In this document: positions 1 through 64,000 of the stretch, one piece after another
Position numbering within the stretch: position 1 is the first letter of the stretch
Layout: every line of letters begins with the position of its first letter
NCBI RefSeq assembly: GCF_000376845.1
Contig: NZ_AQXY01000022.1
Coordinates: 1-64,000, forward strand
DNA length: 64,000 bases
Reading direction: 5' to 3'
Origin: Thioalkalivibrio sp. ALE14
GTDB lineage: Bacteria > Pseudomonadota > Gammaproteobacteria > Ectothiorhodospirales > Ectothiorhodospiraceae
Position numbers and translations under genes: made by a program
The notes under the pieces: model-generated
The model's input: the letters and a program-made list of their open reading frames with translations, nothing else
The model's database searches: none
Told to the model about the DNA's origin: nothing

Positions 1-1
1 C

Positions 2-253
2 TACCAGGAACGGCTGGATGCGTTGGGCTTCGTGCCCTCCATGAGCCGCAAGGGCAACTGCTGGGACAACGCGGTGATGGAGCGCTTCTTCGGCGCACTG
101 AAAAGCGAGTGGACCGACGCCCGGACCTACCGTACCCGCGAGGCCGCCCGACTGGATGTCGTGGAGTACATCGAAATGCAGTACAACAGCGTCCGACCCC
201 ACACGGCCCTGGGCCAACTTACCCCCCGGGAGTGGGAAAAGGCCGTTGCTTAG
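2..253 (+). CDS. IS3-family transposase OrfB, C-terminal part (cut by window start)
   Basis: The reading frame is open from the first base of the window, so this is the 3' end of a longer gene. The translated part contains the SMSRKGNCWDNAVMERFF block and the LKSE and YN.xRPHTALG motifs that end the DDE integrase core of IS3-type OrfB transposases; the glutamate of VMERFF is the expected third catalytic acid. The first two catalytic aspartates lie outside the window. The C-terminal sequence is uninterrupted and ends normally, so this end of the gene is intact. The gene runs toward the recombinase on the opposite strand; the IS end must lie in the 45 bases after its stop. Confidence 0.9.
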   Translation, partial: YQERLDALGFVPSMSRKGNCWDNAVMERFFGALKSEWTDARTYRTREAARLDVVEYIEMQYNSVRPHTALGQLTPREWEKAVA

Positions 254-255
254 AG

Positions 256-298
256 GGGTGTCCGTTCTCACTTGACCAGAACAGTTCGGGGCGGTCCA
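256..298 (+). repeat. Probable right end of the IS3-family element
   Basis: The non-coding stretch between the transposase stop and the recombinase stop must hold the IS terminus. Read on the minus strand, two possible ends begin with the TG expected for IS3 elements: TGGACCGCCCCGAAC (from 298) and TGTTCTGGTCAAGTG (from 283). The first would place the IS boundary directly against the recombinase stop codon at 299-301. The partner repeat is outside the window, so the exact end is not decided. Confidence 0.45.
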
Positions 299-1534
299 TC
301 ATTGCCACGCCGCTTGCAGCGGAATAACCCTGCCTGAATGTTGCGAAGGATCGACGGTGAACAGCAAACGGCGTTCCCATGCCTCCATCGCGGCGCGCTT
401 TTCATCGTCATAGCGGTGGAGGTCATAGACTGCGGCCATGCCCTTCCTGGTGTGGCCAATGGCGAGCTCGGCGATATGCTCCGGCACCCGTGCAGCGGCA
501 AGGCCAGTCCGCATAGTCCGCCGCAAGTCGTGTGGCCGCCAACGGGTTTCGAGTTCCATTCCAAGTTCATCCGCACAGCGCAGCACGGCCTTTGCAATGG
601 CGGCAGTCCCCGGCGCACGGTCCCCTCGGGCCGCGAAGACGAACGCCCGGCTTTCGTTTGTCTGCGCTGCCTGTTTCAGTAGCGCCTGGGCGGTCCCGCT
701 CAGGGGCACGGTGTGAGCGGTTTCGGTCTTTCCGCGCCGGTTCGCAGGGATGGTCCAGATATCGCCGTGGACTTCGGACCACTTCATGCCGGCCACCTCC
801 CCCGGCCTCTGCCCCGTTATGAGGATCATGCGCAACACTAGGAGCGTCATTGGATGCATACCCTCTGGCGGCTCCTCCCGGGTCCAAAGCGCCCGCATTT
901 CTCCGTCCGTCAGGATGCGATCCCTTCGCTTAGGAGACAGGCTCGAGGCCACCTTGCGCGGTTTGATCCCGGCGGAAACGTCCACTTCCACCAAGCCGCG
1001 ATCCTCCGCCCATCCGAATAGCTGCTTGGTGTACGTCAACAGTAGGGCTGCGGTGCGGCCGTGCGTCGACGCCACGTCCTCAACCACCTCGATCAGGTGA
1101 TGTTTCCGAATGTCCCGGATCTTGCGGTCACCCAATGCACTGGCCAGGTGGTTCTCCATAATCCCGCGCACACTCGCCAGCGAGCGAATCCCGGCCTTCG
1201 ATTTCAGGAAGCGTTTGAGGGCTTCGCGGACGGTGGCTTGCGCGCGTTCTTCGCGCCTTTGCTCAAGGATATCGGTTCCGCCGTCGATCTCCTGGCGGAA
1301 CTCCCCTGCCCGTTTTCGAGCAGCCGCCAGTGACCAGGTGCCGTAGTCGCCAATTGTCATCAAGCGATCCTTGCCTTGCTTCGACTGGTACCGCAGGACG
1401 AAGGCCTTCTTTCCTCCGCTGGTGACACGGATACCGAAGCCCTTCGGGGCTTCTTTATGGTCATCGAAGACCAGGCGTCGGCCCTTCTCCGGTGGTTCCA
1501 GTTTCGCGAGTCGCGCCTCGGTCAACGTTGGCAT
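299..1534 (-). CDS. Tyrosine-type site-specific integrase (P4/DUF4102 family)
   Basis: A 411-aa recombinase with the usual P4-type layout: an N-terminal DUF4102 arm-binding domain (about 1-90), a SAM-like core-binding domain (about 100-200) and a C-terminal catalytic domain. The catalytic set is complete: Arg243 in TGQRPGEVAG, His335 and Arg338 in RPHDLRRT, His361 in AIGHTRKG and the nucleophile Tyr370 in AAVYDLHRY. I chose the ATG at 1534 because GAGGA lies 8 nt upstream; a GTG at 1549 would add five residues but has no good ribosome site. The gene sits about 160 bp from a tRNA-Asn fragment, which fits integration at a tRNA 3' end. It ends directly beside an IS end, but the C-terminus looks normal in length. 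Confidence 0.93.
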   Translation of the reverse strand: MPTLTEARLAKLEPPEKGRRLVFDDHKEAPKGFGIRVTSGGKKAFVLRYQSKQGKDRLMTIGDYGTWSLAAARKRAGEFRQEIDGGTDILEQRREERAQATVREALKRFLKSKAGIRSLASVRGIMENHLASALGDRKIRDIRKHHLIEVVEDVASTHGRTAALLLTYTKQLFGWAEDRGLVEVDVSAGIKPRKVASSLSPKRRDRILTDGEMRALWTREEPPEGMHPMTLLVLRMILITGQRPGEVAGMKWSEVHGDIWTIPANRRGKTETAHTVPLSGTAQALLKQAAQTNESRAFVFAARGDRAPGTAAIAKAVLRCADELGMELETRWRPHDLRRTMRTGLAAARVPEHIAELAIGHTRKGMAAVYDLHRYDDEKRAAMEAWERRLLFTVDPSQHSGRVIPLQAAWQ

Positions 1535-1552
1535 GTGAACATTCCTCACTTG

Positions 1553-1581
1553 CTGTGACGGTCACAGTATGGTCACAGTAT
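1553..1581. promoter_or_regulatory. Inverted and tandem repeats ahead of the integrase
   Basis: A 7-bp inverted repeat, CTGTGAC-G-GTCACAG (1553-1567), overlaps an 11-bp perfect tandem repeat GGTCACAGTAT (1560-1570 and 1571-1581). They lie 19-47 bp upstream of the chosen integrase ATG. Such sites usually bind an excisionase, an integrase arm domain or a repressor; which one cannot be told from sequence. Confidence 0.5.
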
Positions 1582-1594
1582 AGGAGGATATTTC

Positions 1595-1677
1595 TTGACA
1601 CTCAATGTCACTTGGTGTCAGGATCGAAACCACTACCAAACAGGTAGTTGCGAACGGAACGCCCCTTGTGACAAGGG
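1595..1677. promoter_or_regulatory. Cluster of short palindromes between integrase and att fragment
   Basis: TGACA-ctcaa-TGTCA at 1596-1610, CTACC-aaca-GGTAG at 1633-1646 (imperfect spacing), and CCCTTGT-G-ACAAGGG at 1663-1677 lie between the integrase and the tRNA fragment. This is the position where recombinase arm-type and accessory-factor sites are expected. The function is inferred from position only. Confidence 0.35.
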
Positions 1678-1699
1678 TTTCCGGAAAGGGCTTGGCGCT

Positions 1700-1746
1700 G
1701 ACTGTTAATCACTAGGTCGGCGGTTCGAGCCCGTCCCGGGGAGCCA
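1700..1746 (+). tRNA. tRNA-Asn 3' fragment (attachment-site scar)
   Basis: The sequence matches the anticodon loop (CTGTTAA, anticodon GTT, 1702-1708), variable loop, T-arm (GGCGG-TTCGAGC-CCGTC, 1719-1735), 3' acceptor strand and encoded CCA (1744-1746) of a tRNA-Asn. No D-arm (AGCTCAG/GGTAGAGC) and no matching 5' acceptor strand lie upstream, and the anticodon stem contains a mismatch, so it cannot be a working tRNA gene. A 3' tRNA copy beside a P4-type integrase is the classic mark of an element integrated at a tRNA gene; the intact gene would be at the other end of the element. Confidence 0.75.
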
Positions 1747-1753
1747 GATACAG

Positions 1754-1787
1754 AAAAAGGGCCAGGTCTTGTGACCTGGCCCTTTTT
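1754..1787 (+). terminator. Rho-independent terminator, probably bidirectional
   Basis: A perfect 10-bp stem GGGCCAGGTC/GACCTGGCCC with a TTGT loop is flanked by AAAAA on the left and TTTTT on the right. It would end tRNA-Asn transcription on plus and, because of the A-tract, also the cytochrome operon that reads toward it on minus. Confidence 0.9.
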
Positions 1788-1813
1788 CGTGGTGCCGAAG
1801 GGCTTCGCAATCC

Positions 1814-2716
1814 CTAGTCGGGCTCGTGCTCGAGGGCCTCCAGGGACCCGAGATAGATTGCGATGGCGCGCCGGTCGGCATCCGTCAGGTGAGCGGTTCC
1901 ATGATCGATCACCTCGGCCATACTGCCTCCCGCAAAGTCGCCATCCCGTGTCAGCCCCATTTCCAGATAACGGGCGATATGCCGCTCGCCCCAACGGCCG
2001 ATTCCAGTCTCACGATCGGGGGTGATGTTCGGCGCGACGTCGCCATCGGGCAGCCGTGCCCCGGCCCCGATGCGGTTCAGGTCGAGGCCCCCGGTGCGGG
2101 TCCTCGGGGTATGGCACTCCATGCAGTGACCGAGGGCGTGGGTCAGATACGCCCCGCGATTCCAGTCGTCCGACTGGTCCGGGTCGGCCTCGAAGGTGCC
2201 CGGCTCGAAATGCAGCCATTTCCAGCCGATCAGTGACGGACGAAAGCGGGCGTACCAGACCAGGTCATGGGGCGTGTTCTCGCGGGCCACTGGCTCCACC
2301 TCGGACTGCAGAAAGGCCCACAGGGCCTCTACATCGCGTGGCTGCATTCGGGTGTACGCGGTGTACGGAAACGCCGGGTAGTAATGCCGCCCGTCCGGAC
2401 CCCGCCCCTCCAGCAGGGCGCGCTTGAATTCGTCCTCGGACCAGTTGCCGATGCCGTGTTCCGGGTGCGGCGTAATGTTCGGGCCGTAGAAGGCCCCGAA
2501 CGGGCTTTCGATTGCCCGGCCCCCGGCCAGAAATTCCCCGTCGTCCGCCGTATGACAGGTTACGCAGCCTCCCGCCCGCAGCACATACTCGCCATAGGCG
2601 ATCTGCTCGTCGCGACCGGCCGACGGGTCATGTTCGCCGATCGAGACTTCCGCCTGGGCGACCGCGCCCACCAGAAAAAGGGCTGACAGACCGGCTGTCA
2701 GCCCCTTCGTGCTCAT
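1814..2716 (-). CDS. Diheme c-type cytochrome
   Basis: A 300-aa exported protein: hydrophobic signal peptide ending near AQA (about residue 22), then two heme-binding motifs, CVTCH (51-55) and CMECH (198-202), each in a cytochrome c domain. Both halves carry a related NITPxxExGIGxW segment, showing the internal duplication seen in cytochrome subunits of membrane alcohol dehydrogenases and related diheme electron carriers. Start ATG at 2716 is preferred over two GTG codons just before it. It begins 12 bp after the cytochrome c' stop, so the two are almost certainly one operon and the protein may accept or pass electrons to cytochrome c'. No dehydrogenase gene is next to it, so the electron donor is unknown. 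Confidence 0.85.
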   Translation of the reverse strand: MSTKGLTAGLSALFLVGAVAQAEVSIGEHDPSAGRDEQIAYGEYVLRAGGCVTCHTADDGEFLAGGRAIESPFGAFYGPNITPHPEHGIGNWSEDEFKRALLEGRGPDGRHYYPAFPYTAYTRMQPRDVEALWAFLQSEVEPVARENTPHDLVWYARFRPSLIGWKWLHFEPGTFEADPDQSDDWNRGAYLTHALGHCMECHTPRTRTGGLDLNRIGAGARLPDGDVAPNITPDRETGIGRWGERHIARYLEMGLTRDGDFAGGSMAEVIDHGTAHLTDADRRAIAIYLGSLEALEHEPD

Positions 2717-2728
2717 CACCACCGCGGA

Positions 2729-3196
2729 TCAGTCGCGGCGGAAGTCGTCGTGGCAGGCCTGGCAGGACTGACCGAGGTTGCGGAAGCGAATGGCGTATTC
2801 GTCCTCGTTGCCGGCCTCCACTGCGGCGTGCAGCGCCTCGGCGGCTTCGCGGGTGTCATTCGAGAGCTCTTCGAAGCGCTCCCAGTTATCCCAGATCTCT
2901 TCCTTGGCATCGGTTTCCGGAAAATCGCTTCCCTCCGGAAAGAGGCTCGGGATGTCCTGAGTCAGAGCCACAAGCTGGCTCGTATGCATCTTCAGGTTGT
3001 CGCCGAATTCGGCGCCGTCCACGACCACCGCGGCAAACGCCCCCACATTACCCCCAATCGCGCTCATCACCCCCTGGCGGTAGTCGATCGTGGGGCCGTG
3101 GTCCTCGAAGGCGTGAGCGGTGCTTGCGGCACCCAGCCCGAGGGTCAGGGCGGTAGCGACGGTGGTGGCGGTCAACAGACTTGCGGCTTTCTTCAT
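2729..3196 (-). CDS. Cytochrome c'
   Basis: A 155-aa periplasmic protein with signal peptide (cleavage near AHA, residue 29), mostly helical, with one heme site CQACH at 145-149 very close to the C-terminus. A single C-terminal CXXCH on a four-helix bundle is the hallmark of class II cytochromes c'. These bind NO at a five-coordinate heme and are linked to protection from nitrosative stress. The ATG at 3196 is preceded by AAGGGAG. Longer starts would add sequence without export features. It is the first gene of the two-cytochrome operon and faces the aldolase gene across about 210 bp that must contain both promoters. Confidence 0.88.
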   Translation of the reverse strand: MKKAASLLTATTVATALTLGLGAASTAHAFEDHGPTIDYRQGVMSAIGGNVGAFAAVVVDGAEFGDNLKMHTSQLVALTQDIPSLFPEGSDFPETDAKEEIWDNWERFEELSNDTREAAEALHAAVEAGNEDEYAIRFRNLGQSCQACHDDFRRD

Positions 3197-3371
3197 GGCG
3201 TGTACTCCCTTTAAGAAACAAAGACTTCGCCTGTATCCGGCGAACGGAATATGCAAGTTAACTATAGTCGGTTCACCCGCCGGTTTTCCATTGGATGGAC
3301 CTGTTCGCATCCGGCGCCCCGGGCTTTCACCGTTGACCCCAGGATTTGCGCGGGGTTCCCGCCGAACCCGG

Positions 3372-3377
3372 TACAAT
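3372..3377 (+). promoter_or_regulatory. Candidate -10 hexamer for the aldolase gene
   Basis: TACAAT lies 30 bp before the ATG at 3407. A TTGACC is present at 3333-3338 but is too far away (33 bp) to be its -35 partner, so only the -10 is supported. Confidence 0.3.
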
Positions 3378-3406
3378 CCCCCTGTACCCACCACCTTATT
3401 ATCCCC

Positions 3407-4093
3407 ATGCACGAACACGCTCCCTCGGCCGTAGACGAGACCACCCTACGCAAGGCTGTCATCCACGCCGGTCTGGAGACCAACCGGCGGGGTCTGAACC
3501 AGGGCACCTCCGGCAATATCAGCGTGCGTCTGGGTGATGGCATGCTCATCACGCCCTCCGGCGTGGCCTACGAGGCCCTGCAACCGGAGGACCTGGTGTT
3601 CGTGAATGGCGAAGGCCGGTGGGATCCGGACCGGAAGCCCTCCAGCGAGTGGCACTTCCACCGCGCCATCCTGCAGGCGCGTCCGGATCTGGGTGCGGTC
3701 ATCCATGTGCATTCGGTATATGCCAGCGTAGTGGCGATCCAGGGCCTCGATATCCCGGCCCTGCACTACATGGTCGCGGCCGCTGGCGGGAACTCGATCC
3801 GCTGCGCCCCGTACGCCACCTTCGGCACCGAGGCCCTCTCGCAGCGGGCGGTCGAGGCCATGCGCGATCGCACGGCGTGCCTGCTGGCCAATCACGGGAT
3901 GATTGCGGCCGGGCCGGACCTGGCACAGGCCCTGTGGCTCACCGAGGAGGTCGAGCTGCTGGCGCGCCAGTATGTGCTGAGCCTGCAGATCGGGGGGCCG
4001 CAGCTGCTGGACGATGCGGAAATGGAGCGCGTCCTGGAGAAATTCCGCCACTACGGACCGCAGCGTGACGACGCCCCGTCCGGGAGCGATTAG
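3407..4093 (+). CDS. Class II aldolase/adducin family protein (fuculose-phosphate-aldolase-like)
   Basis: A 228-aa single-domain protein. The family active site is complete: NQGTSGNISVR phosphate-binding loop (31-41), Glu81 in SSEWHFH, the metal-binding pair His100/His102 in IHVHSVYA and His163 in LANHG. These zinc aldolases cleave sugar phosphates to dihydroxyacetone phosphate and an aldehyde. Relatives act on fuculose-1-phosphate, ribulose-phosphate or 5-methylthioribulose-1-phosphate. The substrate cannot be read from sequence; mtnA about 20 kb away makes 5-methylthioribulose-1-phosphate a plausible choice. The upstream in-frame extension overlaps the promoter region and is rejected in favour of ATG 3407. 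Confidence 0.85.
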   Translation: MHEHAPSAVDETTLRKAVIHAGLETNRRGLNQGTSGNISVRLGDGMLITPSGVAYEALQPEDLVFVNGEGRWDPDRKPSSEWHFHRAILQARPDLGAVIHVHSVYASVVAIQGLDIPALHYMVAAAGGNSIRCAPYATFGTEALSQRAVEAMRDRTACLLANHGMIAAGPDLAQALWLTEEVELLARQYVLSLQIGGPQLLDDAEMERVLEKFRHYGPQRDDAPSGSD

Positions 4094-4113
4094 GCAGCCG
4101 GTTCAGGGGCTAG

Positions 4114-4668
4114 TCAGAGACCCGGGATCGCGTCGTCCGGGTCGGGTAGCGGCGCCGAGCGCGGGGCGAAATCGGTGCGTTCGCGGGTCTCGAGGTAATG
4201 GCGCAGGGCCCAGGTTACGGACGGGAAGGCGCGATCCTCCGGCAGCGCGTCGAACCGGAACAGGCCCACTTCCTCCGATTCCGGCCCTGGCGCGATCGCG
4301 TCACTGAGCAGTCGCGCGCGGTAGATCATCTGTACATGTCCCACGTGTGGAACGCTGTAGACGCCCAGCAGCTGATCGGTCTCCAGTACGGCGCGGGCCT
4401 CCTCCCAGGCCTCGCGTCGGGCCCCCTCCGCCGGGCTCTCGCCCTTTTCCATGAAACCGGCCGGGAGCGTCCAGTAGCCTCGGCGTGGGTCAATGGCCCG
4501 ACGACAGAGCAGGACACGGTCTTCCCAGATGGCCACGCTGCCGACGATGATTCGGGGGTTCTCGTAGTCAACGAAGCCACAATGGTCACAGACGCGCCGT
4601 TCGCGATCATCACCCTCCGGGATGTGCAGGTGAAAGCTGGGATCAAGACCGGACGGGTTGCGACTCAT
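4114..4668 (-). CDS. NUDIX hydrolase with N-terminal CxxC
   Basis: A 184-aa protein with a complete Nudix box at residues 71-93 (G-x5-E-x7-REAWEE), the signature for Mg2+-dependent hydrolysis of nucleoside diphosphate derivatives. A short zinc-ribbon-like N-terminal piece, CDHCGFVDYENP (27-38), precedes the fold and is shared with a common ADP-ribose/NADH-pyrophosphatase-like subgroup. The exact substrate is unknown. It is convergent with the aldolase gene (20-bp gap) and divergent from the HspQ-like gene. Confidence 0.85.
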   Translation of the reverse strand: MSRNPSGLDPSFHLHIPEGDDRERRVCDHCGFVDYENPRIIVGSVAIWEDRVLLCRRAIDPRRGYWTLPAGFMEKGESPAEGARREAWEEARAVLETDQLLGVYSVPHVGHVQMIYRARLLSDAIAPGPESEEVGLFRFDALPEDRAFPSVTWALRHYLETRERTDFAPRSAPLPDPDDAIPGL

Positions 4669-4729
4669 GGCGGCACCGTGAAGGGTGTTCAGGGACTACA
4701 GCAAAGCACGTTGGAAGAACCCGACGCCG

Positions 4730-4765
4730 CTTGAACACGCAACGCCGGCGACGGTCCACTATAGA
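4730..4765 (+). promoter_or_regulatory. Possible promoter of the hspQ-like gene
   Basis: CTTGAA (4730-4735) matches the -35 of heat-shock sigma-32 promoters, and TCCACTAT (4755-4762) resembles its -10 loosely, with a slightly long gap of 19 bp. TATAGA (4760-4765) could instead be a sigma-70 -10. The site sits 33-68 bp upstream of the ATG. Confidence 0.3.
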
Positions 4766-4797
4766 GAAAAGCGCACCGAGGCAGTACAGAGGGGATT

Positions 4798-5118
4798 ATG
4801 ACCACACGCACACGCTTTACCGTCGGTGAGCTCGTTCACCATACCAAGTTCGATTACCGCGGTGTGATCGTTGATGTGGACCCGGTCTACGCCGGGTCTG
4901 ACGAATGGTACGAAACTGTGGCGAAGAGCCGTCCGCCGAAGGATCAACCGTGGTATCACGTGCTGGTGGACGGTTACTCGCACAGCACGTATGTGGCCGA
5001 ACGCCATCTGGAGCCGGATACTCGTGGCAAGCAGATCGAGCACCCGGCCCTCGGACAGTTCTTCGACCACTTCATGAACGGTCGCTATTTGCGCCACGGC
5101 GATCCCGGCGCCCATTAA
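4798..5118 (+). CDS. hspQ: HspQ/YccV-like heat-shock protein
   Basis: A 106-aa protein with the compact HspQ fold signature: FTVGELVHHTKFDYRGVIVDVDPVY near the N-terminus, then PWYHVLVDG and TYVAERHLEP. Family members bind hemimethylated DNA and, in enterobacteria, act as a Lon protease specificity factor induced by heat. The length matches the family. It stands alone between the divergent NUDIX gene and ilvD. The second role (Lon factor) is known only for distant relatives. Confidence 0.88.
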   Translation: MTTRTRFTVGELVHHTKFDYRGVIVDVDPVYAGSDEWYETVAKSRPPKDQPWYHVLVDGYSHSTYVAERHLEPDTRGKQIEHPALGQFFDHFMNGRYLRHGDPGAH

Positions 5119-5198
5119 TCCGCGTTTGATGAAGGCATGATTGCCGGATCGGTGTATCCGGACCTGCCGCCTATCCAGCCACCACGACAGGGAAGAAC

Positions 5199-6890
5199 AT
5201 GGCACAGGACAACCGTCGCAGCCGCGTCGTCACCGAAGGCCCCCGCCGCACGCCAAACCGCGCCATGCTGCGCGCCGTCGGCTTTGGGGATGATGACTTC
5301 CAGCGTCCGATCGTGGGTATCGCCAACGCCCACAGCACCATTACGCCCTGCAACATGGGCATTGGTGCCCTCGCCGCCCGTGCCGAGCAGGCGGTACGCG
5401 ACGCCGGGGGGATGCCACAGACCTTCGGCACCATCACGATCTCCGACGGCATCTCCATGGGGACGCCCGGAATGAAGTACTCGCTGGTTTCGCGCGAAGT
5501 GATCGCCGACGCCATCGAGACCGTGGTCAATGGCCAGAGCCTGGATGGCATCCTGGCCACCGGCGGCTGCGACAAGAACATGCCCGGGGCGATGATCGCC
5601 CTCGCCCGCCTCAACGTCCCCGGGATCTTCGTCTACGGTGGCACCATCAAGCCGGGCCACTACAAGGGGCAGGACCTGACCATCGTCAGCGCCTTCGAGG
5701 CGGTCGGCCAGCATGGTGCCGGTAACCTGTCCGACGAGGACCTGCTGGGCGTGGAGAAGGGCGCCTGCCCGGGGGCTGGCTCCTGCGGTGGCATGTTCAC
5801 CGCCAACACCATGTCCAGTGCCTTCGAGGCCATGGGCATGAGCCTGCCCGGCTCGTCGACCCAGGCCGCGGAGGATCCCGAAAAGGGGGATTCCGCCGCG
5901 CGCTCGGCCGAGGTGCTGCTGGAGGCCATCCATGCGAACCGACGTCCGCGCGATATCCTGACCCGCGAGGCCTTCGAGAACGCCCTGGCCGTGGTCATGG
6001 CCCTGGGCGGTTCGACCAACGCGGTACTCCATCTGCTGGCCATCGCGCACGCCGCCGACGTGCAACTGGACATCGACGACGTCGAGCGCATCCGCCGCAA
6101 GGTCCCGGTGCTGTGCGACCTGAAGCCTTCCGGGCGCTATGTGACCACCCAGTTCCATGCGGTGGGCGGCACCCCGCAGGTGATGAAAATGCTGCTGGAA
6201 GCCGGCCTGCTGCACGGCGACTGCCTGACCATCACGGGCGCGACGCTCGCCGAGACACTGGCGGACATCTCCGCGACGCCTCCCGCGGATCAGGACATCA
6301 TCCGCCCCATGGACCGCCCCCTGTACCCGCACGGCCATCTGGCGATCCTCAAGGGGAATCTGGCAACCGAAGGTGCGGTTGCCAAGATCACCGGCCTCAA
6401 ACGGACGGCGATCTCCGGGCCTGCACGCTGTTTCGATTCCGAGGAGGAATGCCTGGACGCGATCCTGGCCGGCCAGGTGCAGGCGGGCGACATCCTCGTC
6501 ATTCGCTACGAGGGCCCGCGAGGCGGGCCCGGGATGCGCGAGATGCTGGCACCGACGGCCGCCATCATCGGCGCCGGTCTCGGGGATGCCGTCGGCCTGA
6601 TTACCGATGGCCGTTTCTCGGGCGGTACCTACGGGATGGTGGTGGGCCATGTCGCGCCCGAGGCCGCGGCCGGCGGCACGATTGCGCTGGTGCGGGATGG
6701 CGACCTCATCGAGATCGATGCCGCCGATAATCGCCTGGCGCTCCAGGTCGAAGACGCCGAACTGGCACGCCGGCGCGCCGAATGGTCGGCGCCGGCCCCG
6801 CGCTTTGATCGCGGGATCCTTGGCAAGTACGCCCGTCTTGTAGGATCGGCGAGCCGTGGTGCCGTGACCGACGATTTCAGCGGATCGTGA
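5199..6890 (+). CDS. ilvD: Dihydroxy-acid dehydratase
   Basis: A 563-aa enzyme that makes 2-keto acids in the valine/isoleucine pathway. The Fe-S cysteines are Cys51 (TPCNMG), Cys124 (GGCDKNMPG) and Cys196 in the [11 protein letters not shown] block, with Cys190 beside it. The length is that of the shorter IlvD group found in many non-enteric bacteria and archaea, about 50 residues less than the enterobacterial enzyme. The ATG follows GGGAAGA. It is followed after 16 bp by the rhomboid gene, probably co-transcribed. Confidence 0.97.
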
Positions 6891-6906
6891 TCCGGAACCC
6901 GTATCC

Positions 6907-7593
6907 ATGACCCACCCGGATCCCCGGCATCCCGACTTCAGCATGATGCCGCCGGTGATCGGTTTCCTGCTGGTCACTAACGTCGCCCTGTTCCTGGCCA
7001 TGCCCTGGCTGGGCGACTGGCTGATCAGCCATTTCGGCCTCTGGCCCATCGGGACGCCGGCGACGGTCCATCAGGACGGCACCTGGATGCGGGTGCCGGA
7101 CTTCCAGCTCTGGCAACTGGTGACCTACGGCTTCCTGCACGGTGGCCCGGTCCACCTGTTCGTGAATCTGTTTGCCGTGTGGATGCTGGGCGTGCAGATC
7201 GAGAACGCCTGGGGTTCACGCACCTTCGCCGTGTACTTCCTGGTCTGCGTGATTGGCGCCGGGCTGGTGCAGCTGGTGGTGACCGCCCATGGTAACGGCG
7301 ACATGATCTATCCGACCATCGGGGCCTCGGGCGGGGTGTTCGGGGTGCTTTTGGCCTTTGGGATGATGTTCCCCAACCAGCGCCTGTTCCTGATCTTTCT
7401 GCCGATCCCGATCAAGGCCAAGTACTTCGTGATTGGCTACGGCGCGCTGGAGTTGTACCTGGGGATTTCCGGCACCCTGGCGGGCATCGCCCACTTCGCC
7501 CATCTGGGCGGCATGGCCTTCGGTTTTCTGATGATCCAGTACTGGCGCGGGCGGCTCCCGATCCGGCCGCGCCAGCGCCGTTTCTGGTGGTGA
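6907..7593 (+). CDS. Rhomboid-family intramembrane serine protease
   Basis: A 228-aa membrane protein with six likely transmembrane helices. The catalytic dyad is present: Ser141 in IGASGGVFG (the GxSG motif) and His199 in HFAHLGG. The HLFVNLF segment (83-89) supplies the oxyanion residues. Rhomboids cut single-pass membrane proteins inside the bilayer; the substrate here is unknown. The gene follows ilvD closely and converges on galU with a 10-bp gap. Confidence 0.92.
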   Translation: MTHPDPRHPDFSMMPPVIGFLLVTNVALFLAMPWLGDWLISHFGLWPIGTPATVHQDGTWMRVPDFQLWQLVTYGFLHGGPVHLFVNLFAVWMLGVQIENAWGSRTFAVYFLVCVIGAGLVQLVVTAHGNGDMIYPTIGASGGVFGVLLAFGMMFPNQRLFLIFLPIPIKAKYFVIGYGALELYLGISGTLAGIAHFAHLGGMAFGFLMIQYWRGRLPIRPRQRRFWW

Positions 7594-7603
7594 CGCGAAC
7601 CCC

Positions 7604-8491
7604 TCAGGTCGCCGAGCGAGCGCGCAGATAGGCCGCGAAATCGTCCTTCAGCTCCGGATGGTTCAACGCGAACTCCACGGTCGCCTCCAGGTACCCCAGC
7701 TTGGATCCGCAGTCGAAGCGGCGTCCCTCGAAATTGAAGGCCGTCACCCGCTCCAGTTCCAGCAGGCGTGCGATCGCGTCCGTCAGCTGGATCTCGCCAC
7801 CGGCGCCCGGTTTCTGCGTGGCCAGCATCTCGAAGATCTTCGGAGTCAGGACGTAGCGACCGACTACGGCCACATTCGACGGGGCGTTGTCCGGCGCGGG
7901 CTTCTCGACGATGCCTTTGACATCCCAGCTGCGCGGCCCGGTCTGGACCGGATCGATGATCCCGTATTGATGGGTACGATCCTCCGGCACTTCTTCCACC
8001 CCGAGAACGCTGCAGCCATGCTCGGTGTACTGCTCCACCATCTGCCGGGTCGCCCCCCCGTTGGCTGATTCGATCAGGTCATCGGCGAGGATCACGGCGA
8101 AAGGTTCATTGCGGACAATGGGATGGGCGCAGGCGACCGCGTGGCCAAGACCCAGTGCGTCCGACTGGCGCACATACACGCACGTGACTTTGGGGGGGAC
8201 GATGTTCCGGACCTGTTCGAGAAGCTCCTTCTTCCCCCGTTCCTCCAGTTCGTGTTCGAGTTCGTAGGCCTTGTCGAAATGGTCCGGAATGGAGCGCTTG
8301 TTGCGGCCGGTGACGAACACCAGCGTTTCGATCCCCGCGGCCACCGCCTCTTCCGCCGCATACTGGATCAACGGCTTGTCCACCACCGGCAGCATCTCTT
8401 TCGGGTTCGCCTTGGTGGCCGGAAGGAAGCGGGTACCCATCCCGGCGACCGGGAACACGGCAGTGCGGATCGGGGCGTGACTCTGGCTCAT
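7604..8491 (-). CDS. galU: UTP-glucose-1-phosphate uridylyltransferase
   Basis: A 295-aa enzyme that forms UDP-glucose for surface polysaccharides. It starts with the nucleotide-binding G[18 protein letters not shown] region (17-35) and has [23 protein letters not shown] and the FDCGSKLGY block of GalU near the C-terminus. Length and spacing are those of bacterial GalU. The Shine-Dalgarno AAGGAG (8497-8502) directly abuts the inverted-repeat element that begins at 8503, so the leader of this mRNA includes that element if transcription starts upstream of it. Confidence 0.97.
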
Positions 8492-8502
8492 TCCATCTCC
8501 TT

Positions 8503-8771
8503 AAGGAACACTGATTCATGTACATGCTCGCGCTCGAGTCGCTTTTGCGTGCGAACAAGGCGCGGTGACTGCCGTGCAGTCATTCTGCACAAGGGAGCCG
8601 CAACGCCGTGCGCAGGCAAAAGCGGCCGAGCCCCTTCGGGGTTGGCACCCCAGGTTCCCCGATCCTGCGTGGCGGCCCTTGCCGGTAGATCCACTACCGG
8701 CTGCGTACCGCGCCTTGTCTCGGAAAACCTGGGGTACCAACGCGAGTGCGTACATGAACCAGTGTTTCCTT
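8503..8771. repeat. Structured intergenic repeat with terminal inverted repeats, copy A
   Basis: This 269-bp block fills most of the galU-comEA gap. Its ends are inverted repeats (AAGGAACACTGATTCATGTA at 8503-8522; the end at 8771 read backwards gives AAGGAAACACTGGTTCATGT). Inside, 8641-8660 (GTTGGCACCCCAGG...) pairs with 8722-8741, and small hairpins occur such as GCCGGTAG-atcca-CTACCGGC (8681-8702). A second copy with the same design lies at 28276-28589; 8539-8610 is nearly identical to it. It has no plausible coding frame. It could be a MITE, an RNA element, or both. Confidence 0.85.
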
Positions 8772-8859
8772 ACCAGCGAACCCCCAGCCCATGCGTCCTG
8801 CCGGACCCATCGACCGGGGGCTGAAAACGGGCGGCGCTGCACACGCCGTCCGCTGCGGG

Positions 8860-9141
8860 CTACTCGACGACGATCAGGTCGAGATTCATCTCCACGGTGC
8901 GCTCGCCGATCCCCGACACGTCCGTCAGGGCCTGCACCGAGGCGAAGTCACCGTGTGCCTCGCGGTGCTCCACGATCGCCCGCGCCTTGACCGGGCCTAC
9001 GTTCTCCAGTGCCGCCAGTTCGTCGGCCGACGCACTGTTCAGGTTCACCGGCTGGCCACCGGTTGCGGTCAGCATCACCAGCGGCAGGACACAGAGTGCC
9101 GCAAGGGCCCAGCATTTCGCGCATTGGAAAATCGGCTTCAT
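8860..9141 (-). CDS. ComEA-like helix-hairpin-helix protein
   Basis: A 93-aa exported protein: an N-terminal hydrophobic segment (about 8-28), then VNLNSASADELAAL and two helix-hairpin-helix motifs around NVGPVKARAI (48-57) and VSGIGERTVE (75-84). This matches the DNA-binding domain of ComEA competence proteins, which hold incoming DNA in the periplasm; short proteins of this type are common in Gammaproteobacteria. The ATG at 9141 has a strong GGGAGG site; the ATG at 9162 lies upstream of that site and is rejected. comEC is about 16 kb away. No pilus genes are in the window. Confidence 0.88.
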   Translation of the reverse strand: MKPIFQCAKCWALAALCVLPLVMLTATGGQPVNLNSASADELAALENVGPVKARAIVEHREAHGDFASVQALTDVSGIGERTVEMNLDLIVVE

Positions 9142-9171
9142 CACAAACCTCCCTTTCTTCATTGGACAATC

Positions 9172-9187
9172 GGTGCATCCATGCACC
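9172..9187. promoter_or_regulatory. Perfect-arm palindrome upstream of the comEA-like gene
   Basis: GGTGCAT-CC-ATGCACC, 7-bp arms around 2 bp, 31-46 bp upstream of the comEA-like ATG. It could be an operator; no regulator is identifiable. Confidence 0.35.
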
Positions 9188-9241
9188 AACGGCATCCTAG
9201 CCGGAACGATCCCGCTCGAAAAGCCCCGGACCCCAGTGGCG

Positions 9242-9961
9242 TTATACGGCCTGTGCCAAACGTGAGACGAAGGTCTCCATTGCCGCTGCCGGATCCGCCG
9301 CACGGGTGATGGGACGCCCGACCACGATCGCGCTCGCGCCCGCTGCAATGGCGCGTTCCGGGGTCATTACGCGTTTCTGATCGTCGCCGCCGGCCGTCTC
9401 CAGTCGAATCCCCGGCGTGACCAGTAAGGGCTGCTCTCCCAGGCGCCGACGCAGCACACTTGCCTCCTGTGCGGAACATACCAGCCCTTCGAGCCCGGCT
9501 CTGGCAATGGCCAGTTCTCCCAGCAATTCGACCTGTTCGGAGGGTTCCCGGCTGATGCCGGTCTCGCGCAGGGTCTCGGCGTCGCTTGAGGTCAATACCG
9601 TCACCGCCAGGAGCGCCGTTGTGTCATTCGTCTCGCGCACCGCCTCGTGTGCTGCGCGCATCATCTCCAGGCCACCGCTGGCGTGTACGTTGATCAGCCA
9701 TACCCCCGTGCGGGCCGCGGCCCGGCAGGCCGCCGCCACGGTGTTCGGGATGTCGTGGAATTTGAGGTCCAGAAAGACGCGGAACCCCAAGTCGTGCAAA
9801 CGGTGCAACAGCTCGGGGCCGGCAACGACGAACAGTTCGAAGCCGACCTTCAGTGCGCACTGGGCCGGGTCCAGTTGGCGGGCAAAGCCAAGAGCCTCGT
9901 CGGCGTCTGCGAAGTCCAGCGCCACGATCAGCCGTGTTGCGGGTTCCGGGATTGTGTTCAT
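9242..9961 (-). CDS. pyrF: Orotidine 5'-phosphate decarboxylase
   Basis: A 239-aa enzyme, last step of UMP synthesis. The active-site signature [10 protein letters not shown] (65-74) carries the catalytic Lys67 and the Asp65/Asp70 network; VALDF (13-17) gives the first-strand Asp. Phosphate-binding [11 protein letters not shown] is near the C-terminus. The ATG overlaps the lapB stop by 4 bp (ATGA), so translation is coupled to lapB, the arrangement seen in enterobacteria. Confidence 0.97.
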
Positions 9962-11190
9962 GGATGGGGACTCCCTTCACGGATCAGCGCCTCCTCGGCG
10001 GCCTCCGTCGTCTGGTCGATGTCGAAATCAAGCCCGCGCAGCGTATCCCAGCGTCGGCAGCTCGGGCACTGCCATACATGCGCCCGGCCCTGATAGCCGC
10101 AATTCACGCATTGATACAGATGCTGACTCCCGAGCTGGTCGGCCAGCGCCTTCTCGAACGCCGAGAACTCGGTACTGTATTGCTGTACGGCTGGCAGGAT
10201 CTTCATCCAGCGAACCGCCTCCAGCAACCCCGACGTGGGTACGGGCCGCTGGGACAGAATGAGACCCAGTTCGGTGAGGGCTGCATCCAGTCGGCCGGTG
10301 CGCCGATAGAGCCGCATCAGCGCGATTCGAGCCATGGTGATGCCGCGATTGCGCGCCAGGTCGTCCAGCAGATCTTCGAGCTGCCCCAGCCGGTTCTCCC
10401 CCGGCAATTCCTGGTGCAGGCGCTCGATCCGCGGCACAAGAAGCGGCGCCAGTTGCGGGGTGCGGGCCACGGCGTCCCGACCAAAGCGGATCGCCTCGCG
10501 GATCTCGCCCGCCCGTGCGGCAATCTCCGACTGGATCAGCAGGGCACGCGACAGGCCCGGAACCAGCTCCTCGGCCTGCTCCGCCCGTGCCCGCGCCGCG
10601 TCCCAGTCGCCCTGATCCAGGGCAATCTGTGCCAGTTCGCAATGGTAGTGCGCGATTCGCTGGTGTTCATGCGGGACACCGTGCCCCTTGAGCCGGTCCC
10701 CCACCTCGATCGCCCGCTCCCATTCCCGCTGCGTCTCGTAGACCTGACGCAGGCCCTCCAGTGCCGGTACAGCCTGATGGGGGGAATCCGCTAGTTCGCG
10801 AAATACGGCCTCGGCCCGATCGAGGACGCCGGCGAGCAGGAAATCCTCACCGAGTTCGCACAGGGCCTGCGCGCGCTGGGCGTCCGGCAGCGTTGGGCGC
10901 GCGACCAGGTTCTGATGGATCCGGATGGCGCGGTCGACCTCCCCACGCCGCCGGAACAGACGGCCGAGGATGACATGGGTCTCGAAGGTCTCGTGATCCA
11001 CCTCCACCATCTCGATGAAGGCCTGCAATGCATCATCGGTGCGGTCGTCCAGCAGGTGCCGAACGCCCTCGAGATAGCGATCCAGGGACGGTTCGCGTTC
11101 TTCGTGGTCTTCCGGGACGCCGTAGCGCGCAAGCCACCAACCGCTTGCCGCCGCGATCGGCAGCAGTAGCCAGAACCAGTCATCGATCAT
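9958..11190 (-). CDS. lapB: Lipopolysaccharide assembly protein B (TPR protein)
   Basis: A 410-aa protein: an N-terminal membrane anchor ([20 protein letters not shown]), a long row of TPR helices, and a C-terminal rubredoxin-like metal site [18 protein letters not shown]. This three-part layout defines LapB/YciM, an inner-membrane scaffold that links LpxC turnover by FtsH to LPS export. It lies between lapA and pyrF, as in E. coli. It overlaps pyrF by 4 bp. Confidence 0.95.
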
Positions 11191-11258
11191 GAGCGAGAAC
11201 GGTTCCCGGCTGCGAAAGGATCGGAAAGGGAGAGGCGGCGTCGCATGGGTTCACGCGA

Positions 11259-11576
11259 CTAGTAGAAATCCCGCATCGGCGCGGTACGCAACTGCTCGAC
11301 CTCGACTTTGAGGGCGTGGTTCTGTTCGCGAAGGTCGGCGATCTTTTGCTGGAGGCGGCGGAGTCGCAGCCACAGTACAAGCGAAGCGAGGACGACTCCG
11401 AACAGTGCAGCGATCCCGAGAAACACCACCATGGGTGCCTCGATCTGGATACCCGGCAACGCCAGCGTCACCAGATCCTCGTTCAGGACCACGAGAATGC
11501 CGACAGCGGACGAGATGATGATCAACGCGGCGAATGCCACGCTGTTGCGAATCTTCTGTCGACGCCGGTCATTCAT
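11259..11576 (-). CDS. lapA: Lipopolysaccharide assembly protein A domain protein
   Basis: A 105-aa inner-membrane protein with two transmembrane helices (about 13-30 and 45-68) and a charged coiled-coil tail (RLRRLQQKIADLREQNHALKVE), the DUF1049/LapA layout. Position directly ahead of lapB supports the call. It works with LapB in LPS export. It begins 19 bp after ihfB. The 68-bp gap to lapB contains no recognisable terminator. Confidence 0.88.
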   Translation of the reverse strand: MNDRRRQKIRNSVAFAALIIISSAVGILVVLNEDLVTLALPGIQIEAPMVVFLGIAALFGVVLASLVLWLRLRRLQQKIADLREQNHALKVEVEQLRTAPMRDFY

Positions 11577-11595
11577 GGGGAGGATCAGTGTTCCC

Positions 11596-11892
11596 CTACG
11601 CGTTCTCTGCTATTGAATCGTTGACCCGTTCGCGCAGTTCCTTGCCGGGCTTGAAATGGGGCACATGCTTGCCGGGCAAGGCCACGCCTTCACCGGTCTT
11701 CGGATTGCGACCCAGCCGCGGGGGCCGGAAATGCAGGGAGAAACTCCCAAAGCCGCGAATCTCGACTCGTTGCCCGTTCGCCAGCGCATGACTCATGCGT
11801 TCGAGCAATGCCTTGACCGACATCTCGACGTCCCTGGCAGGCAAATGAGGTGTCTTTCGGGCGAGGTTCTCGATCAATTCCGATTTGGTCAT
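11596..11892 (-). CDS. ihfB: Integration host factor subunit beta
   Basis: A 98-aa member of the HU/IHF family starting [11 protein letters not shown] and carrying the DNA-bending arm [10 protein letters not shown] with the following [22 protein letters not shown]. The sequence fits IhfB better than IhfA or HU, and the position after rpsA is the classic one. IHF bends DNA for transcription, replication and recombination, including P4-type integrases like the one at 299-1534. Confidence 0.96.
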
Positions 11893-11933
11893 CTGGCACT
11901 CGTCACAGACAGGGAGGAATTCCGGTTTCCCGG

Positions 11934-11971
11934 AACAAAATGGCCCACGGCACCTTCCGGCACCGTGGGCC
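11934..11971 (-). terminator. Terminator after rpsA
   Basis: On the minus strand a 13-bp stem (9 bp GGCCCACGG/CCGTGGGCC extended by TGCC/GGTG with wobble pairs) closes a GGAA tetraloop and is followed by ATTTTG. It lies 15 bp past the rpsA stop. The short T-run suggests partial read-through into ihfB. Confidence 0.8.
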
Positions 11972-11985
11972 GCCGCAGGACGGAC

Positions 11986-13656
11986 TTAGTCGTTCTTGTC
12001 CATCTGTTCCTTCAGCAGGTCGCCCAGGGTGGTGCCACCGCCGGCATTGCTGCCGTAGTCGGACACCATCTCGGCTTCTTCGGCACGATCCTTGGCCTTG
12101 ATCGACAGGCTGATGGCGCGGGTCTTCTTGTCGACACCCATGAATCGGGCCTCGACGGTGTCGCCAACCTTCAGGACCGTGCTGGCATCTTCCACGCGAT
12201 CCTGGGAGATGTCGGCCGCACGCAGGATGCCGTCGATGCCGTCGGCCAGTTCGACCACAGCCGCCTTGGCGTCCACTTCCTTGACGGTACCGGACACGAT
12301 GCTGCCCTTGCTGTGCTCGGCCACGAAATTGGCGAACGGATCGCGGTCCAGCTGCTTCAGGCCCAGCGAGATGCGCTCGCGCTCGGGATCCACGGACAGG
12401 ACCACGGCCTCGACCTCGTCACCCTTCTTGAAGTTGCGGATCGCCTCTTCGCCGGCCTCGTGCCAGGACAGGTCGGACAGGTGGATCAGGCCGTCGATGC
12501 CGCCTTCCAGACCGACGAACACGCCGAAGTCGGTGATCGACTTGATCTGGCCACGGACCTTCTCGCCACGGTTGTGATTGGCGGCAAAGTCGTCCCACGG
12601 GTTGGACTGGCACTGCTTCATGCCCAGCGAGATACGGCGGCGCTCTTCGTCCAGGTCCAGGATCATGACCTCGACCTCGTCACCGATGGCGACCATCTTG
12701 CCCGGGTTGACGTTCTTGTTGGTCCAGTCCATTTCGGACACGTGCACCAGGCCTTCCACGCCGTCTTCGATCTCCACGAAGCAGCCGTAGTCGGTGATGT
12801 TGGTGACCTTGCCGAAGATGCGGGTGCCGGTCGGGTAACGGCGGGTGATGTTCTCCCACGGATCCTCGCCCAGCTGCTTCAGGCCCAGCGAGACGCGCAT
12901 GCGCTCGCGGTCGAACTTGAGCACCTTGACCTCGACTTCCTGGCCGATCTCGACCACGTCGGACGGGTGCTTGACGCGCTTCCAGGCCATGTCGGTGATG
13001 TGCAGCAGGCCGTCGATGCCGCCGAGATCCAGGAACGCACCGTAGTCGGTGAGGTTCTTGACGATGCCCTTGACCTGTGCGCCTTCCTGCAGGTTTTTCA
13101 GCAGCTCTTCGCGCTCGGCGCTGTATTCCTGCTCGACCACGGCACGACGCGAGACCACCACGTTGTTGCGGCGACGGTCCAGCTTGATGAGCTTGAATTC
13201 CAGCTCTTTGCCTTCCAGGTACGCGGTATCGCGCACCGGACGAACATCCACGAGTGAACCCGGCAGGAACGCCCGGATATCGCCCAGCTCGACGGTGTAA
13301 CCGCCCTTGACCTTGCCGGAGATCTTGCCGGTGACGTACTGCTCTTCTTCCATCGCACCTTCGAGACGGTCCCAGGCCTTGGCCCGCTTGGCCTTCTCGC
13401 GCGACATGCGCGTCTCGCCGAAACCGTCTTCCGGGGTCTCGAGGGCCACTTCGACGACATCGCCGACCTTGACCTCGAGCTCACCCTCTTCGTTCATGAA
13501 CTGCTCGGTGGGAATGACCCCCTCGGACTTCAGGCCGGCGTTCACCACGACGACTTCCGGGGTGACCTCAATGACGGTGGCACTGAGGATGGCACCCGGC
13601 TGCATCTGGGTGTAGGCCATGCTCTCTTCGAGCAGTTGCGCGAAACTTTCACTCAT
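11986..13656 (-). CDS. rpsA: 30S ribosomal protein S1
   Basis: A 556-aa protein made of six S1 RNA-binding domains. The first two (ribosome-binding) are divergent, and four similar repeats follow, each with the GxVxxxxxxGxFVxLxxxxxGLxHxSD pattern (for example [20 protein letters not shown]). S1 delivers mRNA to the ribosome and is essential. The length matches E. coli S1. No Shine-Dalgarno precedes the ATG; instead a hairpin lies in the leader (see 13687-13705), as is typical for this autoregulated gene. Confidence 0.98.
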
Positions 13657-13686
13657 GGATTTGTGAACCTGTGGTTTAACAAATGC

Positions 13687-13705
13687 TTGCAGAGACTTCC
13701 TGCAA
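13687..13705 (-). promoter_or_regulatory. Hairpin in the rpsA leader
   Basis: TTGCAG-agacttc-CTGCAA forms a 6-bp stem 31 nt upstream of the rpsA start. The bases just before the ATG (AGGTTCACAAATCC on the minus strand) lack a well-placed Shine-Dalgarno. A structured, SD-poor leader is known for rpsA in enterobacteria. Confidence 0.4.
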
Positions 13706-13741
13706 CCAGTTCTAGACGTTTATGATCCCGCTTCCGACGGC

Positions 13742-14449
13742 TTATTCCGCGGGGCGGGGGCTTGGTTCCGGGAGTACGTCCCGGAGGCGCTCCAGGATCA
13801 TGTCCACCACGCCAACGATGTCGAGGTCCGTGGTATCCAGTTCCCAGGCATCCTCGGCGGGTTTGAGGGGGGCCACGCTGCGTTCGCGGTCACGACGGTC
13901 ACGGGCTTCCATCTCATCCTGAAGGGCGGAGAGATTAGCACTAAGTCCTTGTTCCTTCAACTGCATGTAACGCCGTCGTGCCCTCTCCTCGGCGGAGGCC
14001 GTCAGAAAGATCTTCAGGTCGGCTTCCGGGAAGACCACCGTGCCCATGTCGCGTCCGTCGGCGACCAGTCCCGGGGCCTTGGCAAAGCCACGCTGGCGCT
14101 CCAAAAGCGCCTCGCGCACCGCGGGAATCGCGGCCACTTGCGAGGCATCGCTGCCGGCCTGCTCCGTGCGCAGCAACTGATCCACCGGCGCCCCCTCCAG
14201 CAGGGTGGTCACGGCCGTGGCGTCGCGATTGACCTCGAAATCCACATCCAGGCCCGCGGCCAGCCGGACCAGCGCGGACTCGTCGGTCAGCTCCACTCCG
14301 TGCTGTCGTGCCGCCAGACCCAGCAGGCGGTACAGCGCACCACTGTCCAGCAGGTGCCAGCCCATGGCGGCCGCCACGCGCATGCAGACCGTGCCCTTGC
14401 CGGCGCCGCCCGGCCCGTCGATGGTCAGAACCGGTACCTCCGAACTCAT
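13742..14449 (-). CDS. cmk: Cytidylate kinase
   Basis: A 235-aa kinase that phosphorylates CMP/dCMP. It begins VLTIDGPGGAGKGTV (P-loop 12-19) and contains the family blocks LLDSGALYRLLGLAA, VADGRDMGTVVFPEADLKIFLTA and the lid ASAEERARRRY. The start overlaps the aroA stop by 4 bp, so the two are coupled. Order aroA-cmk-rpsA is conserved in Gammaproteobacteria. Confidence 0.97.
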   Translation of the reverse strand: MSSEVPVLTIDGPGGAGKGTVCMRVAAAMGWHLLDSGALYRLLGLAARQHGVELTDESALVRLAAGLDVDFEVNRDATAVTTLLEGAPVDQLLRTEQAGSDASQVAAIPAVREALLERQRGFAKAPGLVADGRDMGTVVFPEADLKIFLTASAEERARRRYMQLKEQGLSANLSALQDEMEARDRRDRERSVAPLKPAEDAWELDTTDLDIVGVVDMILERLRDVLPEPSPRPAE

Positions 14450-15750
14450 GCTGCCTCCAGTTGCAGTCCGGCCTCGCGCGCCAGTTCCACGAAGCCGGGG
14501 AAAGACGTACCCACATTCTCGCAGTCACGGATATGGATGGGTGAGCGGGCGCGCAGCCCCGCCATCGCGAACGACATCGCGATCCGATGATCGCCGTGAC
14601 TGTCGATCTCGCCCCCGGTGAAACCGTCTCCACCCCGGATGCGGATACCGTCCGGCCGGACGTCGCAATCCACACCCAGGGTCGTCAGCCCGTCGGCCAT
14701 GACCTGGATGCGATCGCTTTCCTTCACGCGCAGCTCTTCGGCGCCGGTCAGCACGGTTTCGCCCTCGGCGCAGGCGGCGGCGATGAAGATCGCGGGAAAC
14801 TCGTCGATCGCCAGCGGTACCAGATGCTCGGGGATCTGGATGCCCTTCAGCGCGGCGGCCTCCACCTCGAGGTCTGCTACCGGTTCGCCGCCCGCCTCGC
14901 GCTCGTCCAGCACCCGGATCTCGGCTCCCATCAGGCGCAGGATGTCGATCACGCCGGTGCGTGTCGGATTGATCCCCACGTGTTCCAGGCGCATGCGTGA
15001 GCCGGCGGCGATGGAGGCGCCTACCAGAAAGAAGGCCGCCGATGAGATATCCGCCGGTACATCCACCGGGCTCGCGACCAGCCGGCCACCGCCCTCGACA
15101 CAGGCCCGGGCGCCGTCACGCTCGACGGTGTAGCCAAATCCGGTCAGCATCCGCTCGGTGTGGTCACGGGTGGGCGCCGGCTCGGTCACGCAGGTCCGGC
15201 CGTCGGCCCACAGTCCGGCCAGCAGCAGGGCCGACTTCACCTGGGCACTGGCGACCTTCAGCACGTGATCGGTGCCGCGAAGCGGTGCCCCACCATGCAC
15301 GCGCAGCGGCGGTGTACCGGCCCCGCTGGTGTCGATATGCGCGCCCATCCGGGCCAGGGGTTCGGTGACCCGGCGCATGGGGCGCCCGCTGAGGGAGCGA
15401 TCCCCCACCAGCTCGCTGTCGAAGGCCTGCCCCGCGAGCACGCCGCACAGCAGACGCATCGCGGTTCCCGAGTTGCCCATGTCCAGCGGACGGTCGGGGG
15501 CCTTCAGGCCGTGCAGCCCGGCACCCTGGATGCGCACGCAGCCCGGTCCGGTCCGCTCGATGGCCACGCCCATGGCGCGGAAGGCCTCCAGCGTGGCCAT
15601 GCAGTCGGCACCTTCGAGAAAGCCGGTCACGTGCGTCTCGCCCTCGGCCAGCGCACCCAGCATGATCGACCGGTGAGAGATCGACTTGTCACCCGGCACG
15701 CGGGCCTGGCCCGCGAGCTGTCCCCCGGGCTGTACGGTAAAGGTATTCAT
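14446..15750 (-). CDS. aroA: 3-phosphoshikimate 1-carboxyvinyltransferase (EPSP synthase)
   Basis: A 434-aa shikimate-pathway enzyme. Key blocks: PGDKSISHRSIMLGALAEG (phosphate and PEP binding), LDMGNSGTAMRLLCG, and RVKESDRI near the C-terminus. The GNSGTAMR form with alanine after the threonine resembles class II EPSP synthases; this is a visual judgement. ATG 15750 is 7 bp after the tyrA stop. Upstream in-frame starts would run deep into tyrA and are rejected. Confidence 0.96.
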   Translation of the reverse strand: MNTFTVQPGGQLAGQARVPGDKSISHRSIMLGALAEGETHVTGFLEGADCMATLEAFRAMGVAIERTGPGCVRIQGAGLHGLKAPDRPLDMGNSGTAMRLLCGVLAGQAFDSELVGDRSLSGRPMRRVTEPLARMGAHIDTSGAGTPPLRVHGGAPLRGTDHVLKVASAQVKSALLLAGLWADGRTCVTEPAPTRDHTERMLTGFGYTVERDGARACVEGGGRLVASPVDVPADISSAAFFLVGASIAAGSRMRLEHVGINPTRTGVIDILRLMGAEIRVLDEREAGGEPVADLEVEAAALKGIQIPEHLVPLAIDEFPAIFIAAACAEGETVLTGAEELRVKESDRIQVMADGLTTLGVDCDVRPDGIRIRGGDGFTGGEIDSHGDHRIAMSFAMAGLRARSPIHIRDCENVGTSFPGFVELAREAGLQLEAA

Positions 15751-15757
15751 CAGGTTT

Positions 15758-16639
15758 TCAGGTATCCAGTTGTGCATCCGTGGGGTCGCACAGGCGATCG
15801 CGGGTTTCCTTGGCGTGTTCAAAGCGTTGTTCGATGGTCGCGGCATCACCGCGCTCGATCGCGGCGCGCAGGTTTTCGAGATCGGCCTGATAATGCCCGA
15901 TCACCTCGAGGATGGCGTCGCGATTGGCCAGGCAGATGTCGCGCCAGACCACCGGGTCGCTGGAGGCGATGCGTGTGAAGTCACGAAAGCCCCCGGCGGC
16001 GTAGTGAAAGATCTCGTCGCGCTCGCTCATGTCGGCGAGCGACGACACCAGCGTAAAGGCCAGCACGTGCGGCAGGTGGCTGGTCGCCGCCAGCACCCGG
16101 TCGTGGTGCGCCGGGGTCATGTATTCGACCCGGGCACCAGCGGCCTGCCACATCGCGGCCACGCGGTCCGTCGCCATTGGATTGGTGGCATCCGCCGGTG
16201 TCAGGATCACCAGGCGATCCCGGAACAGGTTGGGGAAGGCGGCCGTCACCCCGCTCTTCTCGGTGCCCGCGATCGGATGGCCGGGGACGAAAGCCCGCGG
16301 AAGCTCGCCAAAGCCAGCCGCCAACGCGTCAATCACGGCCTGCTTGCTGCTTCCCACGTCGGTCAGCGGGCTGTCCTCGGGCCAGGCCGCCGCGAGGGCG
16401 CGGGCCAGGGGCTCCATCGCACCCAGCGGGACCGCGAGCACGCCCATGTCGGCGCCCTCGGCCGCGGCGGCGACATCCGTGGTCCAGCGGTCGATGACGC
16501 CCAGGCGTTGCGCCTCGCGGAGGTTCTCGGCATTGCGCGAACACCCCACGATCTCGCGAACCGCCCCGGCCTCGCGCAAGGCCAGGGCCAGCGACCCGCC
16601 GATCAGGCCGACGCCGAAGATCACCAGCCGTTCGATCAC
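15758..16639 (-). CDS. tyrA: Prephenate dehydrogenase
   Basis: A 293-aa NAD(P)-dependent dehydrogenase of tyrosine synthesis. The Rossmann loop GVGLIGGSLALALR (9-22) opens the protein, and VGSSKQAVIDAL plus FVPGHPIAGTEKSGV carry the active-site histidine region. There is no chorismate mutase or ACT domain, so mutase activity must come from pheA. Its ATG overlaps the hisC stop by 4 bp. Confidence 0.95.
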   Translation of the reverse strand: MIERLVIFGVGLIGGSLALALREAGAVREIVGCSRNAENLREAQRLGVIDRWTTDVAAAAEGADMGVLAVPLGAMEPLARALAAAWPEDSPLTDVGSSKQAVIDALAAGFGELPRAFVPGHPIAGTEKSGVTAAFPNLFRDRLVILTPADATNPMATDRVAAMWQAAGARVEYMTPAHHDRVLAATSHLPHVLAFTLVSSLADMSERDEIFHYAAGGFRDFTRIASSDPVVWRDICLANRDAILEVIGHYQADLENLRAAIERGDAATIEQRFEHAKETRDRLCDPTDAQLDT

Positions 16640-17793
16640 GCCAGCGCCTTCTGGAGCGACGCGAGGAAGCGGTCGTTGTCCTCGCGGGTGGAGACGGTCA
16701 CGCGCAGGTGTCCGGGCAGCCCGTAGTTCTCGACGGGACGCGTGATTACCCCGTCACGCAGCAGGGCGTCATACACCGGACCGGGATCCCGGCCGGTGTC
16801 AAAGGTGACGAAATTGGCCACCGACGGGATCACGCGCAGCCCCATCTCGCGCAGTGCCGCGCTCACCTGCCGCAGCCCCTCCCGGTTGATGGCGACGGAC
16901 TTCTCCACATGCTCGGCATCGTCCAGCGCGGCCAGGCCGGCGGCCTGGGCAATGGCATTGACGTTGAACGGCTGTCGCACCCGGTTCAGCAGATCCGCGA
17001 TCGCCGGGGAACTGACGGCGTAGCCCAGGCGCAGCCCGGCCAGGCCCTGGATCTTGGAGAACGTCCGGGTCACGATCAGGTTCGGGTAGCGTTCCAGCCA
17101 CCGGGTGGTATCCGGGTATCCCGCCTCCTCGACATATTCGAAGTAGGCCTCGTCCACCACGACCACGGTGGTCGTCGGCATCGCCGCCACGAAGGCCTCA
17201 AGCACCTCGCCGTCCAGCCAGGTGCCGGTCGGGTTGTTCGGGTTGGCTACGAAGACCACGCGGACGTCGCCGTCGATCCGGGCCTGCATCGCCCCCAGAT
17301 CGTGCCCGAAGGGCTGCTCCGGGTGGTCGGCGGCCAGCGCGGGTGCGACGCGTGCCTCCGCATCCACCGCCTGGGTCACCAGCGGATAGACGGCGAAGGC
17401 ATGCGCGGAAAAGACGGCCGCGCGCCCGGGCGCCAGCCAGGTGCGCGCGATCAGCTCCAGTACCTCGTTGGAGCCGTTGCCAAGCGTGATCTGGTCGGGT
17501 GTTACCCCGTGGCGCTCGGCCAGACGCGCCTTCAGCTCGAAACCATTGCCATCGGGGTAGACATGCGCCTCGGACAGCGCCATCCGGCCCGCCTCCACCG
17601 CCCGTGGGGACGGCCCCAGCGGATTCTCGTTGGAGGCCAGCTTGATCGCCTGGGTAATGCCCAATTCGCGCTCGAGCGCGGCCACCGGCTTGCCCGGCTG
17701 ATACGGGCTCAGGCCCCGGACGCCGGCGACCGCGAGAGCGACCGGATCAAACACCTCGCCGGCCACGGCGGATACGGAGGGGTTGGATGCCAT
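16636..17793 (-). CDS. hisC: Histidinol-phosphate/aromatic aminotransferase (HisC2 type)
   Basis: A 385-aa fold-type I PLP aminotransferase: KLASNENPLGPSP (substrate N-terminal arm), FVANPNNPTGTW, VVVDEAYFEY and the PLP lysine Lys247 in TFSKIQGLAGLRLGY. By sequence it is a HisC; its place between pheA and tyrA suggests it mainly transaminates aromatic keto acids. ATG 17793 has GAGG 8 nt upstream; an in-frame ATG at 17811 would add six residues. Confidence 0.93.
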   Translation of the reverse strand: MASNPSVSAVAGEVFDPVALAVAGVRGLSPYQPGKPVAALERELGITQAIKLASNENPLGPSPRAVEAGRMALSEAHVYPDGNGFELKARLAERHGVTPDQITLGNGSNEVLELIARTWLAPGRAAVFSAHAFAVYPLVTQAVDAEARVAPALAADHPEQPFGHDLGAMQARIDGDVRVVFVANPNNPTGTWLDGEVLEAFVAAMPTTTVVVVDEAYFEYVEEAGYPDTTRWLERYPNLIVTRTFSKIQGLAGLRLGYAVSSPAIADLLNRVRQPFNVNAIAQAAGLAALDDAEHVEKSVAINREGLRQVSAALREMGLRVIPSVANFVTFDTGRDPGPVYDALLRDGVITRPVENYGLPGHLRVTVSTREDNDRFLASLQKALA

Positions 17794-17847
17794 GCGGGAA
17801 ACCTCGGCCATTCACGTAACGGGTTCAGGTAGATAAGTCGAGCGGAT

Positions 17848-18963
17848 TCAGGTGGCGGCCTGGGGATAGCTCCCCAGCACCTTCACGGTATCGGCGCTCG
17901 CGCGCAGCTGCTCGAGGCAATCGCGGATCAACGGGTCCTGCTGGTGCCCGACCAGATCAAGGAAGAAGACGTAGTTCCACGGCGTGCAGCGCGACGGGCG
18001 TGACTCGATGCGGGTCAGGCTGATCCCGGCCTCGGCGATCGGCTTGAGCAACGAGTAAAGCGAGCCCGGCCGGTTGGCGGTGCTCAGCATCACCGAGGTA
18101 CGGTCGGCCCCACTCGGCTCGGTCGTCCCGGAGCCGATGATCAGAAAGCGTGTGGTGTTGTCGGCGCGATCCTCCACATGCTGTGCGCGCACCGGAACAT
18201 TGAAGTGCTCCGCGGCCGCCCGGCTCGCGAGCGCCGCAACCGTCGGGTCCTGGGCCGCCAGTTCCGCCGCGCGCGCGTTGCTGGAAACCGCCTCGCGCTC
18301 GGCATCGGGCATCTCGGTGTCCAGCCACTGCCGACACTGCGCCAGCGCCTGGGCATGCGCGAGCACGCGCCGGATCTGGCCGAGGTCCTCGGCCTGCGCC
18401 AGCAGGTGATGGTGAATCGGGGTCACGACCTCGCCGCAGATCTGCAGCGAGGAATCCATGAAGCAGTCCACCGTGTGGGTCACCACGCCCTCGGAGCTGT
18501 TCTCGATGGGCACCACGCCGAACTGCGCGCGCCCGGTCTCCACGGCGCCGAACACGGCATCGATGGACGCCAGCGGCTGGGTCTCCACCGCATGCCCAAA
18601 GTGCTTGCGTGCCGCCAGGTGGGTGAAGGTACCCACCGGCCCGAGGTAGGCCACATGCAGCGGATGCTCCAGCGCCAGGCATTCGGACATGATCTCGCGG
18701 AACAGCCGGGTGATCGCCTCGCCGGACAGCGGGCCGGGATTCTGTTCGCGCACGCGGCGCAGGATCTCCGCTTCGCGCTCGGGGCGATAGAACACCGGAT
18801 CGCTCTCCTGCCGGCGCTTGACCCGTGCCACCGCCTCGGCGCAGCGGGCGCGCTCGCTCAGGCGCTCGAGCAGCTCGGCATCCAGCGCGTCGATGCGCGC
18901 GCGCAGAGCAGCCAGGTCCTCCAGCCCCTCGGCGGGCCGCGACGAATGCGAATCCCCGGCCAC
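17848..18963 (-). CDS. pheA: Bifunctional chorismate mutase / prephenate dehydratase
   Basis: A 371-aa fusion: AroQ-type chorismate mutase (about 14-100, with LRARIDALDAELLERLSERA), prephenate dehydratase (about 103-280, with the catalytic DNTTRFLII) and an ACT domain (about 290-371, GSLYSLLKPIAEAGISLTRIESRP) expected to bind phenylalanine for feedback control. This is the P-protein layout of Gammaproteobacteria. It starts 3 bp after the serA stop. Confidence 0.97.
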   Translation of the reverse strand: MAGDSHSSRPAEGLEDLAALRARIDALDAELLERLSERARCAEAVARVKRRQESDPVFYRPEREAEILRRVREQNPGPLSGEAITRLFREIMSECLALEHPLHVAYLGPVGTFTHLAARKHFGHAVETQPLASIDAVFGAVETGRAQFGVVPIENSSEGVVTHTVDCFMDSSLQICGEVVTPIHHHLLAQAEDLGQIRRVLAHAQALAQCRQWLDTEMPDAEREAVSSNARAAELAAQDPTVAALASRAAAEHFNVPVRAQHVEDRADNTTRFLIIGSGTTEPSGADRTSVMLSTANRPGSLYSLLKPIAEAGISLTRIESRPSRCTPWNYVFFLDLVGHQQDPLIRDCLEQLRASADTVKVLGSYPQAAT

Positions 18964-18966
18964 GAC

Positions 18967-20130
18967 CTACAGCACCCGCGCTCGCAGCACGCCGTCGATC
19001 TGGTGCAGCGCATCCAGCGTTGCCGCGTCCGGATGGCCATCGACGTCCAGCAGGGTGTACGCCAGATCGCCGCGCGAGTCGTTCATCAGGTGAAGGATGT
19101 TGATGTTCGATTCGCCCAGGGTGTGCGAGATGCGCCCGACCCGGTCCGGCAGGTTGCGGTTGATGATCGCGATGCGCGTATCGCCCTTGCGGTCCAGGAC
19201 CAGCGTAGGCAGGTTCACGGAGTTCACCACGTTGCCGTTCTCGAGGTAGTCGCGGAGCTGGTCCGCGATCATCACCGCGCAGTTCTCCTCGGACTCGGTC
19301 GTCGAGGCCCCCAAGTGTGGCAGGGTGATCACGCGCGGGTGGCCCACCATGCCCTGAACCGGAAAATCGGTGATATAGGCATGCAGTCGTTCGGCATCGA
19401 GGCCCTCGCGCACGGCCTCGTCCTCGACGATGCCCTCGCGCGCCAGGTTCAGGATCATTGCACCGGGATTCATGCCGGCCAGGTTCCGGGCGTTCACCAG
19501 ATTGGCGGTGTTTTCGGTCAACGGTACGTGCACGGTGACCGCATCGGCCCCCTCCATCGCCGCCTCCACCGAGCGCGCCCGTTCGATGCCGGAATCCAGG
19601 CGCCAGGCATTCTCCACCGTCACCTTCGGATCGAAGCCGACCACCTCCATGCCCAGCGCACGGGCGGCATTGGCCACGCCCACGCCGATCGCGCCCAGGC
19701 CGAGGACCGCCAGGCGTCGCCCTGGCAGCTCGAAGCCGGTGAATTTCTTCTTCCCCTGCTCCACCGCCGACATGAAGTCGTCCTTGGTGGGATCCAGCTC
19801 CTGGACATATCCCGCGGCCGGCAGCAGGTTGCGCGCGCCCAGCAAGAGCCCGGCAATCACCAGCTCCTTGACCGCGTTGGCGTTGGCGCCCGGGGCGTTG
19901 AAGACCGCCACGCCCCCTTCCGACAGGGCCTCCACCGGGATGTTGTTCACCCCGCTGCCCGCGCGGCCCACGGCCAGGACTGAATCCGGGATCTCCACCG
20001 AATGCAGGTCGAATGATCGCAGCATCAGCGCGTCCGGCTGATGGATATCCGAGGCGACCTCGTACTGGTCGCGCGGGAAGCGGTCCAGCCCGCGCACGGC
20101 GATGTTGTTGTAGGTCTGGATCCGGTACAT
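18967..20130 (-). CDS. serA: D-3-phosphoglycerate dehydrogenase
   Basis: A 387-aa NAD-dependent dehydrogenase, first step of serine synthesis. The Rossmann motif GLGAIGVGVANA lies in the middle, NLAREGIVEDEAV and TLPHLGASTTESEENCA carry the catalytic Arg and His, and a C-terminal ACT domain (RVGRISHTLGESNINILHL) may sense serine. ATG 20130 is preceded by GGAGG at ideal spacing, so an earlier in-frame start at 20154 is rejected. It follows serC by about 50 bp. Confidence 0.96.
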   Translation of the reverse strand: MYRIQTYNNIAVRGLDRFPRDQYEVASDIHQPDALMLRSFDLHSVEIPDSVLAVGRAGSGVNNIPVEALSEGGVAVFNAPGANANAVKELVIAGLLLGARNLLPAAGYVQELDPTKDDFMSAVEQGKKKFTGFELPGRRLAVLGLGAIGVGVANAARALGMEVVGFDPKVTVENAWRLDSGIERARSVEAAMEGADAVTVHVPLTENTANLVNARNLAGMNPGAMILNLAREGIVEDEAVREGLDAERLHAYITDFPVQGMVGHPRVITLPHLGASTTESEENCAVMIADQLRDYLENGNVVNSVNLPTLVLDRKGDTRIAIINRNLPDRVGRISHTLGESNINILHLMNDSRGDLAYTLLDVDGHPDAATLDALHQIDGVLRARVL

Positions 20131-20179
20131 CACGACCTCCTGGCCCGGTGGCATCCCCGGCCACTGCGATTCGACGGGA

Positions 20180-21259
20180 TCAGGCGTGGCGGTTTTCGAA
20201 ATCCGCCATGAACTCGATCAGGGCATCGACGGCGCTTTCCGGCACCGCGTTGTAGATACTGGCGCGCATCCCGCCCACCGAACGATGGCCCTTGAGCGAG
20301 GACAGTCCGGCGGCGTCCGCCTCGTTCAGGAAGGTGCCGTCGAGGCCATCGTCCGCGAGGATGAACGGCACGTTCATCCAGGAACGGGCCGAGGGCTCAA
20401 CCGGATTGCGGTAGAACGCCGAGTTGTCGATGTACTGGTAGAGCTTCGTGGCCTTGCGCTGATTGATCTCGGCCATCGCCTCCAGGCCGCCCTGCTCCAG
20501 CAGCCATTCGAACACCAGCCCGGCCAGATACCAGCCAAACGTCGGCGGGGTGTTGTACATCGAGTCGTTCTCGGCCTGCAGCGCCCAGTCCAGTACCGCC
20601 GGCACCGGGCCCTTCTCCCTTTTGAGCAGGTCGTTGCGCACGATCACCACGGTCAGGCCCGCCGGGCCGATATTCTTCTGCGCCCCGGCATAGATCACGC
20701 CGAACTTCGAGACATCAATCGGGCGCGACAGGATGGTGGAGGACATGTCCGCCACCAGCGGGACATCGCCCGCGTCCGGCACATCCGGGAACTCCACCCC
20801 GCCGATGGTCTCGTTCGGCGTGTAGTGCACGTAGGCCGCGTTCGGGTCAAGGTTCCACGAGGCGCGATCCGGGATCGAGTCGTACCCGCTTGCCTGCGAG
20901 CTCGCCACGATATTCACCGGCCCGTACTTCTGGGCCTCCTTGATCGCCTTGCCCGACCAGGCGCCGGTATCGATATAGTCCATGCCCTGGCCATTGGCCA
21001 GGTTCATCGGGATGGCCGCGAACTGCCCGGTCGCCCCGCCCTGCAGGAACAGGACCGAGTAGTCGTCCGGGATGTTCATCAGCTTGCGCAGGTCATGTTC
21101 TGCCTTCTCGGCCACGGCCATGAAGGGCTTGCCGCGGTGGCTCATCTCCATCACCGACATCCCGGACCCGCGGAAGTCCAGCAGCTCGTCACGCGCCCGT
21201 TCGAGCACCGCCTGCGGCAATGCCGCCGGCCCCGCGCTGAAGTTCATCACTCGCGTCAT
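20180..21259 (-). CDS. serC: Phosphoserine aminotransferase
   Basis: A 359-aa PLP enzyme, second step of serine synthesis and also pyridoxal phosphate synthesis. It opens [16 protein letters not shown], and the PLP lysine lies in [21 protein letters not shown]. Length and C-terminus ([17 protein letters not shown]) match SerC. The start overlaps the gyrA stop by 4 bp; an alternative ATG four codons in is also possible. Confidence 0.97.
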
Positions 21260-23874
21260 TCCTGTTCTCCATCGTCGCTGGATTCGGGACCCACCTCCGG
21301 GTCCGTCCCGGCGTCCGCCTGGCCGGGATCCTCGTCGTCTTCCTCGCCCTGCAACTGCGCCACACGGGCCAGTTCCACCAGGTTCTCGCCTTCGTCGAGG
21401 CGGATCAGGCGCACCCCCTGGGTGTTGCGTCCGATCAGCGGGATCTGGTCCACCGGCGTGCGTACCAGCGTGCCGCCGTTGGTGATCAGCATCACCTCGT
21501 CATCGTCCAGTACCCGCGACGCGCCTACCAGGAGGCCGTTGCGGCCCTCGGTCTGGATCGCGATCACGCCCTGTCCGCCGCGGCGATGCACCGGGAACTC
21601 GTCAAAGCGGGTGCGCTTGCCATAGCCATGTTCGGTTGCCAGGAGTGCGGATCCCTCGTCCACGTTCAGCAGCGCGATCACCCGCTGGTCATCCTCCATG
21701 CGCACGCCGCGCACGCCGCAGGCGGTACGGCCCATGGCCCGCACATCGCTCTCGTGGAAGCGAACGGCCTTGCCGGCGGTGGTCACCAGCATGACATCCA
21801 GGGTGCCATCGGTGAGGGATACATCGACAAGGTGATCGCCCTCGCGAAGATCCACGGCGATGATGCCGGAGGCCCGGCGGCGCGAGAAATCCGTCAGGGG
21901 GGTCTTCTTGACCGTCCCCTGTTCGGTGACCATGAATACGTAGTGGTCCGGGTCGTACTCACGCACCGGCAGGATCGCATTGATCCGTTCGTCGGATTCC
22001 AGCGGCAGCAGATTGACGATCGGCTTGCCGCGCGACGCACGCGAACCCTGTGGCAGCTCGTAGACCTTCAGCCAGTAGACCCGCCCGCGGCTGGAGAAAC
22101 ACAGGATCGTGTCGTGGGTGTTGGCGACCACCAGCCGGTCGATGAAGTCCTCTTCCTTGAAGCTGGTCGCCGCCTTGCCACGCCCGCCCCGGCGCTGCGC
22201 GCGGTAGTCCGCCACTGGCTGGTACTTCACGTAGCCGGCGTGGGACAGCGTGACGACCACGTCCTCCTCTCCGATCAGGTCTTCCAGGGTCAGGTTTGCC
22301 TGGCGCTCGCGGATCTCGCTGCGGCGTTCGTCACCGAACTGTTCGGCCACCGCCAGCAGTTCGTTGCGGATTTCCAGCTGCAGCCGGTCGCCCGAGCCGA
22401 GGATGTCCAGCAGGTCGTCGATCAGCTCCAGCAGCTCGCGGTACTCGTCGAGGATCTTGTCCTGTTCCAGCCCGGTCAGGCGATGCAGCCGCAGGTCCAG
22501 GATGGCCTGGGCCTGAGCCTCGGACAGGCGGTAGCCGTCCTCGCCCACGCCGTACTCCGGTGCCAGGTCCTCGGGGCGCGACGCACTGGCCCCGGCGCGA
22601 TCCAGCATGTCGCTGACCACGCCCAGCGGCCAGGCGCGGGCCAGCAGCCCGGCCTTGGCCTCGGCCGGGTTGGGGGCGGCACGGATCAGCTCGATCACGG
22701 GATCGATGTTGGCCAGCGCGATCGCCAGGCCTTCCAGGATATGCGCGCGCTCCCGGGCTTTGCGCAGATCGAAGATCGTGCGCCGGGTGACCACCTCGCG
22801 GCGATGCCGCAGGAACGCCTCCAGCACCTGACGCAGATCCAGCACCTTCGGCTGGCCGTCCACCAGGGCGACGATGTTGATGCCGAAGACGTTCTGCATT
22901 TGGGTGTGCATGTACAGGTGGTTCAGCACCACCTCGGCCATCTCGCCACGCTTGAGCTCGATGACCAGACGCATGCCGTCCTTGTCCGACTCGTCGCGCA
23001 GCTCGGAGATGCCCTCGATGCGCTTCTCCTTCACCAGCTCCGCGATCTTCTCGGTCAGGCGTGCCTTGTTCACCTGGTAGGGCAGCTCGGTAACCACAAT
23101 CGCCTCGCGCTGGCCACCCTCCAGCGGCTCGACATGCGAGCGTGCCCGGATCAGGACCCGGCCGCGACCGGTACGGTAGGCCTCGCGCACCCCGTCGATG
23201 CCATTGATGATGCCGGCGGTCGGGAAGTCCGGTCCCGGCAGGTGTTCCATCAGGCCGTCGATCGAGATGTCGGGATCGTCGATCAGCGCCACACAGGCGT
23301 TGATCACCTCGCCCAGGTTGTGCGGCGGGATGTTAGTCGCCATCCCCACCGCGATCCCGGCGGAGCCGTTGACCAGCAGGTTGGGGAACTTGCTCGGCAG
23401 CACCGCCGGCTCGCTTTCGGAGCCGTCGTAGTTGTCGATGAAGTCGACGGTTTCCTTATCGATGTCGGACAGCAGCTCGGCGGCGATGCGCGCCATGCGC
23501 ACCTCGGTATACCGCATGGCCGCCGGGGAGTCGCCATCAATGGAGCCGAAGTTGCCCTGCCCGTCCGCGAGCATGTAGCGCATGGAGAACGGCTGCGCCA
23601 TGCGCACGATCGCGTCATAGACGGCGGAGTCGCCATGCGGGTGGTACTTACCGATCACGTCACCGACTACGCGCGCCGACTTCTTGTACGGCTTGTTGTA
23701 GTCGTTGCCCAGCTCGCGCATCGCGTAGAGCACGCGGCGGTGGACCGGCTTGAGGCCGTCACGGACATCGGGGAGGGCCCGGCCCACGATTACGCTCATC
23801 GCGTAATCGAGATAGGACTGCTGCATCTCGTCTTCGAGATTGACCGGGAAGATTTCCTTGGCAAATTCAGCCAT
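21256..23874 (-). CDS. gyrA: DNA gyrase subunit A
   Basis: An 872-aa type II topoisomerase subunit. The catalytic tyrosine is Tyr122 ([10 protein letters not shown]). The quinolone-resistance region shows wild-type Ser83 and Asp87 ([13 protein letters not shown]). The C-terminal part is a beta-pinwheel with the GyrA box QRRGGRGK. The tail is acidic ([17 protein letters not shown]). It is upstream of, and overlaps, serC. Confidence 0.98.
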
Positions 23875-24015
23875 CGAGGGTTACGCCGTCCGTCTGAACA
23901 AGCTCGCGATGATACCACAGGGGTAACCACTGGGGCTCGGCTTTTCGCCCCTCAAAACGGTTCTCCGAGGCTCTCAGCCCCGAGCGCGGCATATTCGCCC
24001 ACTCTTTTCCAATCG

Positions 24016-25092
24016 TCAGCGAGCGGATGCCGCCTGATCGGCGGGTACGGGCACTCGCAGGCTCGCCAGTCGTTCACGAGTAGGCGCCTCGACCACGCCG
24101 CGCTCGGTCACGATGGCATCGATCAGGTCGGCGGGCGTCACGTCGAAGGCCGGGTTGTAGCTGCGCGCCCCGTCGGCGGCCACCCGCTGACCGGCCAGTG
24201 CCAGCACCTCGTCCTCCCCGCGCTGTTCGATGGGGATGCCCGACCCGTCCTCCATCTCGAAGTCGATGGTCGCGACCGGAGCCGCCACCATGAAGCGAAC
24301 CCCATGGGCGCGCGCCAGCAGTGCCAGGCCATAGGTGCCGATCTTGTTCGCGGTGTCGCCGTTGGCGGCGATCCGATCCGCCCCGACGATCACCCAGCCC
24401 ACTCGGCCCGATTGCAGCAGACTGGCGGCGGCCCCCTCGCACAGTACCTGCACCGGGATCCCGTCGTGGACCAGTTCCCAGGCGGTCAGCCGGCTGCCCT
24501 GCAGCCACGGCCGGGTCTCGTCGGCGAACACCTCCTTGATCCGCCCGGCATCCCAGGCAGCCCGGATGACGCCGAGTGCGGTGCCGTAGCCGCCGGTGGC
24601 CAGCGAGCCCGTATTGCAATGGGTCAGCACCCCTCGCCCGGGTTCGATGAGCGCTGCCCCCAGGGCGCCGAGTTCGCGGTTGCCGGCGATATCGGCCTCC
24701 AGCATTGCGTCCGCCACCCGCCGGGTCTCGGCGACGGCCGCCTCCGCCGACTCGCTAGCGGCCACGACCTGCTGCATCCGATCCAGCGCCCAGAACAGGT
24801 TCACCGCCGTAGGCCGGGAACCCCTCAGGATCTCGATATCGGCGTCCACGCGGGCGCGCCAGTCGTCCTTTCCCAGCGCGCACTGGCAGGCGAGCACCAC
24901 GCCAAACCCGGCCGTGATCCCGATCGCCGGCGCGCCGCGGACGACCATGTCGCGGATCGCCTCCGCCACGGCCGGGGCATCGCGGTAGGTCTGCCAGACA
25001 CTCTCCTGCGGCAGGCGGCGCTGGTCGAGCAACTGGAGTTCGCCATCGCGAAAGCGAATGGGGCGGATTGTGTCGGAGTGTGCGCGGTTCAT
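24016..25092 (-). CDS. mtnA: S-methyl-5-thioribose-1-phosphate isomerase
   Basis: A 358-aa member of the eIF2B-related isomerases. Active-site Cys159 ([15 protein letters not shown]) and Asp239 ([11 protein letters not shown]) are present, and [15 protein letters not shown] is the N-terminal phosphate site. It converts methylthioribose-1-phosphate to methylthioribulose-1-phosphate when methionine is salvaged from methylthioadenosine. No other mtn gene is adjacent, so the later steps must be elsewhere; the class II aldolase at 3407 is one candidate. Confidence 0.95.
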
Positions 25093-25101
25093 CCCGCCAG
25101 T

Positions 25102-27474
25102 CTACCAGCGTGTCCGATCGCTCGGCGCCTCCGTGCATGGCTCCGCATCCGCCGACGCCGGCATCCGGCCGGGCTGCCAGAGGCGGCGGTCGCGTACCCG
25201 ATATCCGGACGCCACGTGCAGGTCCGAATCGGCGAGCACCTGCAAGGCGCCTTCGACGCCGGTCTCCCGAAGGGGTATACAGGCCGACCCCAGGCGTGCA
25301 CGTACCGCGTCCGGCAGGCCCCGCCCCTGCGCATCCGTACTCGCCCACGCCCGGAGCGGCGGCGCATCGCGCAGCCATCCGCGACTCAGGCTATCGGCCC
25401 CGGCCCCGCGCGGCAGTATGAGCAGGTCGCTGGCGCGCCGTTCCGGCCCATTCCGCATCAGCACCGCCTCGCCGAGTCCGCCAAGGCCGCCGGTCAGCAG
25501 CAAGCGCACGCCCCCGGCGGTCTCGACCGCGAGGACACAGGATGCCGAGGCGCTCCCGTCCCAGCCCGGGGGTGGGTGCAGCACCTCGAAATCCACCTCG
25601 TCCCATTGCCAGCGTTCTCCGGCCTCGCAAGCCCGCTCGCGCGGCCCCGTCGGGGCTCGACGCAGGGTCTCCGCAACGGGCATGGCACTCCGGACGCCGG
25701 CGGCGCCCCCGGCATGTGCGGCATGCTCGTGACTGAGGATCAGCCGATCCAGGTGTCGCACCCCCACCGCCCGCAGCGCGGGCACCACAATCTGCTCACC
25801 CGCACTGTAGCCGCCCGCACGCCCGGGACCGGCATCGAACAGCAGGTTGTGATGGCGCGTCTGCAGCAGCACCGACTGGCCGTTGCCGACGTCCAGCATG
25901 TGCGCCCGCACCGCGCCCGATTCCAGATCGGGCCGCATCGGCAGCACCAGCGCCAAACCGGCGAGCAGGATCCACACGGCGGCCCGGCGGAGCCGGGGTT
26001 GCATCGCCATGACCACCGCCAAACCACCCAGCAGGCTCGCGGCCAGGGGGACCCGCCGTTCGTCCACCAGCACGGGCAACCCCGACAACCCGTCCAGCAC
26101 CGCAACCAGCAGCGCCAGCACCGCATCACCCGCATGCATTAGCGGGTACCCCAGAGGAACCCACACGGCCGCCAGGCCGGCTCCCAGCAGCAGCACCGGC
26201 AGCACCAGCAGGCTGATCACCGGCACCGCGACCAGGTTGGCCAGCGGTGCCACCCAGGCCCCCAGCTGGAACCAGCCAAGGCTCAGCGGCAGCATTGCCA
26301 GCGCGAGCATGACCTGGATGCTTCCGGCCTCGCGCCACCCGGGCCGGCCCGAGCGCCCCTGCAGCAGCATGAGGATCACCGCGACCGCGCCGAAGGAGAA
26401 CCAGAACCCGGGTGCCAGCACGCTCGTCGGCTGCCACAGCACCACCGCGATCGCGGCCAGCATCAGGCCACGCCAGGCGAATGCCTCGCGGCGCCACAGC
26501 AATGCCGCCATGAAGGCCGCCAGCATGATCAGCGCCCGCTGCGTGGGAATACTGAAGCCGGCCAGCGCCGCATACACCAGGGCGCCGCTCAGACTGGCCA
26601 GCGCGATGAAGGCCGCCCTGCGCAGACGTCGCTGCAATGGGAGCAGGGACCTCCAGAGCCCCGCGGCCAGGAGGCCGACAAATCCGGCGACCAGACCCAC
26701 GTGCAGCCCCGAGATCGCCATCAAATGATTGGTCCCGGTGCGCAGGAAGGCGTGCCATTCCTCGTCGGTCATGGCCTGGCGGTCCCCGATCACCAGCGCC
26801 TGCACCAACCCGGGGTGGCGCAGGTCCGGCGCAGCCGATTCCACGCGTTCCCGGAGCCAGGCCCGCGCCCCGTGAAGACGGGCGCGCCAGGGCGTCGTGC
26901 CCTTCCCCTCGGAAACCGCGTTGGTCCCTTTCAGATCGATCAGTGTGGCAGAGCCATGCAGGCCCTCGCGGTAATACCATCCCGCCCGATCAAAGCCGCC
27001 CGGGTTGGCCGGCCCCGCCGCGGGTCGCAGCCGCAGGGTCATGACGGCCCGAGTGCCTGGCCTCACCTCGGGCCGGCCCGGATAGGCCGACACCAATAAC
27101 TCGGTCGCACGGAACGCCCCCGGCCCCGCCTCGGTCGCCTCGATCGTTACCCGGAAACGGCTGCGATGGCCGGCGTGTTCCGGCAAACTCGTGACGGTCG
27201 CCAGGACGGTGACTTCCTCGCCGGAAAGCGCCGGCGTCAGGGTCCGGTCCAGCCATGCGCTCGCGGTCGTGAAAACCAGCCCCCAAGCCACCAGCATGCC
27301 CAGGGCCATGGTCCATGCTTTCATCGCGCGCAAGCGGAAAAACCGGAGACCAACCACCGCCACCAGGGTCACGAAAGCGAATACGAGAACCAGAGCGGGG
27401 GTCGGCGCAACCGGCTCCGGGAGTCGGTGTAGCCACCAGGCCGTGAGCAGCAGGCCAAGGGCAAACCCGGTCAC
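25102..27474 (-). CDS. comEC: DNA internalization competence protein ComEC/Rec2
   Basis: A roughly 790-aa membrane protein: N-terminal helices and a soluble OB-like part, a central multi-helix competence domain (GLVQALVIGDR, TGTNHLMAISGLHVGLVAGF, SIPTQRALIMLAAF), and a C-terminal metallo-beta-lactamase-like domain beginning MLDVGNGQSVLLQT. It forms the inner-membrane channel for incoming single-stranded DNA. I chose GTG 27474 because GGAGGT lies about 7 nt upstream and the protein then begins directly with a membrane helix, as in E. coli; longer starts to 27627 would add a basic, featureless leader and overlap the next gene. The metal site is altered: the usual SHxDxDH reads SHEHAAH. Confidence 0.9.
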   Translation of the reverse strand: MTGFALGLLLTAWWLHRLPEPVAPTPALVLVFAFVTLVAVVGLRFFRLRAMKAWTMALGMLVAWGLVFTTASAWLDRTLTPALSGEEVTVLATVTSLPEHAGHRSRFRVTIEATEAGPGAFRATELLVSAYPGRPEVRPGTRAVMTLRLRPAAGPANPGGFDRAGWYYREGLHGSATLIDLKGTNAVSEGKGTTPWRARLHGARAWLRERVESAAPDLRHPGLVQALVIGDRQAMTDEEWHAFLRTGTNHLMAISGLHVGLVAGFVGLLAAGLWRSLLPLQRRLRRAAFIALASLSGALVYAALAGFSIPTQRALIMLAAFMAALLWRREAFAWRGLMLAAIAVVLWQPTSVLAPGFWFSFGAVAVILMLLQGRSGRPGWREAGSIQVMLALAMLPLSLGWFQLGAWVAPLANLVAVPVISLLVLPVLLLGAGLAAVWVPLGYPLMHAGDAVLALLVAVLDGLSGLPVLVDERRVPLAASLLGGLAVVMAMQPRLRRAAVWILLAGLALVLPMRPDLESGAVRAHMLDVGNGQSVLLQTRHHNLLFDAGPGRAGGYSAGEQIVVPALRAVGVRHLDRLILSHEHAAHAGGAAGVRSAMPVAETLRRAPTGPRERACEAGERWQWDEVDFEVLHPPPGWDGSASASCVLAVETAGGVRLLLTGGLGGLGEAVLMRNGPERRASDLLILPRGAGADSLSRGWLRDAPPLRAWASTDAQGRGLPDAVRARLGSACIPLRETGVEGALQVLADSDLHVASGYRVRDRRLWQPGRMPASADAEPCTEAPSDRTRW

Positions 27475-27620
27475 GGCCGAACCTCCAAAGCCTGCGGCCC
27501 GAAACCGCGTGCGATCTGCGCGGCGCCCGCCACGAGCAGACGCCGGCCAAAATCGGCGAGAATGAATAGCCCATGCGCGGGCACCGGTCCGCGCGCGATG
27601 CAGCATCGGCAACCCGATAG

Positions 27621-28214
27621 ATGGCAAAACACATCATCAAGAAGATGTTTCCCGGCATGGACCACATGCGCGGGCACAAGGCGCTTGCCCCGCTCGGGCC
27701 GCGCCTGGGTTCGCCGGATTTGTGGCATCTGAACCGCCGCTCCGTGGCTGGTGCGTTTGCCGTCGGGCTCTTCGTGGCCTTCCTGCCACTGCCCATGCAG
27801 ATGCTGATCGCCGCCGCCGTGGCGGTGTTGGTCCGCGTGAACCTGCCGATCTCGGTGATCCTGGTCTGGATCTCCAACCCGGTCACCATGCCGCCCATGT
27901 TGTATCTGGCCTATACGATCGGGCGCAAGCTACTGGACGAACCCCGCCGTGACATCCACCTGGACTGGAGTTGGGAATGGTTCACAACGGAGCTGCTGAC
28001 CATCTGGCAGCCCCTGCTGCTGGGAAGTGTGCTGCTGGGTGCCGCAGCCAGCCTGTCCGGTTACCTGCTCGTCCGGTTCCTGTGGCGCCTGAACGTGGTC
28101 CAGCGCGTGCGCAGCCGCCGCTACCTGAGACGCCTGCGCAAGGAAATGGCGGAACGTGAGGCGGCCACCCGGCGCAACGGGCAGCCGAAGAGTGAACAGG
28201 ATCCGCCTCGCTAG
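27621..28214 (+). CDS. DUF2062 membrane protein
   Basis: A 197-aa protein with the DUF2062 pattern: a short basic N-terminus, RRSVAGAFAVGLFVAFLPLPMQM, a second helix with ISVILVWISNPVTMPPMLYLAY, and a third helix (LLLGSVLLGAAASLSGYLLVRF) before a long basic tail. The function of the family is not established. It faces comEC divergently and is followed by repeat copy B. Confidence 0.85.
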   Translation: MAKHIIKKMFPGMDHMRGHKALAPLGPRLGSPDLWHLNRRSVAGAFAVGLFVAFLPLPMQMLIAAAVAVLVRVNLPISVILVWISNPVTMPPMLYLAYTIGRKLLDEPRRDIHLDWSWEWFTTELLTIWQPLLLGSVLLGAAASLSGYLLVRFLWRLNVVQRVRSRRYLRRLRKEMAEREAATRRNGQPKSEQDPPR

Positions 28215-28275
28215 TCCGGCCCGGGAAGGACTCCCGGCCATCACCCGGATCATGCGGGGAAACAGGAGCGGCACC

Positions 28276-28587
28276 AGGGAAACACTGATTAATGTACGCG
28301 CTCGCGCTCGAGTCGCTTTTGCGTGCGAACAAGGCGCGGTGACTGCCGTGCAGTCATTCTGCACAAGGGAGCCGCAACGCCGTTCCCACGCCCGTTTCTG
28401 TCAACAACGGGCGGCCGAGCCCCTGCTTTCAATGCCTTGTGGGGTTGGCACCCCAGGTTCCCCGATCCTGCGTTGCGGCCCGAATCAGTCAAAAACGGGC
28501 CGGTAGAACCACGACCGGCTGCGCGCCGCGCCTGGTCTCGGAAAACCTGGGGTGCCAACGCGAGCGTGTACCTTGATCCGTGTTTCC

Positions 28588-28589
<2 letters not shown>
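28276..28589. repeat. Structured intergenic repeat with terminal inverted repeats, copy B
   Basis: A 314-bp block with the same design as copy A. The first 31 bp (AGGGAAACACTGATTAATGT...) and the reversed last 31 bp (AGGGAAACACGGATCAAGGT...) match at 27 positions. Internal arms 28444-28463 and 28540-28559 pair fully, including a G-C pair that is mismatched in copy A. Extra hairpins include CCCGTT/AACGGG (28391-28411), which copy A lacks, explaining the length difference. 28313-28383 is almost identical to copy A. The right end lies on the lolD stop codon. Confidence 0.85.
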
Positions 28590-29299
<710 letters not shown>

Positions 29300-29307
<8 letters not shown>

Positions 29308-30550
29308 AGCGCAGCGCCTCCGCCGGCTGGGTCCGGGCCGCCCGCCAGGCCGGGAACAGCGTGGCCACCACGGTCAGCAGGAACCCGAGGATCCCGACCC
29401 GGAGAACATCCGAAAGCTTGAGTTCGGACGGCAAGTCACTGATGTAATAGACCTCGGCGGACAGGAACTCGACGCCGGAGACGCGCTCGATGAAGGGCAC
29501 GACCACATCGATGTTGGCTGCCAGCGAGACGCCGGCCAGTGTCCCCAGCAGGATGCCGATCGCCCCGATCACCACCCCCTGGACCATGAAGATCACCATG
29601 ATCCCGGCTGGCGACAGCCCCAGCGTTCGCAGGATGGCGATGTCCCCCTGCTTGTCGGTCACCAGCATGATCAGGGTCGACACGATATTGAAGGCGGCCA
29701 CGGCCACGATCAGGGAGAGGATGATGAACATCACCATCTTCTCCATCTGGATCGCGCGAAAGAGGTTCGCATGCTGGCGGGTCCAGTCGGATACCCGAAA
29801 CAGCCCGTCCAGCTGGGCCGCCACATCGCGGGCCACCACCCCCGCCTCCATCATGTCGGTCAGGCGCAGCCGCAGGCCAGTCACCTGTTCGCCCATCTGG
29901 AACACCGCCTGGGCGTCTTCCAGGTGAATGAACGCGGTTCCGCGATCGTATTCGTACATTCCGACCTCGAACAGGCCGGATACCTCGAAGCGCCGCATGC
30001 GCGGCATCACCCCGGCCGGCGAGACCGACGCCTGCGGCGCCATCAAAATGATCGAATCACCGACCCGAACGCGCAGTTCGGCGGCCAGTTCCCGCCCGAG
30101 CACCACCCGGTAGCGTCCCGCCTCCAGGCTCCCCAGTTCGCCCTGGAGCATGTGTTCGCCGATCCGCGCGACGCGTTCTTCCGCCTCGGGCTCGACACCG
30201 CGGATCAACGCACCGGAGATGTTCCCGCGGGCACTCAGCATGGCCTCGCCCTGCACGTAGGGCGCGGCTGCCACCACACGGTCGTCGATCTCCGGGGCCG
30301 CGCGCTGCAGCCGCTGCCAGTCCCGCAGCCCGCCATTGGCCTCGCTGATGGTTGCGTGCGAGGCCATACCCAGAATGCGTTCGCGCAGCTCGCGCTCGAA
30401 CCCGTTCATTACTGACAGGACCGTGATCAGTGCCATCACGCCGAGCACCAGCCCGATGATCGACACCACCGAGATGAACGAGATGAAGTGATTGCGCCGT
30501 TTGGCGCGCGTATAGCGCAGGCCGATGGCGAGGGTCAGGGGGCGGAACAT
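29300..30550 (-). CDS. Lipoprotein-releasing ABC permease (LolC/LolE/LolF type)
   Basis: A 416-aa FtsX-family permease with four transmembrane helices: one after [21 protein letters not shown] at the N-terminus, a large periplasmic domain (about 45-270), and three at the C-terminus ending [17 protein letters not shown]. It pairs with LolD. Only one permease is present in the operon, so a LolF-type homodimer is likely rather than LolC plus LolE. ATG 30550 starts the conserved [13 protein letters not shown]; earlier in-frame starts are rejected as they overlap the divergent promoter. Confidence 0.92.
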
Positions 30551-30671
30551 CGCGAAATCATGCCAGAGATACTCGGTCGCGCCTATAGCCCGGGACAGGG
30601 TGCTGCGAGGGGGAGGCACGGCGTCACACTTGACGCTACCATGGGGGCATCCAGCAAACGGAGAGTTGGCC

Positions 30672-31037
30672 ATGCCAGGGAAATGCAACGCCTCGACCCC
30701 CACCCCGAAAGCCGGCGCGCGCCGCTACGGCACCGCGCGCACCGCAACGGCCGCGATCGTGCTGGCCCTGTGTGCCGGGGCCATGGCCACCGCATCGGCC
30801 GACATCGTGCGCAGCCCCGAGGGCGGCTTCACCGTGAAGGAGCGTGAAGGCGTTCCCACCCGCGGCCAGACACAGTCGGCGGTCATTCGCCAGCATGGCG
30901 AGCCCGAAAAGCGTCATGCCACGGTGGGGGACCCGCCGATCACGCGCTGGGACTATGCCGACTTCTCGGTGGTCTTCGAGGGCGAGTACGTACTGCATAG
31001 CGCCGTGCGCAACGGATCCAGCGCCGATCATCGATGA
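30672..31037 (+). CDS. Small secreted BamE/SmpA-like protein
   Basis: A 121-aa protein with a long basic N-region and signal peptide (TAAIVLALCAGAMATASA, cleavage near residue 40), then a domain of about 75 residues: TRGQTQSAVIRQHGEPEKRHATVGDPPITRWDYADFSVVFEGEYV. The pattern G-x-S-x-x-V-x-x-x-x-G-x-P ... W-x-Y ... V-x-F is that of the BamE/SmpA fold. There is no lipobox. Its TGA overlaps the aguA ATG (ATGA), so the two are translationally coupled. The function is unknown. Confidence 0.7.
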   Translation: MPGKCNASTPTPKAGARRYGTARTATAAIVLALCAGAMATASADIVRSPEGGFTVKEREGVPTRGQTQSAVIRQHGEPEKRHATVGDPPITRWDYADFSVVFEGEYVLHSAVRNGSSADHR

Positions 31038-32107
31038 GCGCGGGGGAGACCGCCCCGGCAGCGCCGCACCGCCGCCTCCCGGCCGAATGGGAGCCGCAGG
31101 GCGCGATTCAGCTCACCTGGCCGCATGACGGCACTGACTGGGCGCCCGTCCTGGACCGGGTGCACCCGGTCTTTGCGCTGATCGCCGCGAGCATCAGTCA
31201 ATACGAGCCGGTCATCATCGTCGCCCGCGACCCCGAGCACATCGAGGAGATCTCCGGCTTTCTGACCGAGACCTCGATTCGGCCCGACCGGCTCTGGTTC
31301 GCCCTCGCCCCCAGCAACGACACCTGGGCCCGGGACCACGGCGCCATTACCGTGTTCGACGGCGACCAGCCACGCCTGCTGGACTTCACCTTCAACGGCT
31401 GGGGTGGCAAGTATCCCGCGGACCTGGACGACGCGATCACCCGCACGCTCGCCAGCCAGGGCGTGTTCGGCAGCTGCGTGCCGGAACCCACCGGCCTGGT
31501 CCTCGAGGGCGGTTCCATCGAATCCGATGGTTCCGGCACCCTGCTGACGACCTCGCGCTGCCTGCTCTCGGATACCCGCAACCCGGAACTGGACCGAGCG
31601 GGGCTCGAGCAGCGCCTGACCCAGTGGCTGGGTGCCGAGCGCATTCTCTGGCTGGAACATGGCCAGCTGGAGGGTGACGACACCGACGCCCATATCGACA
31701 CCCTGGCGCGCTTCTGCGCGCCCGATACCATCGCCTATGTCCAGTGCGACGATCCGCAAGATGCGCATTATCCGGAATTGCAGGCGATGGAGCAGGAACT
31801 CCAGGCCCTGCGCCAGGCCTCCGGCGAGCCCTACCGGCTGATCCCGTTGCCCTGGCCCGCCGCGATCGTCGAGGAGGGCCGGCGCCTGGCCGCCACCTAC
31901 GCGAACTTCCTGATCCTGAACGGGGCCGTGCTCCTCCCGGTCTACAACGATGCCGCCGACGCCGTGGCCCGCGACCGGCTCGCCGAGGCCTTCCCGGGAC
32001 GCGAGATCGTGGAAATCGACTGCCGCGCGATCATCCGCCAGGGTGGCAGCCTGCACTGCCTGACCATGCAGTACCCCGCAGCCGCCCTTGGCATCCCGCA
32101 GGAATAA
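31034..32107 (+). CDS. aguA: Agmatine deiminase
   Basis: A 357-aa member of the guanidino-group-modifying enzyme fold. It shows WPHDGTDW near the N-terminus, NDTWARDHG, FNGWGGKY, EGGSIESDG and the catalytic Cys342 in QGGSLHCLTMQ. It converts agmatine to N-carbamoylputrescine and ammonia. It is followed by aguB after 21 bp, giving the two-step route from agmatine to putrescine; arginine decarboxylase is not in the window. Confidence 0.96.
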   Translation: MSAGETAPAAPHRRLPAEWEPQGAIQLTWPHDGTDWAPVLDRVHPVFALIAASISQYEPVIIVARDPEHIEEISGFLTETSIRPDRLWFALAPSNDTWARDHGAITVFDGDQPRLLDFTFNGWGGKYPADLDDAITRTLASQGVFGSCVPEPTGLVLEGGSIESDGSGTLLTTSRCLLSDTRNPELDRAGLEQRLTQWLGAERILWLEHGQLEGDDTDAHIDTLARFCAPDTIAYVQCDDPQDAHYPELQAMEQELQALRQASGEPYRLIPLPWPAAIVEEGRRLAATYANFLILNGAVLLPVYNDAADAVARDRLAEAFPGREIVEIDCRAIIRQGGSLHCLTMQYPAAALGIPQE

Positions 32108-32128
32108 CCCGCACCGCGAGCCCGCGCC

Positions 32129-33025
32129 ATGTCCAGCAACGCCCTCTCCGTCGCCTTGATCCAGCACCGGGATACCGGCAGCGTCGAGGCCAACCTCGAC
32201 GCAACCGCGACCGCCATTGCCGAGGCCGCCGCGAACGGTGCCCAACTGGTGGTGCTGGCCGAACTGCACACCGGCCCCTACTTCTGCCAGACCGAGGACC
32301 TCGCCACCTTCGACAGCGCAGAGGCGATCCCCGGCCCGAGCTGCGAACGGCTGGCTGCGATCGCGAGGGAAAACCGGGTGGTGCTGGTCGGCTCGCTGTT
32401 CGAGCGCCGGGCCCCCGGGCTCTATCACAACACCGCGGTGGTCTTCGAAACCGACGGCCGCCTGCTGGGTACCTACCGCAAGATGCACATCCCGGATGAT
32501 CCGGGCTACTACGAGAAGTACTACTTCACCCCGGGGGATACCGGCTTTGTCCCGATCGACACCTCGGTCGGCCGGCTCGGCGTGCTGGTCTGCTGGGACC
32601 AGTGGTATCCGGAGGCGGCACGCATCATGGCGCTGTCCGGCGCCGAGGTGCTGATCTATCCGACAGCCATCGGCTGGGACCCGCAGGACACCCCGGAGGA
32701 ACAACGACGCCAGCAGGAGGCCTGGATCACCGTCCAGCGTGGCCATGCGGTGGCCAACAACCTCCCGGTGATCGCCTGCAACCGAACCGGTCACGAACCC
32801 GACCCCTCGGGGCACTCCCCGGGCGCGACCTTCTGGGGCACGAGCTTTGTGGCGGGCCCCCAGGGCGAATTCCTGGCCCGGGCCGGCGAGGACGCGCCGG
32901 AGATCCTCGCGGTCGAGCTGGATCGCGGTCGCACCGAGGCCGTGCGCCGGCAGTGGCCATTCCTCCGCGACCGCCGCATCGACGCCTACGCCCCCATCCT
33001 GAAACGCTACATCGACCCCGACTGA
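32129..33025 (+). CDS. aguB: N-carbamoylputrescine amidase
   Basis: A 298-aa nitrilase-superfamily amidohydrolase with the triad Glu45 (VLAELHTGPYF), Lys118 (GTYRKMHIPDD) and Cys155 (LVCWDQWYPEAAR). The DPGYYEKYYFTPGD segment and NRTGHE are typical of AguB. It completes putrescine formation from the aguA product. Confidence 0.97.
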   Translation: MSSNALSVALIQHRDTGSVEANLDATATAIAEAAANGAQLVVLAELHTGPYFCQTEDLATFDSAEAIPGPSCERLAAIARENRVVLVGSLFERRAPGLYHNTAVVFETDGRLLGTYRKMHIPDDPGYYEKYYFTPGDTGFVPIDTSVGRLGVLVCWDQWYPEAARIMALSGAEVLIYPTAIGWDPQDTPEEQRRQQEAWITVQRGHAVANNLPVIACNRTGHEPDPSGHSPGATFWGTSFVAGPQGEFLARAGEDAPEILAVELDRGRTEAVRRQWPFLRDRRIDAYAPILKRYIDPD

Positions 33026-33262
33026 CCCCGGGGCACGGCTATCGAGACCGCTTGGGACTCGGAGGAAAACGATTCACAGGAAGACGCGAAGCTCGGAAGA
33101 GGGATAATGATGGGGGCCGCGGCAAGCCCCGCCCCCATGGCACGCTTCCCGGTGAGCCAACGGGCCCAGCCTTCACCCCAGCTCCCTTCCCGTCTTCCAA
33201 ACTTCCTGTAAATCGCCCTTGGCCTGAACCTCTCCGTGAACTCCGTCGCCTCTGTGGTCAAA
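33026..33262. repeat. Non-coding palindromic element in the aguB-mfd gap
   Basis: The 326-bp gap before mfd contains a long inverted repeat: 33070-33099 (CGATTCACAGGAAGACGCGA...) matches the reverse of 33186-33215 (...CTTCCTGTAAATCG) at most positions, with about 86 bp between. To its right, 33229-33257 is built from CTCCGTGAACTCCGTCGCCT-like units; read on minus it begins ACCACAGAGGCGACGGAG. I recall such ACCACAGAGG/CACGGAG blocks as common intergenic repeats of environmental bacteria. No gene is seen here. The antisense reading frame through it is an extension of the mfd shadow. Confidence 0.6.
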
Positions 33263-33310
33263 CCGCCCTTGACCTTCAAGGGACCACGCGCACCCGTCAG
33301 GCGGAATCCG

Positions 33311-33316
33311 TATAAT
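33311..33316 (+). promoter_or_regulatory. Likely -10 of the mfd promoter
   Basis: A perfect TATAAT lies 36 bp before the mfd ATG. No good -35 is found at 16-18 bp; TTGACC at 33269-33274 is too far away. Confidence 0.45.
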
Positions 33317-33351
33317 CGCGACCCTTTCCGCAGCCCCAACCCAACAGGCCC

Positions 33352-36300
33352 ATGTCCGAACAACGGCGCAACCCGATCCAGCCCGGCCGCTTCCCCGGCT
33401 CCGGTTTCGAGGTCTGGACGGGGCTCAATGCCTCCGCGGCCACCCTCGCCCTGTCCCGCAACGCCGGCGAGTTCACCCGGCCCCTGCTGGTCATCACGGA
33501 GTCCAACGAGGCCGCCGACCGCTGGCAGGAGGAATGGGAATTCTTCGCCGGCGACCGCGACCTCCCGTTGCTGCGCCTGCCGGACTGGGAAACCCTGCCC
33601 TTCGATGTGTTCTCCCCGCACGAGGACATCATCTCCGAGCGCCTGCGGACCCTGTACCACCTGCCGGGGCTGGAACGCGGCATCGTGCTGATGCCGGTTT
33701 CGACCCTGATGCAGCGCCTCCCGCCGCGCGACTGGCTGACCACCCAGGGCCTCTCGCTGCAGACCGGCCAGCGCCTGGACCGCATGACCCTGCGCGAGAA
33801 CCTTGCCGAGGCCGGCTACAGCGCGGTCCAGCAGGTGATCGGTCATGGCGAGTTCGCGGCGCGTGGCGAGATCCTGGACCTGTTCCCCATGGGTGCCGAC
33901 GAGCCCGTGCGCATCGAATTTCTCGACGACGAGATCGACTCCCTGCGGAGGTTCGATCCCGAATCCCAGCGCTCCACCGAGAAGGTCGAGCGCCTGGAGA
34001 TCCTGCCCAGCCACGAATTCCCGCTGAACGAGACGTCGATCAGCGAATTCCGTACCCGCTACCGGGCGCAGTTCTCCGGTGACCCGTCCAGCCACGCGGT
34101 CTACCGCGACATCAGCGAGGGCCTGGTCCCGCCGGGGATCGAGGCCTACCTCCCGCTGTTCTTCGAGCACATGGACACCGTGTTCGATTACTGCCCGGAG
34201 GCACAGGTTGTGCAGGTCGGCAACATCGCCGGGGCGGCCGAGGAGTTCGCGCAGGAGATCCGCGACCGCTTCGAGCAGCTCGGCCACCAGTACGACCGCC
34301 CCCTGCTCCCGCCCGAACGGCTCTACCTCGACCTCGACGATCTGGGGAACGCCCTGCGCGAACACCCCGGCATTGGCCTGGGGGACCCGGCGGCGCCACT
34401 CCCGCCGGACCGGGGCGCCCGGATCGAGTTCGCCTGCGACCCGCTCCCGGAACTGGGTATGCAGCAGGGCCGGGAGGATCCGGCCCAGCGCCTGAAGGGC
34501 TTCGTCGACACCCAGCAGCGCGTCCTGGTGACGGCCGAATCCGCCGGGCGCCGGGAGGCCCTGCTGACCCTGCTGCGGGAGCAGTCCGTGCCGCATCACG
34601 CGGTGGACGACTGGGAGGCCTTCCTCAACGCGGAGCCGGGCCTGCACGTCACCGTCGCGGCACTCGGCGAGGGTTTTGTGCTCCCGGAGGGCGTCGCAGT
34701 CGCTCCCGAGGCCGCGCTGCTCGGCGAGCGCGCCCGACAAACCCGCGGGCGCAATCGCACCACGCGCGACGCCGATGCGGTCATCCAGAACCTGAGCGAC
34801 CTGACCATTGGCGCGCCGGTGGTCCACGAGGAACAGGGCGTGGGTCGCTATCTCGGCCTGCAGACACTGGACTTCAACGGCCAGCCCTCCGAGTTCCTCA
34901 CCCTGGAATACGCTGACGAGGCCAAGCTCTACGTCCCGGTGTCGTCGCTCCACCTGATCAGTCGCTACACCGGCGCGGACGCGGAGCATGCCCCCCTGCA
35001 CCGCCTGGGCAGCGAGCAATGGAGCAAGGCGCGTCGCAAGGCGGCGGAAAAGGCCCGCGACGTGGCCGCGGAACTGCTCGATATCCACGCGCGCCGGGCG
35101 GCGAAACAGGGCACGGTCTTCGATACCGACACCGCCGAGTACCACGCCTTTGCCGCCGGCTTCCCGTTCGAGGAGACGCTGGATCAGCAGCAGGCGATCG
35201 ATGCCGTGCTGGCCGATATGGCCGACACCCGTCCGATGGACCGGGTGATCTGTGGTGACGTGGGCTTTGGCAAGACCGAGGTCGCGATGCGCGCCGCCTT
35301 CGTCGCGGTGCAGAACAACAAGCAGGTCGTCGTGCTGGTCCCCACCACCCTGCTCGCCCAGCAGCATCACCAGAACTTCACCGATCGCTTCGCCGACTGG
35401 CCGGTGCGCATCGAATCGCTGTCGCGCTTTCGCAGCACCAAGCAGCAGGCTGGGGTGCTGGAAGGCCTGAAGGACGGGAAGGTCGACATCGTGATCGGCA
35501 CCCACAAGCTGCTGCAGGCCAATCTCGACTTCTCCAATCTCGGCCTGGTCATTGTCGACGAGGAGCAGCGCTTCGGCGTGCGCCACAAGGAGGCGCTGAA
35601 GAAGATGCGCGCCGAGGTGGACATGCTCACGCTGACCGCCACGCCGATCCCGCGCACCCTGAACATGGCGCTGGCCGGCCTGCGCGACCTGTCGGTGATC
35701 ACCACGCCACCGCGCGAGCGTCTGGCGATCAAGACCTTCGTCAACGAATGGAATGACGCCATTATCCAGGAGGCGTGCCTGCGCGAGATCCGGCGCGGCG
35801 GCCAGGTGTACTTCCTGCACAACGAGGTCAACACCATCGAACGCACCGCCCAGCGCCTGCAGGAGCTGCTGCCGGGGGCGCGCGTGGGGATCGCACACGG
35901 CCAGATGCGCGAGCGCGAACTGGAACAGGTGATGCTCGATTTCTATCACCGGCGCTACAACATCCTGGTGTGCACCACCATCATCGAGACCGGCATCGAC
36001 GTGCCCACCGCCAACACCATCGTGATGAACCGCGCCGACAAGCTGGGGCTGGCGCAGATGCATCAGCTGCGCGGGCGTGTCGGCCGCTCGCACCATCGCG
36101 CCTATGCCTACCTGATCACCCCGCCGGAAAAGGCCATGACCGCCGACGCGAAAAAGCGCCTGGAGGCGATCGCCTCGCTGGAAGACCTGGGCGTCGGCTT
36201 TACCCTCGCGAGCCACGATCTGGAGATCCGCGGGGCCGGTGAACTGCTGGGCGACGAACAGAGCGGGCAGATCCACGAGGTCGGCTTCTCGATGTACAAC

Positions 36301-36822
36301 GACCTGCTCAACCGCGCGGTCAACGCCCTGCGCTCGGGCAAGATGCCGGAACTGGAGGCGCCCGAGTCCACCGGCACCGAGGTGGAACTCGGGCTGCCCG
36401 CGCTGCTGCCGGCCGAATATGTCCCCGACGTGCACACCCGCCTGATCCTCTACAAGCGCATCAGCAGCGCCGAATCCTCCGATGCCCTGCGCGAGCTGGA
36501 GGTCGAGCTGGTGGACCGCTTCGGGCTGCTGCCGGATCCGGCCAAGGCCCTGTTCGAGGCCGCCCGCCTGCGCCTGAAACTGACCCCGCTCGGGATCCGC
36601 AAACTGGAGCTGGGTCCGGCTGGTGGCCGTCTGGTCTTTGGTCCGAGTCCCAATCTGGACATCGCGGCCCTGATCCAGCTGGTGCAATCCGACCCGCAGG
36701 CGTACAAACTGGACGGCCAGAAGGCCTTCCGCTTCTTTGCGCCAATGGAGACACTGGAAGCCCGCGCGCAGGCCGTCCTGCGCCTGCTCAACACGATCAG
36801 CCCCGAACAACAGGCCGCCTGA
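33352..36822 (+). CDS. mfd: Transcription-repair coupling factor Mfd
   Basis: An 1156-aa translocase that removes stalled RNA polymerase and recruits UvrA. In order: UvrB-like N-terminal module (to about 340), RNA-polymerase interaction domain around VHEEQGVGRYLGL (about 490), RecG-like ATPase with Walker A CGDVGFGKTEVAMRA (about 635-650) and DEEQRFG (about 742), the TRG region, and a C-terminal inhibitory domain. All length and order features fit full-length Mfd. csiV follows with no gap. Confidence 0.98.
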   Translation: MSEQRRNPIQPGRFPGSGFEVWTGLNASAATLALSRNAGEFTRPLLVITESNEAADRWQEEWEFFAGDRDLPLLRLPDWETLPFDVFSPHEDIISERLRTLYHLPGLERGIVLMPVSTLMQRLPPRDWLTTQGLSLQTGQRLDRMTLRENLAEAGYSAVQQVIGHGEFAARGEILDLFPMGADEPVRIEFLDDEIDSLRRFDPESQRSTEKVERLEILPSHEFPLNETSISEFRTRYRAQFSGDPSSHAVYRDISEGLVPPGIEAYLPLFFEHMDTVFDYCPEAQVVQVGNIAGAAEEFAQEIRDRFEQLGHQYDRPLLPPERLYLDLDDLGNALREHPGIGLGDPAAPLPPDRGARIEFACDPLPELGMQQGREDPAQRLKGFVDTQQRVLVTAESAGRREALLTLLREQSVPHHAVDDWEAFLNAEPGLHVTVAALGEGFVLPEGVAVAPEAALLGERARQTRGRNRTTRDADAVIQNLSDLTIGAPVVHEEQGVGRYLGLQTLDFNGQPSEFLTLEYADEAKLYVPVSSLHLISRYTGADAEHAPLHRLGSEQWSKARRKAAEKARDVAAELLDIHARRAAKQGTVFDTDTAEYHAFAAGFPFEETLDQQQAIDAVLADMADTRPMDRVICGDVGFGKTEVAMRAAFVAVQNNKQVVVLVPTTLLAQQHHQNFTDRFADWPVRIESLSRFRSTKQQAGVLEGLKDGKVDIVIGTHKLLQANLDFSNLGLVIVDEEQRFGVRHKEALKKMRAEVDMLTLTATPIPRTLNMALAGLRDLSVITTPPRERLAIKTFVNEWNDAIIQEACLREIRRGGQVYFLHNEVNTIERTAQRLQELLPGARVGIAHGQMRERELEQVMLDFYHRRYNILVCTTIIETGIDVPTANTIVMNRADKLGLAQMHQLRGRVGRSHHRAYAYLITPPEKAMTADAKKRLEAIASLEDLGVGFTLASHDLEIRGAGELLGDEQSGQIHEVGFSMYNDLLNRAVNALRSGKMPELEAPESTGTEVELGLPALLPAEYVPDVHTRLILYKRISSAESSDALRELEVELVDRFGLLPDPAKALFEAARLRLKLTPLGIRKLELGPAGGRLVFGPSPNLDIAALIQLVQSDPQAYKLDGQKAFRFFAPMETLEARAQAVLRLLNTISPEQQAA

Positions 36823-37500
36823 ATGTCCAACGCCCCTTCCGAAGCCCCGAATCGTTCCCGTCGCCGCCTGCTGGCCGGACTCGCTGCCCTGCCCGTTGTG
36901 GGCGTCGGCGGCCCGGCGCTGGCCCAGGCCGGGCGGGAATATCGCATCGAACTGGTGATCTTCGAGCACCGCACGGACGAGAGCCGGCGGCTGCAGATGG
37001 AGCTCGCCGCACCGCGCGAGGCGGCCTTCGGAGAATCCGAGCTGGGCGGGCGGATCTATCGCGACTCCCGCCGGGGTTTCGAACTGCAGCGGGTCGTCCG
37101 CCGTGTGGAGGATTCCGGTGCCGGGCGCATCATCGCGCGGCTGGCCTGGGACCAGACCGGCCGTGACCACGCCTCCGCACCGTGGCTGCGGGTCCAGCAG
37201 GGCCGGCGCCTGGGCCTGCACGATCCGATTGGCGGTGAGCGCGGCCTGTCGCCCCGCCCGCTGCTGGAAGACCGCGAGGAACGCTTCGAGCTGGAGGGCC
37301 GGCTACGGATCTGGGTGGGACGTTACCTGCACCTGGAGACCGACCTGATCTACCACGTCGACGAACCGATGGACGACCAGCCCGCCCGCGCCATCACCGT
37401 GCGTGGCAGCCAGCGCATGAACTCGGGCGAGGAGCTGTTCTACCTCGATCACCCGGTGATCGGCATGATCGCCCGGGTGACGCGCATCGACCGGGGCTGA
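36823..37500 (+). CDS. csiV: CsiV-family periplasmic protein
   Basis: A 225-aa exported protein. The N-terminus has an SRRRLLAGLAALPVVG signal that fits the twin-arginine pattern (12-17), cut near AQA (36). The mature part starts with the CsiV hallmark YRIELVIFEHR and ends with a beta-rich region, LHLETDLIYH and FYLDHPVIGMIARVTRI. In Vibrio, CsiV binds peptidoglycan and supports activation of the penicillin-binding protein PBP1A. It begins directly at the mfd stop, a linkage common in Gammaproteobacteria. Confidence 0.82.
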   Translation: MSNAPSEAPNRSRRRLLAGLAALPVVGVGGPALAQAGREYRIELVIFEHRTDESRRLQMELAAPREAAFGESELGGRIYRDSRRGFELQRVVRRVEDSGAGRIIARLAWDQTGRDHASAPWLRVQQGRRLGLHDPIGGERGLSPRPLLEDREERFELEGRLRIWVGRYLHLETDLIYHVDEPMDDQPARAITVRGSQRMNSGEELFYLDHPVIGMIARVTRIDRG

Positions 37501-37546
37501 TCGGCCCCGGTCGAGCCGCCCGCGCGCCTCCTTCAGCGGGGCTGGA

Positions 37547-38512
37547 TCAACGCCACTGCGGCGTGGATTCCCAGGTCATCCACTGCTGGAAGGCCGCCAT
37601 GCCCAGATCCTCGAACAGCAGTTGCAGCGGGCTGCGACGCGGCTTGAACACCACCAGCTTTTCCACCCCTATCACGTCCCGGGCCACGCTGCGGTCGGTG
37701 CCCAGACCGTCGATCAGCCCCAGCTCCACCGAGTGGTCGCCGGTCCAGATCAGGCCGTTGAACAGGTCGTCCCGTTCGACCAGGCGATCCCCGCGACCGG
37801 CGCGCACCACATCCACGAACTGCTGGTGCACGCCCTGCAGGACGCCGTCGAGGTGGTCCACATGCCCCTCGTCCAGCGGCAGGAATGGGTCGAGAAAGCC
37901 CTTGTTCTCGCCCGCGGTGAACAACCGGCGTTCCACGCCGATGTTGTCGATCAGGTCCACCAGCCCGAAGCTGTCCATACGCACCCCGATCGACCCCACC
38001 ATGCTGGCCTGACTGGCATAGATTTCGTCCGCCGCGACCGCGATGTAATAGGCCGCCGACGCGCCCACATCCCCGATCACCGCGTACACCGGGATCTCCG
38101 GATGCTTTTCCTTCAGCCGCAGGATCTCGTCGTGGACGTTGGCCGCCTGAACCGGGCTGCCCCCGCCGCTGTTGATCCGCAGCATCACCGCCTGGGTGCC
38201 CTCGGATTCGAAGGCCTCGTTCAGGACCTTGGAGATATCCTCGGCATTGGCCGCCGCGCTGGAGGCGATCAGCCCCTCGACCTCGACAACCGCCACGTGT
38301 TCGCTCGGCTCGCGTTCGCTCTCGAACATGCCCGCAAGCCCCATGTCGCCGCCCCGCACCAGAATCAGCAGCGCGACCAGATAGAAAAAGAACAGCAGCT
38401 TGAAGAAGATGCCCCAGCGCCGGGCCCGGCGCTGCTCGATCACCTGGGCCTGGACCAGTTTCTCGAGGGTCTCGCGTTCCCAGCCCGGTTTGTTGTCGTT
38501 TGCCCAGCCCAT
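37547..38512 (-). CDS. S49-family signal peptide peptidase (SppA-like)
   Basis: A 321-aa protein with an N-terminal membrane anchor (KLLFFFYLVALLILVRGG, 38-55) and one S49 peptidase domain. Catalytic Ser152 is in GASAAYYIAVAADEI and the likely general base Lys204 is in GENKGFLDPF; NSGGGSP and VGSIGVRMD are also typical. It is half the size of E. coli SppA, so it should form oligomers. ATG 38512 has AAGGAG upstream; an earlier start at 38602 would lie inside the HAD gene. Confidence 0.92.
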   Translation of the reverse strand: MGWANDNKPGWERETLEKLVQAQVIEQRRARRWGIFFKLLFFFYLVALLILVRGGDMGLAGMFESEREPSEHVAVVEVEGLIASSAAANAEDISKVLNEAFESEGTQAVMLRINSGGGSPVQAANVHDEILRLKEKHPEIPVYAVIGDVGASAAYYIAVAADEIYASQASMVGSIGVRMDSFGLVDLIDNIGVERRLFTAGENKGFLDPFLPLDEGHVDHLDGVLQGVHQQFVDVVRAGRGDRLVERDDLFNGLIWTGDHSVELGLIDGLGTDRSVARDVIGVEKLVVFKPRRSPLQLLFEDLGMAAFQQWMTWESTPQWR

Positions 38513-38525
38513 CGTGGCTCCTTGG

Positions 38526-39221
38526 TTAATGTGCGCCTTCGGCCTGCCGGAATGCCTCCAGCAGGGCTTCAAGATCGGGTAGCAGCGCCAGCGGCGCCGC
38601 ACCCTCGAGTCGCCCGGGCGGATGCACCCCGTGGGTCACGCCCACGCCCGGCACGCGGGCATGCCGCGCCATCTCGAGATCATAAACGCTATCACCGACC
38701 ATGCGCGTTCGGCCCGGTTCCACGCCGGCACGCGCCATCACGAACTCGAGCATGGACGGATCCGGCTTTGACGCATGCTCATCCCCGGTCGCGGTCGCGA
38801 CGAAATACCGGCCCAGGCCGGTCGCCTCCAGCGCCTGGTCGAGCCCGCGCCGGGATTTGCTCGTGGCCACGCCCAGCAGCACATCGCGGCCTTCGAGCCA
38901 GTCGAGGAGCTCGGACACGCCCGCAAACAGGGGGGTCTCCGGGGCATCCACGGCATCCAGATAGCACGCGCGATACGTGGTCGCGAAGCGTTCCACGAAA
39001 CGGTCATCGGCATCCGGATACAGTTCCCGCACCGCCGCCTGCACCCCGAGCCCGATGATATTGCGCAGGCTCGCCTCGTCACGCACCGGGGCCCCGATCT
39101 CCGTGGCAGCACGCTGCAGGCAGTGCACGATCCGCCGCGGCGAATCCATGAGCGTGCCGTCCCAGTCGAACACCACCAGCCGCAGCTCGCCATTGGCCAG
39201 GGGTAGCAACGGGGCCGTCAC
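38526..39221 (-). CDS. HAD-superfamily phosphatase, phosphoglycolate-phosphatase-like
   Basis: A 231-aa HAD-IA hydrolase: motif I VFDWDGTLMD (Asp19, Asp21), motif II GVATSKSR, motif III Lys in SKPDPSM and motif IV VGDSVYDLEMA. The helical cap follows motif I. Relatives next to rluC are annotated as Gph-like; the true substrate is unknown. Its ATG overlaps the rluC stop by 4 bp. Confidence 0.9.
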   Translation of the reverse strand: MTAPLLPLANGELRLVVFDWDGTLMDSPRRIVHCLQRAATEIGAPVRDEASLRNIIGLGVQAAVRELYPDADDRFVERFATTYRACYLDAVDAPETPLFAGVSELLDWLEGRDVLLGVATSKSRRGLDQALEATGLGRYFVATATGDEHASKPDPSMLEFVMARAGVEPGRTRMVGDSVYDLEMARHARVPGVGVTHGVHPPGRLEGAAPLALLPDLEALLEAFRQAEGAH

Positions 39222-40198
39222 GCCCCCTCTCCCTCATCCGTATCCAGACTGGCGAGCACGGCGGACAGTTCGTCCGGCAGCGGCGCCGAAAAGATATGCC
39301 GTTCGCCATCCGACGACTGGTAGGCCAGCGACTGGGCATGCAGGAACAGGCGTTTCAGGCCATGGCGACGCAGGCTCCGATTGGCATCCGGCAGGCCGTA
39401 GTCATGATCCCCCCCTACCGGGTGACCAAGCGCCTGCCCGTGCACCCGGATCTGGTGCGTGCGACCGGTCCCGATGCGGACCTCGGCCAGCTGGAACGCC
39501 CCATGCGCTTCCAGTGGCTGGAAGACGCTGCGCGCGGCGCGGGCCCGCCCGTCCTCGGCATCGGTCTCCCCGGTCTTCATGCGGCGGCGACCGTCGTCCT
39601 GGCGGCCACTGGCGATGGGGGCATCGCATTCGACCGGCTGATCGCTCGGGAAGCGACCCACCAGCAGGGCCAGGTAGCGCTTCTCCACCCGCCCTTCGCG
39701 GAGGGCGGCGTGAAAGTCCTGCAGGGCCGCGCGGCGCTTCGCCAGCAGCAGGCAGCCGCTGGTCTCGCGATCCAGGCGGTGACCCAGTTCCAGCTCGCTA
39801 TCCGGCCGCAACTGCCGCATCGCCTCGATAATCCCGAAGGCGAGCCCGCTGCCACCGTGCACGGCCAGTCCGGACGGCTTGTCCAGCACCAAAAGGTTGT
39901 CGTCCTCGAAGATGATCGCTTGCCGCAACCGTTCCAGGACCCTGGGCGGAATCTCGGTGGTCGCCGCCTCCGGCCGGTCAAGGTCCGGCACGCGAACTTC
40001 GTTGCCGACGACCAGGCGCTTGTGCGCCTTCGCCCGCCGGCCGTCCACGCGCACCGCGCCCTGGCGCACCAGTCGGTAGATCAGCCCCTTGGGCACGCCC
40101 TTCAGTTCGCGCAGCAAGAAGTTGTCCAGGCGCTGGCCGTCGCCACGCTCGGTGACACGGAAGCTACGTGGGCCGGATGGTTCTTGGCGTCCTTTCAT
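39218..40198 (-). CDS. rluC: 23S rRNA pseudouridine synthase RluC
   Basis: A 326-aa enzyme: N-terminal S4 RNA-binding domain (about 15-75, GQRLDNFLLREL), then the RluA-type catalytic domain with Asp143 in GHRLDRETSGCLLLA and TGRTHQIRVHGQALGHPVGGDHDYG. The divergent position to rne is the standard one for rluC in Gammaproteobacteria. Confidence 0.94.
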   Translation of the reverse strand: MKGRQEPSGPRSFRVTERGDGQRLDNFLLRELKGVPKGLIYRLVRQGAVRVDGRRAKAHKRLVVGNEVRVPDLDRPEAATTEIPPRVLERLRQAIIFEDDNLLVLDKPSGLAVHGGSGLAFGIIEAMRQLRPDSELELGHRLDRETSGCLLLAKRRAALQDFHAALREGRVEKRYLALLVGRFPSDQPVECDAPIASGRQDDGRRRMKTGETDAEDGRARAARSVFQPLEAHGAFQLAEVRIGTGRTHQIRVHGQALGHPVGGDHDYGLPDANRSLRRHGLKRLFLHAQSLAYQSSDGERHIFSAPLPDELSAVLASLDTDEGEGA

Positions 40199-40633
40199 GG
40201 CGCGGGATGCTACCCGAGCCGTGCACGCCGGGCTACTGCACCCGACCCTCCCACGGGCGAAAAAACTTGCCGAGACCGGGGGTTATGCCCTACATTGGCG
40301 CACGGTACGTTCCCGCGACAAGCCGGCAACGCGCCTCGAATCACCTGCCGCTTCGATCCACCAGCCAACGAAGGCTGCCGGTCGAAGGGCCATCGCCGCA
40401 AAGCGACACTGTGACGCTATTTTTTCTAACCCAGTCCTGTCCCCCCGGCTCCGCCTCTCGCAGGCGACTGATCCCGTGGTTGCTGGTGAACACCTGGCTG
40501 GCACGCTGGCTTTCGCTACGCGCCGCCGCTGCGAGCACGCGTGCGCAAGCGTTGCCGTGCCGCCGCTCGATCGCCGCACCCGGGGTTGTGCTGTCCCTCG
40601 CCGGACGCCAGGACGCCCTACCGAGTCCATTGC
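40199..40633 (+). other. 435-bp rluC-rne intergenic region with long rne leader
   Basis: No gene is seen in this gap. A possible promoter for rne, TTGCCG (40267-40272) - 18 bp - TACATT (40291-40296), would give a leader of about 330 nt. Long structured leaders are known to control rne mRNA by RNase E itself in enterobacteria. In-frame upstream start codons exist, but only [17 protein letters not shown] at 40634 fits the family. Confidence 0.5.
40267..40296 (+). promoter_or_regulatory. Candidate rne promoter
   Basis: TTGCCG and TACATT separated by 18 bp, each matching four of six sigma-70 consensus positions. Confidence 0.35.
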
Positions 40634-43576
40634 ATGAAACGCATCCTGATCAATGCCACGCAGCCGGAAGAGCTGCGTGTCGCCATGGTCGACGGCCAGA
40701 GGCTGTACGACCTCGACATCGAACTGCCCTCGCGCGAGCGCAAGAAGGCCAACATCTACAAGGCCAAGATCACCCGTGTCGAACCGAGCCTCGAGGCCGC
40801 GTTCGTCAACTTCGGTGCTGATCGCCACGGCTTCCTCCCGTTCAAGGAGATTGCGCATACGGCCGTCGGCGCCCCGGCCGACAGCGACAAGCCGATCCGC
40901 GACTTCCTGAAGGAAGGCACGGAACTCCTCGTCCAGGTCGAGAAGGAAGAACGCGGCAACAAGGGCGCGGCGCTGACGACCTACATCAGCCTCGCCGGTC
41001 GCTACCTGGTCCTGATGCCCAACAACCCCAAGGCCGGGGGCGTCTCGCGCCGCATCGAGGGCGAGGATCGCGCCTCCCTGCGTGATGCGCTTTCCGGGCT
41101 GACCATGCCGGAGGGCATGGGCGTGATCGCCCGCACCGCCGGGGTTGGGCGCAGCACCGAAGAGCTGCAATGGGATCTGGATTACATGACCGCGCTGTGG
41201 GCCGCCGTCACCGAGGCCGCGGACAAGGCCAAGGCCCCGGCGTTGATCCACCAGGAAAGCAACGTGATCATCCGCGCCCTGCGCGATCACATGCGCAACG
41301 ACGTCGGCGAAGTCATCATCGATGACAACGATGTCTATCAGCAGGCCGAGGACTTCGTCCGCCTGGTGATGCCGAATAGCCTGCGCAAGCTCAAGCGCTA
41401 CGATGATCCGGTCCCGCTGTTCAATCGCTACCAGATCGAGAGCCAGATCGAGAGCGCGTTCGACCGTGACGTCACCCTGCCCTCCGGCGGCGCGCTGGTC
41501 ATCGACCATACCGAGGCCCTGATCTCCATCGACGTCAACTCGGCCCGCTCCACCAAGGGTGGCGACATCGAGGAGACCGCCTTCCACACCAATCTGGAGG
41601 CGGCCGAGGAAGTCGCGCGGCAGCTGCGCATCCGCGACCTGGGCGGCCTGATCGTGATCGATTTCATCGACATGAACGCCAACAAGCACCAGCGCGAGGT
41701 CGAGAACCGCCTGCGCGAGGCGCTGGAGATGGACCGTGCGCGGGTCCAGGTCGGTCGTATCAGCCGCTTCGGGCTGCTGGAGATGTCGCGCCAACGGCTG
41801 CGCTCCTCGCTGGGCGAGTCCAGCCAGAACACCTGCCCGCGCTGCGAAGGCCACGGCCAGATCCGCAGCGTGGAATCGCTGGCCCTGTCGATCCTCCGCC
41901 TGATCGAGGAAGAGGCGATGAAGGACCGTACCGGTCTGGTGATGGGCCAGGTCCCGGTCGACGTCGGCACCTTCCTGCTGAACGAAAAACGTGAGTCGAT
42001 CACCGATATCGAGGATCGCCACAAGGTCGACATCAGCATTATCCCCAACCCGCAGTACCTCACCCCGCGCTTCGAGGTCCGCCGGGTACGCGGTGACGAA
42101 CGCGAGGAGACCCTCAGCGACCGTGGCTCGCACGAACTGGTGGAGATCGTGGAGGACGAGAACGAGCCCCATCAGGAACGCCGAAGCAAGGTCGAAAAGC
42201 CGCTGGTCCAGGGCGTGAAGATGACCGGGCCGGCCCCGGTCAGCGAAAGTGCACCCGCGGCCCCGGAAACCTCCGAGCCGGTGCCCCAGCCGGGCTTTTT
42301 TGCCCGCATCTGGTCGTCGCTGTTCCCCAACGCCGCCCCCACGGAAAGCGACGACGAGGGGCAGCAAGGCGATCGCAAGGAAGGCGGGCGCCCGCGGCGT
42401 GGCGAAGGCAACCGCGGTGGCAAGAACGGCGGACGCAGCGGGGGCCGGAAGAAGGCCGACAACGGCGGCCGCAAGGCCCAGGACAAGCGCGACGATGCCG
42501 AAAAGGGCAAGAAAAGCGGCCCTGACAAGACCGAAGGCGCCAAGGACGACAAATCCCGGGCCGATAGCGCCAAGGGCCGGTCGCGCCGGGGCGGCAAGAA
42601 GGACAGCGATGCCGACAAGGGCTCCCCGCGGGAAGCGGTGAAGCCTGCGCCGGACGGCAACGGATCCGAAACCCGAGGTGGCGAAAAGGCCGGCGACAGC
42701 CGGCCGGCAGAGAAGCCTTCAAAGGCCAGGGACGATGCACCCGCTGCGGAAACGGGCGAGCCACCGGCCGCCAAGGGCCCCGAGAAATCCGACGACGATG
42801 ATGGCAGCAAGGGTCGCACCCGTTCCCGTCGCTCCCGTCGCGGGGGCCGCCGCCGCGGCGGCCGCGGCCGCTCCGGCGAGAATGCCGGCGACACCGGCAA
42901 CGAGACCGCGCCGAACGCCCAGGGTGATGGTGCCAAGGCGCAATCGGGGACCGAGACGGCGGGCCCGTCCCCGGCGAAGGCTCAGGCCTCCGAGAAGCCC
43001 CGCGATACGGCTCCCGAACACGGCGAACCGTCCGGGGCTTCGGACGCCGTGCCGCCCAAGGCCGACACGACCAGTGAAACCCCGAAGGGTGACGATGCCC
43101 CGGCCAAGGGGCGCAGTCGAGGCGGGCGCACGCGCAAGCCGGACGCGGACACCGCCGCACCCGAGGTGACCCCGGCGACGGATGGCGCGGAGACCTCGTC
43201 CAAAGCGGAAGCGCCCGCGCCGGCGATGAACGAAGCCGCACCGAAGAAGGCCACAGCGGAACCCGCAGCCGCCGAAGGCAAGAACGAACAGGCCCCGGCC
43301 AGGCGTCCCTCCCGGTCCGGGTCTGGTAGCACCTCCGGCGATTCGGCTGGTCAAGCGGAGGTGAACGAGGTTTCGGAGGCACCGGCGAAGCCGAAGACCC
43401 GCCGCTCGAAGCCCGCCGCTGCGGAAAGCCGCGCGGACAGCGCGAATGAAGGGACCGCAACGGCCGCCCCGACCAAGCCCGCAGAGGGGAACGAGCAGAA
43501 ACCCGCCGGATCCGGATCCACCGCGGACTCGACGGAGACGGCAGCCGAGAGCCCGAAACGCAAGGGTGATGACTGA
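40634..43576 (+). CDS. rne: Ribonuclease E
   Basis: A 980-aa endonuclease, core of the RNA degradosome. The first 510 or so residues are the catalytic half: [10 protein letters not shown] start, S1 domain (about 38-120), RNase-H-like and DNase-I-like parts with the metal-binding IDVNSA and [14 protein letters not shown] aspartates, and the zinc-link CPRC (about 404). The rest is low-complexity, rich in K, E, D, G, A and P, with arginine-rich RNA-binding patches such as [16 protein letters not shown] near residues 730-745. This tail is the expected scaffold for degradosome partners. Confidence 0.97.
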
Positions 43577-43610
43577 CCGATCGACCGGACCTGCGTCCGG
43601 GTAGAATCAG

Positions 43611-43640
43611 AAGGGGCCCGCCATTTGGCGGGCCCCTTTT
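43611..43640 (+). terminator. Terminator after rne
   Basis: A perfect 12-bp stem AAGGGGCCCGCC/GGCGGGCCCCTT with an ATTT loop and following T-run, 35 bp past the rne stop. Confidence 0.92.
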
Positions 43641-43704
43641 CATTTGGGCCCCGGGATCTGCCGCGCTGGGAAGCCCGAGCGCGAGGCATCCGGGGAAATA
43701 CGGA

Positions 43705-44196
43705 TCAGGATGTCTTCAGTGTGTGACGGTCCCGGATATGCTCCAGCAGCCCGTCCGCAGCCGCTTCGACCAGGTCCATCACATGCACGAAGCCGTCGCC
43801 GCCGCCGTAATACGGGTCCGGGACCTCGTGCTCGTCGAACTGTGGCGCAAAATCCAGGAAGCGCAGTAACTCCGCCCGCGCAGCCGCCGGGCGGATCCGT
43901 TCGGCGTCGCGGTAGTTCGCATCGTCCATGGTGAGGATATAGTCAAACTCCAGGAAATCCTCGGGCTCCAGCTGACGTGCGCGGAGATGATCCAGATCGT
44001 AGCCGCGCGAACGCGCCTCCTTTTGGGCTCGACGATCGGCCTTTGCCCCCACGTGGAAGCCCGCGGTGCCGGCGGAATCGACCTCGATGGCATCCTCCAG
44101 ACCCTGGTCGCGGATCCGCGTCTCGAACACGCCGTGCGCCATGGGCGAGCGGCAGATATTGCCCAGGCACACCATCAGTACTCGTATCTTCGACAT
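43705..44196 (-). CDS. Low-molecular-weight protein-tyrosine phosphatase
   Basis: A 163-aa phosphatase. The P-loop VCLGNICRSP (9-18; nucleophile Cys10, Arg16) and the acid loop DPYYGGGDGF are complete. Such enzymes act on tyrosine kinases of capsule systems or on other proteins; no kinase is nearby. ATG 44196 starts the conserved MSKIRVLMVCLGN; a longer frame to 44280 has no family support. It is convergent with rne. Confidence 0.93.
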   Translation of the reverse strand: MSKIRVLMVCLGNICRSPMAHGVFETRIRDQGLEDAIEVDSAGTAGFHVGAKADRRAQKEARSRGYDLDHLRARQLEPEDFLEFDYILTMDDANYRDAERIRPAAARAELLRFLDFAPQFDEHEVPDPYYGGGDGFVHVMDLVEAAADGLLEHIRDRHTLKTS

Positions 44197-44472
44197 CGCG
44201 TTGCCATCCCCATCAAGAAAGACTTCAAGGTCACACAGGTCAAAACCACCATTCGCGCGGTTGCCCCATATTCCGGGCACGGGCCGCGCTTCGACGCACT
44301 GGCCAACGGGCGGCCCCGTCCCACAAAACCCTGGATCTGCGGGCGCCCGGGCACGAACGTGAACCGTGGTCAGGATCGGGTAAGGATACCAAACCGCGCC
44401 GTCGTCCCGTGGGCGTTTCCTGCCCTGCCCTGCGGTATGCGATGCTGAGGCTTTGCATCAAGGAACCTGGCC

Positions 44473-45762
44473 ATGGTCGACCTCGGCGGCCCGCGAATCC
44501 CCGGCTCGATGCCGTCCGGAACCGTCACCGTCGGTTCGGGTAGTGGCGATCGGCCCACCCTGCAGCCCGGGGCGCGCGTCGAGGTTCGAGTCCTCGATGT
44601 GCTGCCGGATCGCAGCGTGCGCCTGCGCATGGAACCCGCCTCGCCCCAGGCGGGTGCGGCCAGTTCGCCCCGCCCTGCATCGTCCCTCCCGGTGGTCACG
44701 GCGCAATTGGCCGGCGCCCTGCCCGACGCGCTGCTGAACCGTCCCGGTGGCGGGGGCGGCCCCGTGATGCTCGCGGAGGTCACCCGTACCGAACCCCGCC
44801 TGGAGGTGCGTCTGCTGGCCCTGACTGGGGATCGCGCCAGCCCCCGTGCGAGTCCCGGCGCACCGGCCAGCGCCACTCAGCAGTGGCTGGGTCAGGAACT
44901 GCGCCAGCAACTTCCCGGTGCACGACCGCTCGGCCCCGCCATCCAGACACTGCTGACGCAGACCACCCCGGTGCCGCGGGGTGACGCGTCCACCCAGAAT
45001 GCGGGGGTGGCCGCTCCACCAGCACCGCCTGCCCTGCAGCGTCTCGTGGAACTGCTGCCCACGCCGGGACAGCTGACGCAGCCGGACAGCCTGCGCCAGC
45101 ACGTCCAGCATTCCGGGCTCTGGATGGAAGCGATGCTGGGGCTGGCGGCCCGCGGTCAGGGGCCGACCCATCCCTTTGCGGCCGATCTCAAGGCTCAGCT
45201 GTTGCGGGCCGCGGACCAGCTCCGCCAGGCGGGCGACGCCCGCCCAACCGCACAGCCCGCGGCCCCTGCCACACCCTCGACTGCCACCGCTACCGCCCTC
45301 CCGGCCCTGACCGGCCTGCTCGAGGGGCTGCTCAAGCGGGTCACGTCCCTGCAGCTCCAGTCCCTGCAATCCTTCGCAAGCGACGAACCCGGCAACAGTC
45401 GCTGGTTCTTCGAGCTGCCCCTCCGCAGCGAGCAGGGCATCCAAGCCATCTTCGGCGAGATCCGGCGCGAGAAGTCGCTCGAGGACGGTTCGGATCCGCC
45501 ATGGTCCATTGTGCTGAGCCTGGATGTGGGCGATCTGGGACCGACCCGGATCGCAGCGGCCTCGCGCAATGGGGGCGTCAGTGTGCACTTCACGGCCCGT
45601 GACCCCGACACCGTCACCCGGCTGCGAAACGAAATGCCGGCGCTGCGCGAACGGCTGGACGAGCGCGAACTGACGGTCACGGGACTGTCGGTTCGTCAGG
45701 GTGAGGTTGACCCGGACCCACCGCCGACGAACGCCCATCCGATGCTGGACGAGCAGGCCTGA
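44473..45762 (+). CDS. FliK-like flagellar hook-length control protein
   Basis: A 429-aa protein. The long N-terminal two thirds are rich in P, A, Q and T and look disordered, a feature of molecular rulers. The C-terminal part (about 300-429: SRWFFELPLRSEQGIQAIFGEIRRE... SIVLSLDVGDLGPTRIAAASRNGGVSVHFTA) matches the Flg_hook domain that switches the export apparatus. The next gene is an FlhB C-terminal-like protein, 4 bp away. Whether this or a gene outside the window is the main FliK is not known. Confidence 0.75.
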   Translation: MVDLGGPRIPGSMPSGTVTVGSGSGDRPTLQPGARVEVRVLDVLPDRSVRLRMEPASPQAGAASSPRPASSLPVVTAQLAGALPDALLNRPGGGGGPVMLAEVTRTEPRLEVRLLALTGDRASPRASPGAPASATQQWLGQELRQQLPGARPLGPAIQTLLTQTTPVPRGDASTQNAGVAAPPAPPALQRLVELLPTPGQLTQPDSLRQHVQHSGLWMEAMLGLAARGQGPTHPFAADLKAQLLRAADQLRQAGDARPTAQPAAPATPSTATATALPALTGLLEGLLKRVTSLQLQSLQSFASDEPGNSRWFFELPLRSEQGIQAIFGEIRREKSLEDGSDPPWSIVLSLDVGDLGPTRIAAASRNGGVSVHFTARDPDTVTRLRNEMPALRERLDERELTVTGLSVRQGEVDPDPPPTNAHPMLDEQA

Positions 45763-45766
45763 ATCG

Positions 45767-46138
45767 ATGGCCCACAAGGACGCCGGAGGACGGAGCAAAA
45801 AAGGTCACTCGCCGCCCGAACGAGCGGTGGCACTGGAGTGGGACCGGCGGCGGGCCCCGAAGATCACGGCCAGCGGCTCGGGCCTGACCGCCGAGGCGAT
45901 CCTGCGGATCGCGGAGGAACACGGCATCCCGCTGCACCAGGATCCGGCACTTAGCGAGGCGCTGGCCCAGGTCCCGGTGGGGAGCGAGATTCCCGAAGAG
46001 CTCTACGTCGCGGTAGCAGAGATTCTGGCCTTCGTGTTCCTGCTGGCCGGGATTACCCCCGACGATCGAGCTGGCGGCTACCAGGACCCATCACGCAGGC
46101 CCCCGTCACATCGTGACCGGGGGGGAGCGGACTCATGA
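45767..46138 (+). CDS. FlhB C-terminal-domain-like export switch protein
   Basis: A 123-aa protein that matches the cytoplasmic domain of FlhB/EscU without the membrane part: RAVALEWD, APKITASGSGLTAEAILRIAEEHGIPLHQDPALSEALAQV, IPEELYVAVAEILAFVF. The NPTH self-cleavage motif, which full-length FlhB at 60306 has, is missing: the corresponding place reads SPPERAVALEW. It is coupled to the FliK-like gene, which suggests the two proteins interact. It overlaps the convergent DUF2802 gene by 6 bp. Confidence 0.8.
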   Translation: MAHKDAGGRSKKGHSPPERAVALEWDRRRAPKITASGSGLTAEAILRIAEEHGIPLHQDPALSEALAQVPVGSEIPEELYVAVAEILAFVFLLAGITPDDRAGGYQDPSRRPPSHRDRGGADS

Positions 46139-46570
46139 ACGCCCGGAAAGTCCCGAAGCGTCTGCCGTCCCGGTGCCGTGCAGGCTGAAGAGCAGGTCGA
46201 GTTCGGTCGAGGTCAGACCACAGCGCCGGCGCACTTCTTCGCGGCCCTGCCCCTGCTGGATCAGGCGAATGGCCTGCTCGTAGGCCCCGCTGTCCCCTTC
46301 GCGGGCGCGCAGCTCGCTGTGCTGGTCGTGCAGACGTTCCAGTGCGCGCTGCACCGACGCCTGAGCCTGACCATGGGTGGCCACCCCCTCGGACAGGGCC
46401 TTCATCGCACCCTGCAGGGCCATCACCGATGTGGCCTGGCGCTGATAGTCCTGGCGCAGTGCCGCCAGCTGGCGCCGCAACAGGATCACCAGCCCCACGG
46501 AAAACGCCGCTACGATGGTCGCCAGCAGCGCAATCAGCGCGACCAGCCAGATCAGCATTCCCTCTCCCAT
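46133..46570 (-). CDS. DUF2802 protein at the end of the chemotaxis operon
   Basis: A 145-aa membrane-anchored protein: one N-terminal helix (MLIWLVALIALLATIVAAFSVGLVILL), a coiled-coil region and a C-terminal DUF2802 helix-turn-helix-like piece (YEQAIRLIQQGQGREEVRRRCGLTSTELDLLFSLHG). ATG 46570 has AGGAG about 10 nt upstream; the ATG at 46579 is too close to that site. The family is regularly found next to cheW in polar flagellates, but its function is not known. Confidence 0.8.
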   Translation of the reverse strand: MGEGMLIWLVALIALLATIVAAFSVGLVILLRRQLAALRQDYQRQATSVMALQGAMKALSEGVATHGQAQASVQRALERLHDQHSELRAREGDSGAYEQAIRLIQQGQGREEVRRRCGLTSTELDLLFSLHGTGTADASGLSGRS

Positions 46571-46718
46571 TGCACGCATTCTCCTGAAAACCGGGGCCGG
46601 TCGATTGTCGCGTGAATCAGGGTCGCATGACCACCTGGGGAAACGATTGCCAGTCAGTGTGGATCCGCCGACCCGTTCGATAAACCGGCTTGGGAACGCC
46701 CGGATATGCCGTGCGCCT

Positions 46719-46904
46719 TCAGGCGTAATCGTCGATCAGTCCGCGGCGCTTGCCGCGTTCGTCCTTGCGTGGGGGGCGCTGCTGGGCGGGTCGCACAGCA
46801 GGCCGGAACACCGGGTCGCGGTCGTGATCATCGCTCAACTGACGACCGGGCACCGTGGTGTGAACCGGACGTACGGTCCGATCCGGCTGCAGCTCATCGA
46901 CCAT
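46719..46904 (-). CDS. Small conserved-position protein in the che operon
   Basis: A 61-aa protein rich in R, D and P (for example RPAVRPAQQRPPRKDERGKRRG), with no membrane segment or signal and likely disordered. It has a strong GGGAGGTGAG site 4-5 nt before the ATG and sits between cheW and the DUF2802 gene, where related operons in Pseudomonas also carry a small gene. The function is unknown. The strong ribosome site and operon position are the main reasons for calling it. Confidence 0.65.
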   Translation of the reverse strand: MVDELQPDRTVRPVHTTVPGRQLSDDHDRDPVFRPAVRPAQQRPPRKDERGKRRGLIDDYA

Positions 46905-46959
46905 GGCTCACCTCCCGGCTGGTCCTCGTCCATCTGGAGTATAGACCCGGCGTGGCGAG

Positions 46960-47445
46960 CTACAGTTCGCGCAACTGCGCCCACTCCTCGTCCGACAGCA
47001 GCTTGTTCAGGTCCACCAGGATGGTCAGACCCTCTTCGGTGCTGGTCACGCCCTGGATGAAGCGACTGCTGTCATCGTTCCCGACCTCCGGTGCCGGTTC
47101 GACGGAGTCCGGGGAGATCCGCACGACCTCGGAGACCGAGTCCACCAGGATCCCCACATTCTGGTTGTCCACGTCGATGATCACGATGCGCGAGGCTTCG
47201 TCCGACTCCCGGTCCTCCAGCCCCATCCGGCGCCGTGCATCGATCACGGTCACAACATTGCCGCGCAGGTTGATGATCCCGAGGATGTAGTCCGGCACGC
47301 CCGGGACCGGCGCGATCTCGGTCACTTTGAGGACCTCCTGGACCTGCAGGACGTCAATCGCGTAGGTCTCGTCCGCAAGACTGAAGGTCACATACGGAGC
47401 GGTGTCGGCCTTGGCCATGGCTTCTACGTCTTGTGCGCTGCTCAT
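46960..47445 (-). CDS. cheW: Chemotaxis coupling protein CheW
   Basis: A 161-aa single CheW domain: YVTFSLADETYAIDVLQVQEVLKV, VPGVPDYILGIINLRGNVVTVIDARRRMG and VGILVDSVSEVVRI. It links CheA to chemoreceptors. The ATG has GAGG 5 nt upstream and is preceded by a sigma-28 promoter (47503-47529), so it can be transcribed separately by FliA. Confidence 0.96.
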   Translation of the reverse strand: MSSAQDVEAMAKADTAPYVTFSLADETYAIDVLQVQEVLKVTEIAPVPGVPDYILGIINLRGNVVTVIDARRRMGLEDRESDEASRIVIIDVDNQNVGILVDSVSEVVRISPDSVEPAPEVGNDDSSRFIQGVTSTEEGLTILVDLNKLLSDEEWAQLREL

Positions 47446-47502
47446 GTCGTCCTCGATAGTCCGTGCAGGCGGGGTCCGCCCTGTGATGTCATCCTGACCG
47501 GG

Positions 47503-47529
47503 TTATCGGCCGATCACCGCCATGCTTGA
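47503..47529 (-). promoter_or_regulatory. Sigma-28 (FliA) promoter ahead of cheW
   Basis: On the minus strand TCAAGCAT - 11 bp - GCCGATAA. The -10 is a perfect match and the -35 matches four of five TAAAG positions; the spacing is exactly the consensus 11 bp. The -10 ends 57 bp before the cheW ATG. Confidence 0.8.
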
Positions 47530-47546
47530 GTTTCGCGGGTCCGCGC

Positions 47547-48263
47547 TCAGTCCCAGCCGCCCTCGTCCAGTGTCCGGTCCAGTGCCTCCAGGTCGAGGAG
47601 AGTCGCCATCTTCTCGCGCTCCACTCCGGCCAGCCAGGGCAGGCGCCGGCGGTGGCTGCGCCAGCGCAGCGAATCCGGTTCGATCACGCGGGTTCCGTGG
47701 ATCGCCCGGCAGGCCAGCGCAAAGCGGGAACCGGCCAGGAACACAACCTGACGCGCGGTGTCGGGTTCGTAGTCGCGATCTTCCGGAGTGACCACTGCGG
47801 CCAGATCGATCAGCTGTACCCGCCCCTGCTTGGTGTCGGCCAGTCCAAGGTACCAGACCGAATGATTCGGGGTCGGCCGCACCTCCAGGCTGTCCAGCGG
47901 CGCCACGCCGCCCAGGGCCTGCAGCGGTGCGAGCAGGGTCAGATTCCCGGCCTCGATCACCAGGGCGGAGAAGGGTTGCTCGGGCCGCGGGTAATCGCGC
48001 TCCGCGGGATCGGCCGGGGGTGCCGGCGGGGCCTGTGTGACGACCGCTTCAGGTGTTGCCACTTTCACCGGGTTCGCTTCGCGGACCGGGGCTTCCACCG
48101 ACTCCGCCGGCGGGATTTCCGGTGCGGGCAACGCCGGTTCCAGAAGGTCCGGGCGCAACAGCGAGCGGACCGGTTCCGGTTCGTCCAGAAGGCTGCCGAA
48201 ATAGTCGTCCAGCGCGTCCGGTTCGGCCTTCAGGGCCAGGTTGTCGACTGTGGATCGTTTCAT
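47547..48263 (-). CDS. parP: ParP-like CheW-domain protein
   Basis: A 238-aa protein: an acidic N-terminus (DALDDYFGSLLDEPEP), a P/A-rich linker to about residue 95, and a C-terminal degenerate CheW domain (FSALVIEAGNLTLLAPLQALGGV ... GRVQLIDLAAVV ... FALACRAIHGTRVI). It is coupled to the ParA-like gene by a 4-bp overlap. In Vibrio, ParC-ParP place chemotaxis arrays at the cell pole, ParP binding CheA and ParC. Confidence 0.85.
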   Translation of the reverse strand: MKRSTVDNLALKAEPDALDDYFGSLLDEPEPVRSLLRPDLLEPALPAPEIPPAESVEAPVREANPVKVATPEAVVTQAPPAPPADPAERDYPRPEQPFSALVIEAGNLTLLAPLQALGGVAPLDSLEVRPTPNHSVWYLGLADTKQGRVQLIDLAAVVTPEDRDYEPDTARQVVFLAGSRFALACRAIHGTRVIEPDSLRWRSHRRRLPWLAGVEREKMATLLDLEALDRTLDEGGWD

Positions 48264-49060
48264 CCGCGCCGCCTCCGTTCATGGGGTTCGGACAGCTGTC
48301 CGCCGATGGCCTCCAGCAGGTCCGAATACGCCAGCACGCCGCGCGCGTCCGGAATCATGAAGCACAACGGCTGACCGGCGCTGGAGGCGTCGCGGAACTT
48401 GGTGTCCACCGGGATGACGCCGGGCCAGACATCGTCCCCGTACAGTCGGCGCAGTTCCGCCAGGGCCTCGTGCGCCGCGCGTGTGCGGCGATCGAACAGC
48501 GTCGGAATGATCCGGTACTGCAGCTCGGCCTTGCGCGACTTCTGTACCATTTTCAGTGTGTTGATCATCCGTTCAAGCCCCTTCAGGGCGAGGAATTCGG
48601 TCTGCACCGGCACCAGCAGCTCGTCACAGGCCGCCAGCGCATTGACCATCAGAACCCCCAGCATCGGCGGGCAGTCCAGCAGCACGTAGTCATACTGCCC
48701 GGAGACCTTCTCCAGCGCATGGCGCAATACCAGCCCCATGCCGCTTCGGGTCCCCAGCTGCCGATCCAGCGTGGCCAGCGCGGTACTGGCGGTCAGCAGG
48801 TCCAGACCCGGGAAGCGCGTCTCGCGAATGAGCCCGTTCGGGTCCGGATCGGCCCCCTCGGCACACTGGCTGAAGAGCTCGTAGACCCCTCGTGTCGCGG
48901 TCTCCGGGTCGTGCCCGAAGTACGCGGTCAACGAACCATGCGGGTCCACGTCCACCAGCAGCACGCGCTGCTCCGGCCCGGAAAGCAGTCCGCCCAGTGT
49001 CACCGTGGTGGTCGTCTTGCCCACCCCGCCCTTCTGGTTCGCAACCGCCCAGACCTTCAT
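48260..49060 (-). CDS. parC: ParA-like ATPase of the chemotaxis cluster (ParC)
   Basis: A 266-aa ParA/MinD-family ATPase with the deviant Walker A KGGVGKTTTTV (about 11-21), VLLVDVDPHGSLT and YDYVLLDCPPMLG. Its place between motD and the CheW-like gene, not next to a parB, marks it as the ParC class that positions chemoreceptor arrays at the cell pole. It overlaps motD and parP by 4 bp on each side. The symbol is also used for a topoisomerase subunit, which this is not. Confidence 0.88.
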   Translation of the reverse strand: MKVWAVANQKGGVGKTTTTVTLGGLLSGPEQRVLLVDVDPHGSLTAYFGHDPETATRGVYELFSQCAEGADPDPNGLIRETRFPGLDLLTASTALATLDRQLGTRSGMGLVLRHALEKVSGQYDYVLLDCPPMLGVLMVNALAACDELLVPVQTEFLALKGLERMINTLKMVQKSRKAELQYRIIPTLFDRRTRAAHEALAELRRLYGDDVWPGVIPVDTKFRDASSAGQPLCFMIPDARGVLAYSDLLEAIGGQLSEPHERRRRG

Positions 49061-49959
49061 GGTGTGTCTCCATCCGTCGGGAGCGGTGCGGGCGGAAGAT
49101 CCTCGCGCAGGCGCTCCGGTTCCTGCGCGCCCTCGGCGCGCGGACGCGCCCCGGGCAGGACCACGATGGACACGCGCCGGTTCTCGGCACGGCCCTCCGC
49201 GGTTTGATTGGTGGCGACCGGCCGGTGTTCGCCATAGCCCAGCGCCACGAGGTTCTCCGGGTCTACCCCCGCCGTCTCGAACACGCTCACCACCGCGGCG
49301 GCCCTTCCGGAAGAGAGTTCCCAGTTGGAAGGATAGACCGCGGTCTGGATGGGCACGTTGTCCGTATGTCCCTCCACATGGATGCGCGAGACCCGTGGCG
49401 CCAGGATCCCGCCCACCTCCTGCAGCAGGTCCTCCGCCTGCGGGTTCAGGGTCGCCGAACCGGACGGGAACAGCAGACGGCTGGTGATCTCGATCTCCAG
49501 CCAGTAGGCCTCGCGAGTGACGCGCAGATCGCCCTGCTCGATCCAGCGTGCCATCGCCTGTTCGATCTCGCGCGCCGTATCGGCCAGATCGTCGAGGAAC
49601 GCCTGCATCCCCTCGTCGCCCGGAGCATCATCCAGCATCCCGCTCAGGGCCATGTCGATGGGCTGCGGGCCGTCTTCCACCAGACCGGGCTGGACCTCGA
49701 TCGGCACCAGGGCGCGCAGATCCTGCGGACTGCGTTCGCGCGCGACGGTCGGCTCGCCTACCTGGATCGGCTCGGCCTGCATCGGCGCGCGGAAGGCATC
49801 CACCAGCGATTCCGACAGCACACGGTACTTGCCGTCATCCACGGACGAGATCGCGTACATCACCACGAAAAACGCCAGCAGCAGCGTGACCAGATCCCCG
49901 TAGGGAATCGCCCATGCCTCGTGATTCTGGTGCTCCTCTGCCCGCTTGCGTCGTGCCAT
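49057..49959 (-). CDS. motD: Flagellar motor protein MotD (MotB family)
   Basis: A 300-aa stator subunit: one transmembrane helix preceded by WAIPYGDLVTLLLAFFVVMYA (the Asp is the expected proton/sodium-carrying acid), and a C-terminal OmpA-like peptidoglycan domain (HVEGHTDNVPI, SNWELSSGRAAAV, LGYGEHRPV, NRRVSIVV). It pairs with motC. ATG 49959 has a TGAGGT site; a start at 49986 would overlap motC. Confidence 0.94.
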   Translation of the reverse strand: MARRKRAEEHQNHEAWAIPYGDLVTLLLAFFVVMYAISSVDDGKYRVLSESLVDAFRAPMQAEPIQVGEPTVARERSPQDLRALVPIEVQPGLVEDGPQPIDMALSGMLDDAPGDEGMQAFLDDLADTAREIEQAMARWIEQGDLRVTREAYWLEIEITSRLLFPSGSATLNPQAEDLLQEVGGILAPRVSRIHVEGHTDNVPIQTAVYPSNWELSSGRAAAVVSVFETAGVDPENLVALGYGEHRPVATNQTAEGRAENRRVSIVVLPGARPRAEGAQEPERLREDLPPAPLPTDGDTP

Positions 49960-49966
49960 GGTGACC

Positions 49967-50710
49967 TCACTCGTGGATGAAGCCACTCAGCTTGCTTTCG
50001 ATATTCCGCGGGTTCTCCCCTTCGGCAATGGCGATCAGCCCTTCCATCAGCATTTGCTGGTGTTGCGACCGATTCTGGATAATTGACTTCAACTTGTTCG
50101 CCACCGGCAAGAACAGCAGGTTGGCCGAGGCAATGCCGTAGATCGTGGCCACGAAGGCGGCCGCGATCCCCGCCCCCAGCTTGCTCGGGTCCGCCAGGTT
50201 CTGCATCACGGCCATCAGACCCATCACCGCACCCACGATCCCCAGGGTGGGCGCGTAGATCCCCATGCTCTCGAAGACCTTGGCGCCCTGCAGGTCGAAG
50301 TGTTCGCGGTTGTCGAGATCGGCTTCCAGGATCTGGCGGATCGTCTGGGGCTCGCTGCCATCGACCAGCAGTTGCAACCCCTTCCGGGCAAAGCCGTCGC
50401 TCTCCTCGTCAGCCAGCGTTTCCAGCCCGAGGAGGCCTTCCTTGCGCGCCACATGCGACCACTCGACGATCTGCTCAACCATCGCACGGTTGTCGATTTT
50501 CGGCGGCTTGAATGCCCAGGGCAGGATGCGCATGCCGTGCATGAACACGGACATGCGCGCCTGCACCAGGGTCGCCCCCAGCGTACCCAGCACCACAATT
50601 ACAAAGGCCGCGGCGTTCCACAGCGCCCCCAGCCCGCTGCCCTTGGCAATGCTCCCCCCGAGCACGGCCACCAGCCCCAGCGTGACCCCGATGAGGCTCA
50701 GGATGTCCAT
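49967..50710 (-). CDS. motC: Flagellar motor protein MotC (MotA family)
   Basis: A 247-aa membrane protein with four helices: LIGVTLGLVAVLGGSIAKG, AAFVIVVLGTLGATLVQA, and the pair PTLGIVGAVMGLMAVMQNL and AGIAAAFVATIYGIASANLLFLP, the last two lining the ion channel. Between helix 2 and 3 lies the charged cytoplasmic loop that meets FliG. It starts 1 bp after the cheB stop. The MotC/MotD pair is the second stator type found in Pseudomonas. Confidence 0.95.
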   Translation of the reverse strand: MDILSLIGVTLGLVAVLGGSIAKGSGLGALWNAAAFVIVVLGTLGATLVQARMSVFMHGMRILPWAFKPPKIDNRAMVEQIVEWSHVARKEGLLGLETLADEESDGFARKGLQLLVDGSEPQTIRQILEADLDNREHFDLQGAKVFESMGIYAPTLGIVGAVMGLMAVMQNLADPSKLGAGIAAAFVATIYGIASANLLFLPVANKLKSIIQNRSQHQQMLMEGLIAIAEGENPRNIESKLSGFIHE

Positions 50711-50711
50711 G

Positions 50712-51827
50712 TCAGCAGAACCCCTTGACCAGGGCGGGACCGATCTCGGGCAGCGGATACACGTGATCGGTCAATCCGGCTTCTGCCACCGCCGCCGGCA
50801 TGCCGTACACCACGCAGGTCGCCGCGTCCTGCGACCAGACGTGGGCGCCTGCGCCCTTCAGCGCGCGCACGCCCTCGCGCCCGTCCGCACCCATGCCGGT
50901 CAGCACCACCGCGAGGACCTGTCCGCGCAGCGCATCCACGGCGGAGGTGAAGGCCGCATCGACGCTCGGCTTGTAGATCGTTCCCAGCGGGCTCTCCGCA
51001 ATCCGCACGTGCGTCTGGCTGCCACGCTCCAGGGTCATCTGCATGCCACCGGGAGCCAGTAGCGCCACGCCCGGCTTCAGAGCGTCGCCGTCCTTTGCCT
51101 GGCGCACCTCGATGTTGCACATGGCATTGAGGCGGTCGGCGAAGGCCGGGGTAAAGCTCGCCGGCATGTGTTGCACCAGGACGATCGGTAGCGGGAATGT
51201 CGCCGGCAGCGGCTTCAGTACCTCCTGCAGGGCCACCGGCCCCCCCGTAGAGGTTCCGATCAGGACCGCGCGCAGCTGGCGCAGGGGCGTCGGGGGACGG
51301 GTGCTCGTAACCGGCGGTTGTTGCCTGGCGGCGTCGGCGGCTGCCTGACGATCGGCCTCCTGCCGCCGCGCGGTCGGCCGCGCCTCGCGGGCCGGCGTAC
51401 TGGTACCCGGGGCACTCGCCGAGCGCGCGCGGCTGCGCGACAACGAGCGGACCCGCCGCCGGAGCAGCATGCGAGCGCTGTCCTCGTCCCCCGCCATGTC
51501 GCTGAAACGCTTGGGCAGGAAATCCACGGCCCCGGCCTCCAGCGCGTCCAGGGTCGCCTGGGCACCCTCCGTGGTCAGGCTGGAGAACATCAGGATCGGC
51601 CGCGGGTGCTCGGCCATGATCTTGCGAACCGCCGTGATGCCGTCCATGACCGGCATCTCGATGTCCATGGTCACGACATCGGGGTCGAGCTCCCGGACCT
51701 TGGCAATCGCCTGTTCGCCGTTTTCGGCGGAACCGACCACCTCGATACCCGAGTCGGAATCCAGAATCTCCGCGATGCGGCGGCGAAAGAATCCCGAATC
51801 ATCGACTACCAGAACCCTGATCGGCAT
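50712..51827 (-). CDS. cheB: Chemotaxis methylesterase/deamidase CheB
   Basis: A 371-aa two-domain regulator. The receiver domain (1-120) has the acidic pair at 9-10 and the phosphorylation site Asp55 (TMDIEMPVMDG). After a basic, variable linker the CheB catalytic domain shows IGTSTGGPVAL (Ser), VLVQHMPASFT (His) and GMGADGREG (Asp). It removes methyl groups from receptors for adaptation. cheR is not in the window. Confidence 0.97.
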   Translation of the reverse strand: MPIRVLVVDDSGFFRRRIAEILDSDSGIEVVGSAENGEQAIAKVRELDPDVVTMDIEMPVMDGITAVRKIMAEHPRPILMFSSLTTEGAQATLDALEAGAVDFLPKRFSDMAGDEDSARMLLRRRVRSLSRSRARSASAPGTSTPAREARPTARRQEADRQAAADAARQQPPVTSTRPPTPLRQLRAVLIGTSTGGPVALQEVLKPLPATFPLPIVLVQHMPASFTPAFADRLNAMCNIEVRQAKDGDALKPGVALLAPGGMQMTLERGSQTHVRIAESPLGTIYKPSVDAAFTSAVDALRGQVLAVVLTGMGADGREGVRALKGAGAHVWSQDAATCVVYGMPAAVAEAGLTDHVYPLPEIGPALVKGFC

Positions 51828-51829
51828 CC

Positions 51830-53950
51830 TCAGCCCTCGCTCGTGCGCGATGCACGGCGCGGCCGACCGGACATCTGCAGTTGCCGCATCAGGATGGTCA
51901 CCAGATCGGAGACATCCAGGATCAGCGCAATGCCGCCATCGCCGGTGATGGTGGCACCCGCCAGGCCCTTCACGCCCTGCAGGTTCTGACCCAGCGGCTT
52001 GATGACAACCTCTTCCTGCCCCACCAGGTCATCCACCACCAGGCCCACCTTGCGGTCGGCGGTGTGCACCACGACCACGTGCGCGTCCTTGCGTGGCTCG
52101 GGCTCGTGTCCCGGCTTCAGCCAGCGCTTGAGGTAGTGAATCGGCAGCGCCTGCTTGCGCACGATGATGACTTCCTGGTCATCCACGTAGTGCGTCTTGG
52201 TCAGGTCCAGGTCGAGGATCTCGGAGACCGAAGCCAGCGGGATGGCGAAACGCCGACCGTCGAGGATCACCATCAGCGCGGGCAGGATCGCGAGCGTCAG
52301 CGGCAGTTTTACCCGCAGCGTGGTACCGACACCGATCTCCGATTCAATATCGATCATGCCATTGAGTTGCGAGATCTTCGTCTTGACCACGTCCATCCCG
52401 ACCCCGCGGCCGGACACATCGGAGATCTCGGACTTGGTGGAGAACCCGGCCATGAAGATCACGTTGAAGGCCTCGCGATCGGTCATGCGCTCGGCCAGTG
52501 CGGGTTCCATCAGGCCCTTTTCCACGGCCTTGCGGCGCAGGGCCTGCGGGTCCATGCCGCCGCCGTCGTCCTTGATCAGCAGCGCGATGTGGTCACCTTC
52601 CTGGGCGGCTCCCAGCACCACCGTACCCTTGCGCGGCTTGCCGGCGGCCTCGCGAACATCCGGTGTCTCGATGCCGTGGTCCACCGCATTGCGCACCAGG
52701 TGCACCAGCGGATCGGACAGTGCCTCGACCAGGTTCTTGTCCAGATCGGTGTCCTCGCCGAAGATCTCCAGTTCGATCTCCTTGCCGAGGTTCCGCGACA
52801 GGTCGCGGATGACGCGCGGGAATCGGTTGAAGACCTTCTTCACCGGCTGCATCCGGGTCTTCATCACCGAGGTCTGCAGGTCCGAGGTCACCAGGGCCAG
52901 GGAGCTGATCGCCTTCCCCAGTTCGTCATCGACATGCTGCGAGCGCAGCATGCTCAAGCGGTTGCGCACCAGCACCAGCTCGCCCACCAGGTTCATGATC
53001 TCGTCGAGGCGTTCGGTGTCGACGCGCACGGAGGTCTCCCCTTGCGGCGCCGAACGTCCGCCACCGTCGGCGCCGCCCCCGCCGCCGGCACGGGCCCCGC
53101 CCCCACCCTGGCCGCCAGCTGCCGCGCCTTCCGCAGGCGCTGCGGCCTTGGCCGGCTCGGATGCCTCGGGCTCGGGGCTGGATGCCTCGGGCTCCGGTGA
53201 TTCAACGGCCTCGGAACCGGCCGCCGGGATCGCACCGGTCGCCGCCGGCCCGGCCCCCTTGGCCTGCAGCTCGTCCAGCAGGTTTTCGAATTCGTCGTCG
53301 CTGATCAGGTCGCCGGAACCACCGGCATCCTCCGTGTCCGGCGCCTCGGCGGATTCGGCCGCATCACCCGAGTCCACGGGCTTCGGCGGCTGGTCGCCGT
53401 GCAGGCTGTCCAGCAGGGCCTCGAACTCGTCGTCGGTAATCTCGTCGTCGGCGCCGACCATGGCTTCGCCCGCGGTCGGGGCTTCGGCGTCCGGGGTCGG
53501 TTCCGGCTCGGGCTCGGGCTCCGGGGCAGGAGGCGGCGCAGCCGGCTCGGCCGCGACATCCTCGTTGTTCGCCATGCGCCGGAGATTCTCCACCAGGTCC
53601 GCTTCGGCGGGCGTGGGATCCACACCGGAGCGCAGGTCCCCGAACATCACGTTCAGGGTGTCGAGCACCCGCAGCATGGTGTCCATCAGGTGGCTGTCGG
53701 CCCGGCGCTCGCCATTACGCAGAAGGTTGAACACATCCTCGGCGTGGTGGCACACGGTCACCAGCGGATCCAGGCTCAGAAACCCGGCACCACCCTTGAT
53801 GGTATGGAAGCTGCGAAACACCGCATTGAGCAGATCCCGGTCATCCGGGTTCTGCTCCAGGTCGATGAGCTGCTCGTTGAGCCCCTCCAGCAGTTCCCCG
53901 GCCTCGATCAGGAAGTCCTGCAGGATTTCGTCATTGGGGTCGATGGCCAT
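51830..53950 (-). CDS. cheA: Chemotaxis histidine kinase CheA
   Basis: A 706-aa kinase. P1 has the phospho-accepting His49 (FRSFHTIKGGAGF). Residues 130-300 form a long acidic linker with two copies of an I-(T/S)-DDEFE-x-LLD-x-L motif (171-185 and 216-230). Then come dimerization (LDEIMNLVGELVLVRNRL), the ATP-binding N box HLVRNAVDHG and G boxes DDGGGMD and GRGVGMDVV, and the C-terminal CheW-like P5. It phosphorylates CheY and CheB. Confidence 0.97.
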   Translation of the reverse strand: MAIDPNDEILQDFLIEAGELLEGLNEQLIDLEQNPDDRDLLNAVFRSFHTIKGGAGFLSLDPLVTVCHHAEDVFNLLRNGERRADSHLMDTMLRVLDTLNVMFGDLRSGVDPTPAEADLVENLRRMANNEDVAAEPAAPPPAPEPEPEPEPTPDAEAPTAGEAMVGADDEITDDEFEALLDSLHGDQPPKPVDSGDAAESAEAPDTEDAGGSGDLISDDEFENLLDELQAKGAGPAATGAIPAAGSEAVESPEPEASSPEPEASEPAKAAAPAEGAAAGGQGGGGARAGGGGGADGGGRSAPQGETSVRVDTERLDEIMNLVGELVLVRNRLSMLRSQHVDDELGKAISSLALVTSDLQTSVMKTRMQPVKKVFNRFPRVIRDLSRNLGKEIELEIFGEDTDLDKNLVEALSDPLVHLVRNAVDHGIETPDVREAAGKPRKGTVVLGAAQEGDHIALLIKDDGGGMDPQALRRKAVEKGLMEPALAERMTDREAFNVIFMAGFSTKSEISDVSGRGVGMDVVKTKISQLNGMIDIESEIGVGTTLRVKLPLTLAILPALMVILDGRRFAIPLASVSEILDLDLTKTHYVDDQEVIIVRKQALPIHYLKRWLKPGHEPEPRKDAHVVVVHTADRKVGLVVDDLVGQEEVVIKPLGQNLQGVKGLAGATITGDGGIALILDVSDLVTILMRQLQMSGRPRRASRTSEG

Positions 53951-53996
53951 TCAGTCTCTCCGGTCGCGTGACGCCAGTCGCATGAGGGGGCGCTGC

Positions 53997-54773
53997 CTAG
54001 AAGCCCAGGCTCGAAAGCAGATCGTCCACCTCGTCCTGTCCTTGAACGACATCTGCGCCGGAATCTTGAGTCTTCGGCACGCTGGGACCATGACCCTTGC
54101 GGTCCGCTTCGCGGTCTTCCTCGCTGCGCTCGAGCGACGCCTCGGCCGCCTCGACCTGCTCCATGCGCCCGCTGGACAGCCGGATCAGGGTTACCAGGTT
54201 CTCTTCCAGGTCGGTGACCAGCTGAATCACCCGGCGGATCACCTGGCCCGTAATATCCTGATAACTCTGCGCCATCAGGACCTCGGACAGCAGGCGACGC
54301 AACTCCTCGGTGTCCTCGCCCGCCTGGGCAAAGAACGAGTCCAGCTCGCGGGCGAAATCCCGGAACTCGTCCACCGAGAGCTGGCGGTTGCGAAACCGCG
54401 TCCACTTCGCGGTCAGATCGGCCGCCTGCTGGCTGAACGATTCGGCGATCGGTAGGCTCGATTCGATCGCATTCATCGTGTCGTGGGCCGCCTGCTCGGT
54501 CATCGTCACCACGTAATTCAGGCGTTCCTTTGCATCGGGAATCTCGGCCTGGGTCAGTTCGACCAGGCGTGAATCCCCGCGGAAGCTCTGCAGGGCCTCG
54601 TGGAGATCGCGGGTCAGCTTGCCCAGCTCGTCGAAGAGTTCGCGGTCATACGGCCGCGCGAGATCCTGGACCAGGGCGCGGGCACCGGCGTCATCGCCCG
54701 CCTCCAGCGTCTGCACCAGTTGCCGGGCAAGCTCGAGCTGGCCATCGCGTGGTGGGTGTTCCTGTTCAGTCAT
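53997..54773 (-). CDS. cheZ: Protein phosphatase CheZ
   Basis: A 258-aa mainly helical protein that dephosphorylates CheY-P. The catalytic motif AQSYQDITGQVIRRVIQLV is present in the long hairpin helices, and the extreme C-terminus QDEVDDLLSSLGF is the CheY-binding peptide. ATG 54773 starts MTEQEHPPRDGQ with GAGG upstream; a longer frame to 54815 has no support. Confidence 0.95.
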   Translation of the reverse strand: MTEQEHPPRDGQLELARQLVQTLEAGDDAGARALVQDLARPYDRELFDELGKLTRDLHEALQSFRGDSRLVELTQAEIPDAKERLNYVVTMTEQAAHDTMNAIESSLPIAESFSQQAADLTAKWTRFRNRQLSVDEFRDFARELDSFFAQAGEDTEELRRLLSEVLMAQSYQDITGQVIRRVIQLVTDLEENLVTLIRLSSGRMEQVEAAEASLERSEEDREADRKGHGPSVPKTQDSGADVVQGQDEVDDLLSSLGF

Positions 54774-54868
54774 GGGGAGCCTCTTGCTGATGCGGCGCCG
54801 AAGGAGCCGGGTCACGTCCGCCGTTGCAGGCGTAACGGGCGGCGTACGTACTCAACACAGGGAATCAC

Positions 54869-55261
54869 TTATCCCTGGGCTTCAATACGTTCGAAGATCT
54901 TGTCGATCTTTTCCTTCAACGTCTCGGCGGTAAACGGCTTGACCACGTACCCATTCACACCCGCCTCGGCGGCCTCCACGATCTGGTCGCGTTTGGCCTC
55001 GGCGGTCACCATCAGGACCGGCATGGACTTCAGGTTCGGGTCCGCCCGGACCGCCTTCAGCAGGTCGATGCCCGGCATGTTCGGCATGTTCCAGTCGGTG
55101 ATCAGGAAGTCGAAGTCGCCATTTTGCAGCATGGGCAGCGCGGTGCTGCCGTCATCGGCTTCCTGGGTGTTGTTGAAGCCGAGATCGCGCAAGAGGTTCT
55201 TGATAATGCGCCGCATCGTGGAAAAGTCGTCCACGATGAGAATTTTCATTCCCTTGTCCAC
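54869..55261 (-). CDS. cheY: Chemotaxis response regulator CheY
   Basis: A single receiver domain of 130 aa (GTG start at 55261 with GGAG upstream) or 126 aa (ATG at 55249, as in Pseudomonas [14 protein letters not shown]). Key residues in the longer numbering: acidic pair 11-12, phospho-site Asp56, Thr86 and Lys108 (GYVVKPF). It binds the flagellar switch to change rotation. Confidence 0.96.
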
Positions 55262-55290
55262 ACGTCACTCCGGGGTTCGTAGGGTGGGTT

Positions 55291-56058
55291 TTAGAATAAC
55301 TGCAAAGCCGTTCCGTCTTCGAGCCACGAGCCCAGACGTGCACGCAACCGAATGGTGGCCTGACTGCGGATCTGACTGACGCGCGACTCGGTCACGCCCA
55401 GCACGGCACCGATCTCGCGCAGATTGAGTTCCTCGATGTAATAAAGCGAGAGTACCAGGCGCTCGCGCTCGGGCAGGTCACCCAGCGCCTCCGCCAGTTC
55501 CTCGCGAAATTCACCCGCCTCGAGGGTGCGCGCGGGGGAGACCTCCTGGCCCTCGATCACGCGATCGGCACCGTCCTCGCCGCCGCCCAGATCGTCCAGG
55601 GCGAACAGGTGCGCACCGGCGTGATCCTGCAGCATTTCGTAATACTGGTCGATCGGGACTTCCAGTTCGGCGGCCACCTCGCTGCCGCGCGCCGCCCGCC
55701 CCTCGCGCGCCTCGACGCTCTGGATGGCGGCGGCAATCCGGCGGCTGTTGCGGTGCACCGAGCGTGGCGTCCAATCGCTTCGGCGCAGTTCGTCGATCAT
55801 CGCGCCGCGAATCCGGATACCCGCATAGGTGGCAAAGGTCGCGCCCTGCCCGCCCTCGAACTGGCGCGCGGCTTCCAGCAGACCGATCATGCCGGCCTGG
55901 ATCAGGTCATCGACCTGTACCGAGGCCGGGAGCCGTGCCATCAGATGGTGGGCGATGCGATGCACCAGCTCGACGTGATCGGCAATCAACTGTTCGTGGC
56001 CACCACTCGCGGTGGAGGTCGCCTGATAGCCGGAAAGTCGATTTCGCGTCGTCATCAT
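55291..56058 (-). CDS. fliA: Flagellar sigma factor FliA (sigma-28)
   Basis: A 255-aa sigma-70-family factor with region 2 (VQVDDLIQAGMIGLLEAARQFEGGQGATFATYAGIRIRGAMIDELR), region 3 and region 4 (LPERERLVLSLYYIEELNLREIGAVLGVTESRVSQIRSQA). It directs late flagellar and chemotaxis promoters; one such site is visible ahead of cheW. The start overlaps the fleN stop by 4 bp. Confidence 0.97.
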   Translation of the reverse strand: MMTTRNRLSGYQATSTASGGHEQLIADHVELVHRIAHHLMARLPASVQVDDLIQAGMIGLLEAARQFEGGQGATFATYAGIRIRGAMIDELRRSDWTPRSVHRNSRRIAAAIQSVEAREGRAARGSEVAAELEVPIDQYYEMLQDHAGAHLFALDDLGGGEDGADRVIEGQEVSPARTLEAGEFREELAEALGDLPERERLVLSLYYIEELNLREIGAVLGVTESRVSQIRSQATIRLRARLGSWLEDGTALQLF

Positions 56059-56879
56059 GCGCTCTGCAGCATTCGTTCCACGAAAAACCCGACGCCGCCA
56101 TGGTCACCGCCACCTACTGGCCAGTGGTCCACCGTGCGCGCCAGTTCGGCAAACGCCTTGCCTGCCGGGCTGCCCGGGTACTGCTGGACCACCGGCGCCC
56201 TCTTCTGCACGGCCTTGCGCAGGTGTTCGTCCATGGGAATATAGCCGGCCAGGTCGAGCACCACTTCCGGCAGGTAATTGCCACAGACGGTATTGAGTTT
56301 CTGCATCAGACGGTCGGCGCCCTCCCGGCCGCTGACCATGTTGGTGACCATCCGGAAACGGCGCAGGCCGTGGTCCCGGTGCAGGACCTTGATCAGGGCA
56401 TAGGCGTCGGTAATCGAGGCGGGTTCGTCGCACACGACCACCAGGGTTTCCTGTACCGCCCGGCAGAACGAGGTCACCGACTCCTGCAGCCCCGCGGCGG
56501 TATCCACGATGAGCACATCCAGGGGCTTGCGATAAGCGCTGAAGGCATGGATCAGGCCGGCATGTTCGGCGGGCGTCAGATTCGCCATGGCCGCGATCCC
56601 GGACGCCGACGGCACCACCTTCACCCCTTCCGGCCCCTGCACGAGGACATCCTCCAGACTCTCGACATCCCCGGTCACCAGGTCATGCAGCGTGCGTTCC
56701 GGGCGCATGCCCAGCAGCACATCCACGTTCGCCAGCCCCAGATCGGCATCGAACAGCATGACCTCGCGGCCCAGCCGGGCCAGACCCACCGATAGATTCA
56801 CCGATACGTTGGTCTTTCCCACCCCGCCCTTGCCCGAGGCGACCGCGATGACCTTCAACGGCTTGTTAGTGCGTGGCAT
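56055..56879 (-). CDS. fleN: Flagellar number regulator FleN/FlhG (MinD-like ATPase)
   Basis: A 274-aa MinD/ParA-type ATPase: VIAVASGKGGVGKTNVSVNLS, MLFDADLGLANVDVLLG and DVLIVDTAAGLQESV. It limits flagella number at the pole by antagonising FlhF and the FleQ regulator. ATG 56879 is used; a TTG five codons earlier is less likely. It overlaps flhF by 14 bp. Confidence 0.95.
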   Translation of the reverse strand: MPRTNKPLKVIAVASGKGGVGKTNVSVNLSVGLARLGREVMLFDADLGLANVDVLLGMRPERTLHDLVTGDVESLEDVLVQGPEGVKVVPSASGIAAMANLTPAEHAGLIHAFSAYRKPLDVLIVDTAAGLQESVTSFCRAVQETLVVVCDEPASITDAYALIKVLHRDHGLRRFRMVTNMVSGREGADRLMQKLNTVCGNYLPEVVLDLAGYIPMDEHLRKAVQKRAPVVQQYPGSPAGKAFAELARTVDHWPVGGGDHGGVGFFVERMLQSA

Positions 56880-58155
56880 AGCGCCCCTTTCCAACCGGTT
56901 GAATCAGTTCCAGCGACGCGGCCTCGACGCCCCGCGACGGACGCGACTGCGAACGCGACCGTCGCGGCGGCTCCATCTCCGCAAGGCGCTCCGCGGCCCA
57001 GGTCTCCCGTGCATTGCCGGCCGCCCCGGCGGCGCCCGCGTCATCGTCCAGTGCCAGACGGGTGAGGTAGCCCGTGTCGACCCGGTGAAAATCCTCCGCG
57101 ATGCGCTGGCCATCGCTGACGAACCCCAGGCCCAGATGCTGATCCAGCAACACCGACAACACCTCGCCCAGCTGTTCCGCTTCGTCCAGCTTGGTCAGCA
57201 CCAGCGCCGAGGGTTCCGCCTTGCGGAACGCCTCCAGCACCCGTCGCAGAGCACTGCCCTGGGTCGTGGCCGACACCACCAGCCAGCTCTCCGCGCGGAT
57301 GTCCGGTGGCAGGTGCGCGAACAGCGACTCGTCCTCCACCGCCCGCGGCGCCTGTCCGGCGGTATCCACCAGGATCAGGTGGCCATCGTCTACGCGTCGC
57401 GCCAGGTCGCGCAACTCCCGTGCATTCTGCAATACCCGCACCGAGATCCCCGCCATCTGCGCGAAGGCCTGCAACTGCCGCGTGGCCCCGATTCGCTGGC
57501 TGTCCAGTGTGACCAGCGTAACCGAATCCGGCCCCATGCGGCGGATCTGGCGTAGCGCGATACGCGCCAGCGTGGTGGTCTTGCCGACACCGGTCGGTCC
57601 GACCAGCGCCAGCAAGCCGCCTTCATCGAGGATCGTGGGACGATGGGTCGCGATCGCGCCGGACAACCGGGCCCGAAGCCGTTCCCAGGCCTGTTCCGGG
57701 GAGCTGTCGTCGAGGATGCTCCCCGCCAGGCTGCGCGCCAGGGCGTCGCTGAAGCCGCGATCGATCAGGCGCGCCTTGCATTCCGCCGCCAGGGGGTGAC
57801 GGGCCGCCCAGCGCGCCTCTTCGCTCTCGGCATACTGGCGGGTCATCAGGCTGCGCAGGTCGCGCAATTCCTGACGCATGGCCGTCAGCTCGGGATCGGC
57901 CGGCCATGACGGGGCGCCCTGCCCGGCCCCTCGCTCGCGAGCGGGTTCGGCGGCGGGCTGGGCTGCACGGTTCGTGCCCACCGTTTCCTGGCCGCACACC
58001 CGCTCCGATGACGCACCGTCTTCCAGGGCGGCGACCACCTCCAGCCAGCCATCCACTCGCCGACTGGACAGGATGACCGCATCCTCGCCCTGCTGCTCGC
58101 GTACCTGGCGCATGGCGTCGCGCATGTCCCGGGCCCGATATCGTCTGACATTCAT
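56866..58155 (-). CDS. flhF: Flagellar biosynthesis GTPase FlhF
   Basis: A 429-aa SRP-type GTPase: N-terminal basic/variable domain (MNVRRYRARDMRDAMRQVREQQGEDAVILSS), N domain with helices about 140-195, and the G domain with GPTGVGKTTTLARIA, VTLDSQRIGATRQLQ, ILVDTAGQ and LTKLDEAE. It marks the pole where the flagellum is built, together with FleN. Confidence 0.96.
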   Translation of the reverse strand: MNVRRYRARDMRDAMRQVREQQGEDAVILSSRRVDGWLEVVAALEDGASSERVCGQETVGTNRAAQPAAEPARERGAGQGAPSWPADPELTAMRQELRDLRSLMTRQYAESEEARWAARHPLAAECKARLIDRGFSDALARSLAGSILDDSSPEQAWERLRARLSGAIATHRPTILDEGGLLALVGPTGVGKTTTLARIALRQIRRMGPDSVTLVTLDSQRIGATRQLQAFAQMAGISVRVLQNARELRDLARRVDDGHLILVDTAGQAPRAVEDESLFAHLPPDIRAESWLVVSATTQGSALRRVLEAFRKAEPSALVLTKLDEAEQLGEVLSVLLDQHLGLGFVSDGQRIAEDFHRVDTGYLTRLALDDDAGAAGAAGNARETWAAERLAEMEPPRRSRSQSRPSRGVEAASLELIQPVGKGRYATH

Positions 58156-58203
58156 GCTTTCTCTCCTGCGCCGCTCGCGCGACGGAACCCTTCATTCTGT
58201 GGT

Positions 58204-60306
58204 TCAGGCCGTTTGCTTCTGCGACTCTTCCTGACCGACGGTGGCGACCACCCGGATCCGGCGATTGTCCGGAATCTCGGTGAAGGCCAGCACCGTCAGG
58301 CTGCGGACCGCGCCGCGCAGCCAGCCGGCGATCCAGGAGCGGATCTCCGGTGCCACCACCAGGACCGCCGGCTGCCCAGCCGTTTCCTGGCGGCGGGCCG
58401 CATCGGCGACCGAGCGTTGCAGTCGCTCCGCCAGCCCGGGCTCCAGTCCCACCGTGCCGCCCGAGCTACCCTGCAGGGACTTATGCAAGAGCTGTTCCAA
58501 TGAAGGGTCCAGGGCGATCAGCGGCAGCTCGTCCTCCGGCCCCACTAGGTCCTGCACGATGGAACGCGCCAGGGCCACGCGCACCGCGGCGGTCAAAGTG
58601 CCGGGATCCTGACTCTTCACCCCCTCGTCTGCCAGCGTTTCGGCGATCGTGCGCAGGTCGCGGATCGAGACCTGCTCGGCCAGCAGGTTCTGCAGGACCT
58701 TCAGCACGATCGACAGCGACAGGGTCTTGGGTACCAGGTTCTCCACCAGTTTCGGGGAATGGCGCGCCAGCTGGTCCAGCAGGTGTTGCGCCTCCTCGTG
58801 ACCGATCAGGCGATGGGCGTTCTCGCGGAACACCTGCGACAGGTGGGTGGCGATCACCGTGGCACAGTCGACCACGGTATAGCCGGCCCCCTGGGCCTGG
58901 TCACGGTCCGCCGGATCGATCCACAGGGCATCGAGGTTGAAGGTCGGGTCCTTGGTCGGGGTCCCCGGCACCGTGCCGAACACCTCGCCCGGATTGATCG
59001 CCAGCTCGCGTTCGGGGAAGACCTCCGCCTCGGCCACCGTGACACCCAGCAGGCTGATGCGATACGCATTCGGGCTCAGCTCGAGGTTGTCGCGGATATG
59101 CACCGGTTGCAGGAGGAAGCCCAGTTCCTGCGAGAGCTTGCGCCGCACGCCCTTGATCCGGCCCATCAGCTGGCCGTCCTGGGTGCGATCCACCAGCGGG
59201 ATCAGGCGATAGCCCACCTCCAGCGAGACCAGGTCCACGGGCGGGACGTCTTCCCAGGTCAGATCCCGGTCTTCCGAACGCGCGGCGCCCTCGTCCTCCT
59301 GCGGGATGCGCTCGACCTCCACCTCGGCTTCGCGGGCCTGACGCTTGATCAGATAGGCGCCACCGAAGATCAGCGCGGCCAGGCCGAGGAACACGGCGTT
59401 CGGCATGCCCGGCACGATACCGAGCGCCGCGATCACGCCCCCGGCCACGTACAGCACGCGCGGGTTGGAGAACATCTGGCCGTAGACCTGCTGGCCCATG
59501 TCCTGACTGCTGGTTACGCGGGTCACGATGATCGCGGTGGCCGACGAGAGCACGAGCGACGGGATCTGGGCGACGAGTCCGTCGCCGATGGTCAGCAGCA
59601 CGTAGTTGGTGGCGGCATCGCCGATCGACATCCCGTGCTGCACGGCCCCGATGGTCAGCCCGCCAATGATGTTCACGAACAGGATCAGGATGCCGGCGAT
59701 CGCGTCGCCGCGCACGAACTTGGAGGCACCGTCCATGGAACCGTAGAAGTCCGCCTCGCTGGCAATCTCCTCGCGCCGCTTGCGCGCCTCTTCCTGGGTC
59801 AGGATGCCGGCGTTAAGGTCGGCGTCGATCGCCATCTGCTTCCCGGGCATGGAATCCAGGGTGAAGCGGGCGCTGACCTCGGATACGCGGCCCGCGCCCT
59901 TGGTCACCACCACGAAGTTGATGATGATCAGGATCGCGAACACCACCAGGCCGACGGTGTAGTTCCCGCCCACCACGAAGTCGCCGAAGGCCTGGATCAC
60001 CTTGCCCGCGGCGTCGGTCCCGGTATGCCCCTCGAGCAGGATGACGCGGGTGGAGGCGATGTTCAGGGCCAGCCGCAGCAGCGTGGCGACCAGGAGCACC
60101 GTGGGAAATACCGCGAATTCCAGCGGGCGCGGCGTATACACGGCGACCATGATCACCACGAGCGACAGCGCGATGTTGAAGGTGAACAGCACGTCCAGTG
60201 CCACCGGCGGCAGCGGCAGCACCATCATGGAGAGCATCGCAATCAGCAGGATGGGTGCGCCCAGTCCCCACTTGCCGACGTTGCCCAGGCGGTCGAGGAA
60301 GGCCAT
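58204..60306 (-). CDS. flhA: Flagellar type III export gate protein FlhA
   Basis: A 700-aa protein: eight transmembrane helices in the first 330 residues, the conserved FHIPEP loop (SEVSARFTLDSMPGKQMAIDADLNAGI) and the C-terminal ring domain (from about 350) that docks export chaperones. It is translationally linked to flhB by a TGATG overlap. Confidence 0.97.
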   Translation of the reverse strand: MAFLDRLGNVGKWGLGAPILLIAMLSMMVLPLPPVALDVLFTFNIALSLVVIMVAVYTPRPLEFAVFPTVLLVATLLRLALNIASTRVILLEGHTGTDAAGKVIQAFGDFVVGGNYTVGLVVFAILIIINFVVVTKGAGRVSEVSARFTLDSMPGKQMAIDADLNAGILTQEEARKRREEIASEADFYGSMDGASKFVRGDAIAGILILFVNIIGGLTIGAVQHGMSIGDAATNYVLLTIGDGLVAQIPSLVLSSATAIIVTRVTSSQDMGQQVYGQMFSNPRVLYVAGGVIAALGIVPGMPNAVFLGLAALIFGGAYLIKRQAREAEVEVERIPQEDEGAARSEDRDLTWEDVPPVDLVSLEVGYRLIPLVDRTQDGQLMGRIKGVRRKLSQELGFLLQPVHIRDNLELSPNAYRISLLGVTVAEAEVFPERELAINPGEVFGTVPGTPTKDPTFNLDALWIDPADRDQAQGAGYTVVDCATVIATHLSQVFRENAHRLIGHEEAQHLLDQLARHSPKLVENLVPKTLSLSIVLKVLQNLLAEQVSIRDLRTIAETLADEGVKSQDPGTLTAAVRVALARSIVQDLVGPEDELPLIALDPSLEQLLHKSLQGSSGGTVGLEPGLAERLQRSVADAARRQETAGQPAVLVVAPEIRSWIAGWLRGAVRSLTVLAFTEIPDNRRIRVVATVGQEESQKQTA

Positions 60307-61457
60307 CAGCGATCCCTCCGCTTGCCGCGTTGCTTGTCGGGATCGAGGTAATCCTCCGGCACCGGCAGGTCATCCGGCATCTGTGCATCGGCGTCGGCCC
60401 GCTTGAGCTGGTAGACGTAGGCCAGAATGCGCGCGACGGCGACGAACAGGCCGTTGGGGATCTCCTGGTTCAGGTCGGTGGTGAAATAGATCGCGCGGGC
60501 GACGCGCGGCGCCTCGACGCGGGTGATCGCATGCTCGTCGCCCACCGCCCGGATCGAGGCCGCAACCTCGTCGGCACCCTTGGCCACCACCTTGGGCGCC
60601 GCCATGCGCGAGGCCTCGTAGACGATGGCCACGGCATAATGGGTCGGGTTGGTGATGATGACGTCCGCCTTCGGAACCTCTTCCATCATCCGGCGCTGCG
60701 CCATCTCCTGCTGCAGCTGCCGGACCTTCTGCTTGACCTCCGGCTTGCCGTCCGTCTCCTTGTACTCGTCCTTGACCTCCTGCCGGGTCATGCGCAGTTG
60801 CTTCTGGTGATTCCACATCTGGAACGGCGCATCGATCGCCGCCACCACGATCAGGGCCGCCGATACCGCGATGAAGGTGCCCAGCACCAGCGTGGCCGCG
60901 TGGGCAATACCTTGATGAATGGGCTCGTAGCCAAGCATCAGCAGGCGGTCGGAGAACGTCGCGAGCACGGCCACCGCGACACTGGAGATCAGTACGAACT
61001 TGGCAAAGGTCTTGCCGAACTCCATCAAGCCCTGCCACGAGAAGATGCGCTTGAGTCCCTTGCCGGGATTCAGCTTCGAGGCCTTCGGCGCCGCTGCCTT
61101 CCAGGAGAAGTTCGCGCCCCCGATCACGATCGGCGCCATCACCGCCGCGACGATCAGCACACCGAACAGCGGAAACAGGGTCCGCAGGGTGCGGAAGAGT
61201 TCCTGGGCCAGGTAGGGCAGCAGCAGCGAGGAGTCGTACGCCAGTTCCGGCTCGAAATCGAGACGACTGCTCATCTGTTCAGCGAGTTGCGCGCCCATGT
61301 TCGGGCCGTACATCAACATGAACGCCCCCGCGGTCATCAGTACCAGGAAGGTGCTGAGTTCGCGCGAACGCGGGACCTGGCCCTTCTCCTTCGCCTCGCG
61401 GAGGCGTTTCGGAGTGGGCTCTTCGGTTTTTTCCTGTCCGCTCTCGTTCTCGGCCAT
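60306..61457 (-). CDS. flhB: Flagellar export switch protein FlhB
   Basis: A 383-aa protein with four membrane helices and a C-terminal cytoplasmic domain containing the autocleavage site NPTH (VIITNPTHYAVAIVYE). It starts with the usual ESGQEKTEEPTPKRLREAKEKGQVPRSRE. It switches export from rod/hook to filament substrates with FliK. Confidence 0.97.
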   Translation of the reverse strand: MAENESGQEKTEEPTPKRLREAKEKGQVPRSRELSTFLVLMTAGAFMLMYGPNMGAQLAEQMSSRLDFEPELAYDSSLLLPYLAQELFRTLRTLFPLFGVLIVAAVMAPIVIGGANFSWKAAAPKASKLNPGKGLKRIFSWQGLMEFGKTFAKFVLISSVAVAVLATFSDRLLMLGYEPIHQGIAHAATLVLGTFIAVSAALIVVAAIDAPFQMWNHQKQLRMTRQEVKDEYKETDGKPEVKQKVRQLQQEMAQRRMMEEVPKADVIITNPTHYAVAIVYEASRMAAPKVVAKGADEVAASIRAVGDEHAITRVEAPRVARAIYFTTDLNQEIPNGLFVAVARILAYVYQLKRADADAQMPDDLPVPEDYLDPDKQRGKRRDR

Positions 61458-61458
61458 G

Positions 61459-62232
61459 TCAGAAGCCCATCCGGGTCTGCATCAGGGTGAAGCCCTCGAG
61501 CACCAGCTCGCCGAAGCGTTCGGGCAGGCCCGGCAATGTGAACATCAGGAGCACGAACCCGATCAGGATCATCATCGGGAAGCCAACCGCGAAGATGTTG
61601 AGCTGCGGGGAGGCGCGCGTGATCACCCCCATGGAGATGTTGACCAGCAGCAGCGAGGCCACCGCCGGCAGCGCCACCAGCACCGCCCCGACAAACATCG
61701 TGGAACCGAAGGCCACCAACGCGTAGAAGGCCTCGGCGTTCAGGCCGGTGGGCGCGATCGGCATGGTCTCGAAGCTGGTCAGCATCAGTTCCAGCGCGAT
61801 CAGGTGGCCGTTCATCGCCAGGAACAGCAGGGTCGAGAAGATCACGAAGATGGTCGACACCACCGGGACCTGTACCCCCTGGGCCGGGTCCACGATGGAG
61901 GCAAAGCCGAGGCCCATGCCCAGCGCGATCACCTCGCCCGCCTGGGTCACGGCGGAAAACACCATCTGGAGGATGAAGCCCATGAAAACACCGATGGCGA
62001 CCTGGTGCAGGGTCACCACCACGCCCTCGAGGCTGAGGGGGTCGATATCCGGCAAAACGGGCCCCTGCATGGCGACGAAGATCGCTAGCAGCAGTGCCAG
62101 GCCCATGCGCACCCGGGCATTCACGGTATCGGCGCCGAAGATCGGCATGGCGACGAGCATGGCGCCAATGCGCGCGAACGGCCACAGGACCGCCCCCACC
62201 CACAGCACCAGCTGTTCCGCCGCCAGCGTCAT
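61459..62232 (-). CDS. fliR: Flagellar export gate protein FliR
   Basis: A 257-aa membrane protein with about six helices (LWPFARIGAMLVAMPIFGA, VRMGLALLLAIFVAM, GFILQMVFSAVTQAGEVIALGMGLGFA). It forms the FliPQR gate. It begins 3 bp after fliQ and ends 1 bp before flhB. Confidence 0.95.
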   Translation of the reverse strand: MTLAAEQLVLWVGAVLWPFARIGAMLVAMPIFGADTVNARVRMGLALLLAIFVAMQGPVLPDIDPLSLEGVVVTLHQVAIGVFMGFILQMVFSAVTQAGEVIALGMGLGFASIVDPAQGVQVPVVSTIFVIFSTLLFLAMNGHLIALELMLTSFETMPIAPTGLNAEAFYALVAFGSTMFVGAVLVALPAVASLLLVNISMGVITRASPQLNIFAVGFPMMILIGFVLLMFTLPGLPERFGELVLEGFTLMQTRMGF

Positions 62233-62235
62233 CGC

Positions 62236-62505
62236 CTATCCCACCATCCCCGGCGCGCCCTCGTAGAGCCGCTCGGTGTAGTCGATCAGCAGCGCCAGCA
62301 TCCAGTGGCCACTGATCAGCAGGGCCGCGAACATCGCCAGCAGCTTCGGGATGAACGACAGGGTCATTTCCTGCACCTGGGTGGCCGCCTGCAGCATGCC
62401 AATCGCCAGGCCCACGGCCAGCGCGGTCAGGAGCGGCGGCGCGGCCAGCAGCACCACGACGGTCAGCGTCTCGCGCCCTACATCGACGACCAATTCGGGT
62501 GTCAT
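62236..62505 (-). CDS. fliQ: Flagellar export gate protein FliQ
   Basis: An 89-aa protein with two membrane helices (TVVVLLAAPPLLTALAVGLAIGMLQAATQVQEMTLSFIPKLLAMFAALLISGHWML), typical of the FliQ hairpin, between fliP and fliR. Confidence 0.95.
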   Translation of the reverse strand: MTPELVVDVGRETLTVVVLLAAPPLLTALAVGLAIGMLQAATQVQEMTLSFIPKLLAMFAALLISGHWMLALLIDYTERLYEGAPGMVG

Positions 62506-62514
62506 CGGAACCTC

Positions 62515-63267
62515 CTAGACAAAGAAGCTGGTGGCAAGGGTGTTCATCATCAGCGCCCAGCCGTCCACCAGCACGAACAGCATCACCTTGAACGGCAGCG
62601 AGATAATCAGCGGCGACAGCATCACCATCCCCATCGACATCAGGACCGAGGCCACCACCAGGTCGATGATCAAAAACGGGATCAGGATCAGGAAGCCAAT
62701 CTGGAAGGCGGTCTTCAGCTCGCTGGTGATAAACGCGGGTACCAGCAGGCTCAACGGGATATCGTCCGCCTCCTCGAAGCCGTCGATCCCGTTGATCTCC
62801 GCAAACATCGCCAGATCGCTCTCGCGGGTATGCGCCAGCATGAACTCGCGCAGCGGCTGCACCCCGGCCTGCAGCACCTCCTCGGTGCCCATCTCCTCGT
62901 TCACGTAGGGCACGAATGCGGTGTCGTAGATCTCCTCGTAGACCGGGGCCATCACGAACAGGGTCAGGAAGAAGGCCAGACCGATCAGGATCTGGTTGGA
63001 CGGCGTCTGGGTGGTGCCCAGGCCCTGGCGCAGGATCGCCAGCACCACGATGATGCGGGTAAAGGCGGTCATCATGATCAGGATCGACGGCAGCAGGGTC
63101 AGCAGCGTCATCAGCAGGATGATCTGCAGCGTCACCGAATAGGTCTCGCCCCCGTCGCCGTTGGTCGTCACGGTCAGGGCCTCGATACCCTGGCCGACCT
63201 GCGCCCCGGCCAGCCCCGGCAGGGCCAGAAGGCCCAGCGCCAGAACGATGCGCAGACATACCGCCAT
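62515..63267 (-). CDS. fliP: Flagellar export gate protein FliP
   Basis: A 250-aa protein: cleavable signal ([13 protein letters not shown]), then helices [51 protein letters not shown] and [20 protein letters not shown]. The ATG at 63267 shares a base with the fliO stop (TGATG); a GTG one codon earlier is possible. Confidence 0.97.
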
Positions 63268-63707
63268 CACGACTGCCCCCGCTCGCCCGCCGCACCGCGA
63301 CGCGTCACGGCGCGTTTCAGCGCACTGGAGAAGTCCGGAGCCTCACCGGCCGTCGCCAGCACCGGCTCATTCATGGTGTGCAGGGTGCGCATACCGCCGG
63401 GCCCCACGCCGACCAGGACCTGCTCGTCCCCCACCTGCACCAGCACCAGCCGTTCGCGCGCGCCCACCGAGCGCGCCGCAACGATCTCGATCACCTGAGA
63501 GCCCCGATTCAGCCCGCCCTGCGTCCGGCGCAGCACCCAGCCGAGCACGACGATCGCGCCGATGACGAGCACCAGGCCGCCGATCAGCTGCGCAAGATAC
63601 CCCGCCGCGCCGCCACTGCCATTCTCCGCGAAGGCGGTCAAAGGCCAGAGGCTCCCCGTGACGGCCGTCAGGACGAGGGCCGCGATATGCATATGCCGTT
63701 GATTCAT
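63267..63707 (-). CDS. fliO: Flagellar biosynthesis protein FliO
   Basis: A 146-aa protein with an N-terminal signal-like segment, one transmembrane helix ([21 protein letters not shown]) and a cytoplasmic FliO domain ([40 protein letters not shown]). It helps assemble FliP. Confidence 0.92.
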
Positions 63708-63709
63708 GG

Positions 63710-64000
63710 CTACTTGAGCTTGCGGATCCGCTCGCTGGGGCTGATCACGTCGGTCAGCCGAATACCGAACTTCTCGTTGACCACCACGACCTCGCCATGG
63801 GCGATCAGCGTGCCGTTCACCAGGACATCCAGCGGCTCTCCGGCCAGACGGTCCAGTTCCACCACCGAGCCCTGATTCAGCTGCAGCAGGTTGCGAATCG
63901 GGATGCGGGTGCGGCCGATCTCCATGGAGATGGTCACCGGAACATCCAGCACCATCTCCAGGTTCATCTCTTCGCCGTCGCCCTGCACCACGCCCGACAG
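63710..64000 (-). CDS. fliN: Flagellar motor switch protein FliN, C-terminal part (cut by window end)
   Basis: The frame is open to the last base of the window. The 96 visible residues contain the complete C-terminal SpoA domain: LEMVLDVPVTISMEIGRTRIPIRNLLQLNQGSVVELDRLAGEPLDVLVNGTLIAHGEVVVVNEKFGIRL. FliN forms the lower C-ring with FliM and binds CheY-P. The N-terminus lies outside. Confidence 0.96.
   Translation of the reverse strand: MSGVVQGDGEEMNLEMVLDVPVTISMEIGRTRIPIRNLLQLNQGSVVELDRLAGEPLDVLVNGTLIAHGEVVVVNEKFGIRLTDVISPSERIRKLK

Follow-up and report, generated by a model that had tools for sequence, protein, structure and literature searches.

Candidate CheY-docking helices repeated in the P1-P3 linker of CheA kinases without a detectable P2 domain

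The N-terminus of the motor protein FliM is a known ligand of CheY, and the alpha4-beta5-alpha5 face of CheY binds the FliM N-terminus, the CheZ C-terminus and the P2 domain of CheA. Binding of CheY by the CheZ C-terminus is stated in a figure legend (PMC7750401). According to a survey, P2 of E. coli makes phosphotransfer to CheY much faster, and more than half of the surveyed CheA kinases are without a P2 domain (PMC10782961); the sections consulted offer no explanation of how P2-less CheAs recruit CheY. PMC7534058 puts a further element of CheA, LID, between P2 and P3. LID of Vibrio CheA reportedly binds ParP and is confined to CheAs with ParC and ParP (PMC5706961, PMC7534058).

Here we describe a short acidic motif repeated in the P1-P3 linker of a large group of CheAs. 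We hold, with modest confidence, that a tandem array of short predicted CheY-docking helices stands in for P2 in these kinases, and that the same copies may also serve as the ParP LID.

Two related predicted helices in the linker of one CheA

The window is a stretch of 64,000 nucleotides from Thioalkalivibrio sp. ALE14, the minus strand of which carries polar-flagellum and chemotaxis genes. In its CheA, the Hpt, H-kinase_dim, HATPase_c and CheW domains are all above their Pfam cut-offs and in the order of a CheA histidine kinase, with no Pfam match to P2 between P1 and P3. The features of the gene are as follows:

51830..53950, minus strand: cheA, 706 aa; by Pfam, P1 (Hpt) 8-98, P3 306-365, P4 412-552, P5 558-684
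53036..53545, minus strand: P1-P3 linker, aa 136-305, rich in Pro, Ala and Gly; predicted from AlphaFold2 and sequence to be disordered outside both motifs
53396..53440, minus strand: motif copy 1, aa 171-185, ITDDEFEALLDSLHG (profile match 53384-53449, E 1.7e-10)
53261..53305, minus strand: motif copy 2, aa 216-230, ISDDEFENLLDELQA (profile match 53246-53314, E 2.1e-10)

The original prediction held that residues 171-185 and 216-230 of CheA are near-copies, and this is borne out: the two stretches share 34 of 45 bases and, counted by eye, 10 of 15 residues, and the span it had marked, 53261-53440, takes in exactly both copies. The motif consensus is SDEITDDEFEALLDQLHGKG, with the class form [IM]-[TS]-[DE]-[DE]-E-F-[ED]-x-L-L-D-x-L-H-G. 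Both copies are present in the CheA of Thioalkalivibrio thiocyanoxidans, its nearest named neighbour in the core tree (94% core identity), where each copy is by eye nearer to its window counterpart than the window copies are to each other; the duplication therefore predates the split of these two. Running AlphaFold2 on the window CheA with a 31-row alignment gave confident P1 and P3-P5 domains and a stretch from residue 136 to 307 mostly below pLDDT 50. Between residues 128 and 311 the model contains only two helices, H173-184 and H218-230, which are the two motifs, and no P2 fold was seen in the modelled linker.

The genes around cheA encode the proposed ligands and partners:

54869..55261, minus strand: cheY, the proposed ligand (PF00072; PRK10610 CheY above cut-off)
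50712..51827, minus strand: cheB (Pfam); its receiver domain may be a further ligand
53997..54815, minus strand: cheZ, the CheY-P phosphatase (PF04344)
54000..54038, minus strand: C-terminal CheY-binding peptide of CheZ, QDEVDDLLSSLGF, with the pattern of the CheA motif
47547..48263, minus strand: parP, with a CheW-like AIF domain and Trp201 (PF01584 and an alignment of 29)
48180..48218, minus strand: N-terminal motif of ParP, DALDDYFGSLLDE, a separate ParP family motif and no copy of the CheA motif (alignment of 29 and profile scan)
48260..49060, minus strand: parC, a ParA-like ATPase (Pfam and ParC search)

Aligned with the CheY chains 2fka and 2che, the window CheY is near enteric CheY in its C-terminal half, and much of the enteric sequence is retained across the putative docking face, as that face is generally located. 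The FliN of the same genome (L001 626-1207, minus strand, partly past the window end) has 193 aa and a long acidic N-terminal part.

Conservation of the motif and absence of P2

A search of 274 genomes of the same class with the CheA protein matched 175, from which 120 CheA loci were taken; the GTDB class in question takes in Betaproteobacteria too. Among the 107 best-scoring loci (L032-L138), 102 had a usable P1-P3 linker, L096, L100, L127, L131 and L136 being left out for linkers under 60 aa in cut or split genes. The cheA of L131 looks split: an upstream 426-aa ORF carries two motifs (presumably with P1 and the linker), and the kinase core lies in another ORF. With a strict pattern, 100 of the 102 linkers yielded 242 copies in all, where 200 shuffles averaged 0.075 per set, and a profile trained on the strict-pattern copies found 264 copies in all 102, against none in 100 shuffled sets. 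One copy occurred in 10 linkers, two in 35, three in 48, four in eight and eight in one, with a median start-to-start distance of 41 residues. The eight-copy linker (L088, G033) is 558 residues long, its copies being followed by a long PAKPAAA repeat.

Among 80 named loci, all 34 of the window-CheA type carried the motif and none of the 46 others did, a split made partly after seeing the linkers; 19 further loci were taken because of a motif match, and L280, a 10-base placeholder, went unused. Because neither the split nor the motif-chosen loci are independent, our conclusions rest on a criterion that uses the kinase core alone: a P3-P5 region (aa 306-684) of at least 400 bits and a linker of at least 60 aa, with loci chosen for the motif excluded. 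At or above this core score, at least one copy (range 1-8) was present in 127 of 127 CheAs (97/97 plus 30/30 named, the latter outside profile training); below it, the motif was present in 6 of 18 and in 4 of 47 named CheAs. Named carriers include Vibrio, Photobacterium, Shewanella, Pseudomonas, Marinobacter, Colwellia and Stenotrophomonas. Run against 398 genomes of the phylum, the motif profile matched 62, all of the same class as the window; among the matches listed, the frames measured 625-780 aa, except four shorter ones in G391 and G543 (226-531 aa). A metagenome-assembled genome labelled Klebsiella pneumoniae (L195), probably wrongly, encodes a CheA of the motif type close to a ParC relative. 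Across 50 aligned CheAs, the E, the F and one L of the motif copy are invariant, and the motif columns are the only near-invariant columns of the linker. The label F6 for a CheA type comes from PMC7534058; the motif-bearing set presumably corresponds to it.

The absence of P2 extends to these relatives. Eight further CheAs (two from Pseudomonas, one each from Vibrio, Photobacterium and Shewanella, and three others) gave no P2 match at Pfam E values up to 10. In 50 CheAs of the motif type, neither P2 model was among the 25 most frequent Pfam families, so that each matches at most one of the 50; outside the motif type, PF07194 was present in 14 of 44. A quick core tree (103 rows, 25 loci left out, P2 labels assigned by eye) gathered 42 of 45 motif rows into a single group (support 95) that contained nothing else, while L138, L139 and L216 fell outside it; 25 of 27 P2 rows formed another group, with two elsewhere, and in no protein of the tree did motif and P2 occur together. 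The genome G192, in which ParC and ParP are undetectable, encodes two CheAs (L068, L149), one of the motif type and the other with a linker that looks like P2.

PMC11978298 describes, on the basis of Pfam, five domains in the CheA of P. putida, one of them CheY-binding; our scans of two Pseudomonas CheAs other than that of P. putida found no such domain. In PMC12410967, CheY-EYFP overlaps CheA-CFP at the pole of P. aeruginosa, which suggests recruitment of CheY in a genus whose tested CheAs (P. aeruginosa not among them) lack P2. The same paper states that P. aeruginosa has no parC/parP-related genes, in contrast to two Pseudomonas loci of our set (L199, L201), which have parC and parP relatives near cheA.

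Likeness to CheY-binding peptides and the choice of ligand

A BLOSUM62 column-score profile of the motif was slid along alignments of CheA, CheB, CheW, CheY, CheZ, MotC, ParC, ParP and FliM in three widths (13, 11 and 10 columns; 2530 sliding windows at 13 columns). In all three widths the FliM N-terminus and the CheZ C-terminus took the top two places outside CheA. At 13 columns FliM LSQDEIDALLHGV scored 18.7 and CheZ SGQDEVDDLLSSL 15.6; the lead of CheZ over the next window was small in two of the three widths (15.6 versus 14.8; 12.6 versus 12.2). Identity-weighted scoring was less clear, placing FliM 7th, the ParP N-terminus 9th and the CheZ C-terminus 16th, with other segments of CheZ and ParP ranked higher. 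In the reverse direction, a scan with the gammaproteobacterial FliM N-terminus (10 columns) put the three motif columns of CheA first (25.6, 25.5 and 18.4; next 14.3), and in 12 P2-type CheAs the best FliM-like window scored 15.8 and lay outside the linker. The CheA motif has the E-[IVF]-[DE]-x-L-L pattern in a short helix, as judged from the scans and AlphaFold2 and less clearly from identity weighting. We infer that it is a peptide of the FliM-N/CheZ-C type for the alpha4-beta5-alpha5 face of CheY; so short a likeness could also arise by convergence, which is possible for any acidic amphipathic helix.

These scans divide what had been predicted for the neighbouring proteins. The CheZ C-terminus (54000..54038), claimed to share the pattern, does so, as the first or second non-CheA match. 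The FliM N-terminus, which that prediction did not name, is matched by the CheA copies equally well or more closely. The ParP N-terminus, claimed as another copy, is present as a sequence but ranks 19-40 of about 2550 windows (z 2.5-3.0), which is background, and 29 ParPs give it a consensus of its own, LxxQxxALxxYLDxLLxE, without the acidic run and without an E preceding the hydrophobic residue; the idea that ParP carries the CheA motif was accordingly rejected. The proposal that the CheA copies recruit CheY is favoured by the likeness to the CheZ tail and FliM and by the lack of a detectable P2, and the inclusion of ParP in the same set falls away.

ParC and ParP were searched for in 45 whole genomes, namely those whose cheA locus was without ParC or ParP, plus controls. 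Nine genomes of seven families, 91-100% complete, keep the motif without an orthologue-level ParC and ParP (G001, G010, G022, G025, G026, G154, G170, G172 and G192); a tenth without both, G088, is only 88% complete. Eight of the nine have 1-4 copies (G001 four, G154 and G192 three each; degenerate in G010 and G025), and in G172, where the gene is split, a separate ORF holds two. The best ParC scores in the nine were 139-147 bits, where the weakest orthologue scored 214 and the strongest other ParA 162; ParP scores were 26-39 bits, the level of CheW. The absence of ParP rests mainly on that of ParC, because some genomes with a ParC orthologue also show ParP at CheW level only (e.g. G111, G156, G267). 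Eight par-less linkers averaged 2.1 copies, versus 2.6 in 94 others, par status having been checked in part of these. In two of the par-less genomes, G170 (98% complete) and G022 (100%), the motif occurs with no CheZ match, and CheY and CheB are encoded next to cheA. Since the motif persists without detectable ParC, ParP or CheZ while CheY and CheB stay, we put CheY first as a ligand and ParP second, the two not being mutually exclusive; ParP may be a second ligand of the motif copies.

That the motif is instead solely the ParP-binding LID, through which the ParP AIF domain holds CheA in polar arrays with CheY uninvolved, strikes us as unlikely, yet it is the alternative with most to commend it. 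LID is placed in the same linker and is said to occur only with ParC and ParP (PMC7534058, PMC5706961). With the motif columns alone near-invariant in the linker, any conserved LID would have to be built from the motif copies. All 29 aligned ParPs share one tryptophan, W201 in the window ParP, which is probably the counterpart of the CheA-binding W305 of Vibrio ParP. The nine par-less genomes weigh the other way, for they keep the motif with no detectable ParC or ParP, where LID is said to be confined to CheAs with both, and this reading leaves both the likeness to FliM and CheZ and the coincident absence of P2 unexplained.

Our preferred reading, in which the helices dock CheY, also fares better than three others. 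The copies might be SHOCT-like or generic self-association helices bridging CheA subunits or neighbouring core units: 45 of 50 CheAs give a weak Pfam match to SHOCT (E up to 1), and at least one relative with four copies passes the cut-off (29 versus 27 bits). We judge this very unlikely, as the matches are confined to the second half of the model (within positions 11-27 of 28), the window CheA reaches only 14.7 of the 27 bits required (positions 12-24 of 28), and the nearest windows outside CheA are CheY-binding peptides. (Pfam GemA also matches 28 of the 50.) Docking of CheZ, by which the phosphatase would be brought to the array as by CheA-short in E. coli, seems more improbable again; 86 of 107 loci do have a CheZ relative of at least 100 bits close to cheA, and some of the rest are truncated, but motif-bearing CheAs occur with no CheZ match in G101 and G148 as well as in G170 and G022. 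Least credible, and already contradicted, is a neutral low-complexity spacer produced by slippage. The rest of the linker is indeed rich in Pro, Ala and Gly and copy number runs from 1 to 8, but the motif residues are invariant or nearly so across distant families, and nothing else between copies is near-invariant.

Proposed role and comparison with known systems

On the reading we favour, each acidic amphipathic helix would dock on the alpha4-beta5-alpha5 face of CheY, and perhaps on the CheB receiver too. Docked CheY would be concentrated beside the P1 phospho-histidine, with 1-8 flexible helices holding it near P1 and so doing the job of P2; several copies would raise the local supply of CheY. 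In genomes with ParC and ParP, all or some of the copies may double as the ParP-binding LID. Should the helices behave as FliM does, they might prefer phosphorylated CheY, and the product would then be kept at the array.

It is possible, if short of probable, that this holds for a whole class of CheAs in polar-flagellated gammaproteobacteria (including Vibrio, Pseudomonas and Shewanella), with a multivalent array of FliM/CheZ-mimic helices replacing P2 and ParP, where present, sharing the helices, and that Campylobacterota may have a second mimic. Six campylobacterotal CheA linkers (L203, L207, L221, L223, L242, L248) contain a conserved MSxEEVEAEIERLL-like stretch and, by eye, nothing like P2. 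The conserved stretch is duplicated in two Sulfuricurvum and is the best FliM-like 10-column window of these CheAs, though not the best in longer windows, which is no more than suggestive of a FliM-like mimic. Eight betaproteobacterial linkers with no visible P2 (L217, L218, L230, L231, L239, L252, L258, L261) share a conserved PDWxxLHxAVTG-like segment, and most also carry GRR-type repeats; the segment resembles by eye the N-terminus of their own FliM (...DALLKGVTGE), but the profile scan did not single it out, and an extension to Betaproteobacteria was rejected.

The literature searched (for motif strings, P2-less docking and disordered linkers) holds no description of the motif, and its one match for EIDALL is on archaella; Ringgaard 2014, reportedly the paper that defined LID, may show part of it. 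If our reading is true, a large class of P2-less CheAs would gain a concrete, mutable answer to CheY recruitment, one CheY peptide code would link kinase, phosphatase and motor, the loosely described LID would become a defined sequence, and evolution could tune the supply of CheY through the number of copies.

Among the known systems, the Vibrio LID shares with the motif array its linker and its CheA type, and the two must overlap if LID is conserved; LID is described as restricted to ParC/ParP systems, whereas the motif also turns up where neither ParC nor ParP is detectable. SHOCT (PF09851) has, as its consensus is generally given, a similar ITxEEFE-like core, with its model matched in part only. 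P2 (PF07194, PF09078) occupies the same site between P1 and P3 and would have the same CheY/CheB docking role, but P2 is a folded domain, whereas the window CheA linker has short helices in a disordered stretch with no fold seen by Pfam or AlphaFold2. The CheZ peptide, the best non-CheA match at 11 columns, has D-E-hydrophobic-D-x-L-L-x-x-L-G in common with the CheA motif; unlike the motif it is C-terminal, present in one copy and part of a phosphatase. The FliM peptide LSQDEIDALL, the best non-CheA match at 13 and 10 columns, follows the same class order as the CheA motif (hydrophobic-S/T-x-acid-E-hydrophobic-acid-A-L-L); it differs in occurring just once, at the very N-terminus of a motor protein, and in continuing after LL with HGVD where the CheA motif has D-x-L-H-G.
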